From Candidatus Tectomicrobia bacterium (GTDB lineage: Bacteria > UBA8248): a stretch of 64,000 nucleotides of DNA. Below the pieces are notes generated by a model. It searched no databases, was not told where the DNA came from, and was given only the letters and a program-made list of their open reading frames with translations. The position numbers and the translations under genes were made by a program. This document shows, piece by piece, positions 1-64,000 of the stretch. The stretch covers positions 9,720 through 73,719 of the forward strand of contig JACPUR010000021.1 in NCBI GenBank assembly GCA_016192135.1, read 5' to 3'. Each line of letters begins with the position of its first letter. The first letter of the stretch is position 1.

Positions 1-38
1 CCTAAAATGCATGTCCGAAAACATGGAGGACCTGCCCC

Positions 39-401
39 ATGATGAAGACGACATTGGCAGGCTTGGCGATAGCCGCCGTTGTGTCGCCGGCGACGCTCGC
101 CGGGGCGCAGGACTACTACGAGCGCCGCGACCTTGACCGCCGTGGCGCCTACGAGAGCGATTGCGTGCCGCTGCTCCGCGAGGCACGGGCGCGGGTGGGC
201 CGCGTGGAAAACGACGACGCCCGCGACCAGATTCAGGACACCATCAGCCGCGCGGAGCGGGAACGGAGAGCGCGCGACTACAGGTCCTGCGCGAACCTGG
301 CCGAAGTGGCCCTCAACCAGATCGACCGGAACGAGGGCAGGCGGGACAAGCGGAACGACAACCCGCTGATCCCCGACATCCTCAAGGACCGCCGCCGGTA
401 G
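39..401 (+). CDS. Small secreted protein, paralogue of the next gene
   Basis: A 120-residue exported protein whose function I do not recognise. Residues 1-23 look like a Sec signal peptide (short basic start, hydrophobic core LAGLAIAAVV, cleavage near AGA-Q). The mature part is highly charged and probably helical, with two cysteines, C42 and C84, 42 residues apart, and a basic tail. The next gene encodes a paralogue with the same cysteine spacing and the shared stretch ALNQIDRN, so the pair looks like a tandem duplication. GGAGGA lies 8 bases before the ATG; the ATG at 42 is an equally possible start. A disulfide-pinned helical hairpin in the periplasm is inferred. Confidence 0.75.
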   Translation: MMKTTLAGLAIAAVVSPATLAGAQDYYERRDLDRRGAYESDCVPLLREARARVGRVENDDARDQIQDTISRAERERRARDYRSCANLAEVALNQIDRNEGRRDKRNDNPLIPDILKDRRR

Positions 402-531
402 CCCGCAGGACCGGCTCAGGCCGGACGGCGCGGCCGGAACCGGCTCTCCAGGGCCGTTCCGGAGCGCCTCCGGCCCGGGCCGGGAGAAAAACGCCGCCAA
501 AATGAAGCAATAAGAATGGAGGAAATCCTCA

Positions 532-900
532 ATGCTGAAGAAGACGTTCCTTACGTTCTCTCTCGCCGCCTTGGCCTTTTCGCCGGCCGCGGCGGTCGCC
601 CAGTCGACCGGCTCCGGCCCCAGTCAGACCTCCTGCCAGCCGATGATCCTGGACGCGCTGGCCCAGTTGAACCGCGTGCCGGACGAGCACGCGCGCGGGC
701 AGATCATGGACACGCTCGATCAGGCGAGGCTCGAGCTCAGGCAGCGCGACTATGACGCCTGCGTCAACCTGGCCCAGCTGGCCCTGAACCAGATCGACCG
801 GAATGCCGCGGAGGTCCCGTTCGGCGGGCGGCCGGGGAGCACCTTCGAGCAGCCGGCGGTTCCCGCGCCCCTGAATCCGGGTCGGGCCCCCGGCTACTAA
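532..900 (+). CDS. Small secreted protein, paralogue of the preceding gene
   Basis: A 122-residue exported protein of unknown function. Residues 1-24 form a signal peptide (MLKKTF, hydrophobic core, AVA-Q cleavage). Cysteines C35 and C77 are 42 residues apart, exactly as in the upstream paralogue, and the segment between them is a charged helix with a conserved QI-D-T core followed by ALNQIDRN. The C-terminal 30 residues are Pro/Gly-rich and differ from the basic tail of its neighbour. A good GGAGG sits about 9 bases before the ATG, and a strong intrinsic terminator follows the stop, so the two paralogues probably form one transcription unit. Role unknown. Confidence 0.75.
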   Translation: MLKKTFLTFSLAALAFSPAAAVAQSTGSGPSQTSCQPMILDALAQLNRVPDEHARGQIMDTLDQARLELRQRDYDACVNLAQLALNQIDRNAAEVPFGGRPGSTFEQPAVPAPLNPGRAPGY

Positions 901-936
901 ATAGGAGATCGAGCGAGCCCGGGAAGAACGCAAGAC

Positions 937-972
937 CGGGCGGCGCGGGTTTCCCCGCGCCGCCCGTTTTTT
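937..972 (+). terminator. Rho-independent terminator
   Basis: A GC-rich hairpin with arms CGGGCGGCGCGGG and CCCGCGCCGCCCG closes on a very short loop and is followed by a run of six T. It ends the unit of the two secreted paralogues. Confidence 0.85.
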
Positions 973-1003
973 GCGGCCACTTTCCAACATCACGAATCTA
1001 TAC

Positions 1004-1032
1004 TTTACATCGAATCGTAATTTTAGTAATAT
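1004..1032 (+). promoter_or_regulatory. Sigma-70-like promoter of the toxin gene
   Basis: TTTACA (1004-1009), a 17-base spacer and TAATAT (1027-1032) lie in a short AT-rich stretch just after the terminator. The predicted start of transcription falls at about 1038-1040, at the GTG of the toxin, so the mRNA may be leaderless. Confidence 0.45.
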
Positions 1033-1039
1033 TAAGGAC

Positions 1040-1303
1040 GTGGCGACCTATACGGTACGCATCAAGCGACAGGCGCTGAAGCAAATGAGGAGGTTGCCCA
1101 CTCGCATTCGTCAGCAGGCGGAAACCATCATCGATTCTCTCGAGGAAGAGCCGACTCCCGCCGGTGCGAGGAAGCTCCGAGGACGGGCAAACACATGGCG
1201 AGTTCGTTTCGCGGAAAGCTATCGGCTGATATATGAGGTGCGCCGGTCTGAATTGATAGTGCTGGTCCTGAAAGTTGGACCGAGAGGAGACATCTACAAA
1301 TAA
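1040..1303 (+). CDS. RelE/ParE-family toxin
   Basis: An 87-residue protein of the RelE/ParE toxin superfamily. Such proteins either cleave mRNA on the ribosome (RelE/YoeB) or poison gyrase (ParE). Seen: an N-terminal beta strand (TYTVRIK), two helices (ALKQMRRLPTRIRQQ), the family segment KLRGRANTWRVRF, then YRLIYEV and LIVLVLKVG strands. The GTG at 1040 fits the family N terminus; an in-frame TTG at 971 would lie in the terminator T-run and is rejected. AAGGAC abuts the GTG, too close for normal Shine-Dalgarno use. The Phd-like antitoxin follows 54 bases downstream, the reverse of the usual relBE order. Base composition is lower in GC than the flanks. mRNA interferase is the more likely activity. 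Confidence 0.8.
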   Translation: MATYTVRIKRQALKQMRRLPTRIRQQAETIIDSLEEEPTPAGARKLRGRANTWRVRFAESYRLIYEVRRSELIVLVLKVGPRGDIYK

Positions 1304-1357
1304 TCATCTGATCCTGCGCGAGCAGTGCAGGGAGGCGCGGAGGGAAAAGGGAAAATT

Positions 1358-1819
1358 ATGAAGACAAGAATCGTCACCGCCGATGAGGCCAGGAAAAATT
1401 TCTCCGAGTTGCTGAACACGGCGACCTATTCGGGCGACCGGGTCGAGATCCGTCGCCGGGAGAAAGTGGCGGGATATCTCATTGGCCCGGAGGACATGAG
1501 GCTCCTTGAGGCCCTGGAGGACCGCCTAGACGCCGAGGACGCCGCGGCGGCGCTCTCGGAGCTGGAGCGTGGAGAGGACGAAACCATCCCCTGGAAAAAG
1601 GCCAAAAAGGAGTTGCGGGCGAAAATGACCCATGAAGAGTTCCTGGAGGAGGCGCGCGAAAACGGCCTTGAGGAACAGGCGGGTTGTCTCGCGTACGTCC
1701 GCGGAGGCGGCATGAAGGGGATCGTATGGAAAATCCCCGATCCCCCTAGCGGCAAGCCGGACTATCGCAGGTTCCTCGATAGGGTGTATGCCGACCTCCG
1801 CCGGAAACAAGGAAAATAA
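1358..1819 (+). CDS. Phd/YefM-family antitoxin with C-terminal extension
   Basis: A 153-residue protein. Residues 1 to about 85 are a Phd/YefM antitoxin: TADEARKNFSELLNTA is the DNA-binding dimer helix region, RREKVAGYLIGPEDM the following strand, and a Leu/Glu helix leads to the usual end IPWKKAKKELRAK. A further 60 residues follow (MTHEEFLEE onward, ending DYRRFLDRVYADLRRKQ), which the family normally lacks. The ATG at 1358 is preferred to an upstream GTG/TTG because the protein then starts directly at the family N terminus and AGGGAAAAGGG precedes it. It should neutralise the upstream RelE/ParE toxin and repress the pair. The tail is unrecognised and could be a fused second domain. Confidence 0.75.
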   Translation: MKTRIVTADEARKNFSELLNTATYSGDRVEIRRREKVAGYLIGPEDMRLLEALEDRLDAEDAAAALSELERGEDETIPWKKAKKELRAKMTHEEFLEEARENGLEEQAGCLAYVRGGGMKGIVWKIPDPPSGKPDYRRFLDRVYADLRRKQGK

Positions 1820-1857
1820 AACAGAGTCGGTTCAGCGCCCTCTTCCGTATCCCCCTC

Positions 1858-1893
1858 CTACTTCCTCCCCTTCACCGCGCAGAACCCCTGAGC
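1858..1893 (-). pseudogene. Remnant of the 3' end of the AhpD-like gene
   Basis: Read on the minus strand this encodes AQGFCAVKGRK and a TAG stop, nearly the same as the C terminus AQGFCAVKKGKR of the AhpD-like gene at 2852-3406. Bases 1871-1893 match 2868-2890 without a mismatch (23 bases). It is only the last 11 codons of a second copy. The exonuclease gene lies between the two copies. Confidence 0.7.
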
Positions 1894-1917
1894 ACAATCC
1901 GCAGTACGTTTCGGGAT

Positions 1918-1947
1918 GTCATTCCGAGCGAAGCGAGGAATCTGCTT
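1918..1947. repeat. Palindromic intergenic repeat of the 'HSERSEE' type
   Basis: ATTCC at 1921 and GGAAT at 1936 flank GAGCGAAGCGA, giving a small palindrome. Read in one frame it spells HSERSEES, a signature of short dispersed palindromic repeats that I know from many bacterial genomes. It lies between convergent genes, where it could also act in transcript ending or stability. Confidence 0.5.
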
Positions 1948-1956
1948 GTGCGGCCA

Positions 1957-2820
1957 CTAACAGCGATCCTTCTCTTGCAGTCTCGCAAGGAGTTCTATCG
2001 ATCGTCTGAGCCTTTTTGTAAGCATCTGCGAATATGGCCCATCAATATGGGCCTGTTGCTCGTATCTACGAAGAATCGCTATTTCCCTTTCGTAATCCTT
2101 CTTCTTTCGAAAGATGATGGCGAGTTGCTCATATGGGAACGGAAAAACACCGAACCGATTTTTCTTGCTTTCTGCTTCTGCGACCCCCAGAAGTTGATTT
2201 AGAAGAGCTTCTGCCTCTTCAAACTTGCCCTCTCGTTTGAGCAATCTAATCTCTGCCATTTTGATGAAGAAATACTGCGGATCGCCCGGCCCTGGACTTG
2301 GTGGCGCTGTCGGATCGGCAAGCAACTTCAAATAGACTTTCACCAGCAATTTCGCATCACGCAATGCGCCATGTGTCACACGATCCGTGACGTCCACATT
2401 ATACCGCTCACATACTGCATCCAAAGAAGAAGGATGCCCAGGGTACTTGCACCGAAATAACAACATGGTGTCAATGGCTCGATCTTGCGGCAAAGGTGGA
2501 TACCCCGCCCGCGAAAACTCGGCATTCAAAAAGTTCAAATCAAATCTGGCATTGTGCATGATCAAAGCAGCATCGCCGAGAAATGTCAGCAATTTGTTTG
2601 CGACCCCCGAAAAGAACGGATGCTTCGAAAGAAATTTTCGTGTCAGTCCATGCACCTGACGCGCACCATCTGGAACATCTCGCTCAGGATTCAAATAAGA
2701 ATGAAAAATCCTACCGCTAGGGGCGCGGTCGATTAATTCGATACAACCTATTTCGACAATGCGATGGCCGCTCTTAGCGCCAAGACCCGTCGTTTCTGTA
2801 TCGAGCACGACCTCACGCAC
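1957..2820 (-). CDS. DnaQ-like DEDDh 3'-5' exonuclease with helical C-terminal domain
   Basis: A 287-residue protein of the DNA polymerase III epsilon-like exonuclease family, which removes nucleotides from 3' ends. ExoI is VLDTETTG (D7, E9), ExoII is NARFDLNFLN, and ExoIII is HGALRDAKL with the His-x4-Asp of the DEDDh class, so the catalytic set appears complete in residues 1-170. Residues about 180-287 (IKMAEIRLLKREGKFEEAEALL onward) resemble TPR-like helical pairs, an addition absent from the housekeeping epsilon subunit. Codon use is clearly AT-richer than the neighbours. The gene lies between two copies of the 3' end of the AhpD-like gene, suggesting it arrived with an insertion. A nuclease in repair, defence or a mobile element is possible; its true role is unknown. 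Confidence 0.8.
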   Translation of the reverse strand: MREVVLDTETTGLGAKSGHRIVEIGCIELIDRAPSGRIFHSYLNPERDVPDGARQVHGLTRKFLSKHPFFSGVANKLLTFLGDAALIMHNARFDLNFLNAEFSRAGYPPLPQDRAIDTMLLFRCKYPGHPSSLDAVCERYNVDVTDRVTHGALRDAKLLVKVYLKLLADPTAPPSPGPGDPQYFFIKMAEIRLLKREGKFEEAEALLNQLLGVAEAESKKNRFGVFPFPYEQLAIIFRKKKDYEREIAILRRYEQQAHIDGPYSQMLTKRLRRSIELLARLQEKDRC

Positions 2821-2851
2821 GGCTCTTGCACCTCAATAATTCTATTTCCCC

Positions 2852-3406
2852 TCACCTCTTCCCCTTCTTCACCGCGCAGAACCCCTGAGCCTCGATGCGG
2901 AAGGCGTTGTTGAACTTGGAGCGGAAGTTTTCCATCGCCGCGACGCCGGCGAGCTCCACCAGCTCGTCGTCGGCGAACTCCGCCCGGGCCCGGGCGAAAC
3001 ACGCGTCGTCGAGGTCCAGGTCGGTGCGGGTCATGCGCTCGGCGAACTCGAGCGCCGCGCGCTCGCGGGGGCTGAAGCGCGGGTCGGAGGCGTGGGCCTC
3101 CAGCGCCTCCAGCTTCTCCCAGTCGATGCCGCTGCTCATCCCACGGGACGAGTTGATGTCCACTCAGAAGGGGCAGCCGTTGATCTGGGCCACCCGCACG
3201 CAGACCATCGCCTTGAGCCCAGGCTCGAGCAGCCCCGAGGTGTTGATGCCCTCCTGGAGCTGGTTGATGCCGCGCATGATGGTGGGCCGGCGGCCGTAGA
3301 CGCGCGAGGTGTTGAAGACGAAGCCGTGCTCCCTCTCCTGCGCCTCGAAGAGCTCCCGCGCCAGCGGGTCCTTCGCGGGGAGAGGGACTTCGGGGATGCG
3401 GGGCAT
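2852..3406 (-). CDS. AhpD/carboxymuconolactone-decarboxylase-like selenoprotein (recoded TGA)
   Basis: Read through an in-frame TGA at 3166-3164 this is one 184-residue protein. Residues 1-80 end in INGCPF, the TGA takes position 81, and VDINSSRG follows in the same frame without a gap. AhpD-like peroxidases and related decarboxylases carry a CxxC redox pair exactly here (NGCxxC-D), so the motif becomes C78-P79-F80-U81. A hairpin with a small G/U-containing apical loop follows 11 bases after the TGA, at the distance used by bacterial SECIS elements. The second half (ERAALEFAERMTRTDLDLDD, then ELVELAGVAAMENFRSKFNNAF) matches the C-terminal helices of the family. AGGAGG precedes the ATG by 5 bases. 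It lies 44 bases downstream of the cyclase gene, probably co-transcribed. Function inferred: thiol/selenol peroxidase. The alternative is a pseudogene split by a stop. Confidence 0.75.
3135..3152 (-). promoter_or_regulatory. Candidate bacterial SECIS hairpin
   Basis: Starting 11 bases after the TGA, CTCGTCC pairs with GGATGAG (one G-U pair) around the loop CGTG. Bacterial SECIS hairpins sit inside the coding region just after the UGA, with a short loop holding G and U residues bound by SelB. Position and size fit; the stem also encodes conserved protein residues. Confidence 0.55.
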
Positions 3407-3450
3407 GGATGCCTCCTCCTGCCGGTGGGGAACTTCGGTCCGCGGTTACG

Positions 3451-5244
3451 TCATACCACTTTCTGCGCCGCCTTCCACCGCACGATGTTGAAGGTGGGCA
3501 CGGGGCGCGTTAGGCCCTTGAGCTGCAGCTCGCCGACCGGCTCGGCCTCGGCCCGGTCCTCCACCCTGCCGAGCGTTCGCTGGTTGGTGAGGATCTGGCC
3601 GCCCTTGGCCTCCGAGGAGAGGCGGGCGGCGAGGTTCGTCACGTTGCCGATGGCGGCGTAGTCCATCCTCCCCTCGAACCCGACGGTCCCCAGGGTCGCG
3701 TAGCCGGCCGCCAAGCCCACGCCCAGGTCGAGGTCGTACCCCCGCCGCAGCCACCCCGGGCGGAGCTCCCGGACGCGGGCCTGCATCTCCAGGGCCATCT
3801 GGACCGCCCGGTCGGTGTGGTCCTCCTGCGGGATGGGATCGTTGAAGAAGACCATGATCCCGTCCCCCGCAAAGCGCTCGGTCGTTCCCTCGTATTTGAA
3901 GATGAGCCGGCCCATCTCGCCGTGGTAGCCCCGCAAAAACTCGAAGACCTCCTCGGGCTCGGTGCTGTCCGAGAAGTTCGTGAAACCGCGCAGGTCCAGG
4001 AAGATAACCGTCACCTCACGCCGCCGGACCCGGAAGGGGTCTTCGCCCCCGCTCTTGAGGACCGCCTCGGCGATCTGCGGAGAGAGGTAGCGCTTCATCC
4101 GGTTCACCCGCTCCGCCTCCTCCACCTCGCGGCGAACCTTGTCCGAGAGAGCCTCCTGGAGGGCGGCCCCCATCTTGTTGAACTCCTCCGCCAAGGCCTC
4201 GATTTCGTCGCCGGTCTTGAGCTCGATCCGGTAGCCGAAGTCCCCCGCCCCGATCTTCTCCACGCCCTCGCGCAGCCGCCCGAGGGGGCGCACCACCCGC
4301 CGCGCCACAAAAACGCTCGCCAGGAGCGCCGTCCCGAGCCCCAAGAGGAGGAGGCCGGAGGTCCTGAGAAGGGAGGCGTAGAGCCTCTCGTAGGCCTCCT
4401 CCACCGGCTGCTCGACGATGACGGCCCAGTCCAGCCCGGGAATACGCGCGGAGGAGCTGAAGACCGAGGCGCCTTGGAGGTTCACGCCTTTCGCGCCCCG
4501 CGGCCCCGCCCCGCCCGGCCCGCCTTCGGCGAACGCCTCGCGCGCCTGCGGAATCCCGGCCAGGCTCCTCCGCTGAAGGACCAGGCTGATGTCCGGGTGG
4601 GCGACGAGGTCCCCCGAGCGGGTGACGGCGTAGGCGTAGCCCGCCTTCCCGAGCCGGACGCCGGAGATCACGTCCCAGATGTACTTGAGGTTCACCTCGG
4701 CCTGGAGGACGCCGATAACCTCCCCCGCGAAGCGCTCGATGGGCATCGCGATGGTCATGTAGGGCTCGGAGCCCCGAACGAAGTAGACGGGGCCGAAATA
4801 GGACTTCCCCTGCTTCGCCTGGCGGAAGGCGGGGGAAGCGGACAGGTCGCGCCGCTGGCCGGGGGGCACGGTCCGCAGGCGCGAAACCTCCACCCGCCCG
4901 AACCCCGACTCGTCCAGCGCCAGGGCATCCGTGACGGGGGGGGAGATCAGGAGGAGCTTCCGAAGCTCGAACTGGAACTCGGGGGATATCCCCTTGGTGA
5001 CGATCTCCCGGCTCTTGGTGATGCCCTTCATCGTCCGCTCGATCTCGTGGACGAACTGCTCGATCTTGAATGCGGCCCCGGACGCAACCTCCCGCTGAAA
5101 GAGGGCGATTTGATCCCGGTTCTCGAAGTAGCGGAAGAAGAGCTCCACCAAGCCGCTCGTGATCAGCCCGCCGCCGATCAGGAGGACCGAAATGAGGTAA
5201 TAGTCGCGGACGAGCCGCCTGCGCCGACCTCCGCCTTCCGTCAC
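3451..5244 (-). CDS. Membrane-bound class III adenylate/guanylate cyclase with Cache-like sensor and HAMP
   Basis: A 597-residue sensor cyclase making cAMP or cGMP. TM1 is about residues 14-37, a periplasmic Cache-like domain about 38-285, TM2 about 292-315, HAMP about 316-368, and the catalytic domain about 400-575. Metal-binding aspartates are D417 (FLDLRGF) and D461 (FAGDGIMVFF). The base and transition-state residues are D528 (MDYAAIG), N537 and R541 (TNLAARL). The usual substrate lysine before the second Asp appears to be R457 (TTERFAGD), so specificity is uncertain. The GTG start overlaps the stop of the upstream binding-protein gene (GTGA), so translation is coupled. The selenoprotein gene follows after 44 bases. 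A signalling output for the binding-protein array is inferred. Confidence 0.85.
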   Translation of the reverse strand: MTEGGGRRRRLVRDYYLISVLLIGGGLITSGLVELFFRYFENRDQIALFQREVASGAAFKIEQFVHEIERTMKGITKSREIVTKGISPEFQFELRKLLLISPPVTDALALDESGFGRVEVSRLRTVPPGQRRDLSASPAFRQAKQGKSYFGPVYFVRGSEPYMTIAMPIERFAGEVIGVLQAEVNLKYIWDVISGVRLGKAGYAYAVTRSGDLVAHPDISLVLQRRSLAGIPQAREAFAEGGPGGAGPRGAKGVNLQGASVFSSSARIPGLDWAVIVEQPVEEAYERLYASLLRTSGLLLLGLGTALLASVFVARRVVRPLGRLREGVEKIGAGDFGYRIELKTGDEIEALAEEFNKMGAALQEALSDKVRREVEEAERVNRMKRYLSPQIAEAVLKSGGEDPFRVRRREVTVIFLDLRGFTNFSDSTEPEEVFEFLRGYHGEMGRLIFKYEGTTERFAGDGIMVFFNDPIPQEDHTDRAVQMALEMQARVRELRPGWLRRGYDLDLGVGLAAGYATLGTVGFEGRMDYAAIGNVTNLAARLSSEAKGGQILTNQRTLGRVEDRAEAEPVGELQLKGLTRPVPTFNIVRWKAAQKVV

Positions 5245-6224
5245 CGGATCACCCGGTCCGCCCGCTGGAGGACCTCGGGCGGTATCGTGATGCCCAGCGC
5301 CTTGGCCGTCTTGAGGTTGATCACCAGCTCCAACTTGGTCGGCCGCTCGACGGGGAGATCCCCTGGCTTGGCACCCTTGAGGATCTTGTCCACGAAGGCC
5401 GCCGAACGCCGATGATAATCATCGGAATTGGCTCCATAGGAGATGAGACCGCCATCGTGCGTCCAAAAGCTGGCCGGATACATTCCAGCCAGGCCGCTGC
5501 GGGCGGCCAGGCCGAGGATCTCCCGCCGGAGGTAGAGGAACGGCGGCCCCTGCTGCATGATGAAAGCGCCCACGCGAGCCTCGGCCATGCCGGCGAAGGC
5601 GCGCTCCGCTTCGGGGATGGTGCGCGCCTCGAAAACGAGAAGCTCCATCTCGAGTGCCCGGGCCGCCTCCCGCATTTCCTTCACCTGAACCTGGTGGATT
5701 GCATAGCCGGGATTCGCGATATGACCCACCCGCGCGAGCCCCGGGAGAACCTCCTTGAGCAGCTCCAGCCTCTTGGGCATCAAGTCACGGTTGATCGAGG
5801 TGATGCCCGTGAAGTTGCCCCCCGGACGCGCCAGGCTGGCCACCAAGCCGGTCCCGATCGGCTCGCTCACGGCCACAAAGACGACGGGGATCTTCGTCCC
5901 CGTCTTCTTGAGGGCCAGCGCTGCGGGGGTGGTCCGCACGAAAATCACATCCACCGGCAGGCGGGCCACCTCAGCCGCGAGGTCCTGGAGAGACTTGCGG
6001 CTCTCTCCCGCCCAGCGGTACTCGATGGCGATATTCCGCCCTTCGGCCCAGCCGTGCCCCCGCAGCCCTTCGAGGAACGCCTTGATGGCGGAAGAAGAGG
6101 GGCCGGGGGAACCGGTGGACAGGAATCCGATCCGACGAGGCTCCTCCAGCCGCTGGGCTTCGGCTGGCCAAGCCGAGGCCAGGAGGGCGAGAGCCATCGC
6201 GAAGATGGCGATTTTCCTGCTCAT
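5241..6224 (-). CDS. ABC transporter solute-binding protein (PF04392 type), copy 1
   Basis: A 327-residue periplasmic binding protein of the ABC_sub_bind/TrpX-like family. Signal peptide about residues 1-23 (MSRKIAIFAMALALLASAWPAEA-Q). The family signatures are all present: RRIGFLSTG, EGRNIAIEYRWA, SEPIGTGLVASLARPGGNFTG, KRLELLKEVLPGL, ISYGAN, DKILKGAKPGDLPVE and the terminal PPEVLQRADRVIR. It is by eye far closer to copy 5 at 9284-10267 than to the three copies between them. The stop overlaps the cyclase start by 4 bases. Family members deliver ligands to ABC permeases, but no permease or ATPase gene is within this window. Ligand unknown. Confidence 0.9.
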   Translation of the reverse strand: MSRKIAIFAMALALLASAWPAEAQRLEEPRRIGFLSTGSPGPSSSAIKAFLEGLRGHGWAEGRNIAIEYRWAGESRKSLQDLAAEVARLPVDVIFVRTTPAALALKKTGTKIPVVFVAVSEPIGTGLVASLARPGGNFTGITSINRDLMPKRLELLKEVLPGLARVGHIANPGYAIHQVQVKEMREAARALEMELLVFEARTIPEAERAFAGMAEARVGAFIMQQGPPFLYLRREILGLAARSGLAGMYPASFWTHDGGLISYGANSDDYHRRSAAFVDKILKGAKPGDLPVERPTKLELVINLKTAKALGITIPPEVLQRADRVIR

Positions 6225-6249
6225 GGATTTTTTCTCCCATCGGCTCCCG

Positions 6250-7233
6250 TCATTTGATCACCCTGTCCGCCCTTAAGAGCACCTCGGGCGGGATGGCGAT
6301 GCCCAGCGCCTTGGCCGCCTTGAGGTTGACCACCAGCTCGAAATTGGCCGGCCGCTCGACGGGGAGATCGGCGGGCTTGGCTCCTTTCAGGATCTTGTCC
6401 ACGTAGTAGGCGGCGCGCCTGTGCATGCCCGAGTAGCTTGGCCCATAGGACATCAAACCACCTAGTTCCACCAACTCTTGGTACGCGTACACCCCCGGCA
6501 GGCGGTTTTGGGTGATGAAGTCCACGATGCTCTTGCGGTGGTGCAGGAAGAGACGATCCGCCAACACGACGAGGGCGCTTGGCCGTTCTCGAAGAATCGC
6601 CGCAAAGGCATCGTCTAACTGCTCCCTGGCTCGCACCCCCAGAGACAGAACTTTTATCCCCAGGACCGGGGCCGCGGCCTGCACCTCCTTCTCGGAGACC
6701 ACCTGAAAAGCGCTGGCGGGATTCCAAAGGACAGCCACATGAGAGAGCTCGGGAATGACCTCCCGCAGCAACTCCAGCCGCTTCCCTTCCAGGTCAGCCG
6801 CAATCGAGGTCAGCCCCGTGATGTTTCCGCCGGGGCGAGCGAGGCTGTTGATGAGACCTGTCCCGACAGGATCTCCGACGGCCACCATCACGAAAGGAAT
6901 CGAGGACGTCGCCTTCTTGACGGCGAAGGCAGCCGGCGTTCCAGCGGAAACGATCACGTCCACCTTCAGGGCGATCAAATCGGCGAGCAGGGCGGGGAAG
7001 CGCTCATATCTCCCTTCCGCCCATCGGTACTCGATCAAGATGTTCTGTCCCTCGACGTAGCCGAGGTCACGCAACCCTTCGCGAAAAGGGCCAACGAGAT
7101 GCGCCTCACGGGCGGCGGTGGAGTTCCCCAAGAAGCCTATCCTGGGAATCCTTGCCCGATCCTGCCCTCCTGCGGGATAGGTCAAAGCGAACAAGGCCAA
7201 GGCTATGAAGAAGCCGGCGAAGCTCTTGGTCAT
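6250..7233 (-). CDS. ABC transporter solute-binding protein (PF04392 type), copy 2
   Basis: A 327-residue family member with signal peptide MTKSFAGFFIALALFALTYP..GGQ, then RIPRIGFLGN, EGQNILIEYRWAEGR, VGDPVGTGLINSLARPGGN, KRLELLREVIPEL, LMSYGPSYSGMHRRAAYYVDK and the terminal PPEVLLRADRVIK. The ATG at 7233 is chosen because it opens the signal peptide; the frame stays open far upstream only because of high GC. It lies 25 bases before copy 1 and 29 bases after copy 3, so it is inside the operon. The binding-cleft residues differ from copy 1, so a different ligand is likely. Copy 2 has the MSYGP form of the hinge motif where copy 1 has ISYGAN. Confidence 0.9.
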   Translation of the reverse strand: MTKSFAGFFIALALFALTYPAGGQDRARIPRIGFLGNSTAAREAHLVGPFREGLRDLGYVEGQNILIEYRWAEGRYERFPALLADLIALKVDVIVSAGTPAAFAVKKATSSIPFVMVAVGDPVGTGLINSLARPGGNITGLTSIAADLEGKRLELLREVIPELSHVAVLWNPASAFQVVSEKEVQAAAPVLGIKVLSLGVRAREQLDDAFAAILRERPSALVVLADRLFLHHRKSIVDFITQNRLPGVYAYQELVELGGLMSYGPSYSGMHRRAAYYVDKILKGAKPADLPVERPANFELVVNLKAAKALGIAIPPEVLLRADRVIK

Positions 7234-7262
7234 CAAACGTCCCTCCCACATTTCGCGGCTTT

Positions 7263-8243
7263 TCACCGGATCACCCGGTCCGCCCGCTGCAAGACCTCGG
7301 GCGGGATGGTGATTCCCAGCGCCTTCGCCGTCTTCAAGTTGATCACCAGCTCGAACTTGATCGGCTGCTCGACGGGGAGATCGGCGGGCTTGGCGCCCTT
7401 GAGTATCTTGTCCACGTAGAGGGCCGCGCGGCGGAACAAGTCGGAACGGTCCGGCCCATACGCCACGAGGCCGCCAGTTTCCGCGAATTCCTTGAGGTGA
7501 AATACCGCCGGGAGGCGATTCTTGGCCGCCAGCTCCGCGAGCCGTTTCATGTTCCCCGCGAACACCGGGTTGGGCATAATGGCAAGGGCGCCCGCGCCCG
7601 TCCTCTTTGCCTCCTCGAACGCCTTGTCGAGACCGCCCGGGCTCCGCACCTCCACCGAATGGAGCTCGATTCCCAGCTGCCGCGCCGGGAGCTGGGTCTC
7701 GTTCCAACCGAGCGTGGAGATCCGGCCCCTGGGGTTCCAGAGCACTGCCACGCGGGAGAGGCCGGGGACCATCTCCTTGAGCAGCTCCAGCCGCTTTCCA
7801 CCCATCTCCGGGGCCATTTGGGTCAGCCCCGTGACGTTGCCGCCAGGCCGGGCCAGGCTCTGAACGAGCCCGCTGCCAAGGGCGTCGCCCGTAGACGCCA
7901 TGACGATGGGAATTGTCTTGGTGAAGTTCTTGGCGACCAGCGCATCGGTGCTGACGGCCGCGACGATGACCTCGACCCTGAGCCGGACGAGATCCGCCGC
8001 GAGGCCGGGGAGGCGGTCCTCCCTGCCCTCCGCGTACCGGTACTCGACGCGGATGTTCCTTCCCTCCACCCATCCGAGGTCGCGGAGGCCTCGCCGGAAC
8101 GCCTCGTGCCAGAGCGCCGTGGCGGAAGGAGTGAACGGCGACAGGACTCCTATCCGGCGGATTTCCGCAGGCTGCGCCCCGGCCGGCTGGGTGGAGGCCA
8201 GGAGGGCGAGAGCCATGGCGAAGACAACGGTCTTCCGGCTCAT
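7263..8243 (-). CDS. ABC transporter solute-binding protein (PF04392 type), copy 3
   Basis: A 326-residue exported binding protein: signal peptide MSRKTVVFAMALALLASTQPAGA-Q, then IRRIGVLSPFTPSATALWHEAF, EGRNIRVEYRYAEGREDRLP, STGDALGSGLVQSLARPGGNVTG, KRLELLKEMVPGLSRVAVLWNP, VAYGPDRSDLFRRAALYVDK and the terminal PPEVLQRADRVIR. Its signal peptide is nearly that of copies 1 and 5, while the mature part is diverged, which fits old duplication followed by ligand change. Gaps of 29 and 33 bases to its neighbours place it in the same operon. No transport partner gene is next to it. Confidence 0.9.
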   Translation of the reverse strand: MSRKTVVFAMALALLASTQPAGAQPAEIRRIGVLSPFTPSATALWHEAFRRGLRDLGWVEGRNIRVEYRYAEGREDRLPGLAADLVRLRVEVIVAAVSTDALVAKNFTKTIPIVMASTGDALGSGLVQSLARPGGNVTGLTQMAPEMGGKRLELLKEMVPGLSRVAVLWNPRGRISTLGWNETQLPARQLGIELHSVEVRSPGGLDKAFEEAKRTGAGALAIMPNPVFAGNMKRLAELAAKNRLPAVFHLKEFAETGGLVAYGPDRSDLFRRAALYVDKILKGAKPADLPVEQPIKFELVINLKTAKALGITIPPEVLQRADRVIR

Positions 8244-8276
8244 GATTTTCTTCCTCCTAACACCTTCCGCCCTCCC

Positions 8277-9287
8277 TCACTTGATCACCCGGTCCGCCCG
8301 CATGAGCATCTCCGGCGGAATCTCCAGGCCGATCTTCTTGGCGGTCTTGAGATTGATGATGAGATCGATCTTGTTGGCGCCCTCGACGGGAAGATCCTGG
8401 GGCCGGGCGCCCCGCAGGATTTTCGCGACGAGCCGCGCCGCCTGGCGCCCCTGGGCATGATAATCGGCCCCGTACGAGACCAGCGCACCGTGGCCAGCCC
8501 AAAAAGCTGGCCCAAAGATGATGGGCACTCTAGCCGATAGCGAGGCCTGCAACGTCTGATCGGGAATGTCGAGAGCCGCAACGTCCGGGGCCATGAGACC
8601 GTCGCCCGGTTGCAGGCTCTTCAGACTGCGGGCCAATTCCTCGGACGTCCGCACCGGCAGAGCCAGCAGCCCGATCCGCAGGATGGGAGCGGCCTCCTGG
8701 GCCTTTCGGGCCGCCGCGATGGATTGGGGATCATCCGCCTCATATATCACCAGGACGCGGCGGAGGCCCGGGGCGATCGTCTTGAGGATTTCCAGCCGTT
8801 TAGGCGCCAGTTCGGTGAAAAGAGCCGACACCCCGGTGACGTTACCCTGGGGACGGGCGAAACTCGCGACGATCCCGGCGGCCACAGGGTCGCCTACCCC
8901 CGTGAAGACGATGGGAATCTTCTGGGTAGTGGCCATAGCCGCCTTGGTCGCCGCTTCATTGGTCGTGAAGATGAGGTTCGCCCCGGCCTTTATAAGCGCG
9001 GCCGCGGCCATGGGCATGGCCTGGAAGTTCCCCTTTGTGAAGCGGATGTCAAAGAGCACATCATTGCCTTCCCTGATGCCCATTTCCTTCAGACCGGCCT
9101 TGAGTCCTTCGACAGCGGGGTGATTGGGAGCCCACGCCCCGGTAATGGCCCCGATCCGATAAGGGTCTCGGACCCGCTGAGCCTCGGCTCGAAGAACACC
9201 CAGCAGAACAACCGCGGCCAGCAGGCAAGAAGCGGCCCTTCTGCCCGTCGTTTTCTGTGGGAGCGTTCGCCGCGCCTTGGGCTTCAT
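8277..9287 (-). CDS. ABC transporter solute-binding protein (PF04392 type), copy 4, divergent
   Basis: A 336-residue member and the most divergent of the array. The signal peptide is long and basic (MKPKARRTLPQK.., core CLLAAVVLLGVLRAEA-Q). The family marks are YRIGAITGAW, IREGNDVLFDIRFTKGNFQAM, TGVGDPVAAGIVASFARPQGNVTG, KRLEILKTIAPGLRRVLVIYE, LVSYGADYHAQGRQAARLVAKIL and PPEMLMRADRVIK. The ATG at 9287 overlaps the stop of copy 5 by 4 bases (ATGA), so the two are translationally coupled. The N-terminal cleft (WAPNHPAVEGLKAGLKE) resembles copy 6 (WVPWHSQTNGFREGLSQ) more than copies 1-3, suggesting that 4 and 6 share an older origin. Confidence 0.88.
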   Translation of the reverse strand: MKPKARRTLPQKTTGRRAASCLLAAVVLLGVLRAEAQRVRDPYRIGAITGAWAPNHPAVEGLKAGLKEMGIREGNDVLFDIRFTKGNFQAMPMAAAALIKAGANLIFTTNEAATKAAMATTQKIPIVFTGVGDPVAAGIVASFARPQGNVTGVSALFTELAPKRLEILKTIAPGLRRVLVIYEADDPQSIAAARKAQEAAPILRIGLLALPVRTSEELARSLKSLQPGDGLMAPDVAALDIPDQTLQASLSARVPIIFGPAFWAGHGALVSYGADYHAQGRQAARLVAKILRGARPQDLPVEGANKIDLIINLKTAKKIGLEIPPEMLMRADRVIK

Positions 9288-10267
9288 TTGATCACCCGGT
9301 CCGCCCGCTGCAAGACCTCCGGCGGTATCGTGATTCCCAGCGCCTTCGCCGTCTTGAGGTTGATGAACAGCTCGATCTTCGTAGGCCGCTCGATGGGGAG
9401 GTCGGCCGGCTTCGCGCCCTTGAGGATCTTGTCCACGTATGCCGCCGAGCGCCTGTGGTGATCCTCGGCGTTCGCCCCGTAGGAGATGAGGCAGCCATCG
9501 CGCGCCCAAAAGCCGACTAAACACATTCCCGGGAGACGGTGCCGGGCGGCCAGGTCGATGATCTGCCGCGGGTGGGAGAGGAACGGGTGGCCCTGGCCCA
9601 TGATGAAAGCCCCCACCCGGGCCTCGGCCATGGCGGCGAAAGCGCGCTCCGCCTCGGGGAGGGTGCGCGCTTCAAATACGACAAGCTCCATGCCAAAAGA
9701 CCGGGCGGCCTCCTGCATCTCCTTCACCTGAACCTTGTGGATCGCATAGCCGGGATTCGCCACGTGGCCCACCCGCCTGAGCCCCGGGAGAACCTCCTTG
9801 AGGAGCTCCAGCCGCTTGGGCATCAAGTCGCGGTTGATGGAAGTGATGCCCGTGAAGTTGCCCCCCGGCCGCGCCAGGCTGGCGACCAGGCCGGTCCCGA
9901 TCGGTTCGCTCACGAGCACGAAGACGACGGGGAGCTTCGTCCCCGTCTTCTTGAGGGCCAGCGCCGCGGGCGTAGTCCGCACGTAAATCAAATCCACCGG
10001 AAGCCGGGCCGCCTCGGCCGCGAGCTCCTGGAGAGACTTGCGGCTCTCCCCCGCCCAGCGGTACTCGATGGCGAGGTTCCGGCCGACGACCCAGCCGTGC
10101 GCCCGCAGCCCCTCGAGGAACGCCTGGACGGCGGAAGCCGTGGGGCCGGGGGAGCCGGTGGACAGGAACCCAATCCGGCGCGGCTCCTCCTGCCGCTGGG
10201 CTTCGGCCGGCCATGCGGAAGCGAGAAGGGCAAAGAGTGCCACGAAGACGGCAATCGTACGACGCAC
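9284..10267 (-). CDS. ABC transporter solute-binding protein (PF04392 type), copy 5
   Basis: A 327-residue protein of the same length as copy 1 and very like it along its whole length (shared RRIGFLSTGSPGP, EYRWAGESRKSLQ, GNFTGITSINRDLMPKRLE, VQVKEM, SYGAN). I chose the GTG at 10267: it opens a normal signal peptide (RRTIAVFVALFALLASAWPAEA-Q) and has GGAGG 7 bases upstream. The longer GTG-initiated frame from 10294 overlaps the stop of the decayed copy upstream and adds an unlikely nine residues. It is coupled to copy 4 by ATGA. The close pair 1/5 at both ends of the sub-array suggests a recent duplication or gene conversion. Confidence 0.88.
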   Translation of the reverse strand: MRRTIAVFVALFALLASAWPAEAQRQEEPRRIGFLSTGSPGPTASAVQAFLEGLRAHGWVVGRNLAIEYRWAGESRKSLQELAAEAARLPVDLIYVRTTPAALALKKTGTKLPVVFVLVSEPIGTGLVASLARPGGNFTGITSINRDLMPKRLELLKEVLPGLRRVGHVANPGYAIHKVQVKEMQEAARSFGMELVVFEARTLPEAERAFAAMAEARVGAFIMGQGHPFLSHPRQIIDLAARHRLPGMCLVGFWARDGCLISYGANAEDHHRRSAAYVDKILKGAKPADLPIERPTKIELFINLKTAKALGITIPPEVLQRADRVIK

Positions 10268-10290
10268 AGGATTCCCTCCCATCGCCTCCC

Positions 10291-10330
10291 TCACCGGATC
10301 ACCTTGTCCGCCCGCTGGAGGACCTCGGGA
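10291..10330 (-). pseudogene. Tail of a deleted seventh solute-binding protein gene
   Basis: The minus strand encodes PEVLQRADKVIR and a TGA stop, the exact family C terminus, but upstream of the first Pro codon the sequence stops matching the family. Only 12 codons remain. It lies directly before copy 5 and after a racemase remnant. Confidence 0.75.
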
Positions 10331-10380
10331 AATCAGCCGGAGCGTCTCCCGGAAGGCCCCGGCGAAAGCAGGCGCGGTCT

Positions 10381-10551
10381 TCAGCCCCCCGCCCGGCCCA
10401 GGAGCTCCCCCCGGTAGGCCTCGAGGGGCTGGGGCGGGGCGGGGAACTTGCGCGCCTTGGAGTGGCTGAGGCCCATCTGGACGAGGGACTCGGCCGTCTT
10501 GACCGCCGCCACCACGGGGTCGAGGACCGGGACGCCGGCGGCCCGGCTCCC
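10381..10551 (-). pseudogene. 3' fragment of a second racemase-like gene
   Basis: Translation of the minus strand gives AGVPVLDPVVAAVKTAE followed by the last 30 residues and a stop in frame, matching the C-terminal 56 residues of the intact racemase-like gene at 12089-12832 at protein and DNA level. No 5' part is present; the fragment begins just after the stop of the FxLYD-like gene. With the binding-protein tail at 10291-10330 it shows that a racemase plus binding-protein pair was once duplicated here and then mostly deleted. Bases 10331-10380 between the two remnants match neither gene. Confidence 0.8.
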
Positions 10552-10557
10552 AAGAGG

Positions 10558-10974
10558 CTAGTTACTCGGCTGCACCTCCACGACCACGATCTCGTGCTTC
10601 TTCGCCAGCCCAACCCGCGGTCCGGTGATCGTCAGAAATTCCATGTCAAATTCGCGCTTTTCGCCTGGCTTCAGGGACACAAGGAGTGGGGCCTTCTTCC
10701 AGGGGCTCGCCATCCCCAGGAATTTGTCCTCGGCGTCGTAGGCTTTCCCCTCGAGCTTGATCGAGGCCAGGGCGACGCCCGTCAGGTTCTGCACGGTTCC
10801 CTTGACGTGGAGATGCCCCCCGGCGCAGACGTAGAGGCCCGGGTCCATCCCGGGGTGGAAGCCCGCGCTCAGGATCTCCACCTTGACCTTTTCCTTCAGA
10901 TCCGCCGCCGGGACGGCTGAAACAACGCCCAAAATCCCCAGCGAGACGATGAGCCCCGCAAACACCGCTTTCAT
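10558..10974 (-). CDS. Secreted FxLYD-like domain protein
   Basis: A 138-residue exported protein. Signal peptide about residues 1-24 (MKAVFAGLIVSLGILGVVSAVPA-A). The mature part is all-beta and resembles the FxLYD/DUF3426-like fold: HLHVKGTVQNLTGVALASIKLEGKAYD, then KFLGMASPW, LLVSLKPGEKREFDMEF and HEIVVVEVQPSN. Such domains occur in many secreted bacterial proteins without a firmly assigned role. The ATG at 10974 follows a GAGGAGAG site; a longer in-frame extension lacks one. It lies 31 bases downstream of binding-protein copy 6 and so belongs to the same operon. The family assignment rests on pattern recognition only. Confidence 0.65.
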   Translation of the reverse strand: MKAVFAGLIVSLGILGVVSAVPAADLKEKVKVEILSAGFHPGMDPGLYVCAGGHLHVKGTVQNLTGVALASIKLEGKAYDAEDKFLGMASPWKKAPLLVSLKPGEKREFDMEFLTITGPRVGLAKKHEIVVVEVQPSN

Positions 10975-11005
10975 GATTCTCTCCTCCTGCGGCACGAAGC
11001 CGCGG

Positions 11006-11989
11006 CTACCGGATTACGCGGTCGGCACGGAATAGCACCTCGGGAGGCACTGTCAGGCCGATCCGCTTGGCGGTCTTGAGGTTGACGACGAACTTGATGT
11101 CCCGAGGGAGTTCCACGGGAATATCCTGGGGGAGCGTCCCCGTCAGGACCTTGTGGGCGAGCCGGGCGGCTTGCTTCCCCTGCTCGTATTGGTCCGCGCC
11201 GTAGGAAGCCAGCGCCCCATATTGCGTCCAAAAAGAAGACGGATACATGGTCGGAATGGCGTTGGATGTGGCCACCTCCAGGCTCCGTCCCGGGATGTTC
11301 AGGTTCGGATTGGCCTGGACGATCAGTATCCCTTCCTCGCCCCCCTTCCGGAGCTCGGCGAGTCCCGGCTCGATCTCCAGCGGATCGGCGATCGGTCGCT
11401 CGATCAGCGTCAGCCCCAGGCGGGCCGCCGCGCGCCGGGCGAACTCCACCGCCTCTTTTTCCTCGTGCTCGCGCGGATCGTACGTCACCAGGACCCGCTT
11501 GAGGGAGGGGGCGATCTCCTTGAAGAGCTCCAGGCGCTTGGCGGTCAGCATCCCCCGCAGGCTCCCGATTCCGGTGATGTTCCCGCCCGGCCGGGCGAGG
11601 CTCTCCACGAGCCCCAGCTTCACGGGGTCGCCGGTCTGGGTGAACACGATCGGGATGGTCCGGGTCGCCCGCTGGCACGCCAGGGCCTCGGGGGCCGCGC
11701 CGCAGAAGAGGAGGTCCGGCTTCTTCCGGATCAGCTCCTCGGCCAGTGCGGGCAGCACTGCCGAATCCCCCTTGGCCGCCAGAGCCTCGAAGACGACGTT
11801 TCGCCCCTCGACGTAGCCGAGCTGCGAGAGGCCCTCCCGGAAGCCATTTGTCTGGGAGTGCCAGGGCACCCACGCCGAGGTGAGAATCCCGATCCGCCAG
11901 ACCTTCCCCGCCGGCTGCTGCGCAGCGGCCAGGGGCACAGGAGCCAGGAGGGCGAGAATCATGAAAAAGACGGCTGTCTTTTTCCCCAT
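11006..11989 (-). CDS. ABC transporter solute-binding protein (PF04392 type), copy 6
   Basis: A 327-residue exported binding protein, first of the array in transcription order. Signal peptide MGKKTAVFFMILALLAPVPLAAA-Q, then VWRIGILTSAWVPWHSQTNG, EGRNVVFEALAAKGDSAVLPAL, TQTGDPVKLGLVESLARPGGNITG, KRLELFKEIAPSLKRVLVTYDP, LASYGADQYEQGKQAARLAHKVL and PPEVLFRADRVIR. It follows the racemase-like gene after 99 bases and precedes the FxLYD-like gene. That pairing with an amino-acid or hydantoin racemase-like enzyme hints at an amino-acid or hydantoin-like ligand, which is inference only. Confidence 0.9.
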   Translation of the reverse strand: MGKKTAVFFMILALLAPVPLAAAQQPAGKVWRIGILTSAWVPWHSQTNGFREGLSQLGYVEGRNVVFEALAAKGDSAVLPALAEELIRKKPDLLFCGAAPEALACQRATRTIPIVFTQTGDPVKLGLVESLARPGGNITGIGSLRGMLTAKRLELFKEIAPSLKRVLVTYDPREHEEKEAVEFARRAAARLGLTLIERPIADPLEIEPGLAELRKGGEEGILIVQANPNLNIPGRSLEVATSNAIPTMYPSSFWTQYGALASYGADQYEQGKQAARLAHKVLTGTLPQDIPVELPRDIKFVVNLKTAKRIGLTVPPEVLFRADRVIR

Positions 11990-12088
11990 GATTCTCCCTC
12001 TCCTAAGGTCCTCTTGCCTTCCTGCCCGGATCGCCCCGTCCGCGCGGAGGAGAGCTTTGTCCTTTTATAGAGAACAACCCACCGGCCG

Positions 12089-12832
12089 TTAGGTTCCCGC
12101 CCTGCCCATCAGCTCTCCCCGGTAGGCCTCGAGGGGCTGGGGCGGGGCGTGGAACTTGCGAGCCTTGGAGTGGCTGAGGCCCATCTGCACGAACGACTCG
12201 GCCATCTTGACCGCCGCCACCACCGGGTCGATCACGGGGATGCCCGAGGCCAGGCTCAGCTCCCGGTCGTAGTCGCACAGCCCCGCGCAGGCGAGGATGA
12301 CCACCTCGGCCCGGTCCTCGGCCACGATCTTCTCGACCTGGGCGGTGAGCTCCCGCAGGGTGCGCTCGCGGCCGGTGGCGGCCTCCTCCACGTTGATGTT
12401 GATGGCCCGGACCGAGGCGCACTTGGCCTCGAAGCCGTAGAGCCGCACGAGGTCCTGCTGGTAGGGGATGAACTGCTCGAGCATGGTGAGGGCGGTGAAG
12501 CGGTGGCCGAGCAGGCAGGCCATCGCCATGCTGGACTCGGAGATGGAGCAGACGGGGATGTCCAGGATCTCCTTGAGGGCGAAGACGCCCACGTTCCCGA
12601 AGCCCGCGAGCACCACGGCGTCGGGCCGGTCCTGCTCGGCCCGCTCGCGCACCGCCTCGATCATGTGCGGGGCGCTCATGTAGTCGCCGTAGGCGCAGTC
12701 GATGTTCCGGGTGCCGCCCGGGGAGGTGAGGGGGAGGAGCTCCGTCCCGGGCAGGGCGCAGCGTTTCGCGGAGCGCATGATGACCCCGGTCACGATCTCC
12801 GAGGTGTTCGGGTTGGCGACGAGAATCCGCAT
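12089..12832 (-). CDS. Asp/Glu/hydantoin racemase-family protein
   Basis: A 247-residue cytoplasmic protein of the Asp/Glu/hydantoin racemase superfamily (HyuE-like). The N terminus MRILVANPNTSEIVTG is the family signature, and VILACAGLCDYD carries the second catalytic cysteine. At the place of the first cysteine the sequence is DAVVLAGFGNVG, with Gly77 where racemases have Cys. Two-base racemisation is therefore doubtful; an isomerase, decarboxylase or lyase relative is possible. A truncated copy of the 3' end lies at 10381-10551. It leads the binding-protein array, which suggests shared substrate handling. Upstream is a 141-base gap with a palindrome. Confidence 0.8.
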   Translation of the reverse strand: MRILVANPNTSEIVTGVIMRSAKRCALPGTELLPLTSPGGTRNIDCAYGDYMSAPHMIEAVRERAEQDRPDAVVLAGFGNVGVFALKEILDIPVCSISESSMAMACLLGHRFTALTMLEQFIPYQQDLVRLYGFEAKCASVRAININVEEAATGRERTLRELTAQVEKIVAEDRAEVVILACAGLCDYDRELSLASGIPVIDPVVAAVKMAESFVQMGLSHSKARKFHAPPQPLEAYRGELMGRAGT

Positions 12833-12923
12833 GGAGCCTCCTCAAGATGGCCGGGATGACGACCGATGAATGGGGCCATCATCCCACCGGAGGGGCCTTG
12901 GGCTCAATGGGAGGGAAATTTGC

Positions 12924-12943
12924 AGGGCGAGGCATGCCTCGCC
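12924..12943. repeat. Perfect 20-base palindrome between rimO and the racemase gene
   Basis: GGGCGAGGCATGCCTCGCCC is a perfect dyad followed by CTACGG, so the element ends like the longer fold-back at 32650-32772, which begins CGTAGGGGCG on the other strand. It may be a short dispersed REP-type element and could end or protect the rimO transcript, though no T-run follows. Confidence 0.55.
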
Positions 12944-12973
12944 CCTACGGAAGCGACGGAAAAGCGATCTGCC

Positions 12974-14365
12974 CTACACCCCCCGCGCAATCAAATCCAC
13001 CCCGGCGGCCCCGATGATCTCGGCTTGGATGATGTCGCCCGGCTGGGCCTCGGTCTCGTGGAGGAAGACCTCGCCGTCCACCTCGGGGGCCTGGTGGCGG
13101 GTGCGGCCCCGGAGGAGGCCCTCCGCCGTCATGCCCTCGACCAGAACCTCGGCGCGCGTCCCGGCGAGGGCGCGGTTGTCCTCCCGCATGATCCTCTCCT
13201 GGAGGGCGAGGAGCCGCTTGAGGCGGGCGCGGGCCGTTTTCTTGGGCACCTGATCCGGGAGCCGCGCCGCGAGGGAGCCCTCCTCGGGGGAGTAGACGAA
13301 GCCCCCGAGCCGGGCGAAGCGCGTCTCCCCGGCGAAGGCCAGGAGCTTCTCGAAGTCCGCCTCCGTCTCCCCGGGAAAGCCCACCAGCATGGTGGTGCGG
13401 AGGGCGCAGCCGGGGACCCTCTCCTTGATGCGCCGCACCAGCTCGCGGGTGCCTGCCTCGTCGATGCCCCGCCGCATGGCCGCGAGCACCGGCGTCGAGA
13501 CGTGCTGGAGGGGCATGTCGATGTACTCCACCACCTTGGGCAGCTCGCGGAAGGCGTCCAGCAGCTCGTCCGTCACCCCGCGCGGGTAGTTGTAGAGGAC
13601 GCGTATCCAGCGGAGGCCCTCCACCGCGTTCAGGCGCTCGAGGAGCTTCGCCAGCGAGAAACCCATCCCCAGGTCGGTGCCGTAGCTCGTGATCTCCTGG
13701 GCGAGGAGGTTCACCTCCCTGACCCCGGCGGCGGCCAAGGCCTCCGCCTCCTCCACCACGAGATCGAGCGGCCGGGAGCGGAACCGGCCCCGGAAGCGCG
13801 GGATGACGCAGAAGGTGCACGGGCGCGAGCAGCCCTCGGCCACCTTGAGGTAGGCGCTCGGGCCCGGCTCGGCCAGGAGGCGGGGGAGGCGGCGGCCGTA
13901 GTCCATCAAGGTGTCGGAGAAGGCCTCCCGCGCGGGCAGGGCGCCCTCCTCGCGGGCGGCCAGGAGCTCGGGCAGGCGGTCGTACTCCCGCGTGCCGATG
14001 AAGAGGTCCACCTCGGGCAGGCTCTGGGCCAGCTCGCCCCGGTAGCGCTCGGCCAGGCAGCCCGCCACCACCAGGGTCTTGAGCCCCGTCTCCTTGTGGG
14101 CGGCCACCCGGAGGATGGCGTCGATGGACTCGCGCTTGGCGTCCTCGATGAAGCCGCAGGTATTCACGATGGCGACGTCGGCCTCGGCGGCGTCCCCGAC
14201 CAGGCGGTAGCCCGCGCCGGCCAGGGCGGCGAGCATGATCTCGCTGTCCACGGTGTTCTTGGCGCAGCCGAGGGAGACGAGGGCGGCGCGCGGGGCGCTT
14301 CCGTCAACGCCCGGCGCGGCGAGGCGCACGAGGGGCTTCTCCTGGATTCTCAGCAGACCGCTCAT
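12974..14365 (-). CDS. rimO: Ribosomal protein S12 methylthiotransferase RimO
   Basis: A 463-residue MiaB/RimO-family radical SAM enzyme that methylthiolates an aspartate of ribosomal protein S12. The N-terminal UPF0004 domain carries C34 (LGCAKNTVDSE), C70 (NTCGFI) and C103 (VAGCLAE), ligands of the auxiliary cluster. The radical SAM triad is C179-x3-C183-x2-C186 (CSRPCTFCVIP), followed by RFRGRFRSR typical of RimO rather than MiaB. A C-terminal TRAM domain follows (VEGMTAEGLLRGRTRHQAPEVDG). The ATG overlaps the stop of the upstream radical SAM gene (ATGA). The long extra open frame further upstream belongs to the GC-rich shadow. Length is normal for the family. Confidence 0.95.
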   Translation of the reverse strand: MSGLLRIQEKPLVRLAAPGVDGSAPRAALVSLGCAKNTVDSEIMLAALAGAGYRLVGDAAEADVAIVNTCGFIEDAKRESIDAILRVAAHKETGLKTLVVAGCLAERYRGELAQSLPEVDLFIGTREYDRLPELLAAREEGALPAREAFSDTLMDYGRRLPRLLAEPGPSAYLKVAEGCSRPCTFCVIPRFRGRFRSRPLDLVVEEAEALAAAGVREVNLLAQEITSYGTDLGMGFSLAKLLERLNAVEGLRWIRVLYNYPRGVTDELLDAFRELPKVVEYIDMPLQHVSTPVLAAMRRGIDEAGTRELVRRIKERVPGCALRTTMLVGFPGETEADFEKLLAFAGETRFARLGGFVYSPEEGSLAARLPDQVPKKTARARLKRLLALQERIMREDNRALAGTRAEVLVEGMTAEGLLRGRTRHQAPEVDGEVFLHETEAQPGDIIQAEIIGAAGVDLIARGV

Positions 14366-15744
14366 GAGCCCCCGCCCTCCGCCGGGCCGCCGTCCCCCGG
14401 GAGGACGCGCAAGGCCACCTTCCCACCCACTTTCCGGGATGCCGAGCGCGGGTCGAGGTGCCATTCCTCCCGGGGCCGGTTGAAGTAGCGGAGCGCCACA
14501 TGGGGCAGCTCCCGCCGCAGGATGTCCAGGAGGAAGGCCATGCCCATCGCCTCCCCCGCTTCCTCCAGGCCGGGCAAGAGGTCGAGGTAGAGGTCCGGGT
14601 CCATGCAAAGGTTCTTCATCTGGATGACATGGAGGCCCGTGCGCCCGCAGAACTCAATCAGCGCCTCGGCCTCGGCCTCGAGGTCGGTCACCCCGGGGAA
14701 GACGAGGTAGTTGATCTGGGTGTAGAGGCCCGCGTCCACCGCGGCCTTGACCGTGTCCTCCACCTGCTCGAACCCGTAGGTTTCGGGCCGGTAGTAGGCG
14801 CGGTGCCACCCGGGCAGGACGCTGTTCGTGCTCACCCGGATGCTCTCGAGTCCCGCGGCCGCGAGGCGGGGCACCCATTCGGGGCGGCTTCCGTTGGTGT
14901 TGAGGTGAAGGGTGCCGCGCGCGGTGCGCTCGCGGATGAGGCGGCAGGCCCGCTCGATGACCCCCGCCTGGAGCAGGGGCTCGCCCTCGCAGCCCTGGCC
15001 GAAGCTCGCGACGGCGAGCTCCGCCCCCTCGAGATGCGGGAGGGCGATGTCGCGCAGTTCTTCGGGGGTGGGCACGAAGCCGATCCTCTCGTGGCTCGCC
15101 GGGAAGAGGTCGTCCGTCTGGAGGGAGATGCACCCCCGGCAGTCCGCGTTGCACAGGGGGGCGATGGGAAGGCCCATCTCCCAGCGCCCGGCGAAGAAGT
15201 TCTTGGCGGCGAAGCAGTGGAACTCCTGGGCGCAGCGGGCCAGGTGGGGGATCATGCGGTTCTTGGGATGGCGGTCCCGCATCTCCGCCACCCGCCCGGC
15301 GAGCCCCCGGTCGTCGAACCGGGCCGGGGCCCAGCGCGGGCAATCGTCCACCCGGACGGCGGCGCAGACGAAACCTCTCCCCTCCGGGTCGAAGCCCAGG
15401 GCGGTATAGGCCCAGAGCGGGAGCGCCGGGGCGTCCTCCCCGCGCTCGGCGCAGGGCAGGAGGGTGCGCATCCAGCCAGGCGCCGGGAAGGTGCAGGCTG
15501 CGGAGACGGGGACGGGGCTTTCGTCGAAATCGGCCTCTTCCACGACGACGAGCTCGCCCTTCTCCGGGCGCCCCCCCACGGGGTGGCTCCCCGGAAGGGT
15601 GAACAGGCGGCTCCCTTCCGGCAGGGGCGAGAGCTCCTCCGGCTGGGGGGCGACCGCCTCCCGGCCCTGGGCGCCGACCATGGCGAGATCCGGGTGCTCG
15701 AAGATGCGGCCCTGGGGATCGGCCGCGACCATGAGAGGCTGCAT
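14362..15744 (-). CDS. Radical SAM protein of unknown substrate
   Basis: About 460 residues. The motif PLCNADCRGCIS holds the CX3CX2C triad at C198, C202 and C205 that binds the [4Fe-4S] cluster cleaving S-adenosylmethionine. Downstream come FGQGCEGEPLLQ, LHLNTNGSRPEW and INYLVFPGVTD, matching barrel strands of SPASM/MoaA-like radical SAM proteins. The first 150 residues form an unassigned beta-rich domain with several cysteines (C84, C98, C127, C135), and C171 and C177 precede the triad. A TTG at 15762 is an alternative start. The gene sits between a lipoprotein and rimO and is coupled to rimO by a 4-base overlap, so a link to protein or tRNA modification is possible. No characterised homologue is recognised. 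Confidence 0.85.
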   Translation of the reverse strand: MQPLMVAADPQGRIFEHPDLAMVGAQGREAVAPQPEELSPLPEGSRLFTLPGSHPVGGRPEKGELVVVEEADFDESPVPVSAACTFPAPGWMRTLLPCAERGEDAPALPLWAYTALGFDPEGRGFVCAAVRVDDCPRWAPARFDDRGLAGRVAEMRDRHPKNRMIPHLARCAQEFHCFAAKNFFAGRWEMGLPIAPLCNADCRGCISLQTDDLFPASHERIGFVPTPEELRDIALPHLEGAELAVASFGQGCEGEPLLQAGVIERACRLIRERTARGTLHLNTNGSRPEWVPRLAAAGLESIRVSTNSVLPGWHRAYYRPETYGFEQVEDTVKAAVDAGLYTQINYLVFPGVTDLEAEAEALIEFCGRTGLHVIQMKNLCMDPDLYLDLLPGLEEAGEAMGMAFLLDILRRELPHVALRYFNRPREEWHLDPRSASRKVGGKVALRVLPGDGGPAEGGGS

Positions 15745-15770
15745 CGGGAAAGACGGCTCCAAGAGGTCGG

Positions 15771-16220
15771 CTAGCGGGTGGCGACGAAGCCCGAGTAGGC
15801 GGGGATGTTGTGCCGCTGGCGGAGGACCGAAAAGGCCTCGCGCACCTTGTCGAGCTCGGCCTGGACGCGGAGCCCCAGCTCGAGCGGGATGCGCGGGGCC
15901 TCCAGCTGGCGCCCGGCGGCGGCGAGCGAGTCCTTGGCGTCCTGGAGGATGCGCCGCTCTCTGTCCGAGAGGAGGAGCCTCCCCTGGAGGATGGCCCCCT
16001 CCACTTTTCCCATGTGCTCCCCCAGCTCGCGCTGTTCGCGCAGGAGATCGGTCCGGCTGCGGTCGGTCAGGAGCCGGCCGACCACCCCCTCGGTGGCCGC
16101 CCGCCCCAGGCCCTCCACACCCTTCCCGATGGCCTGGGCGCCCGTGTCCACCGCCTGGGGGGCGCCCTGGCAGCCCGCGATCAGAAGCGCGAGAATTCCC
16201 AGTCCGAACAGGCGGCGCAT
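15771..16220 (-). CDS. Putative lipoprotein, helical
   Basis: A 149-residue lipoprotein. The lipobox LIAGC puts the acylated cysteine at C17 after a hydrophobic segment (LFGLGILALL). The mature part begins with a Gly/Ala-rich stretch (QAIGKGVEGLGRAATEG) and continues as charged, probably coiled helices (RTDLLREQRELGEHMGKVEG, RILQDAKDSLAAAGRQLEA, LGLRVQAELDKVREAFSVLRQR). No family is recognised. It lies 26 bases upstream of the radical SAM gene and starts the minus-strand unit, divergent from hsp20. Confidence 0.7.
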   Translation of the reverse strand: MRRLFGLGILALLIAGCQGAPQAVDTGAQAIGKGVEGLGRAATEGVVGRLLTDRSRTDLLREQRELGEHMGKVEGAILQGRLLLSDRERRILQDAKDSLAAAGRQLEAPRIPLELGLRVQAELDKVREAFSVLRQRHNIPAYSGFVATR

Positions 16221-16438
16221 GAATGGTTCTCCGGAAGGAGGCCCTTCGGCCCGGCGAAGGGAGAGCCCCCTAGCTTACAGGCAAGCCGGGCCGGGCGCCA
16301 CAGCGGGGCCGGGCCGCCTTCCTCTCGGCTGGGCGCCGCGGAACCGGGGGCGTCCAATCCCTCAAAACCTTGGGCGCCGCCCATCCCGTGGGATCTCCGC
16401 CGCTCCCGTTGCGCCCGCGCGGGGGATGAGGGAAAATA

Positions 16439-16468
16439 GAAAAATCATCCGGGGGCGCGGGATTTTTC
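16439..16468 (+). promoter_or_regulatory. Inverted repeat upstream of hsp20
   Basis: GAAAAATC (16439-16446) and GATTTTTC (16461-16468) form a perfect 8-base inverted repeat with a 14-base spacer, 36 bases before the hsp20 start codon. It is not a CIRCE element. It could be a regulator site; its right arm also joins a predicted 5'UTR fold. Confidence 0.35.
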
Positions 16469-16500
16469 CCATCCGCCGCTCCGGCGCCGAACGAAGGGAA
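16466..16500 (+). promoter_or_regulatory. Candidate RNA thermometer in the hsp20 leader
   Basis: TTCCC (16466-16470) can pair with GGGAA (16496-16500), the ribosome-binding site of hsp20, enclosing a CGCCG/CGGCG hairpin with a three-base loop (16474-16486). Heat-labile helices hiding the ribosome site are common before small heat-shock genes (ROSE and fourU types). Only five pairs are predicted, so this is a hypothesis. Confidence 0.3.
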
Positions 16501-16504
16501 TCCC

Positions 16505-16960
16505 ATGTCCCCTGCGGATCCGTTCCAGGAATTGGCCTTTTTTCAAAGAAGAATGCAGCGGCTCCTCGAGGAGAGCCTGCGCGGCCGCCGGCCCGCCCCG
16601 GTCCCCGAGCCCGCCGCCGCCCTCGAGACGGCCTGGGCCCCGCGCGTGAACGTCTATGAGCGGGACGACGAGGTGCTGATCTTCGTGGAGCTTCCCGGCA
16701 TCCATTCGCCGGACGAGGTGTCGCTCGAGTTCCAAGAGGGTCTTCTCTCGGTGGGCGGCGTCCGGCGGGAGCCGGACGCCGGGGAACGGGCCGAGGCGGT
16801 GCTGGCGGAGGGAAATTTCGGGGCCTTCCGGCGCCTCATCAGCCTGCCGGAGGATGCCGACCCCTCCTCCATCACGGCCAAGATGAGGGCCGGCGTCCTG
16901 GAGATTCGCGCGGCCAAGCGCAAGCCCCGCCGGCTTGAGATCTCGGAATTCAAGGATTGA
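16505..16960 (+). CDS. Hsp20/alpha-crystallin family small heat-shock protein
   Basis: A 151-residue ATP-independent holdase that binds unfolding proteins and assembles into oligomers. The alpha-crystallin domain covers about residues 45-140: PRVNVYERDDEVLIFVELPGI, VSLEFQEGLLSVGG, then GAFRRLISLPEDADPSSITAKM and the signature AGVLEI. A short C-terminal tail replaces the typical I-x-I motif (LEISEF may serve). The N-terminal arm is Phe/Arg-rich (DPFQELAFFQRRMQRLL). The leader carries an inverted repeat and a possible thermometer fold. The neighbour downstream is a DegP-type protease, so the two may form a protein-quality unit. Length is normal. Confidence 0.92.
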   Translation: MSPADPFQELAFFQRRMQRLLEESLRGRRPAPVPEPAAALETAWAPRVNVYERDDEVLIFVELPGIHSPDEVSLEFQEGLLSVGGVRREPDAGERAEAVLAEGNFGAFRRLISLPEDADPSSITAKMRAGVLEIRAAKRKPRRLEISEFKD

Positions 16961-17036
16961 TCCCGCGGCGGGAGCGCGCTGGCTCCCCCGTGTTTCGGGC
17001 CGTTATGCCGCCGCATGAAGAGGATGACCGCGACCC

Positions 17037-18515
17037 ATGACCATGAGATCCGTCGCTTCCCGGCAAAGGTTCGTGAAGTGGATCAGTTGGCTTCCCGTCC
17101 TCGTCCTGGCCGCCTTCCTGGCCGGGCCGCCGCTGGCGGATCGCCCGGCCTTCGCGGCCGCCGCGGTGCAGGGACTCCCCTCCCTGGCGGACCTGGCCGA
17201 GCGCCTGCGTCCCTCGGTGGTGAACATCAGCGCCGAGACGGTCGTCCAGGCCCAGCCCGGAATCCCGGGCATGCCCGGCGACCCCTGGCCGGAGATGTTC
17301 CGCCGCTTCTTCGAGGGCCAGCCCCTCCCCTTCCCGGAGAGCGGCCCGCCGATCGAGCAGCGGAGCACCAGCCTGGGATCGGGCTTCCTCATCGACAAGG
17401 ACGGCTTCGTCCTGACGAACAACCACGTCATCGAGAAGGCCACCGGCATCACCGTGATCCTCGACAACCGCAAGCGGCGCAAGGCCACGGTGGTGGGCCG
17501 CGATCCCCTGACCGATCTCGCCCTGCTCAAGGTGGAGAAGCGGCCGGGCGACAATTTCGTGCCCGTCGCGCTGGGCGACAGCGATAAGCTCCGGGTGGGA
17601 GAATGGGTGATGGCCATCGGCAATCCCTTCGGCCTCTCGCACACGGTGACGGCCGGGATCGTGAGCGCCAAGGGCCGGATGATCGGGGCCGGGCGCTTCG
17701 ACGACTTCATCCAGACGGACGCCTCCATCAACCCCGGCAACAGCGGCGGCCCGCTCTTCAACCTCCAGGGCCAGGTGGTCGGGATCAACACCGCCATCTT
17801 CAGCCGGGCCGGGGGCAACATCGGCATCGGCTTCGCCATCCCGGCGAACATGGCGAAGACCATCGTCCCGCAGCTGCGGAAGGGCTCGGTGGTCCGCGGC
17901 TTCCTGGGGGTGTCCATCCAGTCGGTCAATGAGACGATGGCCAAGAGCCTCGGCCTCAAGGAGCAGCGCGGCGCCATCGTCGCCAGCGTGGTGGACGACA
18001 GCCCGGCGGCCAAGGCGGGCATCCGGCGCGGGGACGTGATCACCTCCCTGAACGAGCAGAAGATCGAGAAGGCCCGCGACCTCTCCCGGATAGCGGCCGA
18101 CCTGAAGCCGGGCACCGCGGTCAGGGTGGCGGTCCTCCGCGCGGGGAAGCCTCTCGCCCTCACGGTGACGATGGGCCGCATGCCGGACGAGGAGCAGATG
18201 GTCGCCCGCGCGCCCGCCCGCGAGAACATCACCTCCTCCCTGGGCATCCAGGTGCAGGACCTCACGCCCGACATCGCCCGGCAAGTGGGGGTCCGCACCC
18301 GGTCGGGAGTGGTGATCACCAATGTGACGCAGGGCAGCCCCGCCGCCCAGGTGGGGCTGCAGCGGGGCGACGTGATCATCGAGGTGAACCAGAAGCGCGT
18401 CCGCAATGTGGCCGAGATGGGCCAGGCCCTGCAGCAGGGCAAGGGCACGGGCAACCTCTTCTTCGTGGAACGCAAGGGATCAACTTTCTACATGGCGATC
18501 GAGAACCAGGGTTGA
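17037..18515 (+). CDS. degP: Periplasmic serine endoprotease DegP/HtrA (Do family)
   Basis: A 492-residue HtrA-family protease and chaperone of the envelope. A signal segment spans about residues 14-42 (WISWLPVLVLAAFLAG.., FAA-A). The trypsin-like domain has H130 (LTNNHVIE), D160 (DPLTDLALLK) and S236 (INPGNSGGPL), so the catalytic triad is complete. Two PDZ domains follow at about 275-365 (RGFLGVSIQSV.., PAAKAGIRRGDVITSLN) and about 395-480 (SSLGIQVQDL.., PAAQVGLQRGDVIIEVN). The Q-linker loop is short, with Pro-rich MPGDPWPEMFRRFF. The TGA overlaps the TTG start of the next gene, so the c-di-AMP-type cyclase gene is coupled to it. Confidence 0.95.
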   Translation: MTMRSVASRQRFVKWISWLPVLVLAAFLAGPPLADRPAFAAAAVQGLPSLADLAERLRPSVVNISAETVVQAQPGIPGMPGDPWPEMFRRFFEGQPLPFPESGPPIEQRSTSLGSGFLIDKDGFVLTNNHVIEKATGITVILDNRKRRKATVVGRDPLTDLALLKVEKRPGDNFVPVALGDSDKLRVGEWVMAIGNPFGLSHTVTAGIVSAKGRMIGAGRFDDFIQTDASINPGNSGGPLFNLQGQVVGINTAIFSRAGGNIGIGFAIPANMAKTIVPQLRKGSVVRGFLGVSIQSVNETMAKSLGLKEQRGAIVASVVDDSPAAKAGIRRGDVITSLNEQKIEKARDLSRIAADLKPGTAVRVAVLRAGKPLALTVTMGRMPDEEQMVARAPARENITSSLGIQVQDLTPDIARQVGVRTRSGVVITNVTQGSPAAQVGLQRGDVIIEVNQKRVRNVAEMGQALQQGKGTGNLFFVERKGSTFYMAIENQG

Positions 18516-19447
18516 GCCAGAGCGATCTGACAGAGGCGACCTTCCTCAATTCGAGCCTTCTGGAGGCCGCCGTCCGCATCTGCGGCCAAGTCGGGGCGAA
18601 GGCGATATTCGTCCACATCGACCCCATCCGCGACCTCGACAAGGACCTGGAGCCGCTGGAGCGCCGCCCGCAGGAGCTGGCCTGCTTCATCTCGACGTGC
18701 TCGGCCGAGCGCCACTCCACCCTCGCCGGCCGGGGCTGCCGCGCCATCCAGCTCCCCGACCTGCCCCTGGGCCGGCTGGACACCATCAAGATGGGGGTGC
18801 TCATCGCCCTGAGCGAGGGCTCCATCACGAAGCAGGACACCATCGTCTGCCTCTCCGGCCTCGCCTCGAACGGGCTGATCGACACCCTCATGGTGTTCCG
18901 TCTGGACCAGGAGACGGAGATGTTCCAGACCTCCGAGGCGCCGAGCGCAATCGACGGGGCGGACCCCAAGGTGTTCGAGACGGTGCTCTCGATGGCCCTG
19001 GAGCTCGCGGCGGAGGGGCGCGAGGGGAAGCCCCTGGGCGCCCTCCTCGTGCTGGGCGACCACGAGCTGGTGCTCCAGTACTCGCGGCAGCTCGTGATCA
19101 ATCCCTTCCACGGCTACCCCGAGGAACAGCGGAACATCCTGGACCCGGCCCTGCGGGAGACCATCAAGGAGTTCAGCGCCATCGACGGCGCCTTCGTCAT
19201 CCGGGGGGACGGCGTCATCGAGGCGGCCGGGCGCCACCTGAGCGCCGCGCCGCGCGCGGAGCTGCCCATGGGCCTCGGGGCACGGCACATGGCGGCCTCG
19301 GGCATCACCGAGGTGAGCTCGGCCACCTCCTTCGCCGTGAGCGAGTCCACCGGCACGGTGAGCGTCTTCAAGGACGGGAAGATCCTCATGCAGATCAACA
19401 AATCCCAGACGAGCCAACCGGCGCGCAGGAAGAAGAAAAGCCCCTAG
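18512..19447 (+). CDS. Diadenylate cyclase (DisA_N/DAC domain, DacZ-like)
   Basis: A 311-residue protein predicted to make the second messenger c-di-AMP from two ATP. The DAC domain lies at about residues 170-295 with the catalytic DGA (225-227, AIDGAFVIRGDG) and the RHxxA motif (258-262, GARHMAAS), followed by SSATSFAVSESTGTVSVFKDGKI. The N-terminal 150 residues (VRICGQVGAKAIFVH.., LIALSEGSITKQDTIVCLSG) resemble the pyruvate-kinase C-terminal-like domain found in archaeal-type DacZ. There is no membrane helix and no DNA-binding domain, so it is neither CdaA nor full DisA. It starts at TTG inside the degP stop (TTGA). A tiny membrane-protein gene follows after 12 bases. c-di-AMP commonly controls potassium and osmotic balance. 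Confidence 0.8.
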   Translation: MSQSDLTEATFLNSSLLEAAVRICGQVGAKAIFVHIDPIRDLDKDLEPLERRPQELACFISTCSAERHSTLAGRGCRAIQLPDLPLGRLDTIKMGVLIALSEGSITKQDTIVCLSGLASNGLIDTLMVFRLDQETEMFQTSEAPSAIDGADPKVFETVLSMALELAAEGREGKPLGALLVLGDHELVLQYSRQLVINPFHGYPEEQRNILDPALRETIKEFSAIDGAFVIRGDGVIEAAGRHLSAAPRAELPMGLGARHMAASGITEVSSATSFAVSESTGTVSVFKDGKILMQINKSQTSQPARRKKKSP

Positions 19448-19459
19448 GGAGACACCCTC

Positions 19460-19567
19460 ATGGCGTACAGCAGGCTCTTCTGTCTCTTCACGCTGATTAT
19501 CGCGGGCATCCTGGGGGTGAGCTCCCTGATCCTCATGCTCGACCTGATCGGGATGCCGCTCTTCTAG
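19460..19567 (+). CDS. 35-residue single-pass membrane protein
   Basis: ATG at 19460 with GGGAG about 9 bases upstream opens a 35-codon frame ending in TAG. The product is almost wholly one transmembrane helix (LFCLFTLIIAGILGVSSLILMLDLIGM) starting after MAYSR. It lies 12 bases after the diadenylate cyclase gene and 31 before the methyltransferase gene, in the same direction. Its tight placement in the operon, good ribosome site and clean hydrophobic segment support a real small gene. Function unknown; a membrane partner of the cyclase is a guess. Confidence 0.6.
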   Translation: MAYSRLFCLFTLIIAGILGVSSLILMLDLIGMPLF

Positions 19568-19598
19568 TCCTCCCCGCCACCGCGGGAGGACGCCCCGC

Positions 19599-20384
19599 AT
19601 GACGCCCGACCCTTTCGAGCGCTACCAGCACAACCTGCACCTCTCCCCCATCTCGACGCCCTCCCTGGAGGCCCTCGCGGGGCGCTGCGGCCTCGGCCGG
19701 GAGTCGGCCGTGCTCGACGCGGCCTGCGGGAAGGGAGGGGCCTGCCTCGTCCTCGCCCGGCGCTTCGGCTGCCCGGTCGTGGGGGTGGAGGCCCGGCCGG
19801 AGTTCGCCGAGGAGGCCCGCCGCCTGGCCCTCTTCTCGGACCTCGCCCATCTCGTGGACGTGGTGGAGGGGGGGCCGGGGGAGCTCCTCTTCGACGAGGG
19901 CTACTTCGACCTCGCCCTCCGGCTGGGCCCGGCGCGGCCCTTTCCCGTCCTGGAGGCCGCCCGGCGGCTCTCCCCCCTGGTGCGCCCAGGGGGCTGGATG
20001 ATCCTGGGCGCGGTGGTGTGGAAGCCGGGGGCGCGGGCCGCCGCGCCGGAGGCCCTGCGGGCCTGGGCCGGGGCGGCCGCCCCGGCCGGGGTGCGGGAGG
20101 CGGAGGCGCTGCGCCGGGATTTCGCGGCGGAGGGCCTGGAAGCCGTGGATCATCGGGTCGAGCCCGACGCCTCCTGGGAGTCGTTCTACGCGCCCCAGGC
20201 CCGGGCCATCCTGGAGAGCCGCCGCGAATCCGGGCTCTCCTCCCGGGAGCGCGAGACGCTCGACCGGTGGCAGCGGGAACTGGAGCTTTTCCACAGCGGC
20301 GGGGGGCGGGAGGTCCTGGCCTACGCCTCGTTCCTCCTGCGCCTCCCGGATCGAGATGAGACTCCGGGGGCGGGGATCCGGTAA
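19599..20384 (+). CDS. SAM-dependent methyltransferase, class I
   Basis: A 261-residue class I methyltransferase of unknown substrate. Motif I is VLDAACGKGGACLVLA (about residues 38-53), the acidic end of strand 2 is VVGVEARPEF, motif II region is YFDLALRLGP, and motif III is RPGGWMILGAVVW. The C-terminal third is helical and charged (ESRRESGLSSRERETLDRWQ) and ends in a last strand VLAYASFLLRL. The N terminus FERYQHNLHLSPISTPSLE suggests a UbiE/CoQ5-like or small-molecule enzyme. It lies between the tiny membrane protein and pfkA. Confidence 0.85.
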   Translation: MTPDPFERYQHNLHLSPISTPSLEALAGRCGLGRESAVLDAACGKGGACLVLARRFGCPVVGVEARPEFAEEARRLALFSDLAHLVDVVEGGPGELLFDEGYFDLALRLGPARPFPVLEAARRLSPLVRPGGWMILGAVVWKPGARAAAPEALRAWAGAAAPAGVREAEALRRDFAAEGLEAVDHRVEPDASWESFYAPQARAILESRRESGLSSRERETLDRWQRELELFHSGGGREVLAYASFLLRLPDRDETPGAGIR

Positions 20385-20420
20385 ACTGGCGTCCGACCAT
20401 CCATCAGGGGGAGAGACGCC

Positions 20421-21542
20421 GTGAACGCCGAAGCCGCCGCCAAACCGAAGCGAAAGATCCGGCACCTGGGAATCCTCACCGGGGGAGGGGACTGCCCCGG
20501 GCTGAACGCCGTCATCCGGGGGGCCGTCCTCACCGCCGCCCGGGAGGGGGTACGGATGACCGGCATCCGCAACGCCTTCGGCGGCCTCCTCCACAAGAGC
20601 TACGTGCAGCTCGAGCCGGAGACGGTCGAGGACCTGCTCCAGCGGGGCGGCACCTTTCTGGGCAGCTCGAACCGCGACAACCCCTTCGCCTACCCCATGA
20701 ACATCGACGGCCAGCAGCGCGTGGTGGACGTCTCCGACACCATCCTTTCGAACTTCCGGGAGCTGGGACTGGACGGGCTCATCGCCGTCGGGGGGGACGG
20801 CACCCTCGCCATCACCCACGGCCTCTCCCAGAAGGGCCTGCCCGCCATCTGCGTCCCCAAGACCATCGACAACGACCTCCTGGCGACGGACGTGACCTTC
20901 GGCTTCGACACCGCCGTGGGGACGGCCACCGAGGCCATCGACCGCATCCGCACCACGGCGGAGAGCCACGGGCGGCTCATGGTGGTGGAGGTGATGGGAC
21001 GGAACGCCGGGTGGATCGCCCTCTTCTGCGGGCTCTCCGGGGGGGCGGACGTGATCCTGCTGCCCGAGATCCCCTTCTCCATGGAGGCGGTGGCCGCCAA
21101 GATCCGAGAGGACCGCGCCGAGGGGAAGAACTTCAGCATCATCGTGGTGGCCGAGGGGGCCCACCTCAAGGGCCAGGACGTGGTGGTGAAGGCCATGGTG
21201 AACGATCCGACCGAGCCCCGCCGCCTGGGCGGCATCGGGAACCTCGTGGGGAAGACGCTCGAAGAGATCACCGGCATCGAGACCCGCGTCACCGTCCTCG
21301 GCCACATCCAGCGCGGGGGCACCCCTTCGACCTACGACCGCAACCTCTCCACCCGTTTCGGCGTCCACGCCGCCCTGAACGCCATGGCGGGGAACTTCGG
21401 CCATCTGGTCGCCCTCAGGCACGGCGCCATCGCCCTCGTCCCGCTCGGGGAGGCCGCCAAGGGCCAGCGCCTCGTCCCCCTGGATTCGGACTTCCTCCGG
21501 GTGGGCCGCTCGGTGGGCATCTCCTTCGGGGACGAGGAGTGA
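20421..21542 (+). CDS. pfkA: 6-phosphofructokinase
   Basis: A 373-residue phosphofructokinase of the A family that phosphorylates fructose 6-phosphate in glycolysis. [14 protein letters not shown] (21-34) and GGDGT (124-128) form the phosphoryl-donor site; the Gly within GGDG fits ATP, where PPi-dependent enzymes have Asp. PKTIDND (146-152) is the catalytic loop; its Lys replaces the Gly of the E. coli enzyme and is typical of the long actinobacterial/clade III enzymes. [10 protein letters not shown] and [13 protein letters not shown] are further substrate-site motifs. The start is GTG with GGGGGAGAG upstream. ATP versus PPi use cannot be settled from sequence alone. Confidence 0.92.
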
Positions 21543-21567
21543 GGCCGCGAACCATCCGGGAGATCCG

Positions 21568-23040
21568 ATGAACGAAATCGTCTCGCTCACCCTCCACGAC
21601 CTCGGCGGGAAGCTCAGGGCGCGGGAGCTCTCCGCCGAAGAGGCGGCGCGCGCCTATCTCGCCCGCGTCGCCGAGACGGAGGAGCGCGTCCACGCCTACC
21701 TGAGCGTCCTGGAGGAGGAGGCGCTCGAGGCCGCCCGCGCGGCCGACAGCCGCCTCAAGGCGGGAGAGAGGGGCTCCCCCCTCCTGGGCGTCCCCGTGGC
21801 GGTCAAGGACCTCCTCTGCATGAAGGGCACGCGCACCACCTGCGGCTCGCGCATCCTGGAGCGCTTCACCGCCCCCTACGACGCCACCGCCGTGGCCCGG
21901 CTCAAGGCGGCGGGGGCGGTCATCCTGGGCAAGCTCAACATGGACGAGTTCGCCATGGGCTCCTCCACCGAGCGGAGCGCCTACGGCCCCACCCGCAACC
22001 CCTGGAACCTCGAGACCACGCCGGGGGGGAGCAGCGGGGGCTCGGCCGCCGCCGTGGCGGCCCGCTCGGCCGCGGCGGCGCTGGGCTCGGACACGGGGGG
22101 CTCCATCCGCCAGCCGGCCGCCTGCTGCGGGGTGGTGGGGATGAAGCCCACCTACGGCCGCGTCTCGCGCTACGGCCTCGTCGCCTTCGCCAGCTCGCTC
22201 GACCAGATCGGGCCCTTCGCCCGCACCGTGCGCGACTGCGCCCTCATGCTCGCCGCCGTGAGCGGGCATGACCCGCGCGACTCGACCTCCGCGACCGAGC
22301 CCGTGCCCGACTACGCCGCGGAACTGGACTCAGGGGCGAAGGGGATGCGCATCGGCATCCCAAAGGAGTACTTCATCGAGGGGATGGACGGGGAGGTCGA
22401 GGCCTCGGTGCGCGAGGCCATCCGGGTGATGGAGGGGCTGGGGGCGCGGATCGAGGAAGTCTCCCTCCCCCACACCGAGTACGCGCTGCCGGTCTACTAC
22501 ATCCTCGCCCCGGCCGAGGCGAGCAGCAACCTCGCCCGCTACGACGGGGTGCGCTACGGGCTGCGCGAGGAGGGGGACTCCGAGTTCGGCCCGCTGTTCG
22601 GGATGTACGCCGCGAGCCGCCAGGCCGGCTTCGGGGAGGAGGTGAAGCGCCGCATCATGCTCGGCACCTACGCCCTCTCCTCGGGCTACTACGACGCCTA
22701 CTACACGAAGGCGCAGCGGGTGCGCACCCTGGTGAGCCGCGACTTCCGGGAGGCTTTCAAGAAGGTGGACGTGATCCTCTCGGCCACGGCGCCGACCCCC
22801 GCCTTCCGGCTCGGGGAGCGTATGGACGATCCGATCGCCATGTACCTCTCGGACATCCTCACCATCCCGTGCAACCTGGCCGGGCTGCCGGGCATCAGCG
22901 TCCCCTGCGGCCTCACCTCGGGAAAGCTCCCCATCGGGCTCCAGTTCGTCGGGCGGCCATTCGGGGAGGGCGAGGTGCTGCGCGCGGCGGCCGCCTTCGA
23001 GGGGGCGACGGCCCACCACCGGGCGCTCCCTCCCCTCTAG
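21568..23040 (+). CDS. gatA: Glutamyl-tRNA(Gln)/Asp-tRNA(Asn) amidotransferase subunit A
   Basis: A 490-residue amidase-signature subunit that releases ammonia from glutamine for tRNA-dependent Gln or Asn formation. The catalytic triad is visible: K80 (VPVAVKDLL), cis-Ser S155 ([12 protein letters not shown]) and nucleophile S179 ([12 protein letters not shown]). [23 protein letters not shown] is the GatA-type sequence that separates it from plain amidases. [32 protein letters not shown] and the end [14 protein letters not shown] are conserved too. No gatC is seen next to it. gatB follows after one intervening gene, in the same operon. Confidence 0.95.
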
Positions 23041-23056
23041 GCCGCGGAGACAGGAC

Positions 23057-24091
23057 ATGCCGAAGCGCCACGAGATCACCGAGCTGCTGGGGGACGGCAT
23101 CGCGGAGGAGCTCTGCCACTCCGTCCGCGCCGTGGCGGCGGCCCTGCCGATCGAGGTGGCCTTCGACACGGTGAACCTCGAGCACTCGAACCGCCGCACC
23201 CACGGGCGCCAGCTCTACGACCAGGCGGTGGCCTCCATGCGCCGCACGGGGGCGGGCCTCAAGTACCCGACCGCCACCGTCGAGGAGAGCCCCAACGCCA
23301 TCCTGCGGAAGCTCCTCAAGTTCGCCGTCATCCACCGGCCCGTGACCTCCATCCCGGGGCTCAAGACGCACTTCACGGGCAAGATAGACCTCGACATCGT
23401 CCGGGTGGCCACCGGGGGCACCTATGACGACCCGGGCCAGATGGTGGGCGACTACGCTGCGGTGAGCCTGCGGGTGGTGGACCGCAAGACCTGCGAGCAG
23501 GCCGCCCGCTACGCCTTCGCCATCGCGGCGCGGGACCGCAAGACCCTCACCTCCTCGAGCAAGTACACCATCCAGCGGGTGACGGACGGGCTCTTCGAGG
23601 ACATCGTGGACGAGGTGGCCAAGGACATCGCCTTCGCGGGCCAGGTGAAGCACAGCCGCGAGCTCTTCGACGCCCTGCTCGCCAAGCTGGTCATGCGGCC
23701 CGAGCACTTCCAGGTCATCCTGGTGCTGAACGAGTACGGGGACTTCCTCTCCGACCTCGCCAGCGGCCTCATCGGGAGCCTGGGCCTGGGCGCCTCGGTC
23801 TCCCTCGCCTTCGACGAGCGGGGCCGGGTGTCGACCGCCATGTTCGACGCCACCCACGGCACCGCCCCGGACATCGCGGGGCAGGACAAGGCGAACCCGA
23901 CGGCCATCCTGCTGGCCTTCTCGCTCCTCCTCGCCCACGTGGGGGAGGCCCGGGCGGCGGCGGCGCTCCGGCGGGGGCTCTTCGACTGCCTGGACGCGAA
24001 GGAGGCCACCCCGGACCTGGGCGGGGCGCTCGGCACCCAGGCCTTCACCGAGGCCGTCATCCGCCGCACGCTGGAGCGGCTGAAAGGATAA
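23057..24091 (+). CDS. Isocitrate/isopropylmalate dehydrogenase-family protein, divergent
   Basis: A 344-residue protein of the beta-decarboxylating dehydrogenase family. Conserved: EITELLGDGIAEEL near the N terminus, KYPTATVEESPNAILRKLLKFAVIHRPV, NEYGDFLSDLASGLIGSLGLGASVS and FDATHGTAPDIAGQDKANPTA, the last holding the metal aspartates and cofactor loop. At the substrate loop the common VRENTEG is replaced by VRVATGGTYDD, so the acid substrate is uncertain. It sits between gatA and gatB with gaps of 16 and 7 bases, an unusual place for a TCA-cycle gene. NAD-dependent isocitrate dehydrogenase is the best guess. Confidence 0.8.
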   Translation: MPKRHEITELLGDGIAEELCHSVRAVAAALPIEVAFDTVNLEHSNRRTHGRQLYDQAVASMRRTGAGLKYPTATVEESPNAILRKLLKFAVIHRPVTSIPGLKTHFTGKIDLDIVRVATGGTYDDPGQMVGDYAAVSLRVVDRKTCEQAARYAFAIAARDRKTLTSSSKYTIQRVTDGLFEDIVDEVAKDIAFAGQVKHSRELFDALLAKLVMRPEHFQVILVLNEYGDFLSDLASGLIGSLGLGASVSLAFDERGRVSTAMFDATHGTAPDIAGQDKANPTAILLAFSLLLAHVGEARAAAALRRGLFDCLDAKEATPDLGGALGTQAFTEAVIRRTLERLKG

Positions 24092-24098
24092 AGGAACG

Positions 24099-25616
24099 AT
24101 GCCCTACGAGACCGTGATCGGGCTGGAGGTCCACGCCCAGCTCTCGACCCGGAGCAAGATCTTCTGCGCCTCGAGCGCGGCCTTCGGCGCGGCCCCGAAC
24201 GCCCACACCTGCACGGTGGACCTGGGGCTCCCGGGGGTGCTGCCGGTGCTGAACCGCGAGGTGGTGGAGTACACCCTGCGCCTCGGGCTCGCGGTGGGGG
24301 CCGGGGTGGCCCCGGCCTGCCGCTTCGCCCGGAAGCACTACTTCTACCCGGACCTCCCCAAGGGCTACCAGATCAGCCAATACGAGGAGCCCATCTGCAC
24401 GGGCGGGGAGGTCCGCCTCCTCCTCAAGAATGGGACCGGGCGCCGAGTGCGCCTCACCCGCATCCACATGGAGGAGGACGCCGGCAAGCTCATCCACGGC
24501 GAGGAGCTGGGCGACCCGGCCCACTCCTACGTGGACTTCAACCGGGCCGGGGTGCCGCTCCTCGAGATCGTGACCGAGCCCGGCCTCCGGAGCCCCGAGG
24601 AGGCCGAGGCCTTCGTGCGCAAGCTCCGCACCCTGGTGCGCTACCTGGGCATCTGCGACGGCAACATGCAGGAGGGGAGCCTGCGCTGCGACGCGAACAT
24701 CTCGCTCCGCCCCCAAGGCGCGGAGAAGCTGGGGGCCAAGGTCGAGATCAAGAACATCAACTCCTTCCGCAACCTCAGGCGCGCCCTCGAGTACGAGGAG
24801 GTGCGCCAGGCCAAGCTCCTCGACGCGGGCCGGACGATCGAGCAGGAGACCCGGCTCTGGAACGAGGCCCAGGGGGCGACCCTCCCGATGCGCTCCAAGG
24901 AGTACGCCCACGACTACCGCTACTTCCCGGACCCGGACCTCGTGCCCTTGAAAGTGGGGCAGGACTGGCTGGACCGGGTGCGGGCCGCGCTGCCCGAGCT
25001 CCCGGACGCCAAGCGCGAGCGCTTCCAGCGGGAGTACAGCCTGCCCGCCTACGACGCCGAGGTGCTGACCGAGGAGCGGGCGCTCGCGGACTACTACGAG
25101 AAAGTTGTGGAAGAGACAGGCATTAAACTTGCCAAGGTGGCGAGCAATATGGTGATGGGGGAATTCTTGCGTCTCTTAAACGAGCTCAAGGTGGGTTTCG
25201 AGCTCTTGGCACAAATGAATTCTGGCAAAGTAAAATACGAGGATCATTCTATCTCCTCTCCTAAGCGTCTTGGCCAGCTTATTAAGCTCCATTCTGTACC
25301 CAAGCCCCCGAGTAATACACCCTTGATCAGCGGAACGATTGCAAAAGCCATCCTCCCGAAGATGAGCCAGGGCGAATATATAACGATGGAGCTGGAAGAC
25401 ATCGTGAAAATGGAAGGTGGAGGCCAGATCTCGGACGCGGGCGCCCTCGACGCGGCCATCGAGGCGGTGCTCTCGGCCAACCCCAAGGAGGTCGAGGCCT
25501 ACAAGGGGGGCCGGAAGCAGCTCCTCGGCTTCTTCACCGGCCAGGTGATGAAGGCCACCGGGGGCAAGGCCAACCCCCAGGCCCTCCAGGCCGCGCTGAA
25601 GGCAAAGCTGGACTAG
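24099..25616 (+). CDS. gatB: Glutamyl-tRNA(Gln)/Asp-tRNA(Asn) amidotransferase subunit B
   Basis: A 505-residue GatB, the subunit that phosphorylates the mischarged tRNA glutamyl/aspartyl group and receives ammonia. Conserved: YETVIGLEVHAQLSTRSKIFC, HYFYPDLPKGYQISQYEEP, HMEEDAGKLIH, DFNRAGVPLLEIVTEP, MQEGSLRCDANIS, VEIKNINSF and SKEYAHDYRYFPDPDL. The C-terminal YqeY-like tail ends in PKEVEAYKGGRKQLLGFFTGQVMKATGGKANPQ. Residues about 334-444 are coded by a visibly AT-rich patch with different codons and carry extra residues (NSGKVKYEDHSISSPK, HSVPKPPSNTP). The frame stays open, so the protein may be a functional mosaic. Confidence 0.94.
   Translation: MPYETVIGLEVHAQLSTRSKIFCASSAAFGAAPNAHTCTVDLGLPGVLPVLNREVVEYTLRLGLAVGAGVAPACRFARKHYFYPDLPKGYQISQYEEPICTGGEVRLLLKNGTGRRVRLTRIHMEEDAGKLIHGEELGDPAHSYVDFNRAGVPLLEIVTEPGLRSPEEAEAFVRKLRTLVRYLGICDGNMQEGSLRCDANISLRPQGAEKLGAKVEIKNINSFRNLRRALEYEEVRQAKLLDAGRTIEQETRLWNEAQGATLPMRSKEYAHDYRYFPDPDLVPLKVGQDWLDRVRAALPELPDAKRERFQREYSLPAYDAEVLTEERALADYYEKVVEETGIKLAKVASNMVMGEFLRLLNELKVGFELLAQMNSGKVKYEDHSISSPKRLGQLIKLHSVPKPPSNTPLISGTIAKAILPKMSQGEYITMELEDIVKMEGGGQISDAGALDAAIEAVLSANPKEVEAYKGGRKQLLGFFTGQVMKATGGKANPQALQAALKAKLD
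25100..25430 (+). other. AT-rich mosaic patch inside gatB
   Basis: Across about 330 bases the codon choice shifts from almost pure G/C-ending to TTA, CTT, ATT, TCT, AAA and AAT codons, then returns abruptly at the codons for ISDAGALDAAIEA. The reading frame is kept. It looks like intragenic recombination with a lower-GC relative or an insertion of foreign coding sequence; an assembly join is the other option. Confidence 0.65.
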
Positions 25617-25652
25617 ACTGGCGCTCATTCCCCGTGCGGAGAAAGGTCCCCC

Positions 25653-26060
25653 ATGCCCTTCTACAAGATTTCCGAGATGGAGACCCTGCGGGAGGGGGAG
25701 AGCCCCCTGGCCGAGATCAAGCGGGTGGCCGGGGAGCTCATGAAGGCGGGCGTCGTGACCTACCACAAGGGCCACGGCGCGCCCCCCCACTACCACCCGC
25801 GCGACGAGCAGTTCATCCTCGTGCTGGAGGGGAGGCGCTACTTCATCCTGGGGGACGAGGAGCGCGTCGTGGGACCCGGGGACCTCGTCCACATCCCCCG
25901 CAACACCCGCCACGGCGGGCGCTCCCTCGACGAGCGGTGCGTGATGTTCGTCGTGAAGAGCCCGGCCGGGGACGGGCGCCTGAGCCAGGACTACCACGCG
26001 GCAGCCGATCAGGAGGCCGTCGCCGCCCGCCTGGACCGGAAAGCGAAGGAGCTCGCCTGA
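25653..26060 (+). CDS. Cupin-domain protein
   Basis: A 135-residue single-domain cupin. Cupin motif 1 is GHGAPPHYHPRDEQFILVLEG (two His and a Glu as possible metal ligands) and motif 2 is GPGDLVHIPRNTRHGG (His). The strands between them carry GRRYFILGDEERVV. Such proteins bind a metal and act as small dioxygenases, isomerases or sensors; nothing here fixes the reaction. The stop overlaps the ATG of the next gene by one base (TGATG), so it is probably made together with the alpha/beta hydrolase. Confidence 0.85.
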   Translation: MPFYKISEMETLREGESPLAEIKRVAGELMKAGVVTYHKGHGAPPHYHPRDEQFILVLEGRRYFILGDEERVVGPGDLVHIPRNTRHGGRSLDERCVMFVVKSPAGDGRLSQDYHAAADQEAVAARLDRKAKELA

Positions 26061-27235
26061 TGGCCGTCCGCGCGATGCGCAAGGTGCCCTGGCTCATCTA
26101 CTTCCCGGAGGACTACCGCTGGTCGTTCAACGTCCACATCGCCCTCGCCATGGCCCGCTCGGGGGGCGGCGAGGTGGGCGAGGTGGACCAGGTGTGCCGG
26201 GCCCTCCGGAAGAAGCCGGGGGACGAGGCGGCGTGGTTCCGCGAGTGGACCCGGATGGGGGACCGCCTGCGCCTGCGCGGAGAGTCCGAGCTCAAGGAGG
26301 GCCGCCGCCTCACCGCCGCCGGCAACTTCCAGCGCGCCTCGACCTACTACCAGATGGGGGAGCGCTTCCGAATACCTAAGGACAAGAAGGCGCTGGACGC
26401 CTACCGCCAGTCGGTCCGCTGCTTCCACCGCTACGCCGGGCTCACCGACCGGCCCTCCATCGCCCCGGTGGACATCCCCTTCGGACGCAAGAAGCTCCCG
26501 GCCTACTTCCTCCCGCCCCAGGGCCGGGCCAAGAAGAAGCCCCCGGTGGTGGTGCTCTACAACGGCTTCGACGGCACCAAGGAGATGAGCGTGAACTGGG
26601 CGGCGGACGCCTTGACGCGCCGGGGGATGGCCTGCCTCGTGGCGGACAGCCCGGGGGTGGGGGAGGCCATCCGCTTCCGGGGCATCCACCTGCGCCACGA
26701 CGTCGAGGTGGCGGGCTCGGCCATCCTGGACTGGCTGGAGAAAAGAAAGGACGTGGACGGCCGCCGCGCCGCCATCATGGCGCCGAGCCTCGGGGGCTAC
26801 TACGCCCCCCGCACCGCCAGCATGGAGCCGCGCTTCAAGGCCTGCGTCGCCTGGGGCGCCATCTGGGACTACCACGCCATCTGGAAGCGGCGCATCGAGG
26901 CCGCCTTCAAGATGCAGCTCCCGGTGCCGGGGGACCACCTCACCTGGAGCCTCAAGACCCGGACGCTGGAGGAGGCGCTGAAGAAGCTCGAGAAGTTCCG
27001 GCTCGACGGCGTGGTGCAGCGGATGAGGTGCCCCTTCCTCCTCGTCCACGGCCTGGACGACCAGCAGATCTCCCTGGCCGACGCCCGCGCCTGCTTCCGC
27101 GCCGCGGGCTCGAAGGACAAGACCCTCCGGGTCTTCCGCGGCCCCGACGGGGGCGCCCAGCACTGCAACACCGACTACCTCGCCCCCGTCGTGGACTTCA
27201 TGGCCGACTGGCTCAAGGAGAAGCTGCGGGCGTAG
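26060..27235 (+). CDS. Alpha/beta hydrolase, FrsA/DHPON-hydrolase-like
   Basis: A 391-residue alpha/beta hydrolase with an N-terminal helical cap. The nucleophile elbow is APSLGGYYAPR (Ser in P-S-L-G-G), the oxyanion region VVVLYNGFDGTKE, the acid lies in CPFLLVHGLDDQQIS, and the terminal His is in GAQHCNTDY. The order of cap (about 1-150, with WFREWTRMGDRLR) and core fits the FrsA/DUF1100 and 2,6-dihydroxypseudooxynicotine hydrolase group, which cleaves C-C or ester bonds. The ATG at 26060 is fixed by the one-base overlap with the cupin gene. Substrate unknown. Confidence 0.85.
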   Translation: MAVRAMRKVPWLIYFPEDYRWSFNVHIALAMARSGGGEVGEVDQVCRALRKKPGDEAAWFREWTRMGDRLRLRGESELKEGRRLTAAGNFQRASTYYQMGERFRIPKDKKALDAYRQSVRCFHRYAGLTDRPSIAPVDIPFGRKKLPAYFLPPQGRAKKKPPVVVLYNGFDGTKEMSVNWAADALTRRGMACLVADSPGVGEAIRFRGIHLRHDVEVAGSAILDWLEKRKDVDGRRAAIMAPSLGGYYAPRTASMEPRFKACVAWGAIWDYHAIWKRRIEAAFKMQLPVPGDHLTWSLKTRTLEEALKKLEKFRLDGVVQRMRCPFLLVHGLDDQQISLADARACFRAAGSKDKTLRVFRGPDGGAQHCNTDYLAPVVDFMADWLKEKLRA

Positions 27236-27283
27236 ATAAACTTCTAGATTACAGGGCTTGCATGCATAATGGCCCCACGTTCT

Positions 27284-27302
27284 TTATGCTATAATTGCAT
27301 AA
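27284..27302 (+). promoter_or_regulatory. Extended -10 promoter inside an operator-like dyad
   Basis: TGCTATAAT (27287-27295) is a perfect extended -10 box. It is spanned by TTATGC (27284-27289) and GCATAA (27297-27302), a perfect dyad with a 7-base centre. A third half-site, GCATAAT, lies at 27264-27270. No good -35 is seen, as expected for an extended -10 promoter. A repressor bound to the dyad would block the promoter of the two small genes downstream. Confidence 0.55.
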
Positions 27303-27322
27303 GTTGATTGGGAGGTTCAGAA

Positions 27323-27514
27323 ATGGCGAACGAGACGGAACAAAAAGGAAATCACCGAATTGTCCGGGCGCGGAACGGATTGGAAGAGACTTGGCTTATC
27401 ATTAAGGAGAGCCTCTTCCATCCGTTCTCGACAACGACGATTGTGACGGGCGACGTCATGCCCGGGGAAACTCCTGGTGGGGACAAGAACGGGTCGGACG
27501 ACAATTCAAAATAG
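27323..27514 (+). CDS. 63-residue orphan protein
   Basis: A small soluble protein beginning MANETEQKGNHRIVRARNGL and ending in a Gly/Asp/Asn-rich tail. No family is recognised. ATG is at 27323 with GGGAGG 7 bases upstream, and a strong extended -10 promoter lies 28 bases upstream of it. Base composition is clearly lower in GC than the flanking genes. Five bases separate its stop from the next ORF. A short hydrophobic stretch (WLIIKESLF) may be amphipathic. Transferred islet or remnant of a mobile element are both possible. Confidence 0.55.
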   Translation: MANETEQKGNHRIVRARNGLEETWLIIKESLFHPFSTTTIVTGDVMPGETPGGDKNGSDDNSK

Positions 27515-27519
27515 AGTTC

Positions 27520-27756
27520 ATGACTAAACCCGGGCCGCCTACCCGCAAGAAAGAAATCAGAGAATATTTCAAGCTCACCTTTGGAGCAGTGGTGGGCATT
27601 ACCCTGTTGGCTCTTGTTCTGTATGTTGCAATCTCCCTTATGGTCGGAAATTCTCCCCCGCCGCATATCAACAGACTTTTCGAGACGCTCGACTTCATAA
27701 TCAAAGCCGGAGTCGGCGCGATTTTCGGATTGCTCGGCGGCAAGAAAATCGAATGA
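27520..27756 (+). CDS. 78-residue single-pass membrane protein, orphan
   Basis: A small protein with a basic Pro-rich N terminus (MTKPGPPTRKKEIREYF), one clear membrane helix at about residues 20-43 (LTFGAVVGITLLALVLYVAISLMVG), and a Gly-rich amphipathic end (IIKAGVGAIFGLLGGKK). It follows the 63-residue gene by five bases in the same low-GC islet and probably shares its promoter. No ribosome site better than a weak AAAATAGAG is visible, so it may be coupled. Function unknown; the arrangement resembles small two-gene systems with a soluble and a membrane part. Confidence 0.55.
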   Translation: MTKPGPPTRKKEIREYFKLTFGAVVGITLLALVLYVAISLMVGNSPPPHINRLFETLDFIIKAGVGAIFGLLGGKKIE

Positions 27757-27835
27757 TTACCGAATCCGCCCAATTGCGATTTCCATCTTCTCATTTCCAG
27801 GGCGCAGGTTACTTCAGCCCAGCCTTAGGAGTTCC

Positions 27836-28240
27836 ATGGACGGCGGCGTCGAGACGGCCCTGCGCTACTCCCTCGCCACCCTGCTCGCCCTGGGCGGGAT
27901 GCGCTTCTACTACGAGTTCGTGAGGCTGAGCGCCCTGCGCGACGCGAGGCGCGGGGTGCACGCCATCCTGGGCTGGCTCCAGGCGGGCTTCCTGCCCTCC
28001 TTCATCCTCTCCTTCCTCGCGGCCTACTGGATCAGCCGCTCGACCGCCCTGGCCGCGGTCGGGGACTTCGTCTTCTGGTTCACCTACTTCCTCTGCACCC
28101 TTCTTGTGCTCGCCTCCTTCGCCCGCCAGGCCGCCCGCCGCGGGAGCGCCCGCCCCGGGGACCGCCCGCCCGTCTCCCCCGCCGACCCCATCGCCTGGCT
28201 GAGGCGGATGATGGGCGAGGACGGGGAGGGGAAGGGGTGA
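27836..28240 (+). CDS. Predicted inner-membrane protein, three helices
   Basis: A 134-residue hydrophobic protein with high-GC codon use like the genome at large. Predicted membrane helices are about residues 8-24 (RYSLATLLALGGMRFYY), 43-64 (ILGWLQAGFLPSFILSFLAAYW) and 73-98 (AVGDFVFWFTYFLCTLLVLASFA). The C terminus is Pro/Arg/Gly-rich and cytoplasmic. No family is recognised. The ATG follows TTAGGAG by 5 bases. It stands alone between the low-GC islet and the MntA/HepT pair. Confidence 0.65.
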   Translation: MDGGVETALRYSLATLLALGGMRFYYEFVRLSALRDARRGVHAILGWLQAGFLPSFILSFLAAYWISRSTALAAVGDFVFWFTYFLCTLLVLASFARQAARRGSARPGDRPPVSPADPIAWLRRMMGEDGEGKG

Positions 28241-28351
28241 TTCAGCGCTGACGCATCCATGCGAAGCGAAAACGGGTGGGGCCATCCCAGAGACGCTTTT
28301 TGATAGAATGCTCCCAAGGCGGCATGTCCGGCCGGGGAAGGAATGACGACG

Positions 28352-28669
28352 ATGGGAAAAGAGGCGATCGGAGCTTCTGCCGCACAGATACGGGACTTCT
28401 GCCGGAGATGGAAGGTGGCGGAGCTCCATCTGTTCGGCTCGGTCCTGCGGGAGGATTTCGGGCCGGAGAGCGATGTAGACGTCCTGGTCACCTTCTCTCC
28501 CGAAGCGACCTGGGGCCTGTTCGATCTGGTCCGGATGGAGGAAGAGCTCTCCCGGCTGTTCGGGCGGAAAGTGGACTTGGTGGAGCGGCCCGCCGTGGAG
28601 CGCAGCGAGAACTACCTCCGCCGGGAGAGCATCCTCTCCTCCATCGAGCCGCTTTATGTCGAGGGATGA
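28352..28669 (+). CDS. mntA: MntA-type minimal nucleotidyltransferase (antitoxin)
   Basis: A 105-residue minimal nucleotidyltransferase. The hallmark is [19 protein letters not shown], with the GS pair at 29-30 and metal aspartates D41 and D43. In characterised HepT/MntA systems this enzyme adds AMP units to a tyrosine of the HEPN toxin and so silences it. The ATG at 28352 is chosen over that at 28343 because GGGGAAGGA (28334-28342) lies 9 bases away, against none for the earlier codon. Its 3' end overlaps the HEPN gene by 14 bases, the normal coupling of such pairs. Confidence 0.88.
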
Positions 28670-28994
28670 AACCTACCTTCTGGACATGCTCCTGGCGGCC
28701 CGGAAGATTCGCCGCTTCGCGGAGCGTGCCTCCAAAGATGCGTTCCAGGCGGACGAACTGGCACAGATGGGCCTGATTCATCTGATTCAGATTGTCGGCG
28801 AAGCGGCCCGCGGGGTCTCCGCGGAGTTCCGGGCATCTCATCCCGAAATTCCCTGGCAGGAGGTCATCGGGATGCGGCACCGGCTCGTGCACGATTACCT
28901 GAATGTCGACCTGGGCCGCGTCTGGAAAACGGTGGAAGAAGATATACCCCAATTGATCCGGCAATTGGAGAAATTCGTCGAAGACAGGAAATAA
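28656..28994 (+). CDS. hepT: HepT-type HEPN ribonuclease toxin
   Basis: A 112-residue HEPN-domain protein, the probable toxin of the HepT/MntA pair. The catalytic RX4HXY motif is R74-HRLV-H79-D-Y81; Y81 is the residue that would be AMPylated by MntA. The helices before it ([29 protein letters not shown]) match the four-helix HEPN bundle, and ends with a long C-terminal helix ([20 protein letters not shown]). The toxin is expected to cleave RNA. It is convergent with the carboxyltransferase gene, 11 bases away, with no visible terminator between them. Confidence 0.88.
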
Positions 28995-29005
28995 CCGGAA
29001 TCCCC

Positions 29006-30535
29006 CTACTCCATGTGCACCGCACCGGCGCCCCAGCCCCCGAAGAGGAGGCGGTGCGCCTCGGCGACGCGCGCCGCGTCGCGGCGGAGGAGCTCGGCCG
29101 GGCCCAGGCTCGGGTCCTCCTTCTCCCGGGGGCAGGGGCCCTTCCCCGCCCGCCAGAGGAAGAAGGCCACCGCCTGGGAGGGGAACATGGCGTAGGTGAC
29201 GGCGTCCCTCGGGCGCTGGAGGAGGCCCTTCTCGCGAAGCTCCGCCTCGCACCGGGGAAGCGCGTCGGCGGGAATCTCCATGGGGGCTTCGTAGTCGACG
29301 GGGCCGTTATGCCCGACTATTTTCCTCTGGAGATCCGGATCGAGCTTTCCGAGCGGCTTCCCGTACACGCCGTTGATGTAGTCCACCACCTGGGTGGGCC
29401 GCTGGTAGTCCTCCCCGCGCAGCACGCTCAGGGCGACCTCCACCCCGACCACCTGGCTGGTGGGGGTGACGAGAGGCGGGTAGCCCAGCTTCTCCCAGAC
29501 CGCCGGGAAGCGGTCCAGCACTTCCCGTATCCGATTTCCCAGCCCCATGCCCTCGAGCTGGAGTACGTAGTTGGTCCACATCCCGCCCGGGATGCGGTGC
29601 TCGAGCACGCCCGCGTCGAGCGGCACCTGGAACCGCGCCAGGTGGCGCGCCTCGGCGTGGGGCAGGAAGTAGCCGCGGATGGCCGGGAAGCGGGACCGGT
29701 CCAGGCGGACCTCGCGCCCCGCGCCCTCGAACATGGCCGCGAGCGTCTCGACGGCGGGGAAGGAGGTGAAATGGCTCATCGGGGAGATGACGCCATCGAT
29801 CACGTTCGCCCCGGCCTCGACCCCCGCGTAGTAGGCGGCGGGCGCCAGGCCGCTCGAGTAGTGGCAGTGGAGCTGGATCAGGAGGCGGGGGTATCTTCGC
29901 CGAACCGCCCGGACGATGGCGGCGACGGGCGAGGGCCTGGCCACCCCGGCCATGTCCTTGAGGCAGAAGCTCTCGCCCGCGCTCTCCGGGTCGAGCAGCC
30001 CCCTCTCCACGAGATCGTCCACGAAGCCGATGTAGTACTCGGGCGTGTGGACGGGGCTCTCGGTGTAGCTGGCGCAGACCTGGCTGTGCCCCCCGGCCTC
30101 GCGCACGAACCGCACGGCGTTCTCGAGGTTCCGGGGGTCGTTCATGGCGTCGAAGGTGCGGAAGATGTCGATCCCCGCGCGCCGGGCCTCGCGGATGAAG
30201 GCGCGCAGGACGTCGTTGGGCGCCTTCCCGTAGCCCACGCCGTTCTGGCCCCGGAGGAGCATCTGGAGGGGAGTCTTGGGGGCCGCCGCCTTGAGCCGCT
30301 CGAGGTTCTCCCAGGGGTCCTCGCCCAGGAACCGCAGGGCCGTGTCGAAGGTGGCGCCGCCCCAGGCCTCGAGGGAGAAGAAACCGGCCGCGTCGATCTC
30401 GGGGAGGATGCCCAGCGCCAGCCGGTTGGGCATCCGGGTGGCCCAGAGGGACTGGGGCGCGTCCCGCAGGGTGGTGTCGGTGACGCCGACCTCGGCGCTC
30501 TCCACCAGCCGGCGCACCCTCTGTTCCAGATTCAT
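29006..30535 (-). CDS. Carboxyltransferase subunit (PycB/OadA-like) without biotin domain
   Basis: A 509-residue protein with the HMGL-like TIM barrel (residues about 15-290: GVTDTTLRDAPQSLWATRM, FDAMNDPRNLENAV, FCLKDMAG with the carboxybiotin-lysine, LIQLHCHYSSGLA) and the conserved carboxylase domain PF02436 (about 310-470: IPGGMWTNYVLQLEGMG, GYPPLVTPTSQVVGVE). It corresponds to pyruvate carboxylase subunit B or oxaloacetate/methylmalonyl decarboxylase alpha, but the C-terminal biotinyl domain with its AMKM motif is missing, so a separate biotin carrier is needed. No carrier or biotin carboxylase gene is in the window. Confidence 0.88.
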   Translation of the reverse strand: MNLEQRVRRLVESAEVGVTDTTLRDAPQSLWATRMPNRLALGILPEIDAAGFFSLEAWGGATFDTALRFLGEDPWENLERLKAAAPKTPLQMLLRGQNGVGYGKAPNDVLRAFIREARRAGIDIFRTFDAMNDPRNLENAVRFVREAGGHSQVCASYTESPVHTPEYYIGFVDDLVERGLLDPESAGESFCLKDMAGVARPSPVAAIVRAVRRRYPRLLIQLHCHYSSGLAPAAYYAGVEAGANVIDGVISPMSHFTSFPAVETLAAMFEGAGREVRLDRSRFPAIRGYFLPHAEARHLARFQVPLDAGVLEHRIPGGMWTNYVLQLEGMGLGNRIREVLDRFPAVWEKLGYPPLVTPTSQVVGVEVALSVLRGEDYQRPTQVVDYINGVYGKPLGKLDPDLQRKIVGHNGPVDYEAPMEIPADALPRCEAELREKGLLQRPRDAVTYAMFPSQAVAFFLWRAGKGPCPREKEDPSLGPAELLRRDAARVAEAHRLLFGGWGAGAVHME

Positions 30536-30687
30536 GCCGGATTCCCTTACTTTTTTACAGTCCGGACATACACGTCGGCCCGCAGCCTTCCGAGGAAGGC
30601 CAAGCCGCGCGGCGCCCTGAGGGGTTTTCCTGCAATCTCGCCTGCGAGACGGCGCCGCCCGGCCGGGGCGGCGCCGGCCCCATATCT

Positions 30688-32436
30688 TTACCTCTTTGGC
30701 GGGATGACCGGCAAGAGGAGGTAAGGCTGCCGGCTGCCCCCCGCGTGGAGGGTGACCCTCTTCCCGAAAATCCTGGGCGGGCGGTCCCGCGGGTCGTCGT
30801 GCAGGAAGGGCCCGCAGCCGGTGAAGGGCATCTTCATGTTCGAGAGCTTGAGGCCCTCGCCGGGATAGACGTAGTCCTTGCCCCGCACGGTGAGCCCGAT
30901 GCGGTGGCCCGCGGGCACCACGATGCAGGTGGGCCAGATCTCGACGTCGAGCTCGTACACCCGCCCCGGCTTCAGGGGCTGCTTCTCGTCGTGCGCGTGG
31001 TAGGGCCGCCAGGGCCTGGTGAGCTTCTTGTCGAGCTTGCGGTGGGAGGCCCGGAGCCAGCCCTGCCCGATGGGGGTGTGGGGGTCGACCGTGCCCGAGA
31101 AGGTGATCTCGCGCATGTCCGGGGTGAAGAGGCGCAGGACGAGAAAGATGTCCGCGTCCTCGGTCTCGGACGACACGAAGAGCTTGGCCGCGGCGGGGCC
31201 GGTGATCTCGGTTTCGGCCTTGAAGGGGGGCATCATGAAGGTGACGCCCTCGCCCAGGCCCTCATACGCGGTCTTCCCGGCGGAGGCCTTCTTCGCGCCC
31301 AGGGTCAGCTCGTTCGGGTTCAGGTAGAACTTGGTCCACCGGGTGCGCTTGAGGGGCCACTCGCTCTCCCGGCGCTCGGCGAACCTCTCCCCCACGTGGC
31401 GGACCTGGAGGAGCACCCTGGGCTGCTTCTTCCAGCTTGTGTCCTCCCCCTTGAGGAAGTGGCCGAAGAACTTGCGCTGCATGGCGTCGCCGTAGGGGGT
31501 GTAGAAGTGGGTCCAGTGCTCGAGGCCGTGCGCCTCGAGCCATTTCTCCTTCGAGGCGGCGCGGTAGAAGGCCTCGAAGTTGCCGCGCGGGTGAAGCCCC
31601 TGCCCGCCCCAGCTCGCGGCCGAGAGGAAGGGGGTCTTGACCTTGGACCAGTCCGGGGTGCGCGCCTTCCAGTGCTCATCGTCGAGCGGATGGGCGAAGC
31701 AGGACTCGCCGTAGTCGTCGATGTTGCGCCCGAGCTCCTCCTCGGAGAGCGTCTCGGGGCCGCAGACGAGCTCGCCCGTGACGCGGCTCCGGGGCCCGCG
31801 CTCCCCCAGGCCGTGCTGCACGGTGCGCACCTGGGTGTCGTACCAGTCGGCGCAGAAGGTGCTGAAGATGCCCCCCTGGTGGCTCACGTCGCGGTAGAAG
31901 TCCGCCGCGCCCTCCCAGGCGCACATGGCGGCCAGGTGCCTGGGCTGGAGCGCCGCCACCATCCACTGGTTCATGGCGTAGTAGGAGATGCCGTTCAGCC
32001 CCACCTTCCCGTTGCTCCAGGGCTGGACCCCGGCCCACTCGATGCACTGGGCGAAGTCCTGGGTCTCGCGCGGGGACCAGATCTCCATGTAGCCGGGCGA
32101 GCGGCCCGCGCCGCGCGAGTCCACCCGGACGCAGACGTAGCCGTCCGGCACCCACTTCTCGGGGTCCACCACCTCCCAGTTCTGGTACTTGTTCGAGGAG
32201 CCCGCGATGGCCTCGGGATGGTCGCGGGAGAAGATCTCCCAGACCGTCTTGTAGCCCTCCTGGTAGGCGAGGCCCTTGGCGTAGGGGCCGTAGGTCATGA
32301 TGACGGGGTATTTCTTGCCCTCGTCCATGGGCCGGAAGACGTCGGCTCGCAGCACCACGCCGTCCTCCATGGGGACGGGGGCGTCCCAGTCGATCCGCAT
32401 GCCGTCCCGGATCTCGCTCCGCATGATGTCGTTCAT
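30688..32436 (-). CDS. CocE/NonD-family (X-Pro dipeptidyl-peptidase-like) hydrolase
   Basis: A 582-residue alpha/beta hydrolase of the CocE/NonD family. The N-terminal domain starts MRIDWDAPVPMEDGVVLRADVFRP, and the nucleophile elbow is VGLNGISYYAMNQW. YVCVRVDSRGAGRSPG, a helical insert and GLEHWTHFY follow. The C-terminal jelly-roll domain (FVSSETEDADIFLVLRLF, ASHRKLDKKLTRPWRPYH, PTCIVVPAGHRIGLTVRG) is the PepX_C domain. The ATG at 32436 has AGGAGAGAG just upstream and starts the conserved region. No signal peptide is seen, so it is probably cytoplasmic. Ester or amide bonds of small acyl compounds are likely substrates. Confidence 0.9.
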   Translation of the reverse strand: MNDIMRSEIRDGMRIDWDAPVPMEDGVVLRADVFRPMDEGKKYPVIMTYGPYAKGLAYQEGYKTVWEIFSRDHPEAIAGSSNKYQNWEVVDPEKWVPDGYVCVRVDSRGAGRSPGYMEIWSPRETQDFAQCIEWAGVQPWSNGKVGLNGISYYAMNQWMVAALQPRHLAAMCAWEGAADFYRDVSHQGGIFSTFCADWYDTQVRTVQHGLGERGPRSRVTGELVCGPETLSEEELGRNIDDYGESCFAHPLDDEHWKARTPDWSKVKTPFLSAASWGGQGLHPRGNFEAFYRAASKEKWLEAHGLEHWTHFYTPYGDAMQRKFFGHFLKGEDTSWKKQPRVLLQVRHVGERFAERRESEWPLKRTRWTKFYLNPNELTLGAKKASAGKTAYEGLGEGVTFMMPPFKAETEITGPAAAKLFVSSETEDADIFLVLRLFTPDMREITFSGTVDPHTPIGQGWLRASHRKLDKKLTRPWRPYHAHDEKQPLKPGRVYELDVEIWPTCIVVPAGHRIGLTVRGKDYVYPGEGLKLSNMKMPFTGCGPFLHDDPRDRPPRIFGKRVTLHAGGSRQPYLLLPVIPPKR

Positions 32437-32561
32437 CTCTCTCCTCCTACTGGAAAACGCACGGAAGGACCGCCGTGGGGGATGGTTTCGGCTCGATGGG
32501 GGGATTCTAGCCGCCCCGGCCGGGGTTTGAAAAATCGCCCCGGGCACGAAAATGGCGCGAT

Positions 32562-32587
32562 TTGCGCGAAATTGCGCGAAATTGCGG
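32562..32587. repeat. 10-base tandem repeat upstream of the CocE-type gene
   Basis: TTGCGCGAAA occurs twice in a row followed by TTGCGG, with a related GGCGCGA just before. The 10-base period places each copy on the same DNA face, as in regulator arrays. The first copy is 126 bases upstream of the CocE-type start codon. Confidence 0.45.
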
Positions 32588-32649
32588 TAGCGGGCGGCGC
32601 GGCGGGAGGGGGTATGTTGGATTGGGGGCGCGGTGGCGGCCGCCTATTC

Positions 32650-32772
32650 GTAGGGGCGGCCCTGTTTTCCCCTCTCCCTCCGGGAGAGGGCAGGGTGAGG
32701 GGGGACGCCGCCGGTGGATGGCCCTCACCCCAACCCTCTCCCGGAGGGAGAGGGGGAAAACCCCGCCCTACA
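32650..32772. mobile_element. MITE/REP-like fold-back element
   Basis: The left arm starts GTAGGGGCGG and runs through TTTTCCCC and CTCTCCCTCCGGGAGAGGG to GTGAGGG; the right arm is its near-exact inverse, CCCTCACCC to CCCTCTCCCGGAGGGAGAGG, then AAAACCCCGCCCTAC. The arms are about 50 bases, separated by about 20, and each holds its own nested palindrome. It has no coding capacity. The end CGTAGGGGCG is shared with the palindrome at 12924-12943. Confidence 0.6.
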
Positions 32773-33032
32773 GATCGGGATGCGCCGGATGCCCGTCTCG
32801 CGAAGTCCCGCGAATTGATGGGAAAACCCCTTTTCACCGGCAGGAGGGTGGAGGCGAGTAACGGCTAGTAACGCTTATTGAGGGATAAAGAGGGGATAAA
32901 GCCCCGTTTTTTCTCCCGGTCTTACCGCGCCCGCAGGGGAGCGAGGGCGCTCAGGGCGAAGAGGAGGGCGGCCGCGGCTGGTGCCGCATAGTAACGGATA
33001 ATAACGCCAAACATGAAAAACCGGCGGCGCCG

Positions 33033-33533
33033 CTAGGGCTTGGCGGAGTCCTTCCCGAGGGCGCGCAGGTGCACCCAGCGCCGGGCCTCGATCTCGAAGC
33101 CCCACTCCATCTGGCCGGCCGCCAGGGCCGGCGGGGCCTCCCCGCTCAGGAGCTCGGCGCAGGGTTCCATCTGGATGCGGTAGTAGACGACGTAGTGGGG
33201 CTCGAAGCGGGGGGAAAAATGCTTCTCCCGGAAGGCCAGGGGGCAGATGCGGGGGCCCCGGCCCGCCTCCCCGGCCGCGAGGGTGCCGAGCTCGCCCCCG
33301 GCCCTGAACCACTTAGAGGCGTCCCCGCCGAAGGCGCGCTTCACCTCCTCGGCGTGCTCGGGGAGATAGAAAGACTGGAGGACGAGCGGCCAGTTGCCCC
33401 AGGCGGCGGCGGACTCGATCCGGTCCAGGGCGCGGGCGAGCCCCTGGCGCCCGGGGACCTGGGGCCCCACCTCAAGGCCCGCGCAGGCCGCGAGGAGCAG
33501 GGCGGGCAGGAGCAGGAGGGCGCGGCGGGGCAT
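33033..33533 (-). CDS. Putative lipoprotein
   Basis: A 166-residue predicted lipoprotein. Signal peptide MPRRALLLLPALLLAAC with the acylated Cys at 17 (LLAAC). The mature part has conserved-looking aromatic strands (PLVLQSFYLPEHAEEVKRAF, HYVVYYRIQMEPCAEL, GQMEWGFEIEARRWVHLRAL), suggesting a small beta domain, but no family is recognised. Its ATG overlaps the stop of the cytochrome gene upstream by one base (TGATG), so the two are translated together. Confidence 0.7.
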   Translation of the reverse strand: MPRRALLLLPALLLAACAGLEVGPQVPGRQGLARALDRIESAAAWGNWPLVLQSFYLPEHAEEVKRAFGGDASKWFRAGGELGTLAAGEAGRGPRICPLAFREKHFSPRFEPHYVVYYRIQMEPCAELLSGEAPPALAAGQMEWGFEIEARRWVHLRALGKDSAKP

Positions 33534-33994
33534 CAGTCCTCCTTCTTGGGGAGGCGGTACGGGTCGTGGCAGGTCTTGCAGCTGTCGCCGAGGGCGGCGA
33601 AGGCCTTGGCCACGGCGGCGCGGTCCTTCTTCCCGGCCGCCCCGGCGAGCGCCCGGGCCGCCTGGACCGACGTCTCCGCCAGCTCCTTGTAGTGGCCGAA
33701 GTTCTTCCACACCTCGGGCTTGATGCGCGTCTTGCCCACGTTGCTCCCCTCGGGGCTGAGCGAGGGGATTTTGGCGACGAGCCCGGCCACGCGGTTCGCG
33801 GCCGCGAGGACCTGGGGGAAGTCGCCCTTTCCGGTATAAACCTTGATCTCGCGCATGGCCTGGTTGATCGCCTTCATGGTGTCGAGACGCTCTTTCTGCA
33901 CCTGGGCCGGGTCCGCCCCCCGGGCCACGGGGCCGGCCGCCAGGACGAAGAAGGCCGCCACCGCCGGCGCGAGCATGAGCCGCCGAGTGCGCAC
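33533..33994 (-). CDS. Cytochrome c' -like class II cytochrome
   Basis: A 153-residue periplasmic c-type cytochrome. Signal peptide about residues 1-27 (MRTRRLMLAPAVAAFFVLAAGPVARG). The haem-binding CKTCH is near the C terminus, as in class II cytochromes c', within a four-helix pattern: QKERLDTMKAINQAMREIKVY, QVLAAANRVAGLVAKI, KNFGHYKELAETSVQAARAL, and AKAFAALGDSCKTCHDPYR. Cytochromes c' bind NO or carry electrons. The GTG at 33994 has GGAGG 8 bases upstream and opens the signal peptide; upstream in-frame codons do not. It leads a two-gene unit with the lipoprotein. Confidence 0.85.
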   Translation of the reverse strand: MRTRRLMLAPAVAAFFVLAAGPVARGADPAQVQKERLDTMKAINQAMREIKVYTGKGDFPQVLAAANRVAGLVAKIPSLSPEGSNVGKTRIKPEVWKNFGHYKELAETSVQAARALAGAAGKKDRAAVAKAFAALGDSCKTCHDPYRLPKKED

Positions 33995-34127
33995 GAAAAT
34001 CCCTCCGACGCATAGAAAAAGAAAGGGGAGGCGCGGGCCTCCCTCGCGGCGGATATCGTATGCAGGGGGGAAACGGACTGTCAATCGGGAGATTCGCCCG
34101 CCGGGGCCGCTCCCCCGGCCCTACGAA

Positions 34128-34550
34128 CTACCGGGGCTCCACGAACTCCCGGGGCTCCACGAACTCCCGGCGCACCCAGCCTTCTCCCTGCGGCGTCGCC
34201 ACCCGCACCCAGCGCACCGGCTGCCGCTCCGGGGCGTCGGCGCCGATCATCGCCCAATACTCCGAGGCGGGCGGGTCGGGCGGCTCGACCGCGAGCATGA
34301 CCGCCTCCGTCAGGTGGGGCACCCGGGCGATGCGCAGGGCCCGGGCGCCGGGGCCGCCCGGGCGGTCCCAGAGGTAGACCCACTCGCTCACGGGGGCGAA
34401 CTGGACGTGCCGGGGCACCGCGCGGAGCACCACCGGGGTCGAGGGGACCAGCTCCTCCCGGGCCTTCCACGGCTCAGGCCCCGCGCAGGCCCCCAGGAAC
34501 GAGGCCAGGAGGGCCAGCGCCACCGACCGCCACCCCCATGCAGGTTTCAT
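34128..34550 (-). CDS. Putative lipoprotein with duplicated C terminus
   Basis: A 140-residue lipoprotein with lipobox FLGAC and acylated Cys22. The mature part contains SEWVYLWDRPGG and WVRVATPQGEGWVRREFVEP, which looks like an SH3b-like beta fold. The last residues REFVEPREFVEPR are a duplication caused by an 18-base tandem repeat in the DNA (about 34131-34172), and a third degenerate unit lies after the stop. The family is not recognised. AT-rich sequence at 34620-34680 upstream may hold the promoter. Confidence 0.65.
   Translation of the reverse strand: MKPAWGWRSVALALLASFLGACAGPEPWKAREELVPSTPVVLRAVPRHVQFAPVSEWVYLWDRPGGPGARALRIARVPHLTEAVMLAVEPPDPPASEYWAMIGADAPERQPVRWVRVATPQGEGWVRREFVEPREFVEPR
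34131..34172. repeat. Short 18-base tandem repeat at the end of a lipoprotein gene
   Basis: The unit GGGGCTCCACGAACTCCC occurs twice in full plus a degenerate copy (CTACGAACTACC) at the downstream edge. It extends the reading frame by one REFVEP unit, consistent with replication slippage. Confidence 0.6.
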
Positions 34551-34685
34551 GCTTGCCCTCCCCCGGCCGTGCGGCCTCCCGCACGTTCCCAGGCGTTCGG
34601 AAAAGCAAATCCCATGCCCCGGGCGTATTTGTGTAATGCATTTAATTTCAAATACTTAAATAAAGGCGGCCCGAGCGGGAGGTGG

Positions 34686-34704
34686 AAAAAAATGCCTCAG
34701 GCAC
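34686..34704 (-). terminator. Hairpin and T-run overlapping the LysR stop codon
   Basis: On the minus strand GTGCC and GGCAT enclose the loop TGA, which is the stop codon of the LysR gene, followed by seven T. The stem is only five pairs, one of them G-U, so the terminator may be weak. Confidence 0.4.
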
Positions 34705-35599
34705 CGTTCGGGGCGGCGGCGTGGGCGTAATCCAGGAAGCCCCGGGCCAGGGGGCTCAGGCTGCGGGCCTTGTGGACGACGGAGTAGAACTCCCGGATGC
34801 ATTCGAAGCCCTGGATCTCCACCTCGCGGAGCGCCCCGCCCGCCAGGTCCTCGGCCACGGCGAAGCGGGAGACGATGGCCACCCCCACCCCCGCCTTGAG
34901 GGCGGTGCGGACGGCCTGGGGGTTCCCCAGCACGGCGGCCACCTGGCCGGGCCGCATCTCGAAGCCCAGCTCGCGCAGCCGCTCCTCGGCCACCGACCGG
35001 GTGCCCGAGCCCTCCTCGCGCACGATCAGCTTCTCCCCCGCCAGGTCCTCGGCGCGGATGCACCGCTTCCCGGCCAGGGGGTGACCGGGGGGGACGGCCA
35101 GGAGAAGCTCGTCCCGGGCGAAGAGGCGGTAGACAAGCTGCGCGTTCGAGTGGCGGGCCCCGGTGAAGCCGATCTGGAACTCCCCCTCGATCACCCCGCC
35201 CGCCACCCGGCCCGAGTCCAGTATCCGGATGCTGACCGTGGTCTCCGGGTAGCGCTTCTTGAAGCCGCCGAGCAGGCCCGGCAGGAGGAATCCCCCGGGG
35301 ATGGTGCTGGCCCCGAGAGAGAGGTGGCCCTTCACGATGCCCAGGAAATCCTCGATGGCCGCCTTGGCCCGCTCCCGCTCCTGGAGGATCCGCTGGGCGT
35401 GCGCCTGGAGGAGCGCCCCGGCGCGCGTGGGCTGGACGCGGCGGCCCAGGCGGTCGAAGAGCCGGGCGCCCAGCTCCTCTTCGAGGGTCTTGATGTGCTC
35501 GCTGGCGGTGGGCTGGGAGAGGCCGAGCGCCTTCGCCGCCCGGGAGAAGCTCCCCGACTTCATGACCTGGCAGAAGACCTCGAGCTGCCGGATGTCCAT
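34697..35599 (-). CDS. LysR-family transcriptional regulator
   Basis: A 300-residue LysR regulator. The N-terminal winged helix-turn-helix is MDIRQLEVFCQVMKSGSFSRAAKALGLSQPTASEHIKTLEEELG, and the effector domain begins LSLGASTIPGGFLLPGLLGGF. Further LysR marks are LFDRLGRRVQPTRAG, GEFQIGFTGAR, LLLAVPPGHPLAG and LIVREEGSGTR. The stretch ASTIPGxxLLP with IVREEGSGTR resembles LysR regulators annotated as selenium-metabolism-associated, which is notable given the probable selenoprotein at 2852-3406; this link is recollection, not proof. Its target is unknown. No divergent gene is adjacent. Confidence 0.9.
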   Translation of the reverse strand: MDIRQLEVFCQVMKSGSFSRAAKALGLSQPTASEHIKTLEEELGARLFDRLGRRVQPTRAGALLQAHAQRILQERERAKAAIEDFLGIVKGHLSLGASTIPGGFLLPGLLGGFKKRYPETTVSIRILDSGRVAGGVIEGEFQIGFTGARHSNAQLVYRLFARDELLLAVPPGHPLAGKRCIRAEDLAGEKLIVREEGSGTRSVAEERLRELGFEMRPGQVAAVLGNPQAVRTALKAGVGVAIVSRFAVAEDLAGGALREVEIQGFECIREFYSVVHKARSLSPLARGFLDYAHAAAPNGA

Positions 35600-35702
35600 G
35601 GGGCGCCTCCAGCCATTCTCATTTCCTCTGACTCGGCCCCAATGTATCGCCTTTCCCTATTCTTATCAAAGGGGGCGCAGCGGCTTTCGCCGGGGGCCGG
35701 GC

Positions 35703-36140
35703 TTATTTCTGCGCCCAGTCCGGGACGGGCTCGCCCGCCTTGAGGTATTGGACGAGCTCGATGGCGAGCCCTCCGGTGGTCGAGGGATCGGTGAAGGTGA
35801 TGATGCCCCCGCGCGAGCCGAAGAGGGGCCTGAGGGTGAACTTCACGCCCTTCCCCTCCCACTCGGCCATGACGGCGCGGAGGTCGTCCACCCGGAAGCA
35901 GATGTGGTGCAGTCCCTCGCCCCGGGCGGCGATGAACTTGTTGGCCGGGGCCTCGGGGTTGCTGTTCTCCAGGAGCTCGAGGACGGCGCCCTGGCATTCG
36001 TAGAAGTCGAGCCTCGAGGTGTTGCCGGGCCGCTCGTACACCTTGCGCTCGAGGAAGGTGAACCCGAGCAGCTTCTCCATCATCCCCCGCTTGCCGTCCG
36101 CGTCGCGGACGGCGTATCCGATGTGGTCCATCGCCGGCAT
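35703..36140 (-). CDS. Methylmalonyl-CoA epimerase-like VOC protein
   Basis: A 145-residue vicinal-oxygen-chelate protein. Metal ligands fit the epimerase: H6 (AMDHIGYAV), Glu in GAVLELLEN, His in GLHHICFRVDD and Glu in LAIELVQY. The two beta-alpha-beta-beta-beta modules are intact. Methylmalonyl-CoA epimerase interconverts (2R) and (2S) forms in propionate breakdown, but the glyoxalase and other VOC enzymes share this pattern and no mutase gene is nearby. The stop lies 103 bases from the LysR start, on the same strand. Confidence 0.78.
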   Translation of the reverse strand: MPAMDHIGYAVRDADGKRGMMEKLLGFTFLERKVYERPGNTSRLDFYECQGAVLELLENSNPEAPANKFIAARGEGLHHICFRVDDLRAVMAEWEGKGVKFTLRPLFGSRGGIITFTDPSTTGGLAIELVQYLKAGEPVPDWAQK

Positions 36141-36298
36141 CTGCCCCTCTCCTCCGAAAGATCAGCCCCTGAATTTCGGGAAGGCTACCCCCCGCCGGGG
36201 CGGCCCCGCAATCGGCTCCGCGCCTCCTGTACGCGCCGGGAGGCCCCCGCTATACTCGGCCCGCACCCGTCCTCCCGGTTTCCTTCGGTGAAAGGCGC

Positions 36299-37183
36299 AT
36301 GGCCGCTCTCCTCCGCGTCGCCGAGATCATGTTCCCCGTCCTGGCGCTCATGGGGGCCGGCTTCACCTACGGCCGCTGGCGGAAGCTCGACCCCCGGTTC
36401 ATCACCGACCTCATCCTCTTCCTGATGGGGCCCGCCCTCATGTTCGACGCCCTCGCCCGCCAGCGCTTCGACGCGGGGGAGCTCATCCGGGCGATGGGCT
36501 TCTCCCTGGCCATCCAGCTCATCCCGGGGGCCGCCGCCCTGGCCGTCCGCCGGGCTGCGGGCATCCGCTCGCGCGCCTTCGTGCCCTCGGTCATGATCAT
36601 GAACACGGTCTCGCTGCCCTACCCGCTGGCCCTGCTCGCCTTCGGGGAGGCGGGGCTGGCCCAGGTGGTGCTCCTCTCCATCCCCAACGTGTTCATCGTC
36701 TTCACATTGGGCATCATGCTCCACGGGGGGCGCTCCCAGACGATGGAGCCCCTGCGCATGCCCTCTCTCTACGCATCGGGAGCGGGCATCCTCGTCTCGA
36801 TGCTCGCCCTGCCCGTGCCGGCCTTCCTCCTGAGCTTCACCCACATCGCGGGCCGGGGGATGTTCCCGCTGGAGCTGTTCGCCCTGGGCTACCGGCTGCG
36901 ATCGATCCGGATCTCCGACCTGAGGCTGAGCCTGTTCACGGTGGGGCTGAGGTTCGGCCTGGGCTTCCTGACGGCCTGGGGGATCGCCCGGGTCTTCGCG
37001 CTCGAGGAGACGGCGCGGGCGGCCCTCTTCCTCGTCTCCTGCAGCCCGCCGGCCATCCTCAACTACATCTTCGCGGAGCGCTACGGCCAGGAGGGCCCGC
37101 TCGCCGCCTCCATCGTCTTCACCGGCACGGCGGCCAGCCTGCTCACGACGCCCCTCGTCCTTCTCTACCTCCAGCTCGCCTGA
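36299..37183 (+). CDS. AEC-family (auxin efflux carrier-like) transporter
   Basis: A 294-residue integral membrane protein of the AEC/BASS-like fold with about ten helices. Seen: MAALLRVAEIMFPVLALMGAGF, WRKLDPRFITDLILFLMGPALMF, FVPSVMIMNTVSLPYPLALLAFGEAGLAQ with the central N-T-x-x-x-P-Y unwound segment, and the matching second half LFLVSCSPPAILNYIFAERYGQEGPLAAS. Such carriers export or take up organic anions or amino acids. The gene is convergent with the VTT gene, one base apart. Substrate unknown. Confidence 0.88.
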   Translation: MAALLRVAEIMFPVLALMGAGFTYGRWRKLDPRFITDLILFLMGPALMFDALARQRFDAGELIRAMGFSLAIQLIPGAAALAVRRAAGIRSRAFVPSVMIMNTVSLPYPLALLAFGEAGLAQVVLLSIPNVFIVFTLGIMLHGGRSQTMEPLRMPSLYASGAGILVSMLALPVPAFLLSFTHIAGRGMFPLELFALGYRLRSIRISDLRLSLFTVGLRFGLGFLTAWGIARVFALEETARAALFLVSCSPPAILNYIFAERYGQEGPLAASIVFTGTAASLLTTPLVLLYLQLA

Positions 37184-37184
37184 C

Positions 37185-37916
37185 TCACCCTTCCGCCTTC
37201 CTCCGCAGCCACAGCCGGATGGGCTCGGCGAAGTACCAGAAGAGCAGGATCACGACGAGGGCGCCGATGAAGATACCCGCCACGAGATCGTACCTCTCGT
37301 CGTAGAGGTTCGCTCCCTGGAGGCTCAGCATGATCGTCCCCGGGATGCGGCCGAACGTGGCCACCAGGAGGAACGTCCGCGTGCTCAGGGGGCTCAGGCC
37401 CAGCAGGTAGCACATGTAGTCCTTGGGAAAACCGGGGATGGAGAAGAAGACGAAGGCCAGGAAGGCGCCCCGGCCTGCGACGAGGAAGTCGAACTTGTCC
37501 AGGACGGCGCGGGAGATGAGCTTCTCGACGAAGGGCCGGCCAAGCCACCGGCCCAGGAGAAAGCAGATCCAGCTCCCCAGGCTCAGGCCGACGGTGCTGT
37601 AGACAGTGGAGGTCCACACCCCGAACACGTAGCCGCCCAGGAAGCCGGTGACCTCGCCGGGGATGGGAGAGAAAACCACCTGGAGCACCTGGAGCCCGAT
37701 GAACACCAGGGGGCCCCAGGCGCCGTAGGAGTTGATCCAGAGGCGGAATCTCTCCCGCCGCCCCTGGAGCCGGATGAGGTACTGGACGCCGTCGGCGATC
37801 TCGCGTCCGAAGTAGAGGCCCCCGGCCGCGAGGAGAAGCGCGCCCGCGGCCACCGCCCAGAAGATGCGCCGGCGGCGGCGCAGGCCGTTCTCCGTCCCCC
37901 CGTTCCCCCCGGCCAT
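37185..37916 (-). CDS. VTT-domain (TVP38/TMEM64, DedA-superfamily) membrane protein
   Basis: A 243-residue protein with about six helices. The VTT domain signature runs from PLVFIGLQVLQVVFSPIPGEVTGFLGGYVFG through GSWICFLLGRWLGRPF, AFVFFSIPGFPKDYMCYLLGLS to FLLVATFGRIPGTIMLSLQG, including the F-x-R-x-P-G-T motif. Family members act as lipid scramblases or carriers in the inner membrane. The ATG at 37916 is preferred to the one at 37955 because GGAGGGGAG precedes it; the N terminus is then MAGGNGGTENGLRRRRR. Role here unknown. Confidence 0.88.
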   Translation of the reverse strand: MAGGNGGTENGLRRRRRIFWAVAAGALLLAAGGLYFGREIADGVQYLIRLQGRRERFRLWINSYGAWGPLVFIGLQVLQVVFSPIPGEVTGFLGGYVFGVWTSTVYSTVGLSLGSWICFLLGRWLGRPFVEKLISRAVLDKFDFLVAGRGAFLAFVFFSIPGFPKDYMCYLLGLSPLSTRTFLLVATFGRIPGTIMLSLQGANLYDERYDLVAGIFIGALVVILLFWYFAEPIRLWLRRKAEG

Positions 37917-38135
37917 CTCCCCTCCCGATCCGGACTTTCCTGGATTAGTACCCATCGGACGGCCAGCGTCAAAGCCCTCCCCGCCGCCCTCGGCCCTCTC
38001 TTCTTGACGCACGGGAAGCCACCGATCAAGATCACCCATCCGGCGCGGATCCCGCGGGGGCGCCTGCCCTGCCCGCGATGACGGAAGGGCGGCGTAACGT
38101 TGGCCTCCGGCCCGCGCCCGAGAAGGAGAGAGTCC

Positions 38136-38891
38136 ATGGCCGTCACCCCGGCCCAGGCCGCCTGGCAGCGCGAGACGAGCGTCCGCACGTTCGCGGCCGG
38201 AGAGGATCGCCCGGGCCTGCACGCGCGGATCGGGGAGGCCTGGCTCGACGCCGTGCGGGAGGCCATGCCGCCCGGGGCGGGGCACCTGGACGCGGGGTGC
38301 GGCCGGGGGCGGATGACGTGGGCCCTCGCCTGCCGGTGGTTCCCCGCCGGATGGTCCGTCGGAGTGGACCGCGAGGAGGCGCCGCTCGCCGAGGCGCGCG
38401 AGCAGGCCTCACGTCTTGGCCTCGGGGGCGCCCGCTTCGTCCGGGGAGACATCGAGAGCCAGGAGTACGAGGCCTTCCTGGGGGGCCGCGCCCCCGGAAT
38501 CGTGACCGCCCACCTATGCATGAGCCCCGCCATCGCCGAGCGGGCCGCGCGGGCGCTGCCGAAGGGGGGCGTCTTCGCCTTCGCCGCCCTCCATCCTGCG
38601 CTCTGGAGCGAGACGGGCCGGCCGAGCCGCTTCGCCCTCGGGGAGGAGGAGGCCGAACGGCTCCTCGCTTCCTTGGGCTTCATCCCCCTCTTCCGCCGCC
38701 TGGAGACGACCGTGCTCCGCTTCCGGGCCCCGCGCGAGGCGGAGGAGGACCTCTTCCAGGGCGGCCGCGCCGTCCCCCGCTGGCGGGAGGACGGCCGCTG
38801 GGACGCCTTGATGTCCTATCTCAGGCAGGGGGGAGCCACCCTCACCGTCCGCGCCCAGCTCCAGTGCGTCGCGCGGAAGGAGCGCGCGTGA
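38136..38891 (+). CDS. SAM-dependent methyltransferase
   Basis: A 251-residue class I methyltransferase. Motif I is GHLDAGCGRGRMTWALA, followed by GVDREEAPLAEAREQA (acidic strand-2 end), FVRGDIESQEY and VTAHLCMSPAIAERAARAL, and LPKGGVFAFAAL. The C terminus carries LASLGFIPLFRRLETTVLRF. ATG at 38136 with AAGGAGAGAG upstream. The stop shares one base with the queG start, so it is co-translated with the queuosine gene; whether it acts on tRNA or a small molecule is unknown. Confidence 0.85.
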   Translation: MAVTPAQAAWQRETSVRTFAAGEDRPGLHARIGEAWLDAVREAMPPGAGHLDAGCGRGRMTWALACRWFPAGWSVGVDREEAPLAEAREQASRLGLGGARFVRGDIESQEYEAFLGGRAPGIVTAHLCMSPAIAERAARALPKGGVFAFAALHPALWSETGRPSRFALGEEEAERLLASLGFIPLFRRLETTVLRFRAPREAEEDLFQGGRAVPRWREDGRWDALMSYLRQGGATLTVRAQLQCVARKERA

Positions 38892-40132
38892 TGGACCTGC
38901 GGCCCGCCTCGGCGGTGGCGGAGCTTTCGCCGGAGGAATTGGCCCTGGCGGCCAAGTCGCTCGCCCGCCGCCACGGCTTCGACCTGGCCGGCATCGCCCC
39001 CCCGGAGCTGGGCGAGGCGCACGGGCGCTACCTCGAGTGGCTCAGGCTCGGCTACGAGGGAGAGATGGCCTACCTGCGCCGCAACCCCGAGGCGCGCTCC
39101 GACCTGCGGCGCGTGTGGCCCGCGACCCGGTGCGCCCTGGTCGTTGCCATCCGCTACCGCGGAGAGAAAATGCACGAACCGCCCGCCGCCTTGCCGGGCC
39201 GGATCGCCTCCTACGCCCACGGCGGGGACTACCACAAGTTCCTCAAGAAGCGCCTCCTGCGCGTGCTGCGGGACCTCCGGGAGCTCGACCCCGGCGTCGA
39301 CGGCCGGAGCTACGTGGACACCGGGCCCATCCTGGAGCGGGACCTCGCGGTCCGGGCCGGCCTGGGCTGGCACGGCAAGAACTCCCTCCTGCTGAACCGA
39401 TCCCTGGGCAGCTACTTCTTCCTGGGCGTCCTCCTCCTCAACCGGCCCCTGCCCGCCGACGCCCCCTTCGGGGAGGATCACTGCGGCACCTGCGTCCGCT
39501 GCATCGAGGCCTGCCCCACGGGCGCCATCGTGGCGCCGGGCGTGGTGGACGCGCGGCGGTGCATCTCCTACCTCACCATCGAGTTGCGCGGGCCCATGCC
39601 TCGCGAGCTGCGCCCGCTGGTGGGCGACCACTTCTTCGGCTGCGACATCTGCCAGGAGGTCTGCCCCTGGAACACGGACGCCCCCCCGGCCGCCGAGCCC
39701 CGCTTCGCCCCCCGGCCGGGCGCGCAGTCGCCCGACCTGCTCGCCCTCCTGGAGATGGACGAGAAAGCCTTCCACAGGCGCTTCCGCGGGACCCCCGTCA
39801 TGCGCTCGCGCTACGACGGCTTCCTCCGCAACGTGGCGGTCGCCATCGGCAACACAGGGGGCGGCGAGGCGGTCGCGCCCCTGCTGCGCGCCCTGCGCCA
39901 CCGCGAGCCCCTCGCCCGGGGTCACGCCGCCTGGGCGCTGGGGCGCATCGGGCGGAGGCTGGGCGGCGAGGCCATCCGCCCCGTCCTGGAGGAGCGCCTG
40001 GGGCGGGAGCGCGACCCGTGGGTCCACGAGGAGATCGAGCTGGCCCTGGGGGACCTGCCCTCGGTCCGGCTGCCCGTCCTGCCCCCGGCGGGCGGCCCCG
40101 GGACGAACGGGAACTCCCACCCCGCCCGCTGA
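38891..40132 (+). CDS. queG: Epoxyqueuosine reductase QueG
   Basis: A 413-residue enzyme of the last step of queuosine synthesis, reducing epoxyqueuosine in tRNA with cobalamin and two [4Fe-4S] clusters. DTGPILERDLAVRAGLGWHGKNSLL holds the catalytic Asp and active-site loop. The clusters are bound by DHCGTCVRCIEACPTGAI and CDICQEVCPWN. GRIASYAHGGDYHKFLKKRL is the conserved N-terminal segment. A HEAT-like helical tail (EAVAPLLRALRHREPLARGHAAWALG) follows and probably contacts tRNA. The Pro-rich last residues are unusual but short. Confidence 0.95.
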   Translation: MDLRPASAVAELSPEELALAAKSLARRHGFDLAGIAPPELGEAHGRYLEWLRLGYEGEMAYLRRNPEARSDLRRVWPATRCALVVAIRYRGEKMHEPPAALPGRIASYAHGGDYHKFLKKRLLRVLRDLRELDPGVDGRSYVDTGPILERDLAVRAGLGWHGKNSLLLNRSLGSYFFLGVLLLNRPLPADAPFGEDHCGTCVRCIEACPTGAIVAPGVVDARRCISYLTIELRGPMPRELRPLVGDHFFGCDICQEVCPWNTDAPPAAEPRFAPRPGAQSPDLLALLEMDEKAFHRRFRGTPVMRSRYDGFLRNVAVAIGNTGGGEAVAPLLRALRHREPLARGHAAWALGRIGRRLGGEAIRPVLEERLGRERDPWVHEEIELALGDLPSVRLPVLPPAGGPGTNGNSHPAR

Positions 40133-40174
40133 GGCCGCACCACGCGGGCGCCCTGCGCACGACCGGAGGAACCG

Positions 40175-40978
40175 ATGAGATCCGTCCGCGCCAACGGCAT
40201 CCGCATCTCGTTCGACGAGGCGGGGAGCGGAGCGCCGCTCCTGCTGCTCCACGGCTTCTCGCTGGACCGCACCATGTGGGACGCGCAGGTGGAGGCGCTC
40301 GCGCGCAGCTACCGGCTCATCGTCCCCGACCTGCGCGGGCTGGGCGCGACCGAGAACCCGGGCGTGCAGATCTCCATCGAGCAGATGGCGGACGACGCGG
40401 CGGGCCTCCTCATGGCGCTCGACATCCCCGCCGCCGCCGTGGCCGGCTTCTCGATGGGCGGCTACGTCCTCGCGCAGATGGCGGTGCGCCATCCGCTCAA
40501 GGTCCGGGCGGCGGCCTTCGTCTGCACCCGGGCCGGGGCCGACAACGAGGAGCAGCAGAAGGCACGCTTGGCGAACATGCGGTTCATCGACGACGAGGGC
40601 TCGGAGGCCTTCGCCAGCAAGTTCGTGCCGATGCTCTTCTCGTCCGCTTACCTGGCCTCCGGGGCCGGGGGTCCCGGGAAGCACCGCCGCGCGATCGCGT
40701 CCCAGCTCCCGCGGAACCTCTGCGCGCTCCTCGACGCCATGCGGCAGCGCGAGGACATGACGCCCCGCCTGGGGGAGATCCGGGTGCCGTGCGCGGTGGT
40801 GGCCGGGGAGAAGGACCAGCTCGTCCCCGTTCAGGCGATGCGGGAGCTGCACGAGGGGCTGGCGGATTCGGCCTTCGACGTGATCGAGGGCTCGGGGCAC
40901 ATGGCCCCCGTCGAGGCGCCGGACCGGGTGTCCTTCGCGCTCGACCAGCTCATGCAGCGCGCCGGGATGTGGATGTAG
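40175..40978 (+). CDS. Alpha/beta hydrolase
   Basis: A 267-residue alpha/beta-fold hydrolase. The oxyanion strand is PLLLLHGFSLDRTMWDAQ, the nucleophile elbow AVAGFSMGGYV, the acid is in CAVVAGEKDQLVP, and the catalytic His is in IEGSGHMAPVEAPDRV. This order matches the 3-oxoadipate enol-lactonase/haloperoxidase-like group, a very broad family. ATG follows CGGAGG by 6 bases. It is convergent with the inositol-phosphatase-like gene, 3 bases away. Substrate unknown. Confidence 0.85.
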   Translation: MRSVRANGIRISFDEAGSGAPLLLLHGFSLDRTMWDAQVEALARSYRLIVPDLRGLGATENPGVQISIEQMADDAAGLLMALDIPAAAVAGFSMGGYVLAQMAVRHPLKVRAAAFVCTRAGADNEEQQKARLANMRFIDDEGSEAFASKFVPMLFSSAYLASGAGGPGKHRRAIASQLPRNLCALLDAMRQREDMTPRLGEIRVPCAVVAGEKDQLVPVQAMRELHEGLADSAFDVIEGSGHMAPVEAPDRVSFALDQLMQRAGMWM

Positions 40979-40981
40979 GTC

Positions 40982-41773
40982 TCAGCCCCACCGGACCAGC
41001 TTCCGGAGCCGGTCCCATTGCGCGGCCGGGGCGGCCACCACGGGCTCGGGCGCGAGGCGCCCGTCGGCCAGCTCGGCGTAGTCCACCTTCTTCCCCGACG
41101 GATATCCGACCTTTCCCCCCGCGCGCTCAAGGATGAAGGCCGCCGGGGCGAAGTCGTAGGCGCAATTGGGCTCCAGCACGGTGCCGCAGGCCGAGCCCAA
41201 GGCGGTGTAGGCCAGGGCCACGGAGGCGGCGGCGAGCGAGAGCCGCCTCCCCTCGTAGCCGATGCGCAGCCCCTCGACCTCGCGGCAGGGGACGAAGAGG
41301 TAGGCGTGCGGACCCGGCGGCTCCGGGTCCAGGGGCGCGAGCGGCCCGCCGTTGCGCAGGGCCTCCTCCCCCTCGACCGCGGTGAGCATCTCGCCCAGGG
41401 CGGCCATGTTGACGGCCGCGCCCTCGACCCGGGGGCCGCGCAGGCAGGCCACCGAGACGGACCAGAAGGGCAGGCGGCTGAGGTAGGGACCGGTGCCGTC
41501 GATGGGGTCGATGGTCCACCACCGGGTGGCGGAACCGGGGCGCGCCGAGCCGTTCACGCCGCTCTCCTCGGCGAGGATGTAGTCGCCCGGATAACGGGAG
41601 CGGATGCGCGAGACGAGGTGGCGCTCCACGGCCCGGTCCGCTTCCGAGACGACGCTCTCGCCCTTGGCCTCCATCCGCACGCGCCCGAAAAAGCTCATGG
41701 CGAGGTCCCCCGCCTCGCGCGCGATCTCGCCGAGGAAGCGGCGAAGCTCCTCTTTTGGATTCTCCGAAACCAT
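40982..41773 (-). CDS. Inositol monophosphatase-family phosphatase
   Basis: A 263-residue Mg-dependent sugar-phosphate phosphatase. Metal site motifs are YILAEESG (Glu), WTIDPIDGTGPY (two Asp, with the family D-P-I-D-G-T), and the C-terminal CAYDFAPAAFILERAGG (Asp). The substrate can be inositol, histidinol, 3'-phosphoadenosine or fructose bisphosphate in this family, and nothing settles it here. The ATG at 41773 is taken rather than the TTG at 41788, as GAGG precedes it. A 273-base divergent gap separates it from the glcG-like gene. Confidence 0.85.
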   Translation of the reverse strand: MVSENPKEELRRFLGEIAREAGDLAMSFFGRVRMEAKGESVVSEADRAVERHLVSRIRSRYPGDYILAEESGVNGSARPGSATRWWTIDPIDGTGPYLSRLPFWSVSVACLRGPRVEGAAVNMAALGEMLTAVEGEEALRNGGPLAPLDPEPPGPHAYLFVPCREVEGLRIGYEGRRLSLAAASVALAYTALGSACGTVLEPNCAYDFAPAAFILERAGGKVGYPSGKKVDYAELADGRLAPEPVVAAPAAQWDRLRKLVRWG

Positions 41774-42046
41774 CCCACCATCCCTCAACGCCGCCCCCAG
41801 CGAGCCGCCCCCGGCGCGAAAGCCGATAGCTTATACCACTCATCCCGGCGGCTTCACGCGAGCGCTTCGATTGACATCACCAAGCGGCGCCCGTAGATTG
41901 ATTCTCTCACGACTTTTCCGGCCCACCCGGCCGCGGCCCAGCCGGCGGCGCCGCAGGACCCAGCCTTCCGCGCCGGCCCCCAGGCGGGCATCCCGCCCGC
42001 ACAAGCGGCGCGGCGGGGAAGCGCGGCATCCGGAGGATGCGACCCC

Positions 42047-42493
42047 ATGCCCTTCGCCCCCGCCCGGCGCCTCACGACGCGAGGCGCCAAGCAGATGCTC
42101 GCGGCGGCGATCGGCAAGGCCGAGGAGTTCGGAATCGCCGTCACGGTGGCCATCGTGGACGCCGGGGGCCACCTCCTGGTGCTCGAGCGGATGGACGGCG
42201 GCCGCTTCCACACCGTCCATTCCTCGACCACCAAGGCGGTGACCGCCGCCTCGAACAAGCGCCCCACCACGACCAAGGGCGCCCAGGGGCAGGACCTCGA
42301 CACCCTCCACGCGCTGGGCCTGGCCCTCGCGGCGGGCCCGGGCCGCTGGACGGCGACGGAGGGAGGCTTCCCCGTCGTCGTGGACGGGGAGTGCGTCGGC
42401 GGGATCGGGGTGAGCGGTGGGGACTGGGCCCAGGACGAGGCCATCGCGCGGGCGGCCGTCGAGGCGGTGGGCGCGGGCTTTCGAATCGGCTGA
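42047..42493 (+). CDS. GlcG/HbpS-like (DUF336) protein
   Basis: A 148-residue protein of the GlcG/HbpS family, small alpha-beta proteins often found beside catabolic genes and sometimes binding haem or cobalamin. Seen: AKQMLAAAIGKAEEFGIAVTVAIVDAGGHLLVLERMDG, STTKAVTAASNKRPTT, GGFPVVVDGECVGGIGVSGGDWAQDEAIARAAVEA. There is no signal peptide. It precedes tctC by 44 bases and begins the plus-strand unit, so it probably acts on the compound taken up by the TctABC transporter. No activity can be named. Confidence 0.82.
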   Translation: MPFAPARRLTTRGAKQMLAAAIGKAEEFGIAVTVAIVDAGGHLLVLERMDGGRFHTVHSSTTKAVTAASNKRPTTTKGAQGQDLDTLHALGLALAAGPGRWTATEGGFPVVVDGECVGGIGVSGGDWAQDEAIARAAVEAVGAGFRIG

Positions 42494-42537
42494 TCCCGCC
42501 CCCCCGCGGGGGCGGATCTCCGACAAGGAGGATCGAC

Positions 42538-43509
42538 ATGAGCAGGACGTGCCGGACGTGGCCGGCCCTTTGGGCCGCCTTCGCGTTGTGCGCCTGGAGC
42601 GCGGCCGCCGGGGCGGCGTATCCCGAGAAGCCGATCGAGCTCATCGTCCCGTTCGCGGCGGGCGACAGCGCCGACGTCGAGGGGAGGCTGCTCGCCCAGG
42701 AGATGACCAAGGCGCTCGGGAAGCCGGTGGTCCCGGTCAATAAGGAAGGGGCGGGCGGCGCCCTCGCCTACACCCACGTCAAGAACGCCAGGCCGGACGG
42801 TTACACCGTGATGTGGAACTCCATCTCCGTCCTCACCACGACCAACATCGGCAACGTCCCCTTCGACCACGACGCCTTCGACAACATCGGCCGGGTGGAG
42901 TACCAGCCCATGCCCTTCGCCGTGAAGGCCGATTCCCGGTGGAAGACGTTCAAGGACTTCGTCGCGGAGTGCAAGCAGAAGCCCAACACGCTCAAGATCG
43001 CGAACGCGGGCCCGGGCAGCGGCACGCACATCGCCGCGGTGGCGCTGGCGAACGCGACCGGGTGCAAGCCGATTCACGTCCCGGTGGGGGTGAAGCGGCG
43101 CAACGCCTCCGTCCTGAGCGGCGAGGTGGACGCGATGGTGGGCCCGCTGACGGGCATCATCAAGCTCGCCCAGGCGAAGCAGATCCGCATCCTGGCGGTC
43201 CCCAGCCCGAGGCGGAACCCGCTCGTCCCGGACGCGCCCACCGCCAAGGACCTGGGTTACCCGGTGGTAATCGATCTCTTCCGGGGGTTGAGTGTGCCCA
43301 AGGGCACTCCGGCCGAGGTGAAGGACAGGCTCTACAAGGCGATGGTCGCGGCGGCGAAATCCAAGGCCTTCCAGGACTTCTCCAAGAAGGCGGGCTTCAC
43401 CGTGGATGTCATGGACGAGAAGGAGTTCAACCCCTACCTCGACGAGATGGACAAGCTGGTCAAGGGCATCCTGAAGGAAGCGGGCCTGTACCGGAGCAAG
43501 GCGAAGTAG
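42538..43509 (+). CDS. tctC: Tripartite tricarboxylate transporter substrate-binding protein (TctC/Bug family)
   Basis: A 323-residue periplasmic binding protein. Signal peptide about residues 1-26 (MSRTCRTWPALWAAFALCAWSAAAGA). YPEKPIELIVPFAAGDSADVEGRLLAQEM is the Bug-family N terminus, with VNKEGAGGALAYTHVKNARPDGYT and the pocket region ANAGPGSGTHIAA. DAMVGPLTGIIKLAQAKQIRILAV and DLFRGLSVPKGTP follow. Bug proteins bind carboxylates such as citrate, glutarate or terephthalate. AAGGAGG sits 7 bases upstream of the ATG. TctB and TctA genes follow directly. Confidence 0.93.
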   Translation: MSRTCRTWPALWAAFALCAWSAAAGAAYPEKPIELIVPFAAGDSADVEGRLLAQEMTKALGKPVVPVNKEGAGGALAYTHVKNARPDGYTVMWNSISVLTTTNIGNVPFDHDAFDNIGRVEYQPMPFAVKADSRWKTFKDFVAECKQKPNTLKIANAGPGSGTHIAAVALANATGCKPIHVPVGVKRRNASVLSGEVDAMVGPLTGIIKLAQAKQIRILAVPSPRRNPLVPDAPTAKDLGYPVVIDLFRGLSVPKGTPAEVKDRLYKAMVAAAKSKAFQDFSKKAGFTVDVMDEKEFNPYLDEMDKLVKGILKEAGLYRSKAK

Positions 43510-43554
43510 CCCCGGCCGGGCCCCCGTTCCTTTCGCTGCGGTATCGGGACCCTC

Positions 43555-44016
43555 ATGCGGACCAAGAACATCACCGCGAGCCTCGCCTTCCTCGCCTTCG
43601 GGGCCGTCTACGCCTACCTGACGGCGCAGCTCCCCCTCCGGATGGTGGGAAACGTGCCGGGCCCCTCCTTTTTTCCCTGGGTCCTGACCCTGTGCTTCCT
43701 CGGTCTCTCCTGCGTTCTTCTCGCGCAGGGGCTCACGGCCCCGCCGGCCGCGCCCCCCCGGCCGGGAGCGGCGGACAGCTCCGCCGGGCGGGTCGCCGCC
43801 GCCCTCCTCGCCTTCGCCGCCTATCTCGGGATCCTCCCCTTCCTGGGTTTCCTCCTGGCGACGCCGCCGGCCTGCGCGGCGCTGATGCTGGCCGCCGGGG
43901 AGAAGCGGCCGCTCTACATCCTGGCCTGGTCGGCGGGGATGACGGCCTTCCTGTACCTGATGTTCCAGTCCCTCTTCGGCGTCCCCATCCCCGCCGCCCC
44001 CGACTTCGGTCCATGA
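43555..44016 (+). CDS. tctB: Tripartite tricarboxylate transporter small membrane subunit TctB
   Basis: A 153-residue membrane protein with four predicted helices: ASLAFLAFGAVYAYLTAQ, GPSFFPWVLTLCFLGLSCVLLAQG, RVAAALLAFAAYLGILPFLGFLLATPPACAALMLA and LAWSAGMTAFLYLMFQSLFGV. GPSFFPW is the family motif. TctB is the poorly conserved small partner of TctA in sodium- or proton-driven carboxylate uptake. The stop overlaps the tctA start by 4 bases (ATGA). Confidence 0.9.
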   Translation: MRTKNITASLAFLAFGAVYAYLTAQLPLRMVGNVPGPSFFPWVLTLCFLGLSCVLLAQGLTAPPAAPPRPGAADSSAGRVAAALLAFAAYLGILPFLGFLLATPPACAALMLAAGEKRPLYILAWSAGMTAFLYLMFQSLFGVPIPAAPDFGP

Positions 44017-45503
44017 ACCCGGTCCTGGACGGGTTCCTGAGCGCGAGCGCCCCGGAGGCCCTGGTGGCGATGGCCTGCGGCGCCCTCATCGGGCTGATCG
44101 CGGGGATGCTGCCCGGGGTTACAATCAGCTCCGGCATCATCATCGTGCTCCCGCTCACCTTTGTGATGGGCCCCCACGTCGCCATCTCGCTCCTGCTGGG
44201 CATCTATTCGGGCGGGATGACGGGGGGGAGCTTCTCGGCCATCCTCCTCAACATTCCGGGCACGCCCTCGGCGTCGGCCACGGGGCTCGACGGGCACCGG
44301 ATGGCCCGGCGGGGGGAGGCGGGCTTGGCCCTGGGCGCCTCCATCTTCTCGAGCTTCTTCGGCGGGATGTTCAGCCTCGCCTGCCTGTTCCTGATCGCGC
44401 CCCAGCTCGCGGCCGTGGCCCTCAAGTTCCGCGCCCAGGATCTCTTCAGCCTCGTCTTCTTCGGCCTCACCATCATCTCGAGCTTCGCGGTGAGGTCCGT
44501 CGTGAAGGGCCTTCTCTCGGGGCTCCTCGGCCTGATGCTCGTGACCGTGGGCCAGGACCCGGTGATGGGGACGGCGCGCTACACCTTCGGCAGCGTCCAC
44601 CTCCTCCAGGGCGTTCACTTCCTCACGGCCCTCATCGGCCTCTTCGCCATCCCCCAGCTCGCGGAGGGCATCCTGGAGGGCCTCAAGAGGACGGGAAAGG
44701 CGGAGGCCCTCTCCCGCTTCGGCTCCATCTATCCGAAGCTGCGCCACTGCAGGGAGATGGCCCTGCCCTCCCTCATCGGCTCCGTGGTGGGGACTTTCAT
44801 CGGCATCCTGCCCGGCACGGGGGGGCCGATCGCGGCCTTCCTGAGCTACGACTACTCCAAGAAATTCAGCCGGCATCCCGAGAGGTTCGGCACGGGCTGC
44901 ATCGAGGGAGTCGCCGCGCCCGAGGCCGGGAACAACGCCGTCTGCGGGGGGGCCCTCATCCCGATGATGACCCTGGGGATTCCCGGCGACCCGGTGACGG
45001 CCATCCTCATCGGGGCGCTCCTCGTGCACGGCCTGGCCCCCGGGCCCATGCTCTTCATCGAGCGGCCGGATTTCGCCTACACCATCATGTTCTCCTTCTT
45101 CTGGTCCAACGTCTTCACCCTGGCCATCGCCCTGCTGGGGGTGCGGCTCCTCGTGAAGGTGCTCGACGCGCCCAAGGCGGTCCTGATCCCGGCGATCGCC
45201 GTGCTTTGCACCATCGGGAGCTTCGCCCTCAGGAACTCCTTCTTCGACATCTACGTGATGCTGGCCTTCGGCCTGCTCGGGCTCCTGATGCAGAGGCTGG
45301 AGATGCCCGTCGTCCCCCTCATCCTGGCCCTCGTGCTGGGGCGCCCGCTCGAGGAGAACCTGCGCGTCGCCCTCACCGCCTCCCAGGGAGACCCCAGCGT
45401 CTTCTTCACGTCCCCCATCAGCCTGGGGTTCCTGATCCTCTCCGCCGTCACGTTCGTCTGGCCGTTCGTCCAGGAGCGGAGGGCCCGCGCCGCGCGGGCA
45501 TAG
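44013..45503 (+). CDS. tctA: Tripartite tricarboxylate transporter large membrane subunit TctA
   Basis: A 496-residue permease with about twelve helices. The two repeated signatures are GMLPGVTISSGIIIVLPLTF and GILPGTGGPIAAFLSYDYSK. Also conserved are LLLGIYSGGMTGGSFSAILLNIPGTPSA, GVAAPEAGNNAVCGGALIPMMTLGIPGD and the hydrophobic C-terminal half. With TctB and the TctC binding protein it forms a secondary carboxylate transporter. ATG at 44013 is fixed by the 4-base overlap with tctB; the longer open frame upstream is a shadow. Confidence 0.95.
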   Translation: MNPVLDGFLSASAPEALVAMACGALIGLIAGMLPGVTISSGIIIVLPLTFVMGPHVAISLLLGIYSGGMTGGSFSAILLNIPGTPSASATGLDGHRMARRGEAGLALGASIFSSFFGGMFSLACLFLIAPQLAAVALKFRAQDLFSLVFFGLTIISSFAVRSVVKGLLSGLLGLMLVTVGQDPVMGTARYTFGSVHLLQGVHFLTALIGLFAIPQLAEGILEGLKRTGKAEALSRFGSIYPKLRHCREMALPSLIGSVVGTFIGILPGTGGPIAAFLSYDYSKKFSRHPERFGTGCIEGVAAPEAGNNAVCGGALIPMMTLGIPGDPVTAILIGALLVHGLAPGPMLFIERPDFAYTIMFSFFWSNVFTLAIALLGVRLLVKVLDAPKAVLIPAIAVLCTIGSFALRNSFFDIYVMLAFGLLGLLMQRLEMPVVPLILALVLGRPLEENLRVALTASQGDPSVFFTSPISLGFLILSAVTFVWPFVQERRARAARA

Positions 45504-45570
45504 GCGAGTGGCGGGGCCGGCGCGATCCTGCTAATCTCGCCGCGCAAATTAACTCGAGGAGGGAAATCCG

Positions 45571-46584
45571 GTGAGCGTGCAGCCCGTCCGCGTGGCGTCC
45601 ATCGGCATGGGCTGGTGGTCGGACGTGCTGGCCGACGCCATCCAGCGCACGGACAGGCTCGAGATCGTCTCGTGCTTCACCCGCTCGGCGGAGAAGCGCG
45701 GGGCGTTCGCCCGGAAGTACGGTTGCCGGGCGGCCGGCTCCTACGAGGAAATCCTCCGGGACCCCGAGATAGAGGCCATCGTCAACACCACCCCCAACCA
45801 CGCGCACCTGGAGACGGCCCGGGCGGCCGCCGAGGCCGGGAAGCACATCTTCCTCGACAAGCCCATCGCCCACACCGTGGCGGACGGGCGCGCGCTCGCC
45901 AAAGCCTGCCGGGAGGCGGGCGTCGTGCTCTCGGTGGGCTACCAACGGCGGAGGGAGAGCCACTTCCGCTGGGTGAAGAAGGCCATCGAGGCGGGGAAGT
46001 TCGGGCAGCTTGTCCAGGCCGAGGGGAACATCAGCCGCGACCGGGAGGGGCAGTTCGAGCCGGGCCACTGGCGCTACCAGGCCGACGCCATGCCGGGCGG
46101 GGTGATGCTCCAGATCGGCATTCACTACATCGACATCCTGGAGTACCTGATGGGTCCCATCCGGGCCGTCTCGGCCCGCACGGCCCAGCTCGTGCTCCCC
46201 GGGGAGAACCCGGACGTCGCCAACCTCATCCTGGAGCACGAGTGCGGGGCCGTCTCGAACCTGACGGCGAGCTACGCGTCGGCCTCCGAGTACTACCTGA
46301 TGAACATCTACGGGAAGGAGGCGACCGCCTTCTACACCCTCTTCGACGGCCTCCGGGTGCTCTACCGCAAGGAGGGGCCGCCCCAGCCGGTCCCCTGCGA
46401 GAAGAACGATACCATCGTCGAGGAGCTCGAGGAGTTCGCCGCCTGCGTCCGCGGGAAGGCCACGCCCGAGGTGGACGGGGAGAAGGCCGTCCTCTCCCTC
46501 GCGGTCATCCGCGCGGGGGTGCGCTCCGCCCGGGAGGGCCGGCGGGTGGAGATCGCCGAAATCCTGGCCTCGGACGCGGAGTGA
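45571..46584 (+). CDS. Gfo/Idh/MocA-family oxidoreductase
   Basis: A 337-residue NAD(P)-dependent oxidoreductase. The Rossmann start is VRVASIGMGWWSDVLADAI, and NTTPNHAHLETARAAAEAGKHIFLDKPIAHT includes the D-K-P variant of the E-K-P motif. The C-terminal domain has GVMLQIGIHYIDILEYLMGPIR with the catalytic-type His. GTG start with GAGGAGGG upstream. The family oxidises sugars, cyclitols, biliverdin or phthalate diols. Its place after tctCBA suggests it works on the imported acid; this is inference. Confidence 0.88.
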   Translation: MSVQPVRVASIGMGWWSDVLADAIQRTDRLEIVSCFTRSAEKRGAFARKYGCRAAGSYEEILRDPEIEAIVNTTPNHAHLETARAAAEAGKHIFLDKPIAHTVADGRALAKACREAGVVLSVGYQRRRESHFRWVKKAIEAGKFGQLVQAEGNISRDREGQFEPGHWRYQADAMPGGVMLQIGIHYIDILEYLMGPIRAVSARTAQLVLPGENPDVANLILEHECGAVSNLTASYASASEYYLMNIYGKEATAFYTLFDGLRVLYRKEGPPQPVPCEKNDTIVEELEEFAACVRGKATPEVDGEKAVLSLAVIRAGVRSAREGRRVEIAEILASDAE

Positions 46585-46594
46585 GGAGACCGCC

Positions 46595-47398
46595 ATGCCC
46601 CGGATCAAGGCCGGAGAGCTGCATCTCAACTACGCGGAGGCCGGCACAGGCGACGCCTTCCTGTTCATCCCCGGCCTGATGGGGCTGCTGGACGCCTGGG
46701 ACTTCCAGGTCCCCCACTTCTCGAAGCGATACCGCTGTATCACCTTCGACCACCGGGGCACGGGCGAGAGCGACAAGCCCGAGAACGCCTACTCCACCGA
46801 GCTCATCGCCAAGGACGCCATCGCCCTGCTGGACGCCCTGGGCGTCGAGCGCGCCCACGTGGCGGGCACCTCGACGGGGGGCTGCGTGCTGCAGCACCTG
46901 GCCCTGGACCACCCGGGGCGGCTGCGCTGCTGCATCTTCACCAACACCTGGACGCGCGCCGATCCCTACATGACCCGCCTGCAGACCTCGCGCAAGCAGA
47001 TCGCGCTGGCCTACGGGCAGGAGGAGTACATCAAGTTCAGCTCGCTGTGGACCTGCGGCTGGACGCAGTTCCGCCACATGTACCACAACCTCCTCGCCCT
47101 CGAGCGGCGCCAGAAGGAAACCATCGCGCCCGTCGAGGTCATCGCCGCCCGCCTGGACATGACCCTGAACCACGACCGGACGGCGGACCTCAGCCGCATC
47201 CGGAAGCCCTCTCTCATCATCGCCGCGAAGGACGACGCGCTCACGCCGCCCTACTTCTCGCAGGACCTCAACCGCATCATCCAGGGGTCGAAGCTGGTCG
47301 TGCTGGAGGAGGGAGGGCACTACAGCTACCGGCGTAGCCACAAGGAGTGGAACGCGGCGGTGGACGCCTTTCTGGCGGAAATCGAAGGGAAAGCCTGA
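46595..47398 (+). CDS. Alpha/beta hydrolase
   Basis: A 267-residue alpha/beta hydrolase. Oxyanion strand DAFLFIPGLMGLLDAWDFQV, family segment RCITFDHRGTGESDKP, nucleophile elbow HVAGTSTGGCVLQHLA, acid in SLIIAAKDDALTPPYF and His in LEEGGHYSYRRS. It begins ten bases after the oxidoreductase gene and ends the carboxylate-uptake operon. It resembles meta-cleavage-product hydrolases and enol-lactonases in size and motif order. Cleavage of the imported compound's ester, lactone or C-C bond is inferred. Confidence 0.87.
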   Translation: MPRIKAGELHLNYAEAGTGDAFLFIPGLMGLLDAWDFQVPHFSKRYRCITFDHRGTGESDKPENAYSTELIAKDAIALLDALGVERAHVAGTSTGGCVLQHLALDHPGRLRCCIFTNTWTRADPYMTRLQTSRKQIALAYGQEEYIKFSSLWTCGWTQFRHMYHNLLALERRQKETIAPVEVIAARLDMTLNHDRTADLSRIRKPSLIIAAKDDALTPPYFSQDLNRIIQGSKLVVLEEGGHYSYRRSHKEWNAAVDAFLAEIEGKA

Positions 47399-47410
47399 AT
47401 CTCCGGCGCC

Positions 47411-50400
47411 TCAGCCGCGCCCTTCCCCGCGCTTGGACTCGGCCCCGGCCGGGACGCCGTTCGCGCCCTCGCGGGCAGATCCGTTCGTCCCGTCTCCCCC
47501 CAGGCCGCTCATCTCGGCGAAGGCCTGCACCGAGGCGGCCGTCTGGCCCGGCCGCGCCCACTCCAGGAAGTCCACCCACAGCGACAGGAGAGCGGGGATC
47601 ATCACCAGCGTGAACAGGGTGGCGACGGCGAGGCCGCCGAGGACGGCCGAGCCCAGCCCCCGGTAGAGCTCGCTGCCCGCGCCCGAGCTCACGACGAGCG
47701 GGAGCATCCCCAGCACGGTGGTGGTGGTGGTCATGAAGATGGGCCGCATGCGGTCGCGCGAGCTCTCCAGGATGGCCTCGCGCATGGGGAGGCCGGAGGC
47801 GGCGTGGTTGAGCGCCTGGTGGACGATCAGGATGGCGTTGTTCACCACCGTCCCGGTCAGGATGATGAAGCCGAGCATGGTCACCGTGTCCATCTTGATG
47901 GACGGCTCGATCCAGTTCATGACGCTGACGAGGAGGACGCCGCCCGTCGCCGCGAAGGGAACGCTGAACATGATGATCAGCGGGTAGCTCCACGACTCGA
48001 AGAGCGAGGCCATGAGCAGGTAGGTGATCAAAAGGGCCAGCAGGAACGACCACTTCAGGGCGTCCCAGGCCCGGGCCAGGTCCTTCGCCCGCCCCGTCAC
48101 GTCCACCGAGTACCCGAGCGGCAAGCCCGCGCGCACCGGCTCGATCACCTCCCGCTTCATGAGATCGATGGCCATCTGGAGCGGAAACGCGTCGCTGATG
48201 TTGACGGTGAGGGTGAGGGAGCGGTCGCGGTCTATGTGCTCGACCTTGGTCGGGCCCAGGTCCAAGCGGATCTCGGCCAGGTCGTTGAGCTGGACCATGC
48301 GCCCCGCCGCGGTGTGGACCTTGACCCTCGAGAGGTCCTGCGTCCTGCGGAAGTCCGAGAGCGGCGCCCGGAGCACGATGTCGAGCTCCTTGCCCTGGTC
48401 GCGGAAGAGCCCCGCCCGGGTGCCGTTCACCAGCGTCTCGACGATGTCGCCCACCTCGCGTACCGAGACCCCCAGGTCGGCCGCCCGCTCCCGGTCCACG
48501 TGCACCTGGAGCTCGGGGTTCCCGAGGTCGAAGCTGCTGTTGACGAAGTTCACGCCCTTCATCCGCCGGGCGCGGCCCTCGATGTCGGCCGCGATGCGCT
48601 GGATTTCGTCCAGGCTGGAGCCGCGCACGTCCACCTGAAGGTTGATCCCGCCGATGAAGCCGCCGCCGCGGCGCCGGAACAGCTCCGCCTGCGTCACGAA
48701 GGCCTGAACGCCCGGGACGCCCTGGACCAGGCCCATGAGCTTTCCCACGATGCGCCGCATGGACTCCTGGTCGGCGTACTCCCCCTTGGCCAGGATGCCC
48801 ATGATCGGGTTCTGGAGCCGGCTGACGGCGAAAAAGCGCTCGATCTCCGGCACCTGGCTAATCTTCTCCTCCACCCCGGTGACGAAGCGGTCGATCTCCT
48901 CGAGGTTCAGTCCCGCCGGTGTGCGGAAAAAAGCGAAGATGAGGTTCCGGTTCCCCTTCGGGAGGTAATCGATGGGGGGAAAGAACACCCAGGCGAGGAT
49001 GAGGGAAAGCCCCGTCAGCGCCCCCACGAACACCACGCGGCGCGCCACACCCTTGAGCAGCCATCCGAGCTGCCAGGCGAGCGCCGCCTGCACGAAACGG
49101 CCCACGGCGAACACGCCCAGGCGCTCCTGGAGCCGGGACAGCCAGGTGTTCGTGCCGGACGTTCGGAGCAGCCGCGCGCTCAGCATCGGCACCACGGTGA
49201 GGGAGACGATGAGGGAGAGGCCGACGGCGACGCTGATCGCGATGGCGATGTCCCGGAAGAGCTGCCCGGCCTCGTCCTGAACGAAGAGCACCGGAATGAA
49301 GACAGCCAGCGTGGTCAGGGTCGACGCCAGCACCGCCCCCCAGACCTCGGCGCCTCCGTCCATGGCGGCCCGCCAGCGGTCCTTGCCCATCTCGCGGTGC
49401 CGGTAGATGTTCTCCAGGACGACGATCGAGTTGTCCACCACCATGCCCACGGCGAAGGCGAGCCCTGCCAGGGAGATGATGTTGATCGAGCGGCCGAAGA
49501 CGTAGACGAAGATGAAGGTGGAAATGACCGAAATGGGTATCGCAAACGCCAGGACGAGCACGCTCGAGACGCTGCCGAGGAAAAAGAGCAGCACCAGCAC
49601 GGCCAGCGCGCCGCCGACATAAATGTTGCCCGTCACGAGCCCGCGGGACTGGTAGATGTAGTCGGTTTCGTCGTAGACCTGGCGGAGCTGGATGCCGCGG
49701 CCCCGGTAGACCTCGTTGATCTCGCGGATGGTCTGCTTGAGGCCGGCCATCACCTCGATGGTGTTGGAACCCGTCTTGCGCAGCACGCCGAAGCCCATGG
49801 TCTGCTTTCGATTGATGCGGATGCGGTTGACCGGGTCCTCGTAGGCGAAGCTCACCTTGGCGATGTCGCGAAGGTAGATGGTGCCCCCCGGCGACTGCGC
49901 CACGATGGTGTTCCGGAGGTGGTCGAGCGAGGTGAAGCTCCCCACCGTCCGCACGGAGTAGCGGCGCTTCCCCTCGTCGATGGAGCCGCCCTTGGTGTTC
50001 TGGTTCTCCCGGAGGAGGGCCTCCCGCAGGGCCCCGACGGTCACCCCGCGGGCGCTCATGGCCGCGTAGTCCAGCGTGACGCGGACCTGCCGGTCCTCCC
50101 CGCCGAACATCCAGACGGCCCCCACCCCCGGCACCCGCTCCAGCTTCGGGCGGATGACGTCGTCCCCCTCGACCCGCACCTCGTTGATGGGCAGGTCCGT
50201 GTCCACGACGATCCAGGCGATCGGCTGCTCCGCGTCGGAGTTGACGGCCTGGATGACGGGCCGCTCCGCGTCGATCGGGAAGTCCTTCACGAGGCCGAGC
50301 TTCTCGGAGACGTCGAGCCGGGCGATGTCCTTGTTCATGCCCCAGTCGAACTCCAGGATCACCCGGGAGCGGTCCTCCTCGCTGTTCGAGGTCATCAGGG

Positions 50401-50632
50401 TGAGGCCCTCGACCGAGGTGAGCTTCTCCTCGAGGCGGTTGGTGACCTCCTCCTCCATCTCGAGGGGGGCCGCGCCCTTGTAGGTGGTCTCCACCGTGAT
50501 CACGGGCCGGTCCACGGTGGGGGTCATCTGGACGGGGATGCGGTAGAGGCTGATGACGCCGAACAGCACCGCCAGGATCACCCCGACCATGATGGTGACG
50601 GGGTAGCGGACGCAGGCGTGGATGATCTTCAT
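47411..50632 (-). CDS. RND-family efflux permease (AcrB/HAE1-like)
   Basis: A 1073-residue proton-driven inner-membrane pump with the two-fold RND plan: TM1 (VRYPVTIMVGVILAVLFGVISL), large periplasmic loop, TM2-6 with the signature SSVLVLAFAIPISVISTF and GLAFAVGMVVDNSIVVLENIYRHREMG, TM7, second loop, and TM8-12 (LLALLITYLLMASLFESWSYP, GFIILTGTVVNNAILIVHQALN). The TM4 motif reads VDN, so of the paired aspartates only one is kept, as in many non-proteobacterial homologues. The C-terminal 40 residues are low complexity (GLGGDGTNGSAREG). The adaptor gene lies 55 bases upstream; no outer-membrane channel gene is present. Confidence 0.94.
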   Translation of the reverse strand: MKIIHACVRYPVTIMVGVILAVLFGVISLYRIPVQMTPTVDRPVITVETTYKGAAPLEMEEEVTNRLEEKLTSVEGLTLMTSNSEEDRSRVILEFDWGMNKDIARLDVSEKLGLVKDFPIDAERPVIQAVNSDAEQPIAWIVVDTDLPINEVRVEGDDVIRPKLERVPGVGAVWMFGGEDRQVRVTLDYAAMSARGVTVGALREALLRENQNTKGGSIDEGKRRYSVRTVGSFTSLDHLRNTIVAQSPGGTIYLRDIAKVSFAYEDPVNRIRINRKQTMGFGVLRKTGSNTIEVMAGLKQTIREINEVYRGRGIQLRQVYDETDYIYQSRGLVTGNIYVGGALAVLVLLFFLGSVSSVLVLAFAIPISVISTFIFVYVFGRSINIISLAGLAFAVGMVVDNSIVVLENIYRHREMGKDRWRAAMDGGAEVWGAVLASTLTTLAVFIPVLFVQDEAGQLFRDIAIAISVAVGLSLIVSLTVVPMLSARLLRTSGTNTWLSRLQERLGVFAVGRFVQAALAWQLGWLLKGVARRVVFVGALTGLSLILAWVFFPPIDYLPKGNRNLIFAFFRTPAGLNLEEIDRFVTGVEEKISQVPEIERFFAVSRLQNPIMGILAKGEYADQESMRRIVGKLMGLVQGVPGVQAFVTQAELFRRRGGGFIGGINLQVDVRGSSLDEIQRIAADIEGRARRMKGVNFVNSSFDLGNPELQVHVDRERAADLGVSVREVGDIVETLVNGTRAGLFRDQGKELDIVLRAPLSDFRRTQDLSRVKVHTAAGRMVQLNDLAEIRLDLGPTKVEHIDRDRSLTLTVNISDAFPLQMAIDLMKREVIEPVRAGLPLGYSVDVTGRAKDLARAWDALKWSFLLALLITYLLMASLFESWSYPLIIMFSVPFAATGGVLLVSVMNWIEPSIKMDTVTMLGFIILTGTVVNNAILIVHQALNHAASGLPMREAILESSRDRMRPIFMTTTTTVLGMLPLVVSSGAGSELYRGLGSAVLGGLAVATLFTLVMIPALLSLWVDFLEWARPGQTAASVQAFAEMSGLGGDGTNGSAREGANGVPAGAESKRGEGRG

Positions 50633-50687
50633 ACGCCCTCCCGGCGGCGGCCGGAGGCAGAAAAGGCCGCATCCAACCTGCGGAGGC

Positions 50688-51989
50688 TCATCCGCGTCCC
50701 CCCTGGCTGGCGGAGGGGGCGGCCGGCGGGCCTTGGAGGGCCCGGGGCTGTACCGTCATGCCGTCGGTCAGGCCCTCGTTCCCCTGGATGACGACCTTCA
50801 TGCCGGGGCGGAGGTCCCCCCCCGCCACCTCGATGAAGGAGTCCACGGTCCGCCCGGCGGTGAACTCCACCTCGCGGACTTTCCCGCCCTCGAACACGAA
50901 GACCGTCGTCCGCCTCGCCCTGAGCTGGACGGCGTCCTTCGGCACGAGGATGGCCCGGGCCGAGGCGCCGTACTCCATCGTCAGGCGGGCGAACATCCCG
51001 GCCTTGATCGAATGGTCCGGCGTGTTCGGCAGCTCGGCCTCGACCGGGAAGGTGCGGCTCTTGGGGTCGGCCTTGGGGATGACGGCGCGGATCTTGCCGG
51101 TGAAGTCCTGGTTGCCTAGGGCGTCGAAGATGATGCGCACCGAATCTCCGGCGCGGACCTTCTCGATGTGGCTCTCCGAGATCGGCACGCGCACCACCAT
51201 CTGGCCCATCTCGGCCACCTCGGCCACGCGCCCCCCCTTCTGCACCCACTGCCCGACCTCGAGCGCCTTCTCCGTCACGAACCCGGTCAGGGGGGAGCGG
51301 ATGACGGCTTTCGAGAGATCGTCGTCCACCCGGGCGATCTGGGCCTGCACCCGCTCCATGTCCGCCTTCGCCTTGGCGATCTCCTCCTGGCGGAAGCCCG
51401 TCTCGGCCGTCCGGAGGAACTGGGCGGACTCGAGCGCCTCTCGCTTCGTGCTCTCCAGGCTCGCGATTGCGCGGTCGAGCGCGGAGCGGTCCTCCAGGCG
51501 CTTCTCGACGCGCTCCCGGATGCGCCGGACTTCGGCCTCCGCCCGCTTCACCCGGCTGTTCCAGTCCTCCACCCGGGCGCGGAGCCCCCCGGCCTCGGCA
51601 AACTGCGAGCGCTGGAGGCGCAGGTGCTCCTGGCGGGTCTTCTCCAATTCCGCCTGGAGGATCTTCCGGTCGAATTCCAGGTCCGAACGCTGCAGGCGGG
51701 CCAGCACGCTCTTTCCGGCGATGACGTAGTCCCCCTCCCGCACCGGCACCTCCTTGGCCCGCCCTTCGATCTCGCTGCTCACCACCGACATCCGGTTCGG
51801 CGCCACCGTCCCCACGGCGGTCAGCTGGCTGCGGACCTCGCGCTGGGTGATCTCGCCGAGCGTCACGAGCGGCGCCGGCCGCTGCATCCCCGGGGGCCCG
51901 GCGGGCCCGGCGTGCGCGGAGGCCGCGAGCCCCAGGAACAGGAGGGCGAAAAAAGAGAATATGGAGGGATATGCGTGATTTTTGGGCAA
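50688..51989 (-). CDS. RND efflux periplasmic adaptor (membrane fusion protein)
   Basis: A protein of about 433 residues linking the pump to an outer-membrane channel. Signal peptide if the TTG at 51989 is used: LPKNHAYPSIFSFFALLFLGLAASAHA. The lipoyl half-motifs are VSSEIEGRAKEVPVREGDYVIAG and SKAVIRSPLTGFVTEKALEVGQWVQKG, with a long alpha-hairpin between (about residues 90-220) and beta-barrel and membrane-proximal domains after. Upstream in-frame ATGs up to 52118 give an Arg-rich leader lacking signal features. The start is uncertain because no clear ribosome site precedes the TTG. It is first in the pump operon. Confidence 0.88.
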   Translation of the reverse strand: MPKNHAYPSIFSFFALLFLGLAASAHAGPAGPPGMQRPAPLVTLGEITQREVRSQLTAVGTVAPNRMSVVSSEIEGRAKEVPVREGDYVIAGKSVLARLQRSDLEFDRKILQAELEKTRQEHLRLQRSQFAEAGGLRARVEDWNSRVKRAEAEVRRIRERVEKRLEDRSALDRAIASLESTKREALESAQFLRTAETGFRQEEIAKAKADMERVQAQIARVDDDLSKAVIRSPLTGFVTEKALEVGQWVQKGGRVAEVAEMGQMVVRVPISESHIEKVRAGDSVRIIFDALGNQDFTGKIRAVIPKADPKSRTFPVEAELPNTPDHSIKAGMFARLTMEYGASARAILVPKDAVQLRARRTTVFVFEGGKVREVEFTAGRTVDSFIEVAGGDLRPGMKVVIQGNEGLTDGMTVQPRALQGPPAAPSASQGGRG

Positions 51990-52305
51990 GGGCGTTCTTC
52001 GGGACGTGTCCGAAGTCCTCCGGCGGCAACGGGGCGCAACGGCTCTCCCGGCACGAAACGGCGGGAGAGCCCCCGCGAATGGAGGGCGCATCATCCCAAA
52101 GCGACCCATCGGATGCAACCGGCCGCCTGAAATCGGGCGTTAGGATTCGAGAACCGGAGCGGCCCGTCTTTTGCCGCTTTTCAACCGCTTAGACGCGCTC
52201 GGGGTCCGTCCGCATGAAATTCCTTGAAGGCCCCCCTCCGCAGGGTTCATAATCCGGGGGCACAAACCCTTCTTCCCGAGCCTCACCGCCCCGAGTGGAA
52301 CCTTT
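51990..52305. other. Divergent intergenic region between the RND operon and thyX
   Basis: About 316 bases hold the promoters of two divergent units. A plus-strand promoter candidate is at 52224-52253. I see no gene on either strand; the in-frame leader of the adaptor gene covers 51990-52118 but is not signal-like. Confidence 0.5.
52224..52253 (+). promoter_or_regulatory. Candidate promoter of thyX
   Basis: TTGAAG (52224-52229), an 18-base spacer and CATAAT (52248-52253) lie 53 bases before the thyX start codon. Confidence 0.35.
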
Positions 52306-53910
52306 ATGCGAATCCTCCTGGCCGGGCATAACATCGACATCGAGCTCCTCCGCCACCTCAAGACCCAGATCCTCGAGCCGGTCGCCTCGGGATGGGAGGA
52401 GAACCGCCTCGACGCCATGAGCGAGGCCGAGCTGCGCGCCCAGGCGGCCGAGCTCCAGCGGCGGACGGCGGAGTTCCTCGGCCGGGACAACCTGACCCCC
52501 GAGTCCATCAGCGCCGCCTACGCCCGCATCAGCCGGGACCCGCGCGCCCTGGACGAGCTGCGGGCCGTGGCGCGCGACGAGGTGGAGAAGGCCCGCAAGA
52601 GCAACCAGACCATCATCTTCGAGTACGGGCATAGCTCGGTGGCCGAGCACGCCTGCTTCAATATCGACGTGATGGAGGTGAGCCGCTACGCCGTCGAGGA
52701 GATCGAGAAGTTCCGCCTCCTCGCCTACACAGAGAAAAGCCAGCGCTACATCCTCCTCGAGGACGACTTCGTCATCCCCCGGGAGATCGAGGAGGCGGGC
52801 CTCGCGCCGCGCTTCGCCGAGACCATCAAGGCCCAGAACGCCTGCTACCACCGGCTGTACGAGAAGCTGCGGCCCTGGGTGTTCGACCGCAACCCGGACC
52901 TCGCCGCCTCCAAGAAGAACCACAAGACGCTCGAGGGCTGGGCCAAGGAGGACGCCCGCTACATCGTCTCCCTGGCCACCGAGACCCAGGTGGGCATGAC
53001 CCTGAGCGCCCGGAGCGTCGAGCACGTCGTCAGCCGGTGCGCCTCACATCCGCTGGCCGAGGTCCGCGAGTACGGCCGCCGTCTCTTCGAGGCCATGGAA
53101 GGGGTGGCTCCCTCGCTGGTGAAGTACGTCCACCCCACCCCGTACAACCGGCTCGCCCGCGCCGAGCTGCGCGAGGCGGCGGAGGAGGCGCTCGTACGGC
53201 TGAGGGACCTCCCGCCGGCCGGTCCCCTGGCGGAGGAAGGGGAGGTCGCCCTGGTGGACGCCACCCCGGAGGCCGACGCCCTCATCGCGGCCGCGCTGCT
53301 TCACTCGGGCTCCCGCCGCCCGATGGGCGAGTGCCTGGCCGCCGCCCGCGCCATGGGGGATGAGGAGCGCCGGCGCTTCATGGCCTCCACCTTCCGGCAC
53401 ATGAAGAGCTTCGACCCGGTGCTCCGCGAGTTCGAGAACGCCCGCTGCGTCTTCGAGATCACGCTCTCGGCCGCCTGCTTCGGGCAGATCAAGCGCCACC
53501 GGATGTCCACCCTGAACGTCCAGCCCTACGACCCCGCCCTGGGCGTGACCGTGCCGGTTTCCATCGTCCAGGCGGGGGCCGAGGGAGAGTTCCGCGCCGC
53601 CGTCGAGGAGACGGACGCGGTCTTCTTCGCCATCGCGGACAAGGCGCCGCTGGCCGCCCCCTACGTCCTCACCAACGCCCACCGGCGGCGGGTGCTCTTC
53701 ACATCGAACGTCCGGGAGCTCTGCCACGTCTCGCGCCTGCGCGAGGATCCGCACGCGCAATGGGACATCCGGGATAAGGCGGCGAAGATGCTCCGCCTCG
53801 CGCGCCGGGTCATGCCCGGCGCCCTCCAGCTCGCCGTGGGAAAGCACCAGTTCGCTCAGGCGTGGGAGCAGCTTTTCCCGGGCGAGGCTGAGCGGGCCGC
53901 CAAGCCCTGA
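52306..53910 (+). CDS. Double-length ThyX-like FAD-dependent thymidylate synthase
   Basis: A 534-residue protein, twice the usual ThyX length. The first ThyX-like unit (about residues 95-270) has GHSSVAEHACFNI (108-120) and EKFRLLAYTEKSQRY (134-148), where the RHRxxSxNxxSxR signature keeps only R137, S145 and R147. The second unit (about 360-525) has VFEITLSAACFGQIKRHRMSTLNVQ, where RHR (397-399) and N404 remain but the S-x-R end is lost. The two halves are thus complementary. ThyX makes dTMP from dUMP with FAD and methylene-tetrahydrofolate. Double-length forms occur in Chlamydiae and some others, as far as I recall. Classic thyA is not in the window. Confidence 0.85.
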   Translation: MRILLAGHNIDIELLRHLKTQILEPVASGWEENRLDAMSEAELRAQAAELQRRTAEFLGRDNLTPESISAAYARISRDPRALDELRAVARDEVEKARKSNQTIIFEYGHSSVAEHACFNIDVMEVSRYAVEEIEKFRLLAYTEKSQRYILLEDDFVIPREIEEAGLAPRFAETIKAQNACYHRLYEKLRPWVFDRNPDLAASKKNHKTLEGWAKEDARYIVSLATETQVGMTLSARSVEHVVSRCASHPLAEVREYGRRLFEAMEGVAPSLVKYVHPTPYNRLARAELREAAEEALVRLRDLPPAGPLAEEGEVALVDATPEADALIAAALLHSGSRRPMGECLAAARAMGDEERRRFMASTFRHMKSFDPVLREFENARCVFEITLSAACFGQIKRHRMSTLNVQPYDPALGVTVPVSIVQAGAEGEFRAAVEETDAVFFAIADKAPLAAPYVLTNAHRRRVLFTSNVRELCHVSRLREDPHAQWDIRDKAAKMLRLARRVMPGALQLAVGKHQFAQAWEQLFPGEAERAAKP

Positions 53911-53913
53911 GCG

Positions 53914-54744
53914 TTATGGAATGGAAGTCCCCGCTCCCCCTTGCCACGCAGGGCCCGCGCGGCCGGGGCCGGCGGCGAGGGGAGGGGCTTCGCCCCCGGG
54001 CGGCGCGCCGCGGGCCGCCGCCGCCAGGCTGTCGGCCAGGAGGAGGGCGATGCAGCGGTAGCTCGTGTCGTTCATGTGCAGCTTGTCGCGGTGGATGACA
54101 TCTTCCATCCTGTGCTGCTTGCTGTCGATCCAGTAACGCATGACGGCGAAGCGCCGGAAGAGCGCCACCTTCGCGTCGCCGGCCGCCGCGGAGATGGAGT
54201 CCACGATGCGCCGGTGCACGGGGCGGGCGATGACGCGCGGGGCGTACTGGGGATCCATGAGCACGACGTCGATGCGGGCCGCCTGGAGGCGCTTGATTCC
54301 GGCGTGGATGGTGTCGGAGTAGCCCTTGAGGCCGCCGCCCCGCTTGATCACCTGATTGCTTCCGGTCTGCCAGATCACGAGGTGGGGGCGGTAGGGCAGC
54401 ACGTCGCGCTCGAAGCGGGCGAGCATCTGGTCGGCCGTCTCCCCGCCGATTCCCATGTTGAGGACCACAACGGAGAGGCGCGGCCACCGGCGGCGGAGCT
54501 CCTCGGCCAGGCGCGCGGGATAGGCATGGGCGGGGCTGGAGGCGCCGACGCCCTCCGTGGAGGAGGAGCCGATGGCCACGACAACGAGGGCATTGCCGCG
54601 CCGGATGGCCCGAGCCGTCCTGGGCAGGGGGACCTTGAAACGGACCACCTCCTGGGGGGCGTCGCAGCGCGGCGCGCCGGGCGCGGCGCCGGCGGGGGCG
54701 CCGGCGGCCAGAAGGAGCGCGGCGGCGAGTCCGGCGGCCTTCAT
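53914..54744 (-). CDS. SGNH/GDSL-family hydrolase, exported
   Basis: A 276-residue exported hydrolase with signal peptide about residues 1-21 (MKAAGLAAALLLAAGAPAGA). Block I is VVAIGSSSTEGVG with nucleophile S61, block II NMGIGG (Gly98), block III WQTGSNQV with N130, and block V DKLHMND with D220 and H223, so the catalytic set is complete. The C-terminal 40 residues are Pro/Gly-rich. Its ATG overlaps the stop of the next SGNH-like gene upstream (ATGA), and OpgC-like gene leads the unit. Acyl transfer or removal on an envelope glycan is inferred. Confidence 0.87.
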   Translation of the reverse strand: MKAAGLAAALLLAAGAPAGAAPGAPRCDAPQEVVRFKVPLPRTARAIRRGNALVVVAIGSSSTEGVGASSPAHAYPARLAEELRRRWPRLSVVVLNMGIGGETADQMLARFERDVLPYRPHLVIWQTGSNQVIKRGGGLKGYSDTIHAGIKRLQAARIDVVLMDPQYAPRVIARPVHRRIVDSISAAAGDAKVALFRRFAVMRYWIDSKQHRMEDVIHRDKLHMNDTSYRCIALLLADSLAAAARGAPPGGEAPPLAAGPGRAGPAWQGGAGTSIP

Positions 54745-55517
54745 GGGCGGCTTTCGGGGCGGCTTTCGGGCTGGGGCTTGCGCGCGATGAATTCGGCCGC
54801 CGCCCGGCCGATGCAGTCGTAGAGCTTCACGGCGAGCTTTCGGCGCTCCTCCTTGCCGCTGACCCCCAGGTCCAGCGCCCCCGTCTCGGCCCAGTGGCGC
54901 ATGATTCCGTGGCGCCGGAACACGGCGACATCGTTGACGTCGGCCACCTCGCGCAAGGCGATGAGATAGGGCGGGAAATTGATCATCGCGTGGGTGCGGC
55001 GCGAGAACTGCATGTTCATCAGCACCACCTCGATCCCGGCGGAGAGCAGATCGTCGATTCCGGCCTGCAGCGTTTCCTGGAAATAGTCGATGTCGATCCC
55101 CCGGACGGCTTCCATCGTCCCCGTCTCCCAGATTACGAGCACGGGCTTCAAGGGGAGCACGTCGCGCTCCAGGCGGGCGGCGGCCTCCTTGGCCGTCTGG
55201 CGCGGCACCCCGAGGTTCACCATCTTGATCCGGGCGGAGGGGAAGCGCGCGGCGAGCGCGGCGGCCATCCGCGCCGGCCAGCCGCGTTCCGCGGCGCCGG
55301 CCGCGCGCCCGAGCGTGGAAGCCCCGCCCAGCGCCACGATGACGGCCTCGCGGCCCTCGGCGAGCGCCCGCGCCGTCCTAGGGAGCGCCGGCTCGAAGGC
55401 GAAGAACATCTCGGGGACGGGGCACTCCCGCTCCTGGGCGGCGGCCATCCCCGCCACGGACAGGGCGCCGGCGGCCAGCATCGCGGCGGCGGAGGAGCGC
55501 AAGGAAAGAAGCCTCAT
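54741..55517 (-). CDS. Degenerate SGNH-family protein (probable pseudoenzyme), exported
   Basis: A 258-residue exported paralogue of the next gene. Signal peptide about residues 1-27 (MRLLSLRSSAAAMLAAGALSVAGMAAA). The fold marks match (LPRTARALAEG, RLERDVLPLKPVLVIWETG) but the active residues do not: ALGGASTLG has Ala66 at the nucleophile place, WETGTMEAV has Met135 for Asn, and the terminal D-x-L-H block is absent. It therefore should not hydrolyse by the SGNH mechanism. The gene is coupled on both sides by ATGA overlaps. The C terminus repeats ESRP twice. A binding or scaffold role in the cassette is inferred. Confidence 0.8.
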   Translation of the reverse strand: MRLLSLRSSAAAMLAAGALSVAGMAAAQERECPVPEMFFAFEPALPRTARALAEGREAVIVALGGASTLGRAAGAAERGWPARMAAALAARFPSARIKMVNLGVPRQTAKEAAARLERDVLPLKPVLVIWETGTMEAVRGIDIDYFQETLQAGIDDLLSAGIEVVLMNMQFSRRTHAMINFPPYLIALREVADVNDVAVFRRHGIMRHWAETGALDLGVSGKEERRKLAVKLYDCIGRAAAEFIARKPQPESRPESRP

Positions 55518-56695
55518 GCCCCTTCTCCTCCGCCGGCGCTGGGCACCGGCGTATGGACCGGCTTCGCCCGGGACGCCGCCAGCGCCGCGTCGAACCACTC
55601 CATGAAGGCCGCGACGCCGATCATGATGGCGACCCCGGCGGCGGACACGGCGAGCTGCATCGGGATGCCGCCGTAGAACTCGTTGAGCGCCAGGTGCCCC
55701 AGCACGGAGAGCAGGATGCCGAGGCAGAAGATGTGGAGGGAGTTCCTCCCGCAGACGGCGAAGGGCCACCCGAAGCGGCCCGCCAGGAACTTCGCCTGGG
55801 GGTGGATGAGGCGGGCCACCAGCAGGGCGAGGGCGAGCACGTTGAGGAACCGCAGCAGCCCCAGGTTCGCCTTGCTCAGGAAAGGCCACAACGGCTTTCC
55901 ACTGACCAGGACGGGGATTGGATCGTACAACCCATGCAGCGTCCAGTTGAAGCGGACGACGAGTCCCGTCGCCGCGAAGGCGGCCGCGGCGCGCAACAGC
56001 CAATGCTTATCAAGCCAGGAGATGCGGCCGCGCGTCCCCCGCCAGCCGAGCCAGGCGCCCAGGAAGAACAAGGCCTGCCAGCCGAACGGGTTGAAGAACC
56101 ACACCCGGTCCGGCCCCGGGTAGGCCGGCAGGGCGACTCGCTTGTCGAACTGGACCGCCAGCCAGACGGCCAGGCAGAAACACAGCACCGCCCTCGGCCA
56201 CGCCCCGAAACCCGCCAGGACGAAGGGCAGGGCCGCGAGCAGGACGATGTAGAGCGGCAGGATGTCCATGAACGCCGGCTGGAACTGGAGCGTCAGCGCC
56301 TTCACCACCGCCAGGCCGGGCTCGTTCAGGAAATCGGCGGCGCGGAACTCCTCGGCGTAGAGGGAGTTGTTCAGGTTGTTGACCGTGTAGGCCATCATCG
56401 CCATGAACATCACGAAGAGAAAAATGTGGGCGACGTAGAGCTGCCAGACCCGGTGGTAGACCCGGAGCCCCGCCAGCGCGAAGCCCTGGCGCTCCATCGC
56501 GCGGCCGTAGACCATGCCGGCGGTGTACCCGGAGATGAGGATGAAGACCTCGGCCGCGTCCGAGAACATCAGCGACTGGAGCGTGAACTCGGCGAGGATG
56601 TTGTTCGGGACGTGATCGATGAAGATAGAGAAGAGGGCGAGGCCGCGGAAGAAGTCGAGCCGTAGGTCCCGATCCATGCCCGTAGGCCCGCTCAT
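55514..56695 (-). CDS. OpgC-like membrane acyltransferase
   Basis: A 393-residue polytopic protein of the OpgC/acyltransferase-3 type. RDLRLDFFRGLALFSIFIDHVPNN at the N terminus is the OpgC signature (in acyltransferases R-x-D-x-x-R-G with a following His), followed by SDAAEVFILISGYTAGMVYG and nine or ten more helices. OpgC O-succinylates periplasmic glucans in proteobacteria. GGAGGAAG precedes the ATG by 9 bases. The stop overlaps the pseudo-SGNH start by 4 bases, so a three-gene cassette is formed. The glucan synthase genes opgGH are not in the window. Confidence 0.88.
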   Translation of the reverse strand: MSGPTGMDRDLRLDFFRGLALFSIFIDHVPNNILAEFTLQSLMFSDAAEVFILISGYTAGMVYGRAMERQGFALAGLRVYHRVWQLYVAHIFLFVMFMAMMAYTVNNLNNSLYAEEFRAADFLNEPGLAVVKALTLQFQPAFMDILPLYIVLLAALPFVLAGFGAWPRAVLCFCLAVWLAVQFDKRVALPAYPGPDRVWFFNPFGWQALFFLGAWLGWRGTRGRISWLDKHWLLRAAAAFAATGLVVRFNWTLHGLYDPIPVLVSGKPLWPFLSKANLGLLRFLNVLALALLVARLIHPQAKFLAGRFGWPFAVCGRNSLHIFCLGILLSVLGHLALNEFYGGIPMQLAVSAAGVAIMIGVAAFMEWFDAALAASRAKPVHTPVPSAGGGEGA

Positions 56696-56749
56696 CCGGA
56701 CGCGCTTCCTCCCAATTCCCCAAGCTTCAAAAAAACAGTCTCATTTTAT

Positions 56750-56791
56750 CGAAACCGGCGCTTTCCGTCATCCGGCCTTTCGCCGGTTTCG
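56750..56791 (-). promoter_or_regulatory. Perfect 11-base inverted repeat upstream of the OpgC-like gene
   Basis: CGAAACCGGCG (56750-56760) and CGCCGGTTTCG (56781-56791) lie 55 bases before the OpgC-like start. On the minus strand a possible -10, TAAAAT, directly follows the inner arm with an ATGACG 17 bases before it, so the repeat would cover the promoter spacer like an operator. Confidence 0.4.
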
Positions 56792-56942
56792 CGGCCCAAA
56801 AAATCCTGGCCCGATACGCCGCCGCCTATTATCTTGCCAACAAGAGAGGCGCAAACGGAAGAGAGACTCGCCGGAACCCGGTGAGGTCCAAATGCGTTAG
56901 AGGTTCGTGAGCCCGCTTGCCGCCTGCGAAGGAAAGACGAGA

Positions 56943-57086
56943 ATGTGGCATGAATTACTCATCTTGACGAGCATATTCGCCGCTTTCGTGGCGGCGTTTG
57001 GGTTCTTGAAATGGGGACGGCTCGTGCGCAACCCCGAGCGAAGAAACCCCTGGATCTTCTTCAACCCGGGTAGCGGGGGCGCCTGA
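56943..57086 (+). CDS. 47-residue single-pass membrane protein
   Basis: ATG at 56943 opens a 47-codon frame with an N-terminal membrane helix (WHELLILTSIFAAFVAAFGFL) followed by a basic, Pro-containing tail (KWGRLVRNPERRNPWIFFNPG). AAGGA lies about 11 bases upstream. The helix plus positively charged cytoplasmic tail is typical of genuine small membrane proteins. It stands between the divergent OpgC-like gene and an unassigned stretch. Function unknown. Confidence 0.45.
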   Translation: MWHELLILTSIFAAFVAAFGFLKWGRLVRNPERRNPWIFFNPGSGGA

Positions 57087-57472
57087 GGGGCAGGACCTCC
57101 GCCGGCGTCACGCGGCCCCAATCCATTCAGATTAAACGATGTGAATTATTATGGGATGGTTCGCCGGGCGCTTCGTTGCCGAGGGCGAGGGGGATCCTTA
57201 CCCGAGGGGCCACAGAGTGCACTTTCGCGCCTGCTTTCGCCCCAAATCTCATTGCCCGAACCGGCCTGGGAGGGCGTGGCCCCGGCCTTTTTCGCTTCAT
57301 CCAGTCCTCAATTCCTCAACCCCATCCTATATTAGGGTTGCTGAGGATGGCCGGAGCTTACCGGTTCGTCCTTTCGCGCCCGGGGAATAAATCTCCGGTT
57401 GCGCTTGTCGGCATAGTGAGGCAGTCCCGGATCGGGTTCCGCGTTTCGCCGCCGCATGCGGGAGAATCGGCC
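57087..57472. other. 386-base stretch without a supported gene
   Basis: Open frames here are short, lack ribosome sites and show no coding pattern. An imperfect dyad, CCTC-AACCC with GGGTT-GCT-GAGG, surrounds TATATT near 57335. It may hold the promoter of the membrane-protein gene at 57473. Confidence 0.4.
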
Positions 57473-57991
57473 ATGGTCCCCAGCCCCGGCGGCCGTACGG
57501 CAGAAATCACCCGCCCGAACTCCAAGGTCTATGAGGAGGGCATGGCGGGGGGGCTCATCGGCGCCGCCACCATCGCCCTGTGGTTCTTTCTTCTGGACCT
57601 CTACCAGGGGAGGCCGCTCTTCACGCCGAGCGTCCTGGGGACCGCCCTCTTCCGGGGGGGCGTGGACGCCGCCTCGGCCCAGAGCGTGCCCGTCTCCTTC
57701 GAGATGGTCATCACCTTCACCTGGGTGCACACCCTCGTCTTCGTGGCCATCGGGGTGGCCGCCGCCTGGCTCATCCGCCTGGCCGAGCGCGACCCGAACT
57801 ACGGTTTCGGGATCTTTCTCCTCTTCGTCTTCTTCGAGTTCGGCTTCATCGCGGTGAGCAGCATCTTCGCCGAAGGCGTGGTGCACGCCCTCACGGTCCC
57901 GGCCATCCTGGCGGGCAACTTCCTCGCGGCGGCCGCCATGGGCGCCTTCTTCTGGCGCCGCCACCCGGGGATGCTGAGGTTCTATCCCTAG
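57473..57991 (+). CDS. Predicted four-helix membrane protein
   Basis: A 172-residue membrane protein with helices at about residues 25-42 (GGLIGAATIALWFFLLDL), 76-98 (MVITFTWVHTLVFVAIGVAAAWL), 108-128 (GFGIFLLFVFFEFGFIAVSSIF) and 135-156 (ALTVPAILAGNFLAAAAMGAFF). The N terminus SKVYEEGMAGGLIGAATIALWF recurs, to my memory, in uncharacterised membrane proteins near respiratory genes of metagenomic bacteria; I cannot name a family. The ATG has CGGGAG 9 bases upstream; the frame is open further back but lacks signals. A bidirectional terminator follows. Confidence 0.7.
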   Translation: MVPSPGGRTAEITRPNSKVYEEGMAGGLIGAATIALWFFLLDLYQGRPLFTPSVLGTALFRGGVDAASAQSVPVSFEMVITFTWVHTLVFVAIGVAAAWLIRLAERDPNYGFGIFLLFVFFEFGFIAVSSIFAEGVVHALTVPAILAGNFLAAAAMGAFFWRRHPGMLRFYP

Positions 57992-58045
57992 AGAACTCTT
58001 CGCCGCGGGGCCGCTCTCCCCGATACAGACCTGGGCACAAAAAAA

Positions 58046-58080
58046 GGGCCTGCGGATGCGTCCGCAGGCCCTTGATTTTT
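58046..58080. terminator. Bidirectional Rho-independent terminator
   Basis: GGGCCTGCGGA and TCCGCAGGCCC pair around TGCG. A seven-base A-run precedes it and TTGATTTTT follows, so it can end both the membrane-protein gene on the plus strand and tRNA-Arg on the minus strand. Confidence 0.85.
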
Positions 58081-58081
58081 C

Positions 58082-58158
<77 letters not shown>

Positions 58159-58516
58159 TTGGGGGGCCGGCGGAGTATCCCCTCCGCCGTCCGCATGGAA
58201 GCTACTCACCCGCCCGGCGTTCGTCAAGGGCGGCCGCCCCGCCGGGCGCAAGCCCCGCGGCCGGGCCGGCGGCGCCTGGCCTTCCGGCCCGCAACCCCTC
58301 ATAAATCAGACTCTTTCGTCTTCTTCCCCGGGTTGAAATGCGCACGAAACCTCCCTAGACTCGCCGCACGCCCCCACTTCGGGCGACCGGGCGCCGGGCC
58401 CTCCGCTCCTCCAGCGGGAGGCCGGGGATGCCCTCTCGTCCAGGGGATTTTTCTCTTTCCGGGCCAGCCGGATTTCCGACGCGGGCCCAAGCGCACGTTC
58501 GGAGGACACGCCCCTC
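58159..58516. other. Intergenic region upstream of the cytochrome oxidase operon
   Basis: About 358 bases hold the promoter region of the divergent tRNA and of coxB. A plus-strand promoter candidate is at 58333-58361. No gene is seen. Confidence 0.5.
58333..58361 (+). promoter_or_regulatory. Candidate promoter of the cytochrome oxidase operon
   Basis: TTGAAA (58333-58338), a 17-base spacer and TAGACT (58356-58361), 155 bases before coxB. Confidence 0.35.
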
Positions 58517-59197
58517 ATGATGAGCTGGCTCCCGGAGAACATCTCGCTCGAAGGGGTCGAGATCGACCGGCTGTTCTACATCTCCTACTACCTCACGGCC
58601 GTCACGTTCATCCTGGTGGCGGCCTTCATGCTGGCCTTCATCGTCATGTACCGGCAAAAGCCCGGGGTGCGGGCCAAGTACACTCACGGGAACACCACCC
58701 TGGAGATCCTCTGGACGGTGATCCCGGCCGTCATCCTCCTCGCCTTCATCCTGGTGAGCCAGAACTCGTGGGCCCGGCTCAAGTTCAACCCGCCCGAGAA
58801 CCCGGACATCCGGGTGGAGGTGACCGGGAAGCAGTTCAACTGGATCATCCGCTACCCCGGGCCCGACGGGAAGTTCGGCACCGCCGACGACAAGGAGTTC
58901 GACAACCAGCTCAACGTGCCGGTGAACAAGAAGGTCCTCATCCACCTCAAGGGAGAGGACGTCATCCACAGCTTCTTCATGCCGGAGGCCCGGCTGAAGG
59001 CGGACGTGGTCCCCGGGCGTACCATCCCCCTCTGGTTCACCCTGACCAAGACCGGAAAGTTCGAGATCCCCTGCGCCGAGCTCTGCGGCTTCGGCCACTC
59101 CGGCATGAAGGGAGAGCTCGTCGTCCACACGTCCGAGAGCTTTCAGGACTGGCTCAAGAAAACCTGGGCTCCTCCGCAGCAGGCGTCGCGGCAGTAG
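58517..59197 (+). CDS. coxB: Cytochrome c oxidase subunit II
   Basis: A 226-residue subunit II that takes electrons from cytochrome c through the binuclear CuA centre. Two membrane helices, about 20-44 and 61-83, precede the cupredoxin domain. The CuA ligands are H151 (VIHSFFMPE), C186, E188, C190, H194 and M197 in CAELCGFGHSGM. An inserted Asp-rich loop (PDGKFGTADDKEFDN) lies between strands. No cleavable signal peptide or haem c domain is present. A second ATG at 58520 is an alternative start. It heads the oxidase operon. Confidence 0.95.
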   Translation: MMSWLPENISLEGVEIDRLFYISYYLTAVTFILVAAFMLAFIVMYRQKPGVRAKYTHGNTTLEILWTVIPAVILLAFILVSQNSWARLKFNPPENPDIRVEVTGKQFNWIIRYPGPDGKFGTADDKEFDNQLNVPVNKKVLIHLKGEDVIHSFFMPEARLKADVVPGRTIPLWFTLTKTGKFEIPCAELCGFGHSGMKGELVVHTSESFQDWLKKTWAPPQQASRQ

Positions 59198-59277
59198 CGC
59201 CCGGAGGAAATGAGGAGGCGGCCCGGCGCCGGCCTTTTCACGCCATTGAACTTCAGGAGAGAGGGACGAGCCTTATC

Positions 59278-61248
59278 ATGAGCGACACCACGGCATCCGC
59301 GGTGCACCACGGCCACCAGGAGCACCACCAGGTCGGGTTCTGGTCCACCTACGTCTTCTCCCTCGACCACAAGATGATCGCGAGGCAGTTCCTCTGGCTG
59401 GGCCTCGTCATGATGGTGCTGGGGGGCGTCTTCGCCCTCATATTCCGCTGGCAGCTCGCCTGGCCGGAGACGCCGGTGTGGGGCTTCGGCTGGGTGCCCG
59501 ACGACAGCAACAACATGCCGACGGGCATCGTCACGCCCAACTTCTACAACATGCTGGTCACGATGCACGCGACCATCATGGTGTTCATGGTCGTGATGCC
59601 CATCCTGGTCGGCTGCTTCGGGAACTTCCTGATCCCGCTCATGATCGGCGCGCGGGACATGGCTTTCCCCACGCTCAACATGCTTTCCTTCTGGTTCGCG
59701 GTGCTGGGCGGGTCGGTGATGATGGCGGGCTTCTTCGTCGAGGGCGGCCACGCCGCCGCGGGGTGGACCGCGTACGCACCCCTCGCCAGCGTCCCCAAGT
59801 ACACCGGCGTGGAGTGGGGCCAGAACCTCTGGGCCGTCAGCCTGTTCATCCTCAGCCTCTCCTCGCTGATGGGCTCGGTCAACTACATCACCACCGTGAT
59901 CAACATGCGGACCCAGGGGATGGGCTGGTTCCGGATGCCGCTGTCGGTGTGGTCGCTCTTCATCACGGCGATCCTGGGCCTGCTGGCCCTGCCCGTCCTC
60001 GGCTCGGCGGTGGCGCTGCTCTTCTTCGACCGGGTGTTCGGCACCACCTTCTTCAACCCGGCGCAGGGGGGCGAGCCCCTGCTGTGGCAGCACCTGTTCT
60101 GGTACTTCGGCCACCCCGAGGTGTACATCCTCATCCTCCCCGGGATGGGGATCGCCTCGGACCTCCTGAGCGTCTTCAGCCGCAAGCCCATCTTCGGCTA
60201 CCGGGCGATGGTCTACTCCATGTGCTCCATCGCCTTCCTCTCCTGGGTCGTGTGGGGGCACCACATGTTCCAGTCGGGAATGAGCCCCTACCTGGGGTCG
60301 GCCTTCATGATGACGACGCTGGTCATCGCCATCCCCTCGGCCATCAAGACGTTCAACTGGCTGGGCACCCTGTGGGGCGGCTCCATCCTCTTCACCGTGC
60401 CGATGCTCCACGCCCTCTCGTTCGTCATCCTGTTCGTGATCGGGGGGCTGAGCGGGATATTCATGGCCTCGAACGTGGTGGACATCTACATCCACGACAC
60501 CTACTTCATCGTGGCCCACTTCCATTACGTGATCTTCGGCGGCAGCATGTTCGCCATCTTCGGCGGGGTCCACTACTGGTTCCCCAAGATGTTCAACAAG
60601 CACATGGACGACGCCCTGGGGAAGATTCACTTCTGGCTGACCTTCTTCTTCTTCAACCTCGCCTTCTTCCCGATGCACATCCTCGGGGTGGGCGGGCACA
60701 TGCGCCGCATCTACAACCCGATGCAGTACGACTTCCTCAAGGACATGCAGCCCCTCAACGTTCTCATCACCCTGGGCGCCCTCGGCCTGGGCCTCTCCCA
60801 GATTCCCTTCGCTCTCAATTTCCTCGGCAGCATCTTCCGCTGGAACGCCCGGTGGTTCCGCGCCCTCGCCCAGGCGGTGACCGCGTTCGTCTGCGGCCTC
60901 GTCGCCTACCGCGCGGCGGTGGTCGCCTCGGCCGGCCTGATGCCCGCGGAGCCCGCGGGCACGGGGGTGCGCGTCTTCGCGGGAGCCGTCTTCGCCGCGG
61001 TCTTCGTGTTGATCTTCGCCTATCTCTCTAGGAAGATGGGGGAGATGGGCCGCGCCGCCGCCCAGAACCCCTGGGACGCGAACACCCTGGAGTGGGTGGC
61101 CCCCACCCCGGCGCCCCACGGGAACTTCGGCCCGGCCCTGCCCGTCGTTCAGCGCGGACCGTACGAGTACAGCGTGCCCGGCGAGGCCGCGGATTGGGCG
61201 CCCCAGACCCAGCCCTTGTCGGCGCGGGCGGCGGCGGCCTCTCACTAG
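59278..61248 (+). CDS. coxA: Cytochrome c oxidase subunit I
   Basis: A 656-residue haem-copper oxidase subunit I, the site of oxygen reduction and proton pumping. Low-spin haem ligands are H97 (VTMHATIMV) and H416, high-spin haem ligand H414 (IVAHFHYVIF), CuB ligands H279, H328 and H329, with the H279-P-E281-V-Y283 motif giving the cross-linked Tyr and the family A1 Glu. RDMAFPTLN keeps the D-channel Asp. The N terminus is His-rich (HHGHQEHH). About 100 extra C-terminal residues hold further helices and a soluble tail. The start ATG follows AGGAGAGAGGGACG. No fused subunit III is present; ctaE is separate. Confidence 0.96.
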   Translation: MSDTTASAVHHGHQEHHQVGFWSTYVFSLDHKMIARQFLWLGLVMMVLGGVFALIFRWQLAWPETPVWGFGWVPDDSNNMPTGIVTPNFYNMLVTMHATIMVFMVVMPILVGCFGNFLIPLMIGARDMAFPTLNMLSFWFAVLGGSVMMAGFFVEGGHAAAGWTAYAPLASVPKYTGVEWGQNLWAVSLFILSLSSLMGSVNYITTVINMRTQGMGWFRMPLSVWSLFITAILGLLALPVLGSAVALLFFDRVFGTTFFNPAQGGEPLLWQHLFWYFGHPEVYILILPGMGIASDLLSVFSRKPIFGYRAMVYSMCSIAFLSWVVWGHHMFQSGMSPYLGSAFMMTTLVIAIPSAIKTFNWLGTLWGGSILFTVPMLHALSFVILFVIGGLSGIFMASNVVDIYIHDTYFIVAHFHYVIFGGSMFAIFGGVHYWFPKMFNKHMDDALGKIHFWLTFFFFNLAFFPMHILGVGGHMRRIYNPMQYDFLKDMQPLNVLITLGALGLGLSQIPFALNFLGSIFRWNARWFRALAQAVTAFVCGLVAYRAAVVASAGLMPAEPAGTGVRVFAGAVFAAVFVLIFAYLSRKMGEMGRAAAQNPWDANTLEWVAPTPAPHGNFGPALPVVQRGPYEYSVPGEAADWAPQTQPLSARAAAASH

Positions 61249-61269
61249 CCCTCCGGGCCGGAGAAGCAC

Positions 61270-62211
61270 ATGCCGCATCCGTATTCGGGCGCCTCCCCCG
61301 CGGGAGGCGGCTGGGCTCACCGCCTGGCCCTGCTCACGCTGGGCGCCACCCTTCTCCTCATCACGGTGGGGGCGCTGGTGACCAGCCTCGGGGCCGGGCT
61401 GGCCGTCCCGGACTGGCCCACCACCTTCGGCTACAGCATGTTCGCCTACCCCTGGTCCAAGATGGTGGGGGGGATCCTGTTCGAGCACTCCCACCGGTTG
61501 ATGGGCTCGCTCGCCGGCATCCTCACCATCCTCACCGCGGCGCTCCTCCTGTGGCGCGACGAGCGCAGGTGGATGCGCGCCCTGGGCGTGGGGGCCCTGG
61601 CGCTGGTGATCCTCCAGGGCGTGCTGGGGGGCCTGCGGGTGGTCCTCCTGAAGCTCGACCTGGCGATGGTCCACGCATGCACGGCGCAGCTTTTCTTCGG
61701 CCTGATGGCCGGGATCGCCCTGTTCACCTCGCGGGCGTGGCGGCGGGACGATGAGGGCCCCGCCGCGAGCCCGGCTCTGGTCCGGCTGGCCTCGCTCGCC
61801 GCGGCCGCCCTCTTCATCCAGACCGCCCTGGGCGCCCATCTCCGCCACACCGGGGAATGGCCCGACGGCCACCTGATGTTCTCGGTGATCGCCTCGGCGG
61901 CCGTGCTGTGGACCTCGGCGCGGGCGCTCCACGAGTGCGGCGGCCATCCCGGGGTGCGCCGGGCCGCGCACCTCATGTGGATCATTCTCCTGGCCCAGAT
62001 CCTGCTCGGACTGGGGGCCTTCATCGGCAAGTACACCGAGTGGGCCGACGCCCTCGTGCCCTACGGGTATGTCATCGCCCTCACCGCCGGCCACGTCGCG
62101 GGGGGCTCGCTTCTGTTCGCCTGTTCGGTCGTCCTCGCCATCTGGCTTCGGCGCCTGCGGGCCGCGGCGCCCGAGGCCGTGGGCTCCTTCCCGCGCCACG
62201 TGACGGCATGA
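61270..62211 (+). CDS. ctaA: Haem A synthase (COX15/CtaA)
   Basis: A 313-residue membrane enzyme that oxidises haem O to haem A for cytochrome oxidase. Eight helices are predicted. The first haem-ligand motif is GGILFEHSHRLMGSLAG (Glu and two His) and the matching His residues of the next helices are in MVHACTAQLFFGL, and in the second half in LRHTGEWPDGHLMFSVIAS and ALTAGHVAGGSLLF. The extracellular loop VPDWPTTFGYSMFAYPWSKM is typical of the COX15 type. The stop overlaps the ctaB start by 4 bases. Confidence 0.93.
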   Translation: MPHPYSGASPAGGGWAHRLALLTLGATLLLITVGALVTSLGAGLAVPDWPTTFGYSMFAYPWSKMVGGILFEHSHRLMGSLAGILTILTAALLLWRDERRWMRALGVGALALVILQGVLGGLRVVLLKLDLAMVHACTAQLFFGLMAGIALFTSRAWRRDDEGPAASPALVRLASLAAAALFIQTALGAHLRHTGEWPDGHLMFSVIASAAVLWTSARALHECGGHPGVRRAAHLMWIILLAQILLGLGAFIGKYTEWADALVPYGYVIALTAGHVAGGSLLFACSVVLAIWLRRLRAAAPEAVGSFPRHVTA

Positions 62212-63116
62212 TGAGCTTCCGCGCCGTCGCCATCGGCATCCGGAGGGGCGCCGTCTCCCGCCGGCTGACGGACTATCTCTCCCTGACCAAGCCCCGGCTC
62301 GTCCCCATGGTGCTCATGGCGACGGCGGCCGGATATTACCTCGCCTCGCGGGGGGGCCTCGGCTTCCAGGCCCTCATCCACACCCTCGTCGGCACCGCCC
62401 TCTCGACGGGCGGGACCCTGGCCCTCAACCAGGCGGCCGAGGAGGACCTGGACGCCCGGATGGCGCGCACCCGCACCCGGCCCCTGCCCGGCGGGCGGCT
62501 GATGCAGGCCGACGCGCTCGTCTTCGGGGGGGCGCTCGTGGTGGGCGGGCTCTTCTACCTGAGCTTCCTGGTGAACCCGCTCACCGGCCTGCTGACGGGC
62601 ATGGCCGGGGCGAGCTACCTGCTGCTCTACACCCCGCTCAAGCGCGTCACCTCGCTCAACAGCGTGGTGGGGGCCCTGCCGGGGGCGCTTCCCCCGGTCA
62701 TCGGCTGGGCCGCGGCCGCGGGGGAGCTCTCGCTGGGCGCCTTCGTCCTCTTCGCCATCCTGTTCATCTGGCAGATCCCCCACGCCCTCGCCATCGGAAT
62801 GCTGTACCGGGAGGAATTCCTTGAGGCAGGCGTCCGGCTGCTCCCGGTGGAGGAGCCCGACGGCCGCAGCACGGGCCGGCAGGCGGTGAGCTACTGCCTC
62901 GCCCTCCTGCCCACCGCGATGATGCCCTCGCTCATCGGGCTGGCGGGGACGGTCTACTTCTTCGTCGCCCTGATCCTGGGGCTCGTCTACCTGGCCTTCG
63001 CCGTACTCATGGCCCGGGAGCGGACCACCGCTTCCGCGCGGCGGCTCTTCGGCGTCTCGCTGGTCTATCTTCCGCTCGTGCTGCTGGTCATGGCGCTCGA
63101 TCCGAGGGGGCCCTGA
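62208..63116 (+). CDS. ctaB: Protohaem IX farnesyltransferase (haem O synthase)
   Basis: A 302-residue UbiA-family prenyltransferase that adds a farnesyl group to haem b. DYLSLTKPRLVPMVLM is the N-terminal signature, the first Asp-rich motif is NQAAEEDLDARMARTRTRPLPGG, and YTPLKRVTSLNSVVGALPGALPPVIGW and IWQIPHALAIGMLYREEFLEAG carry the second. Nine helices are predicted. The ATG at 62208 lies in the ctaA stop (ATGA); a second ATG follows at 62211. Confidence 0.95.
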   Translation: MMSFRAVAIGIRRGAVSRRLTDYLSLTKPRLVPMVLMATAAGYYLASRGGLGFQALIHTLVGTALSTGGTLALNQAAEEDLDARMARTRTRPLPGGRLMQADALVFGGALVVGGLFYLSFLVNPLTGLLTGMAGASYLLLYTPLKRVTSLNSVVGALPGALPPVIGWAAAAGELSLGAFVLFAILFIWQIPHALAIGMLYREEFLEAGVRLLPVEEPDGRSTGRQAVSYCLALLPTAMMPSLIGLAGTVYFFVALILGLVYLAFAVLMARERTTASARRLFGVSLVYLPLVLLVMALDPRGP

Positions 63117-63117
63117 C

Positions 63118-63228
63118 ATGCGGAGCCGCGAAAGCCTGCGGGCGAAGAACTGGCGGGTCGGCCTTCTGCTCTTCCTGGGGGTCGCCGCCCTGACCGCCTT
63201 CTCGGTGGCCGTGGCCGCCTGGAAGTAG
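63118..63228 (+). CDS. 36-residue cytochrome oxidase-associated membrane protein
   Basis: ATG at 63118, next to the ctaB stop, opens a 36-codon frame. The product is a basic start (MRSRESLRAKNWRV) followed by one membrane helix (GLLLFLGVAALTAFSVAVAAW) and Lys. It lies between ctaB and ctaE, where oxidase operons commonly carry a small assembly protein of this shape (CoxF-like position). Close spacing and a clean basic-then-hydrophobic pattern support it; its sequence family is not certain. Confidence 0.65.
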   Translation: MRSRESLRAKNWRVGLLLFLGVAALTAFSVAVAAWK

Positions 63229-63271
63229 TCATCGAGCCGCCCTGTCCGGGCCGCCACGGGGAATTCCGCAT

Positions 63272-63955
63272 ATGGCCTCGCCGGTCGCCGATACGCCGAA
63301 AACGCCCGGGATCGCCGTCCCCCCCCCGGCCCCGCCGGTGGACCCCCCCGACGAGGGAGGAGGCTGGGGCGGGCCGGACGATTCGCTGAATCCGGCGGCC
63401 AGGCCGCTCCTGACCAACGCCCAGCTCGCGATGCTCGTCCTCATCGCGGCCGAGGCGATGTTCTTCGCCGGCCTCATCGGGGCCTTTTTCGTGTTCCGCT
63501 TCAGCGGCCAGCCCTGGCCGCCGCCCTTCCAGCCCCGCCTCCCGATCGCCCTGACCGCGCTGAACACGCTCTTTCTCCTGGCGAGCAGCGCGACGATGGT
63601 CCAGGCCCAGCGCGCGCTCCGCCGGGAGAATCATGGAATGCTCCTCCGCTTCCTGGGAATGACGGCCGGCCTGGGGGCGCTCTTCCTGCTGATCCAGGGT
63701 TTCGAGTGGGTGCGCCTGCTGAGCTTCGGCCTGACCGCCTCCTCGGGCGTCTACGGCTCGACCTTCTACACCATCATCGGGACCCACGCGTTCCACGTCT
63801 TCTGCGGGGTGGTGTGGCTGCTGGCCGTGCTGGTCCGCGCGGCGCTGGGGGCCTACAGCCCCCAGCGCCGGGGCGCGGCGGTGTGCTGCGGGATGTACTG
63901 GCACCTGGTCGTCGGGCTGTGGCCGGTGCTTTTCATCCTCGTTTATCTGATTTAG
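63272..63955 (+). CDS. ctaE: Cytochrome c oxidase subunit III, five-helix type
   Basis: A 227-residue subunit III. After a Pro-rich leader of 40 residues come five helices: AMLVLIAAEAMFFAGLIGAFFVF with the conserved Glu, ALTALNTLFLLASSATMV, RFLGMTAGLGALFLLIQGFEW, TFYTIIGTHAFHVFCGVVWLL and CGMYWHLVVGLWPVLFILVYL. E-x-x-F-F, G-T-H-x-x-H-V and Y-W-H-x-V are family marks. The five-helix form lacks the first two helices of mitochondrial-type subunit III. It ends the visible operon. Confidence 0.92.
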   Translation: MASPVADTPKTPGIAVPPPAPPVDPPDEGGGWGGPDDSLNPAARPLLTNAQLAMLVLIAAEAMFFAGLIGAFFVFRFSGQPWPPPFQPRLPIALTALNTLFLLASSATMVQAQRALRRENHGMLLRFLGMTAGLGALFLLIQGFEWVRLLSFGLTASSGVYGSTFYTIIGTHAFHVFCGVVWLLAVLVRAALGAYSPQRRGAAVCCGMYWHLVVGLWPVLFILVYLI

Positions 63956-63969
63956 GACCCATGCTTTCG

Positions 63970-63998
63970 TTGACACCCCCCGGGGTGGATGGCATAGT
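63970..63998 (+). promoter_or_regulatory. Candidate sigma-70 promoter after ctaE
   Basis: A consensus TTGACA (63970-63975), 17-base spacer and CATAGT (63993-63998) directly follow ctaE and point out of the window. Confidence 0.45.
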
Positions 63999-64000
63999 GG

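Follow-up and report, generated by a model that had tools for sequence, protein, structure and literature searches.

CxxU selenoproteins of the AhpD-like type, belonging to COG2128 (YciW) and TIGR01926, have been known since 2005, when they were described from the Sargasso Sea (PMC1088965). They were also found in GOS 2008 (PMC2398784) and are included in reviews (PMC9312934, PMC13188914). The gene studied here lies on the minus strand, at positions 3406..2852 of a 64,000-nucleotide stretch of contig JACPUR010000021.1 from a Candidatus Tectomicrobia bacterium (assembly GCA_016192135.1), which is called the window throughout. With the COG2128/YciW proteins it shares the superfamily, a CxxU motif with the proposed selenocysteine in second place and a bacterial SECIS-like hairpin after the UGA. 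Against the TIGR01926 model for peroxidase-related enzymes, however, it reaches 50.4 bits with a subfamily cut-off of 81.8, and it therefore falls into a divergent subgroup. The best curated model is NCBIfam NF053654, 'YciW-related (seleno)protein' (GroundWater_YciW), the name of which already admits selenocysteine and which covers residues 1-175 of 184 (E=1.8e-46). The score of 158.2 bits is nevertheless far from the equivalog cut-off of 310, and by this measure the gene is a putative representative of a sister group and not a member.

The apparently broken gene is almost certainly intact and encodes a redox enzyme with a selenocysteine in its active site, which corrects a gene that automated annotation would split in two or call a pseudogene. 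To the AhpD/YciW-like selenoproteins it would add a well-supported divergent subgroup with a clearly covarying SECIS hairpin.

Continuity of the gene across TGA codon 81

A sequence-only reading of the window had recognized two half genes that abut in one frame and are separated by a TGA, and all of its coordinates proved exact. The upstream half extends from the ATG at 3406 to position 3167 (80 aa) and is preceded by a Shine-Dalgarno-like AGGAGGAGG (3412..3420, minus strand), 5 nt 5' of the ATG. It is followed by the TGA at 3166-3164, the proposed selenocysteine codon 81 in the motif C78-P-F-U81. The downstream half (3163..2852, 103 aa) continues in the same frame, which closes at a second TGA (2854-2852); homology stops immediately ahead of this terminal codon. 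Frame, domain match, homologues, dN/dS and predicted fold all identify a single AhpD/CMD-like gene of 184 codons (2852..3406, minus strand).

Mechanical ORF calling produces two pieces, just as the earlier reading had anticipated, and its statement that codon use and family conservation run on unbroken across the TGA likewise stands. GC3 amounts to 0.94 before the TGA and 0.96 after it. The read-through protein matches the Pfam CMD family (PF02627) with residues 41-123, that is across the junction, with 55.5 bits (E=5.6e-15) and thus well above the gathering score of 23 bits. Taken by itself, the upstream half is barely at the cut-off, and the downstream half on its own has no match in Pfam. 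The dN/dS is 0.25-0.62 after the TGA versus 0.29-0.80 before it. Purifying selection thus acts on both halves alike, which speaks against a decayed tail.

Homologues were collected from public genomes and from those of the nearest relatives by six search patterns, one of which carried Cys at position 81, so that any sampling bias is directed against TGA and not towards it. Column 81 is covered by 84 loci, the window's own copy counted, and is occupied by TGA in 66 and by Cys in 18 of them, with nothing else found, while the first redox residue is Cys in all 84. The TGA therefore stands where relatives have the second redox cysteine, as had been proposed. The six own-family orthologues (53-70% identity) all have TGA at the same codon, and so do 47 alpha- and gammaproteobacterial loci (38-48% identity), among them Reyranella isolates. 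A quick tree with some long branches unites the window gene with its own-family orthologues (support 99) and places the alpha- and gammaproteobacterial TGA set (support 84) beside them; the Cys form of three gammaproteobacteria falls outside the TGA sets.

Hairpin and genes for selenocysteine insertion

A SECIS-type hairpin (3135..3152, minus strand) with a 7-bp stem and a CGUG loop, CUCGUCC-CGUG-GGAUGAG, starts 11 nt after the TGA. Position and distance had been given exactly by the sequence-only reading, and the element is both conserved and covarying, but on its own it is not unusually stable: in single-sequence folding it is no stabler than shuffled sequence (z = 0.29). Its significance derives from conservation and covariation. 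All 7 own-family orthologues have the hairpin at the same place with 100% standard pairs and a CGUG loop, except for GGCA in one. In the alpha- and gammaproteobacterial set it is found at +11 nt with 97% standard pairs and, with one exception, a CGUGU or CGUGC loop. The two strands of the stem change together, from CUCGUCC/GGAUGAG in the window to UUCAUCC/GGAUGAA in relatives and to UUCCAGC/GCUGGAA and UUCCGUC/GACGGAA in proteobacteria. Synonymous-codon controls gave a mean pairing of 57% for the own family and 62% for the alpha- and gammaproteobacterial set, and the observed value was reached in none of 2000 draws; Cys homologues pair to only 32-43% at this position. Rfam SECIS_1 has no match in the genome, but since it has none in any of the controls either, this result is uninformative; an Rfam scan of the gene returned chance-level matches only.

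The own genome is assembled into 41 contigs with a total of 3.92 Mb, at a completeness of 96.8%. It contains selA (C15:42711-44093, 540 bits) with selB next to it on the same strand, and a gene for tRNA-Sec (selC) with a UCA anticodon (C28:5467-5559, 74.8 bits). The sequence-only reading had named selA, selB, selC and selD as the genes to look for, and the first three are there; for selD the assembly yields matches below the cut-off only, the best of which sits in what looks like a thiamine-phosphate kinase ORF. The gene is found in 14 of 18 family genomes, both same-genus genomes included. A selD-neighbour protein of one same-genus genome, the only such protein tested, likewise had no match in the own assembly, in a search that included no positive control. 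Because relatives have selD and the tested neighbour protein is missing together with it, a gap in the assembly is the likely explanation, and SelD would be the probable source of selenophosphate. The selD genes of the family themselves hold one in-frame TGA each (14 genomes; L102-L109 and others). Among eight genomes tested outside the family, a SelB domain is encoded in 6/6 with the TGA form and in 0/2 with the Cys form.

We consider it very highly probable that the gene is an intact AhpD/CMD-fold selenoprotein gene, in which selenocysteine is incorporated at UGA 81 by means of SelA, SelB, tRNA-Sec and the hairpin. SelA would convert serine on tRNA-Sec(UCA) to selenocysteine. SelB, by binding both this tRNA and the hairpin that begins 11 nt past the UGA, would bring the tRNA to ribosomes that have reached codon 81. 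The final UGA would be read as an ordinary stop.

The gene is represented by one MAG sequence only and breaks into two fragments upon mechanical ORF calling, as would be expected of an ordinary CxxC gene interrupted by a nonsense change or by a sequencing or assembly error. The comparative data in practice refute a pseudogene or error, to which we attach next to no probability: independent assemblies carry the same TGA in the six own-family orthologues and the 47 proteobacterial loci, Reyranella isolates included, the dN/dS values of the downstream half indicate purifying selection, and the hairpin covaries. Translational re-initiation, with the TGA as a true stop between two genes, could make use of a GTG codon that lies directly 3' of the TGA. 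Homologues, however, often have ATT, ATC or CTC in this place, and the post-TGA codon is not preceded by a Shine-Dalgarno-like run. As, in addition, the CMD match and a predicted helix (79-91) both cross the junction and Cys homologues consist of a single chain, we reject a split gene as extremely improbable.

A continuous frame would result just as well if TGA were read as Trp or some other amino acid, through reassignment of the codon or through suppression. Yet all homologues without TGA have Cys at this column, the same gene terminates at TGA, and the genome encodes tRNA-Sec, SelA and SelB. Furthermore, among the eight genomes tested outside the family, the TGA form occurs in those that use selenocysteine and the Cys form in those that do not. 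With Cys as the sole alternative in the column, a TGA stop within the same gene and the selenocysteine machinery at hand, this explanation is rejected and its likelihood is regarded as negligible.

Active site, putative function and genomic context

The AlphaFold2 model of the protein is all-helical and confident (pLDDT 93.1) and places the redox pair C78/U81 on a helical hairpin formed by helices 62-76 and 79-91. The best fold matches in the PDB are the AhpD-like proteins 2prr, 2gmy and 2ijc and the debrominase Bmp8 (6ohi, 6ohj). Unlike for Bmp8, with which identity is about 20%, there is no sign of a halogenated substrate for the window protein. AhpD alkylhydroperoxidases (M. tuberculosis AhpD; PA0269) share the helical fold and a redox pair, CxxC there and CxxU here, and M. 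tuberculosis AhpD itself is a weak fold match (E 0.3).

In AhpD, a proton relay is formed by Glu118, Cys130, His132, Cys133 and His137 (PMC3141380). With the motif as the point of reference, the Glu lies 12 residues ahead of the first Cys and the last His 4 residues past the second, and the corresponding residues of the window protein are Ala66, Cys78, Phe80, Sec81 and Asn85. It thus retains the redox pair, with Sec instead of the second Cys, but lacks the relay Glu, His/Tyr and His. Among the Cys homologues, the three closest carry Thr at position 66 and Asn at position 85, and the loss of the acid/base residues is therefore not tied to selenocysteine. A selenol is mostly ionised at neutral pH and may dispense with such residues. 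Since the relay residues are absent and a selenol may not need them, we prefer the label 'CxxU oxidoreductase', with peroxidase as one option. Of the designation 'AhpD-like peroxidase' given in the sequence-only reading, the AhpD/CMD fold and the CxxU pair hold true, but 'peroxidase' is a family name only, as the relay residues are not conserved. Judged from motif and fold, the product is most likely a thiol/selenol oxidoreductase, in which the pair C78-x-x-U81 would reduce peroxide or another electrophile via a selenenyl-sulfide intermediate.

In all six own-family orthologues, a gene for a PEMT/ICMT-like membrane methyltransferase is situated directly upstream on the same strand (L114:6192-6698, L115:6284-6787, L116:5704-6237, L117:8020-8592, L118:3482-3931 and L119:8705-9163). 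In the window, its upstream place is held by a gene for a Cache-HAMP-adenylate/guanylate cyclase (3451..5244, minus strand), and elsewhere in the own genome only weak methyltransferase matches occur. The downstream neighbour in the window is an exonuclease (RNase_T) gene (1957..2820, minus strand); both neighbours are regarded as context only. It is conceivable, albeit rather unlikely, that this bacterial family and the Reyranella-type proteobacteria share a distinct selenocysteine-dependent subfamily without the AhpD acid/base residues, the selenol of which would catalyze a reaction other than peroxide reduction, maybe with the PEMT/ICMT-like methyltransferase as a partner in the relatives. 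Further along the window, several adjacent genes on the minus strand (5241-9524) encode similar proteins of ~325 aa, which resemble the substrate-binding proteins of ABC transporters.

Further candidate selenoproteins

The own genome contains 16 CMD matches, six of which have one in-frame TGA, and the lineage thus appears to use selenocysteine heavily in the CMD fold. The five matches other than the gene described here are probable additional selenoproteins; they are located at C4:70420-70947 (plus strand, motif CDFU), C4:88145-88687 (minus strand, CAYU), C13:41904, C32:19011 and C40:68399. Within the window, a screen for other selenocysteine genes by GC3 and read-through gave six candidates, 0/6 with a Pfam match. 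The review PMC13188914 mentions a Methylomirabilota MAG for which 63 selenoprotein genes have been predicted. A second group of CMD selenoproteins, with a CPHU motif (L076, L091, L092, L093 and L094), has a longer and stronger hairpin after the TGA, approximately GGCGCGGAGUCUCCGCGCC, which again carries GU in the loop region.
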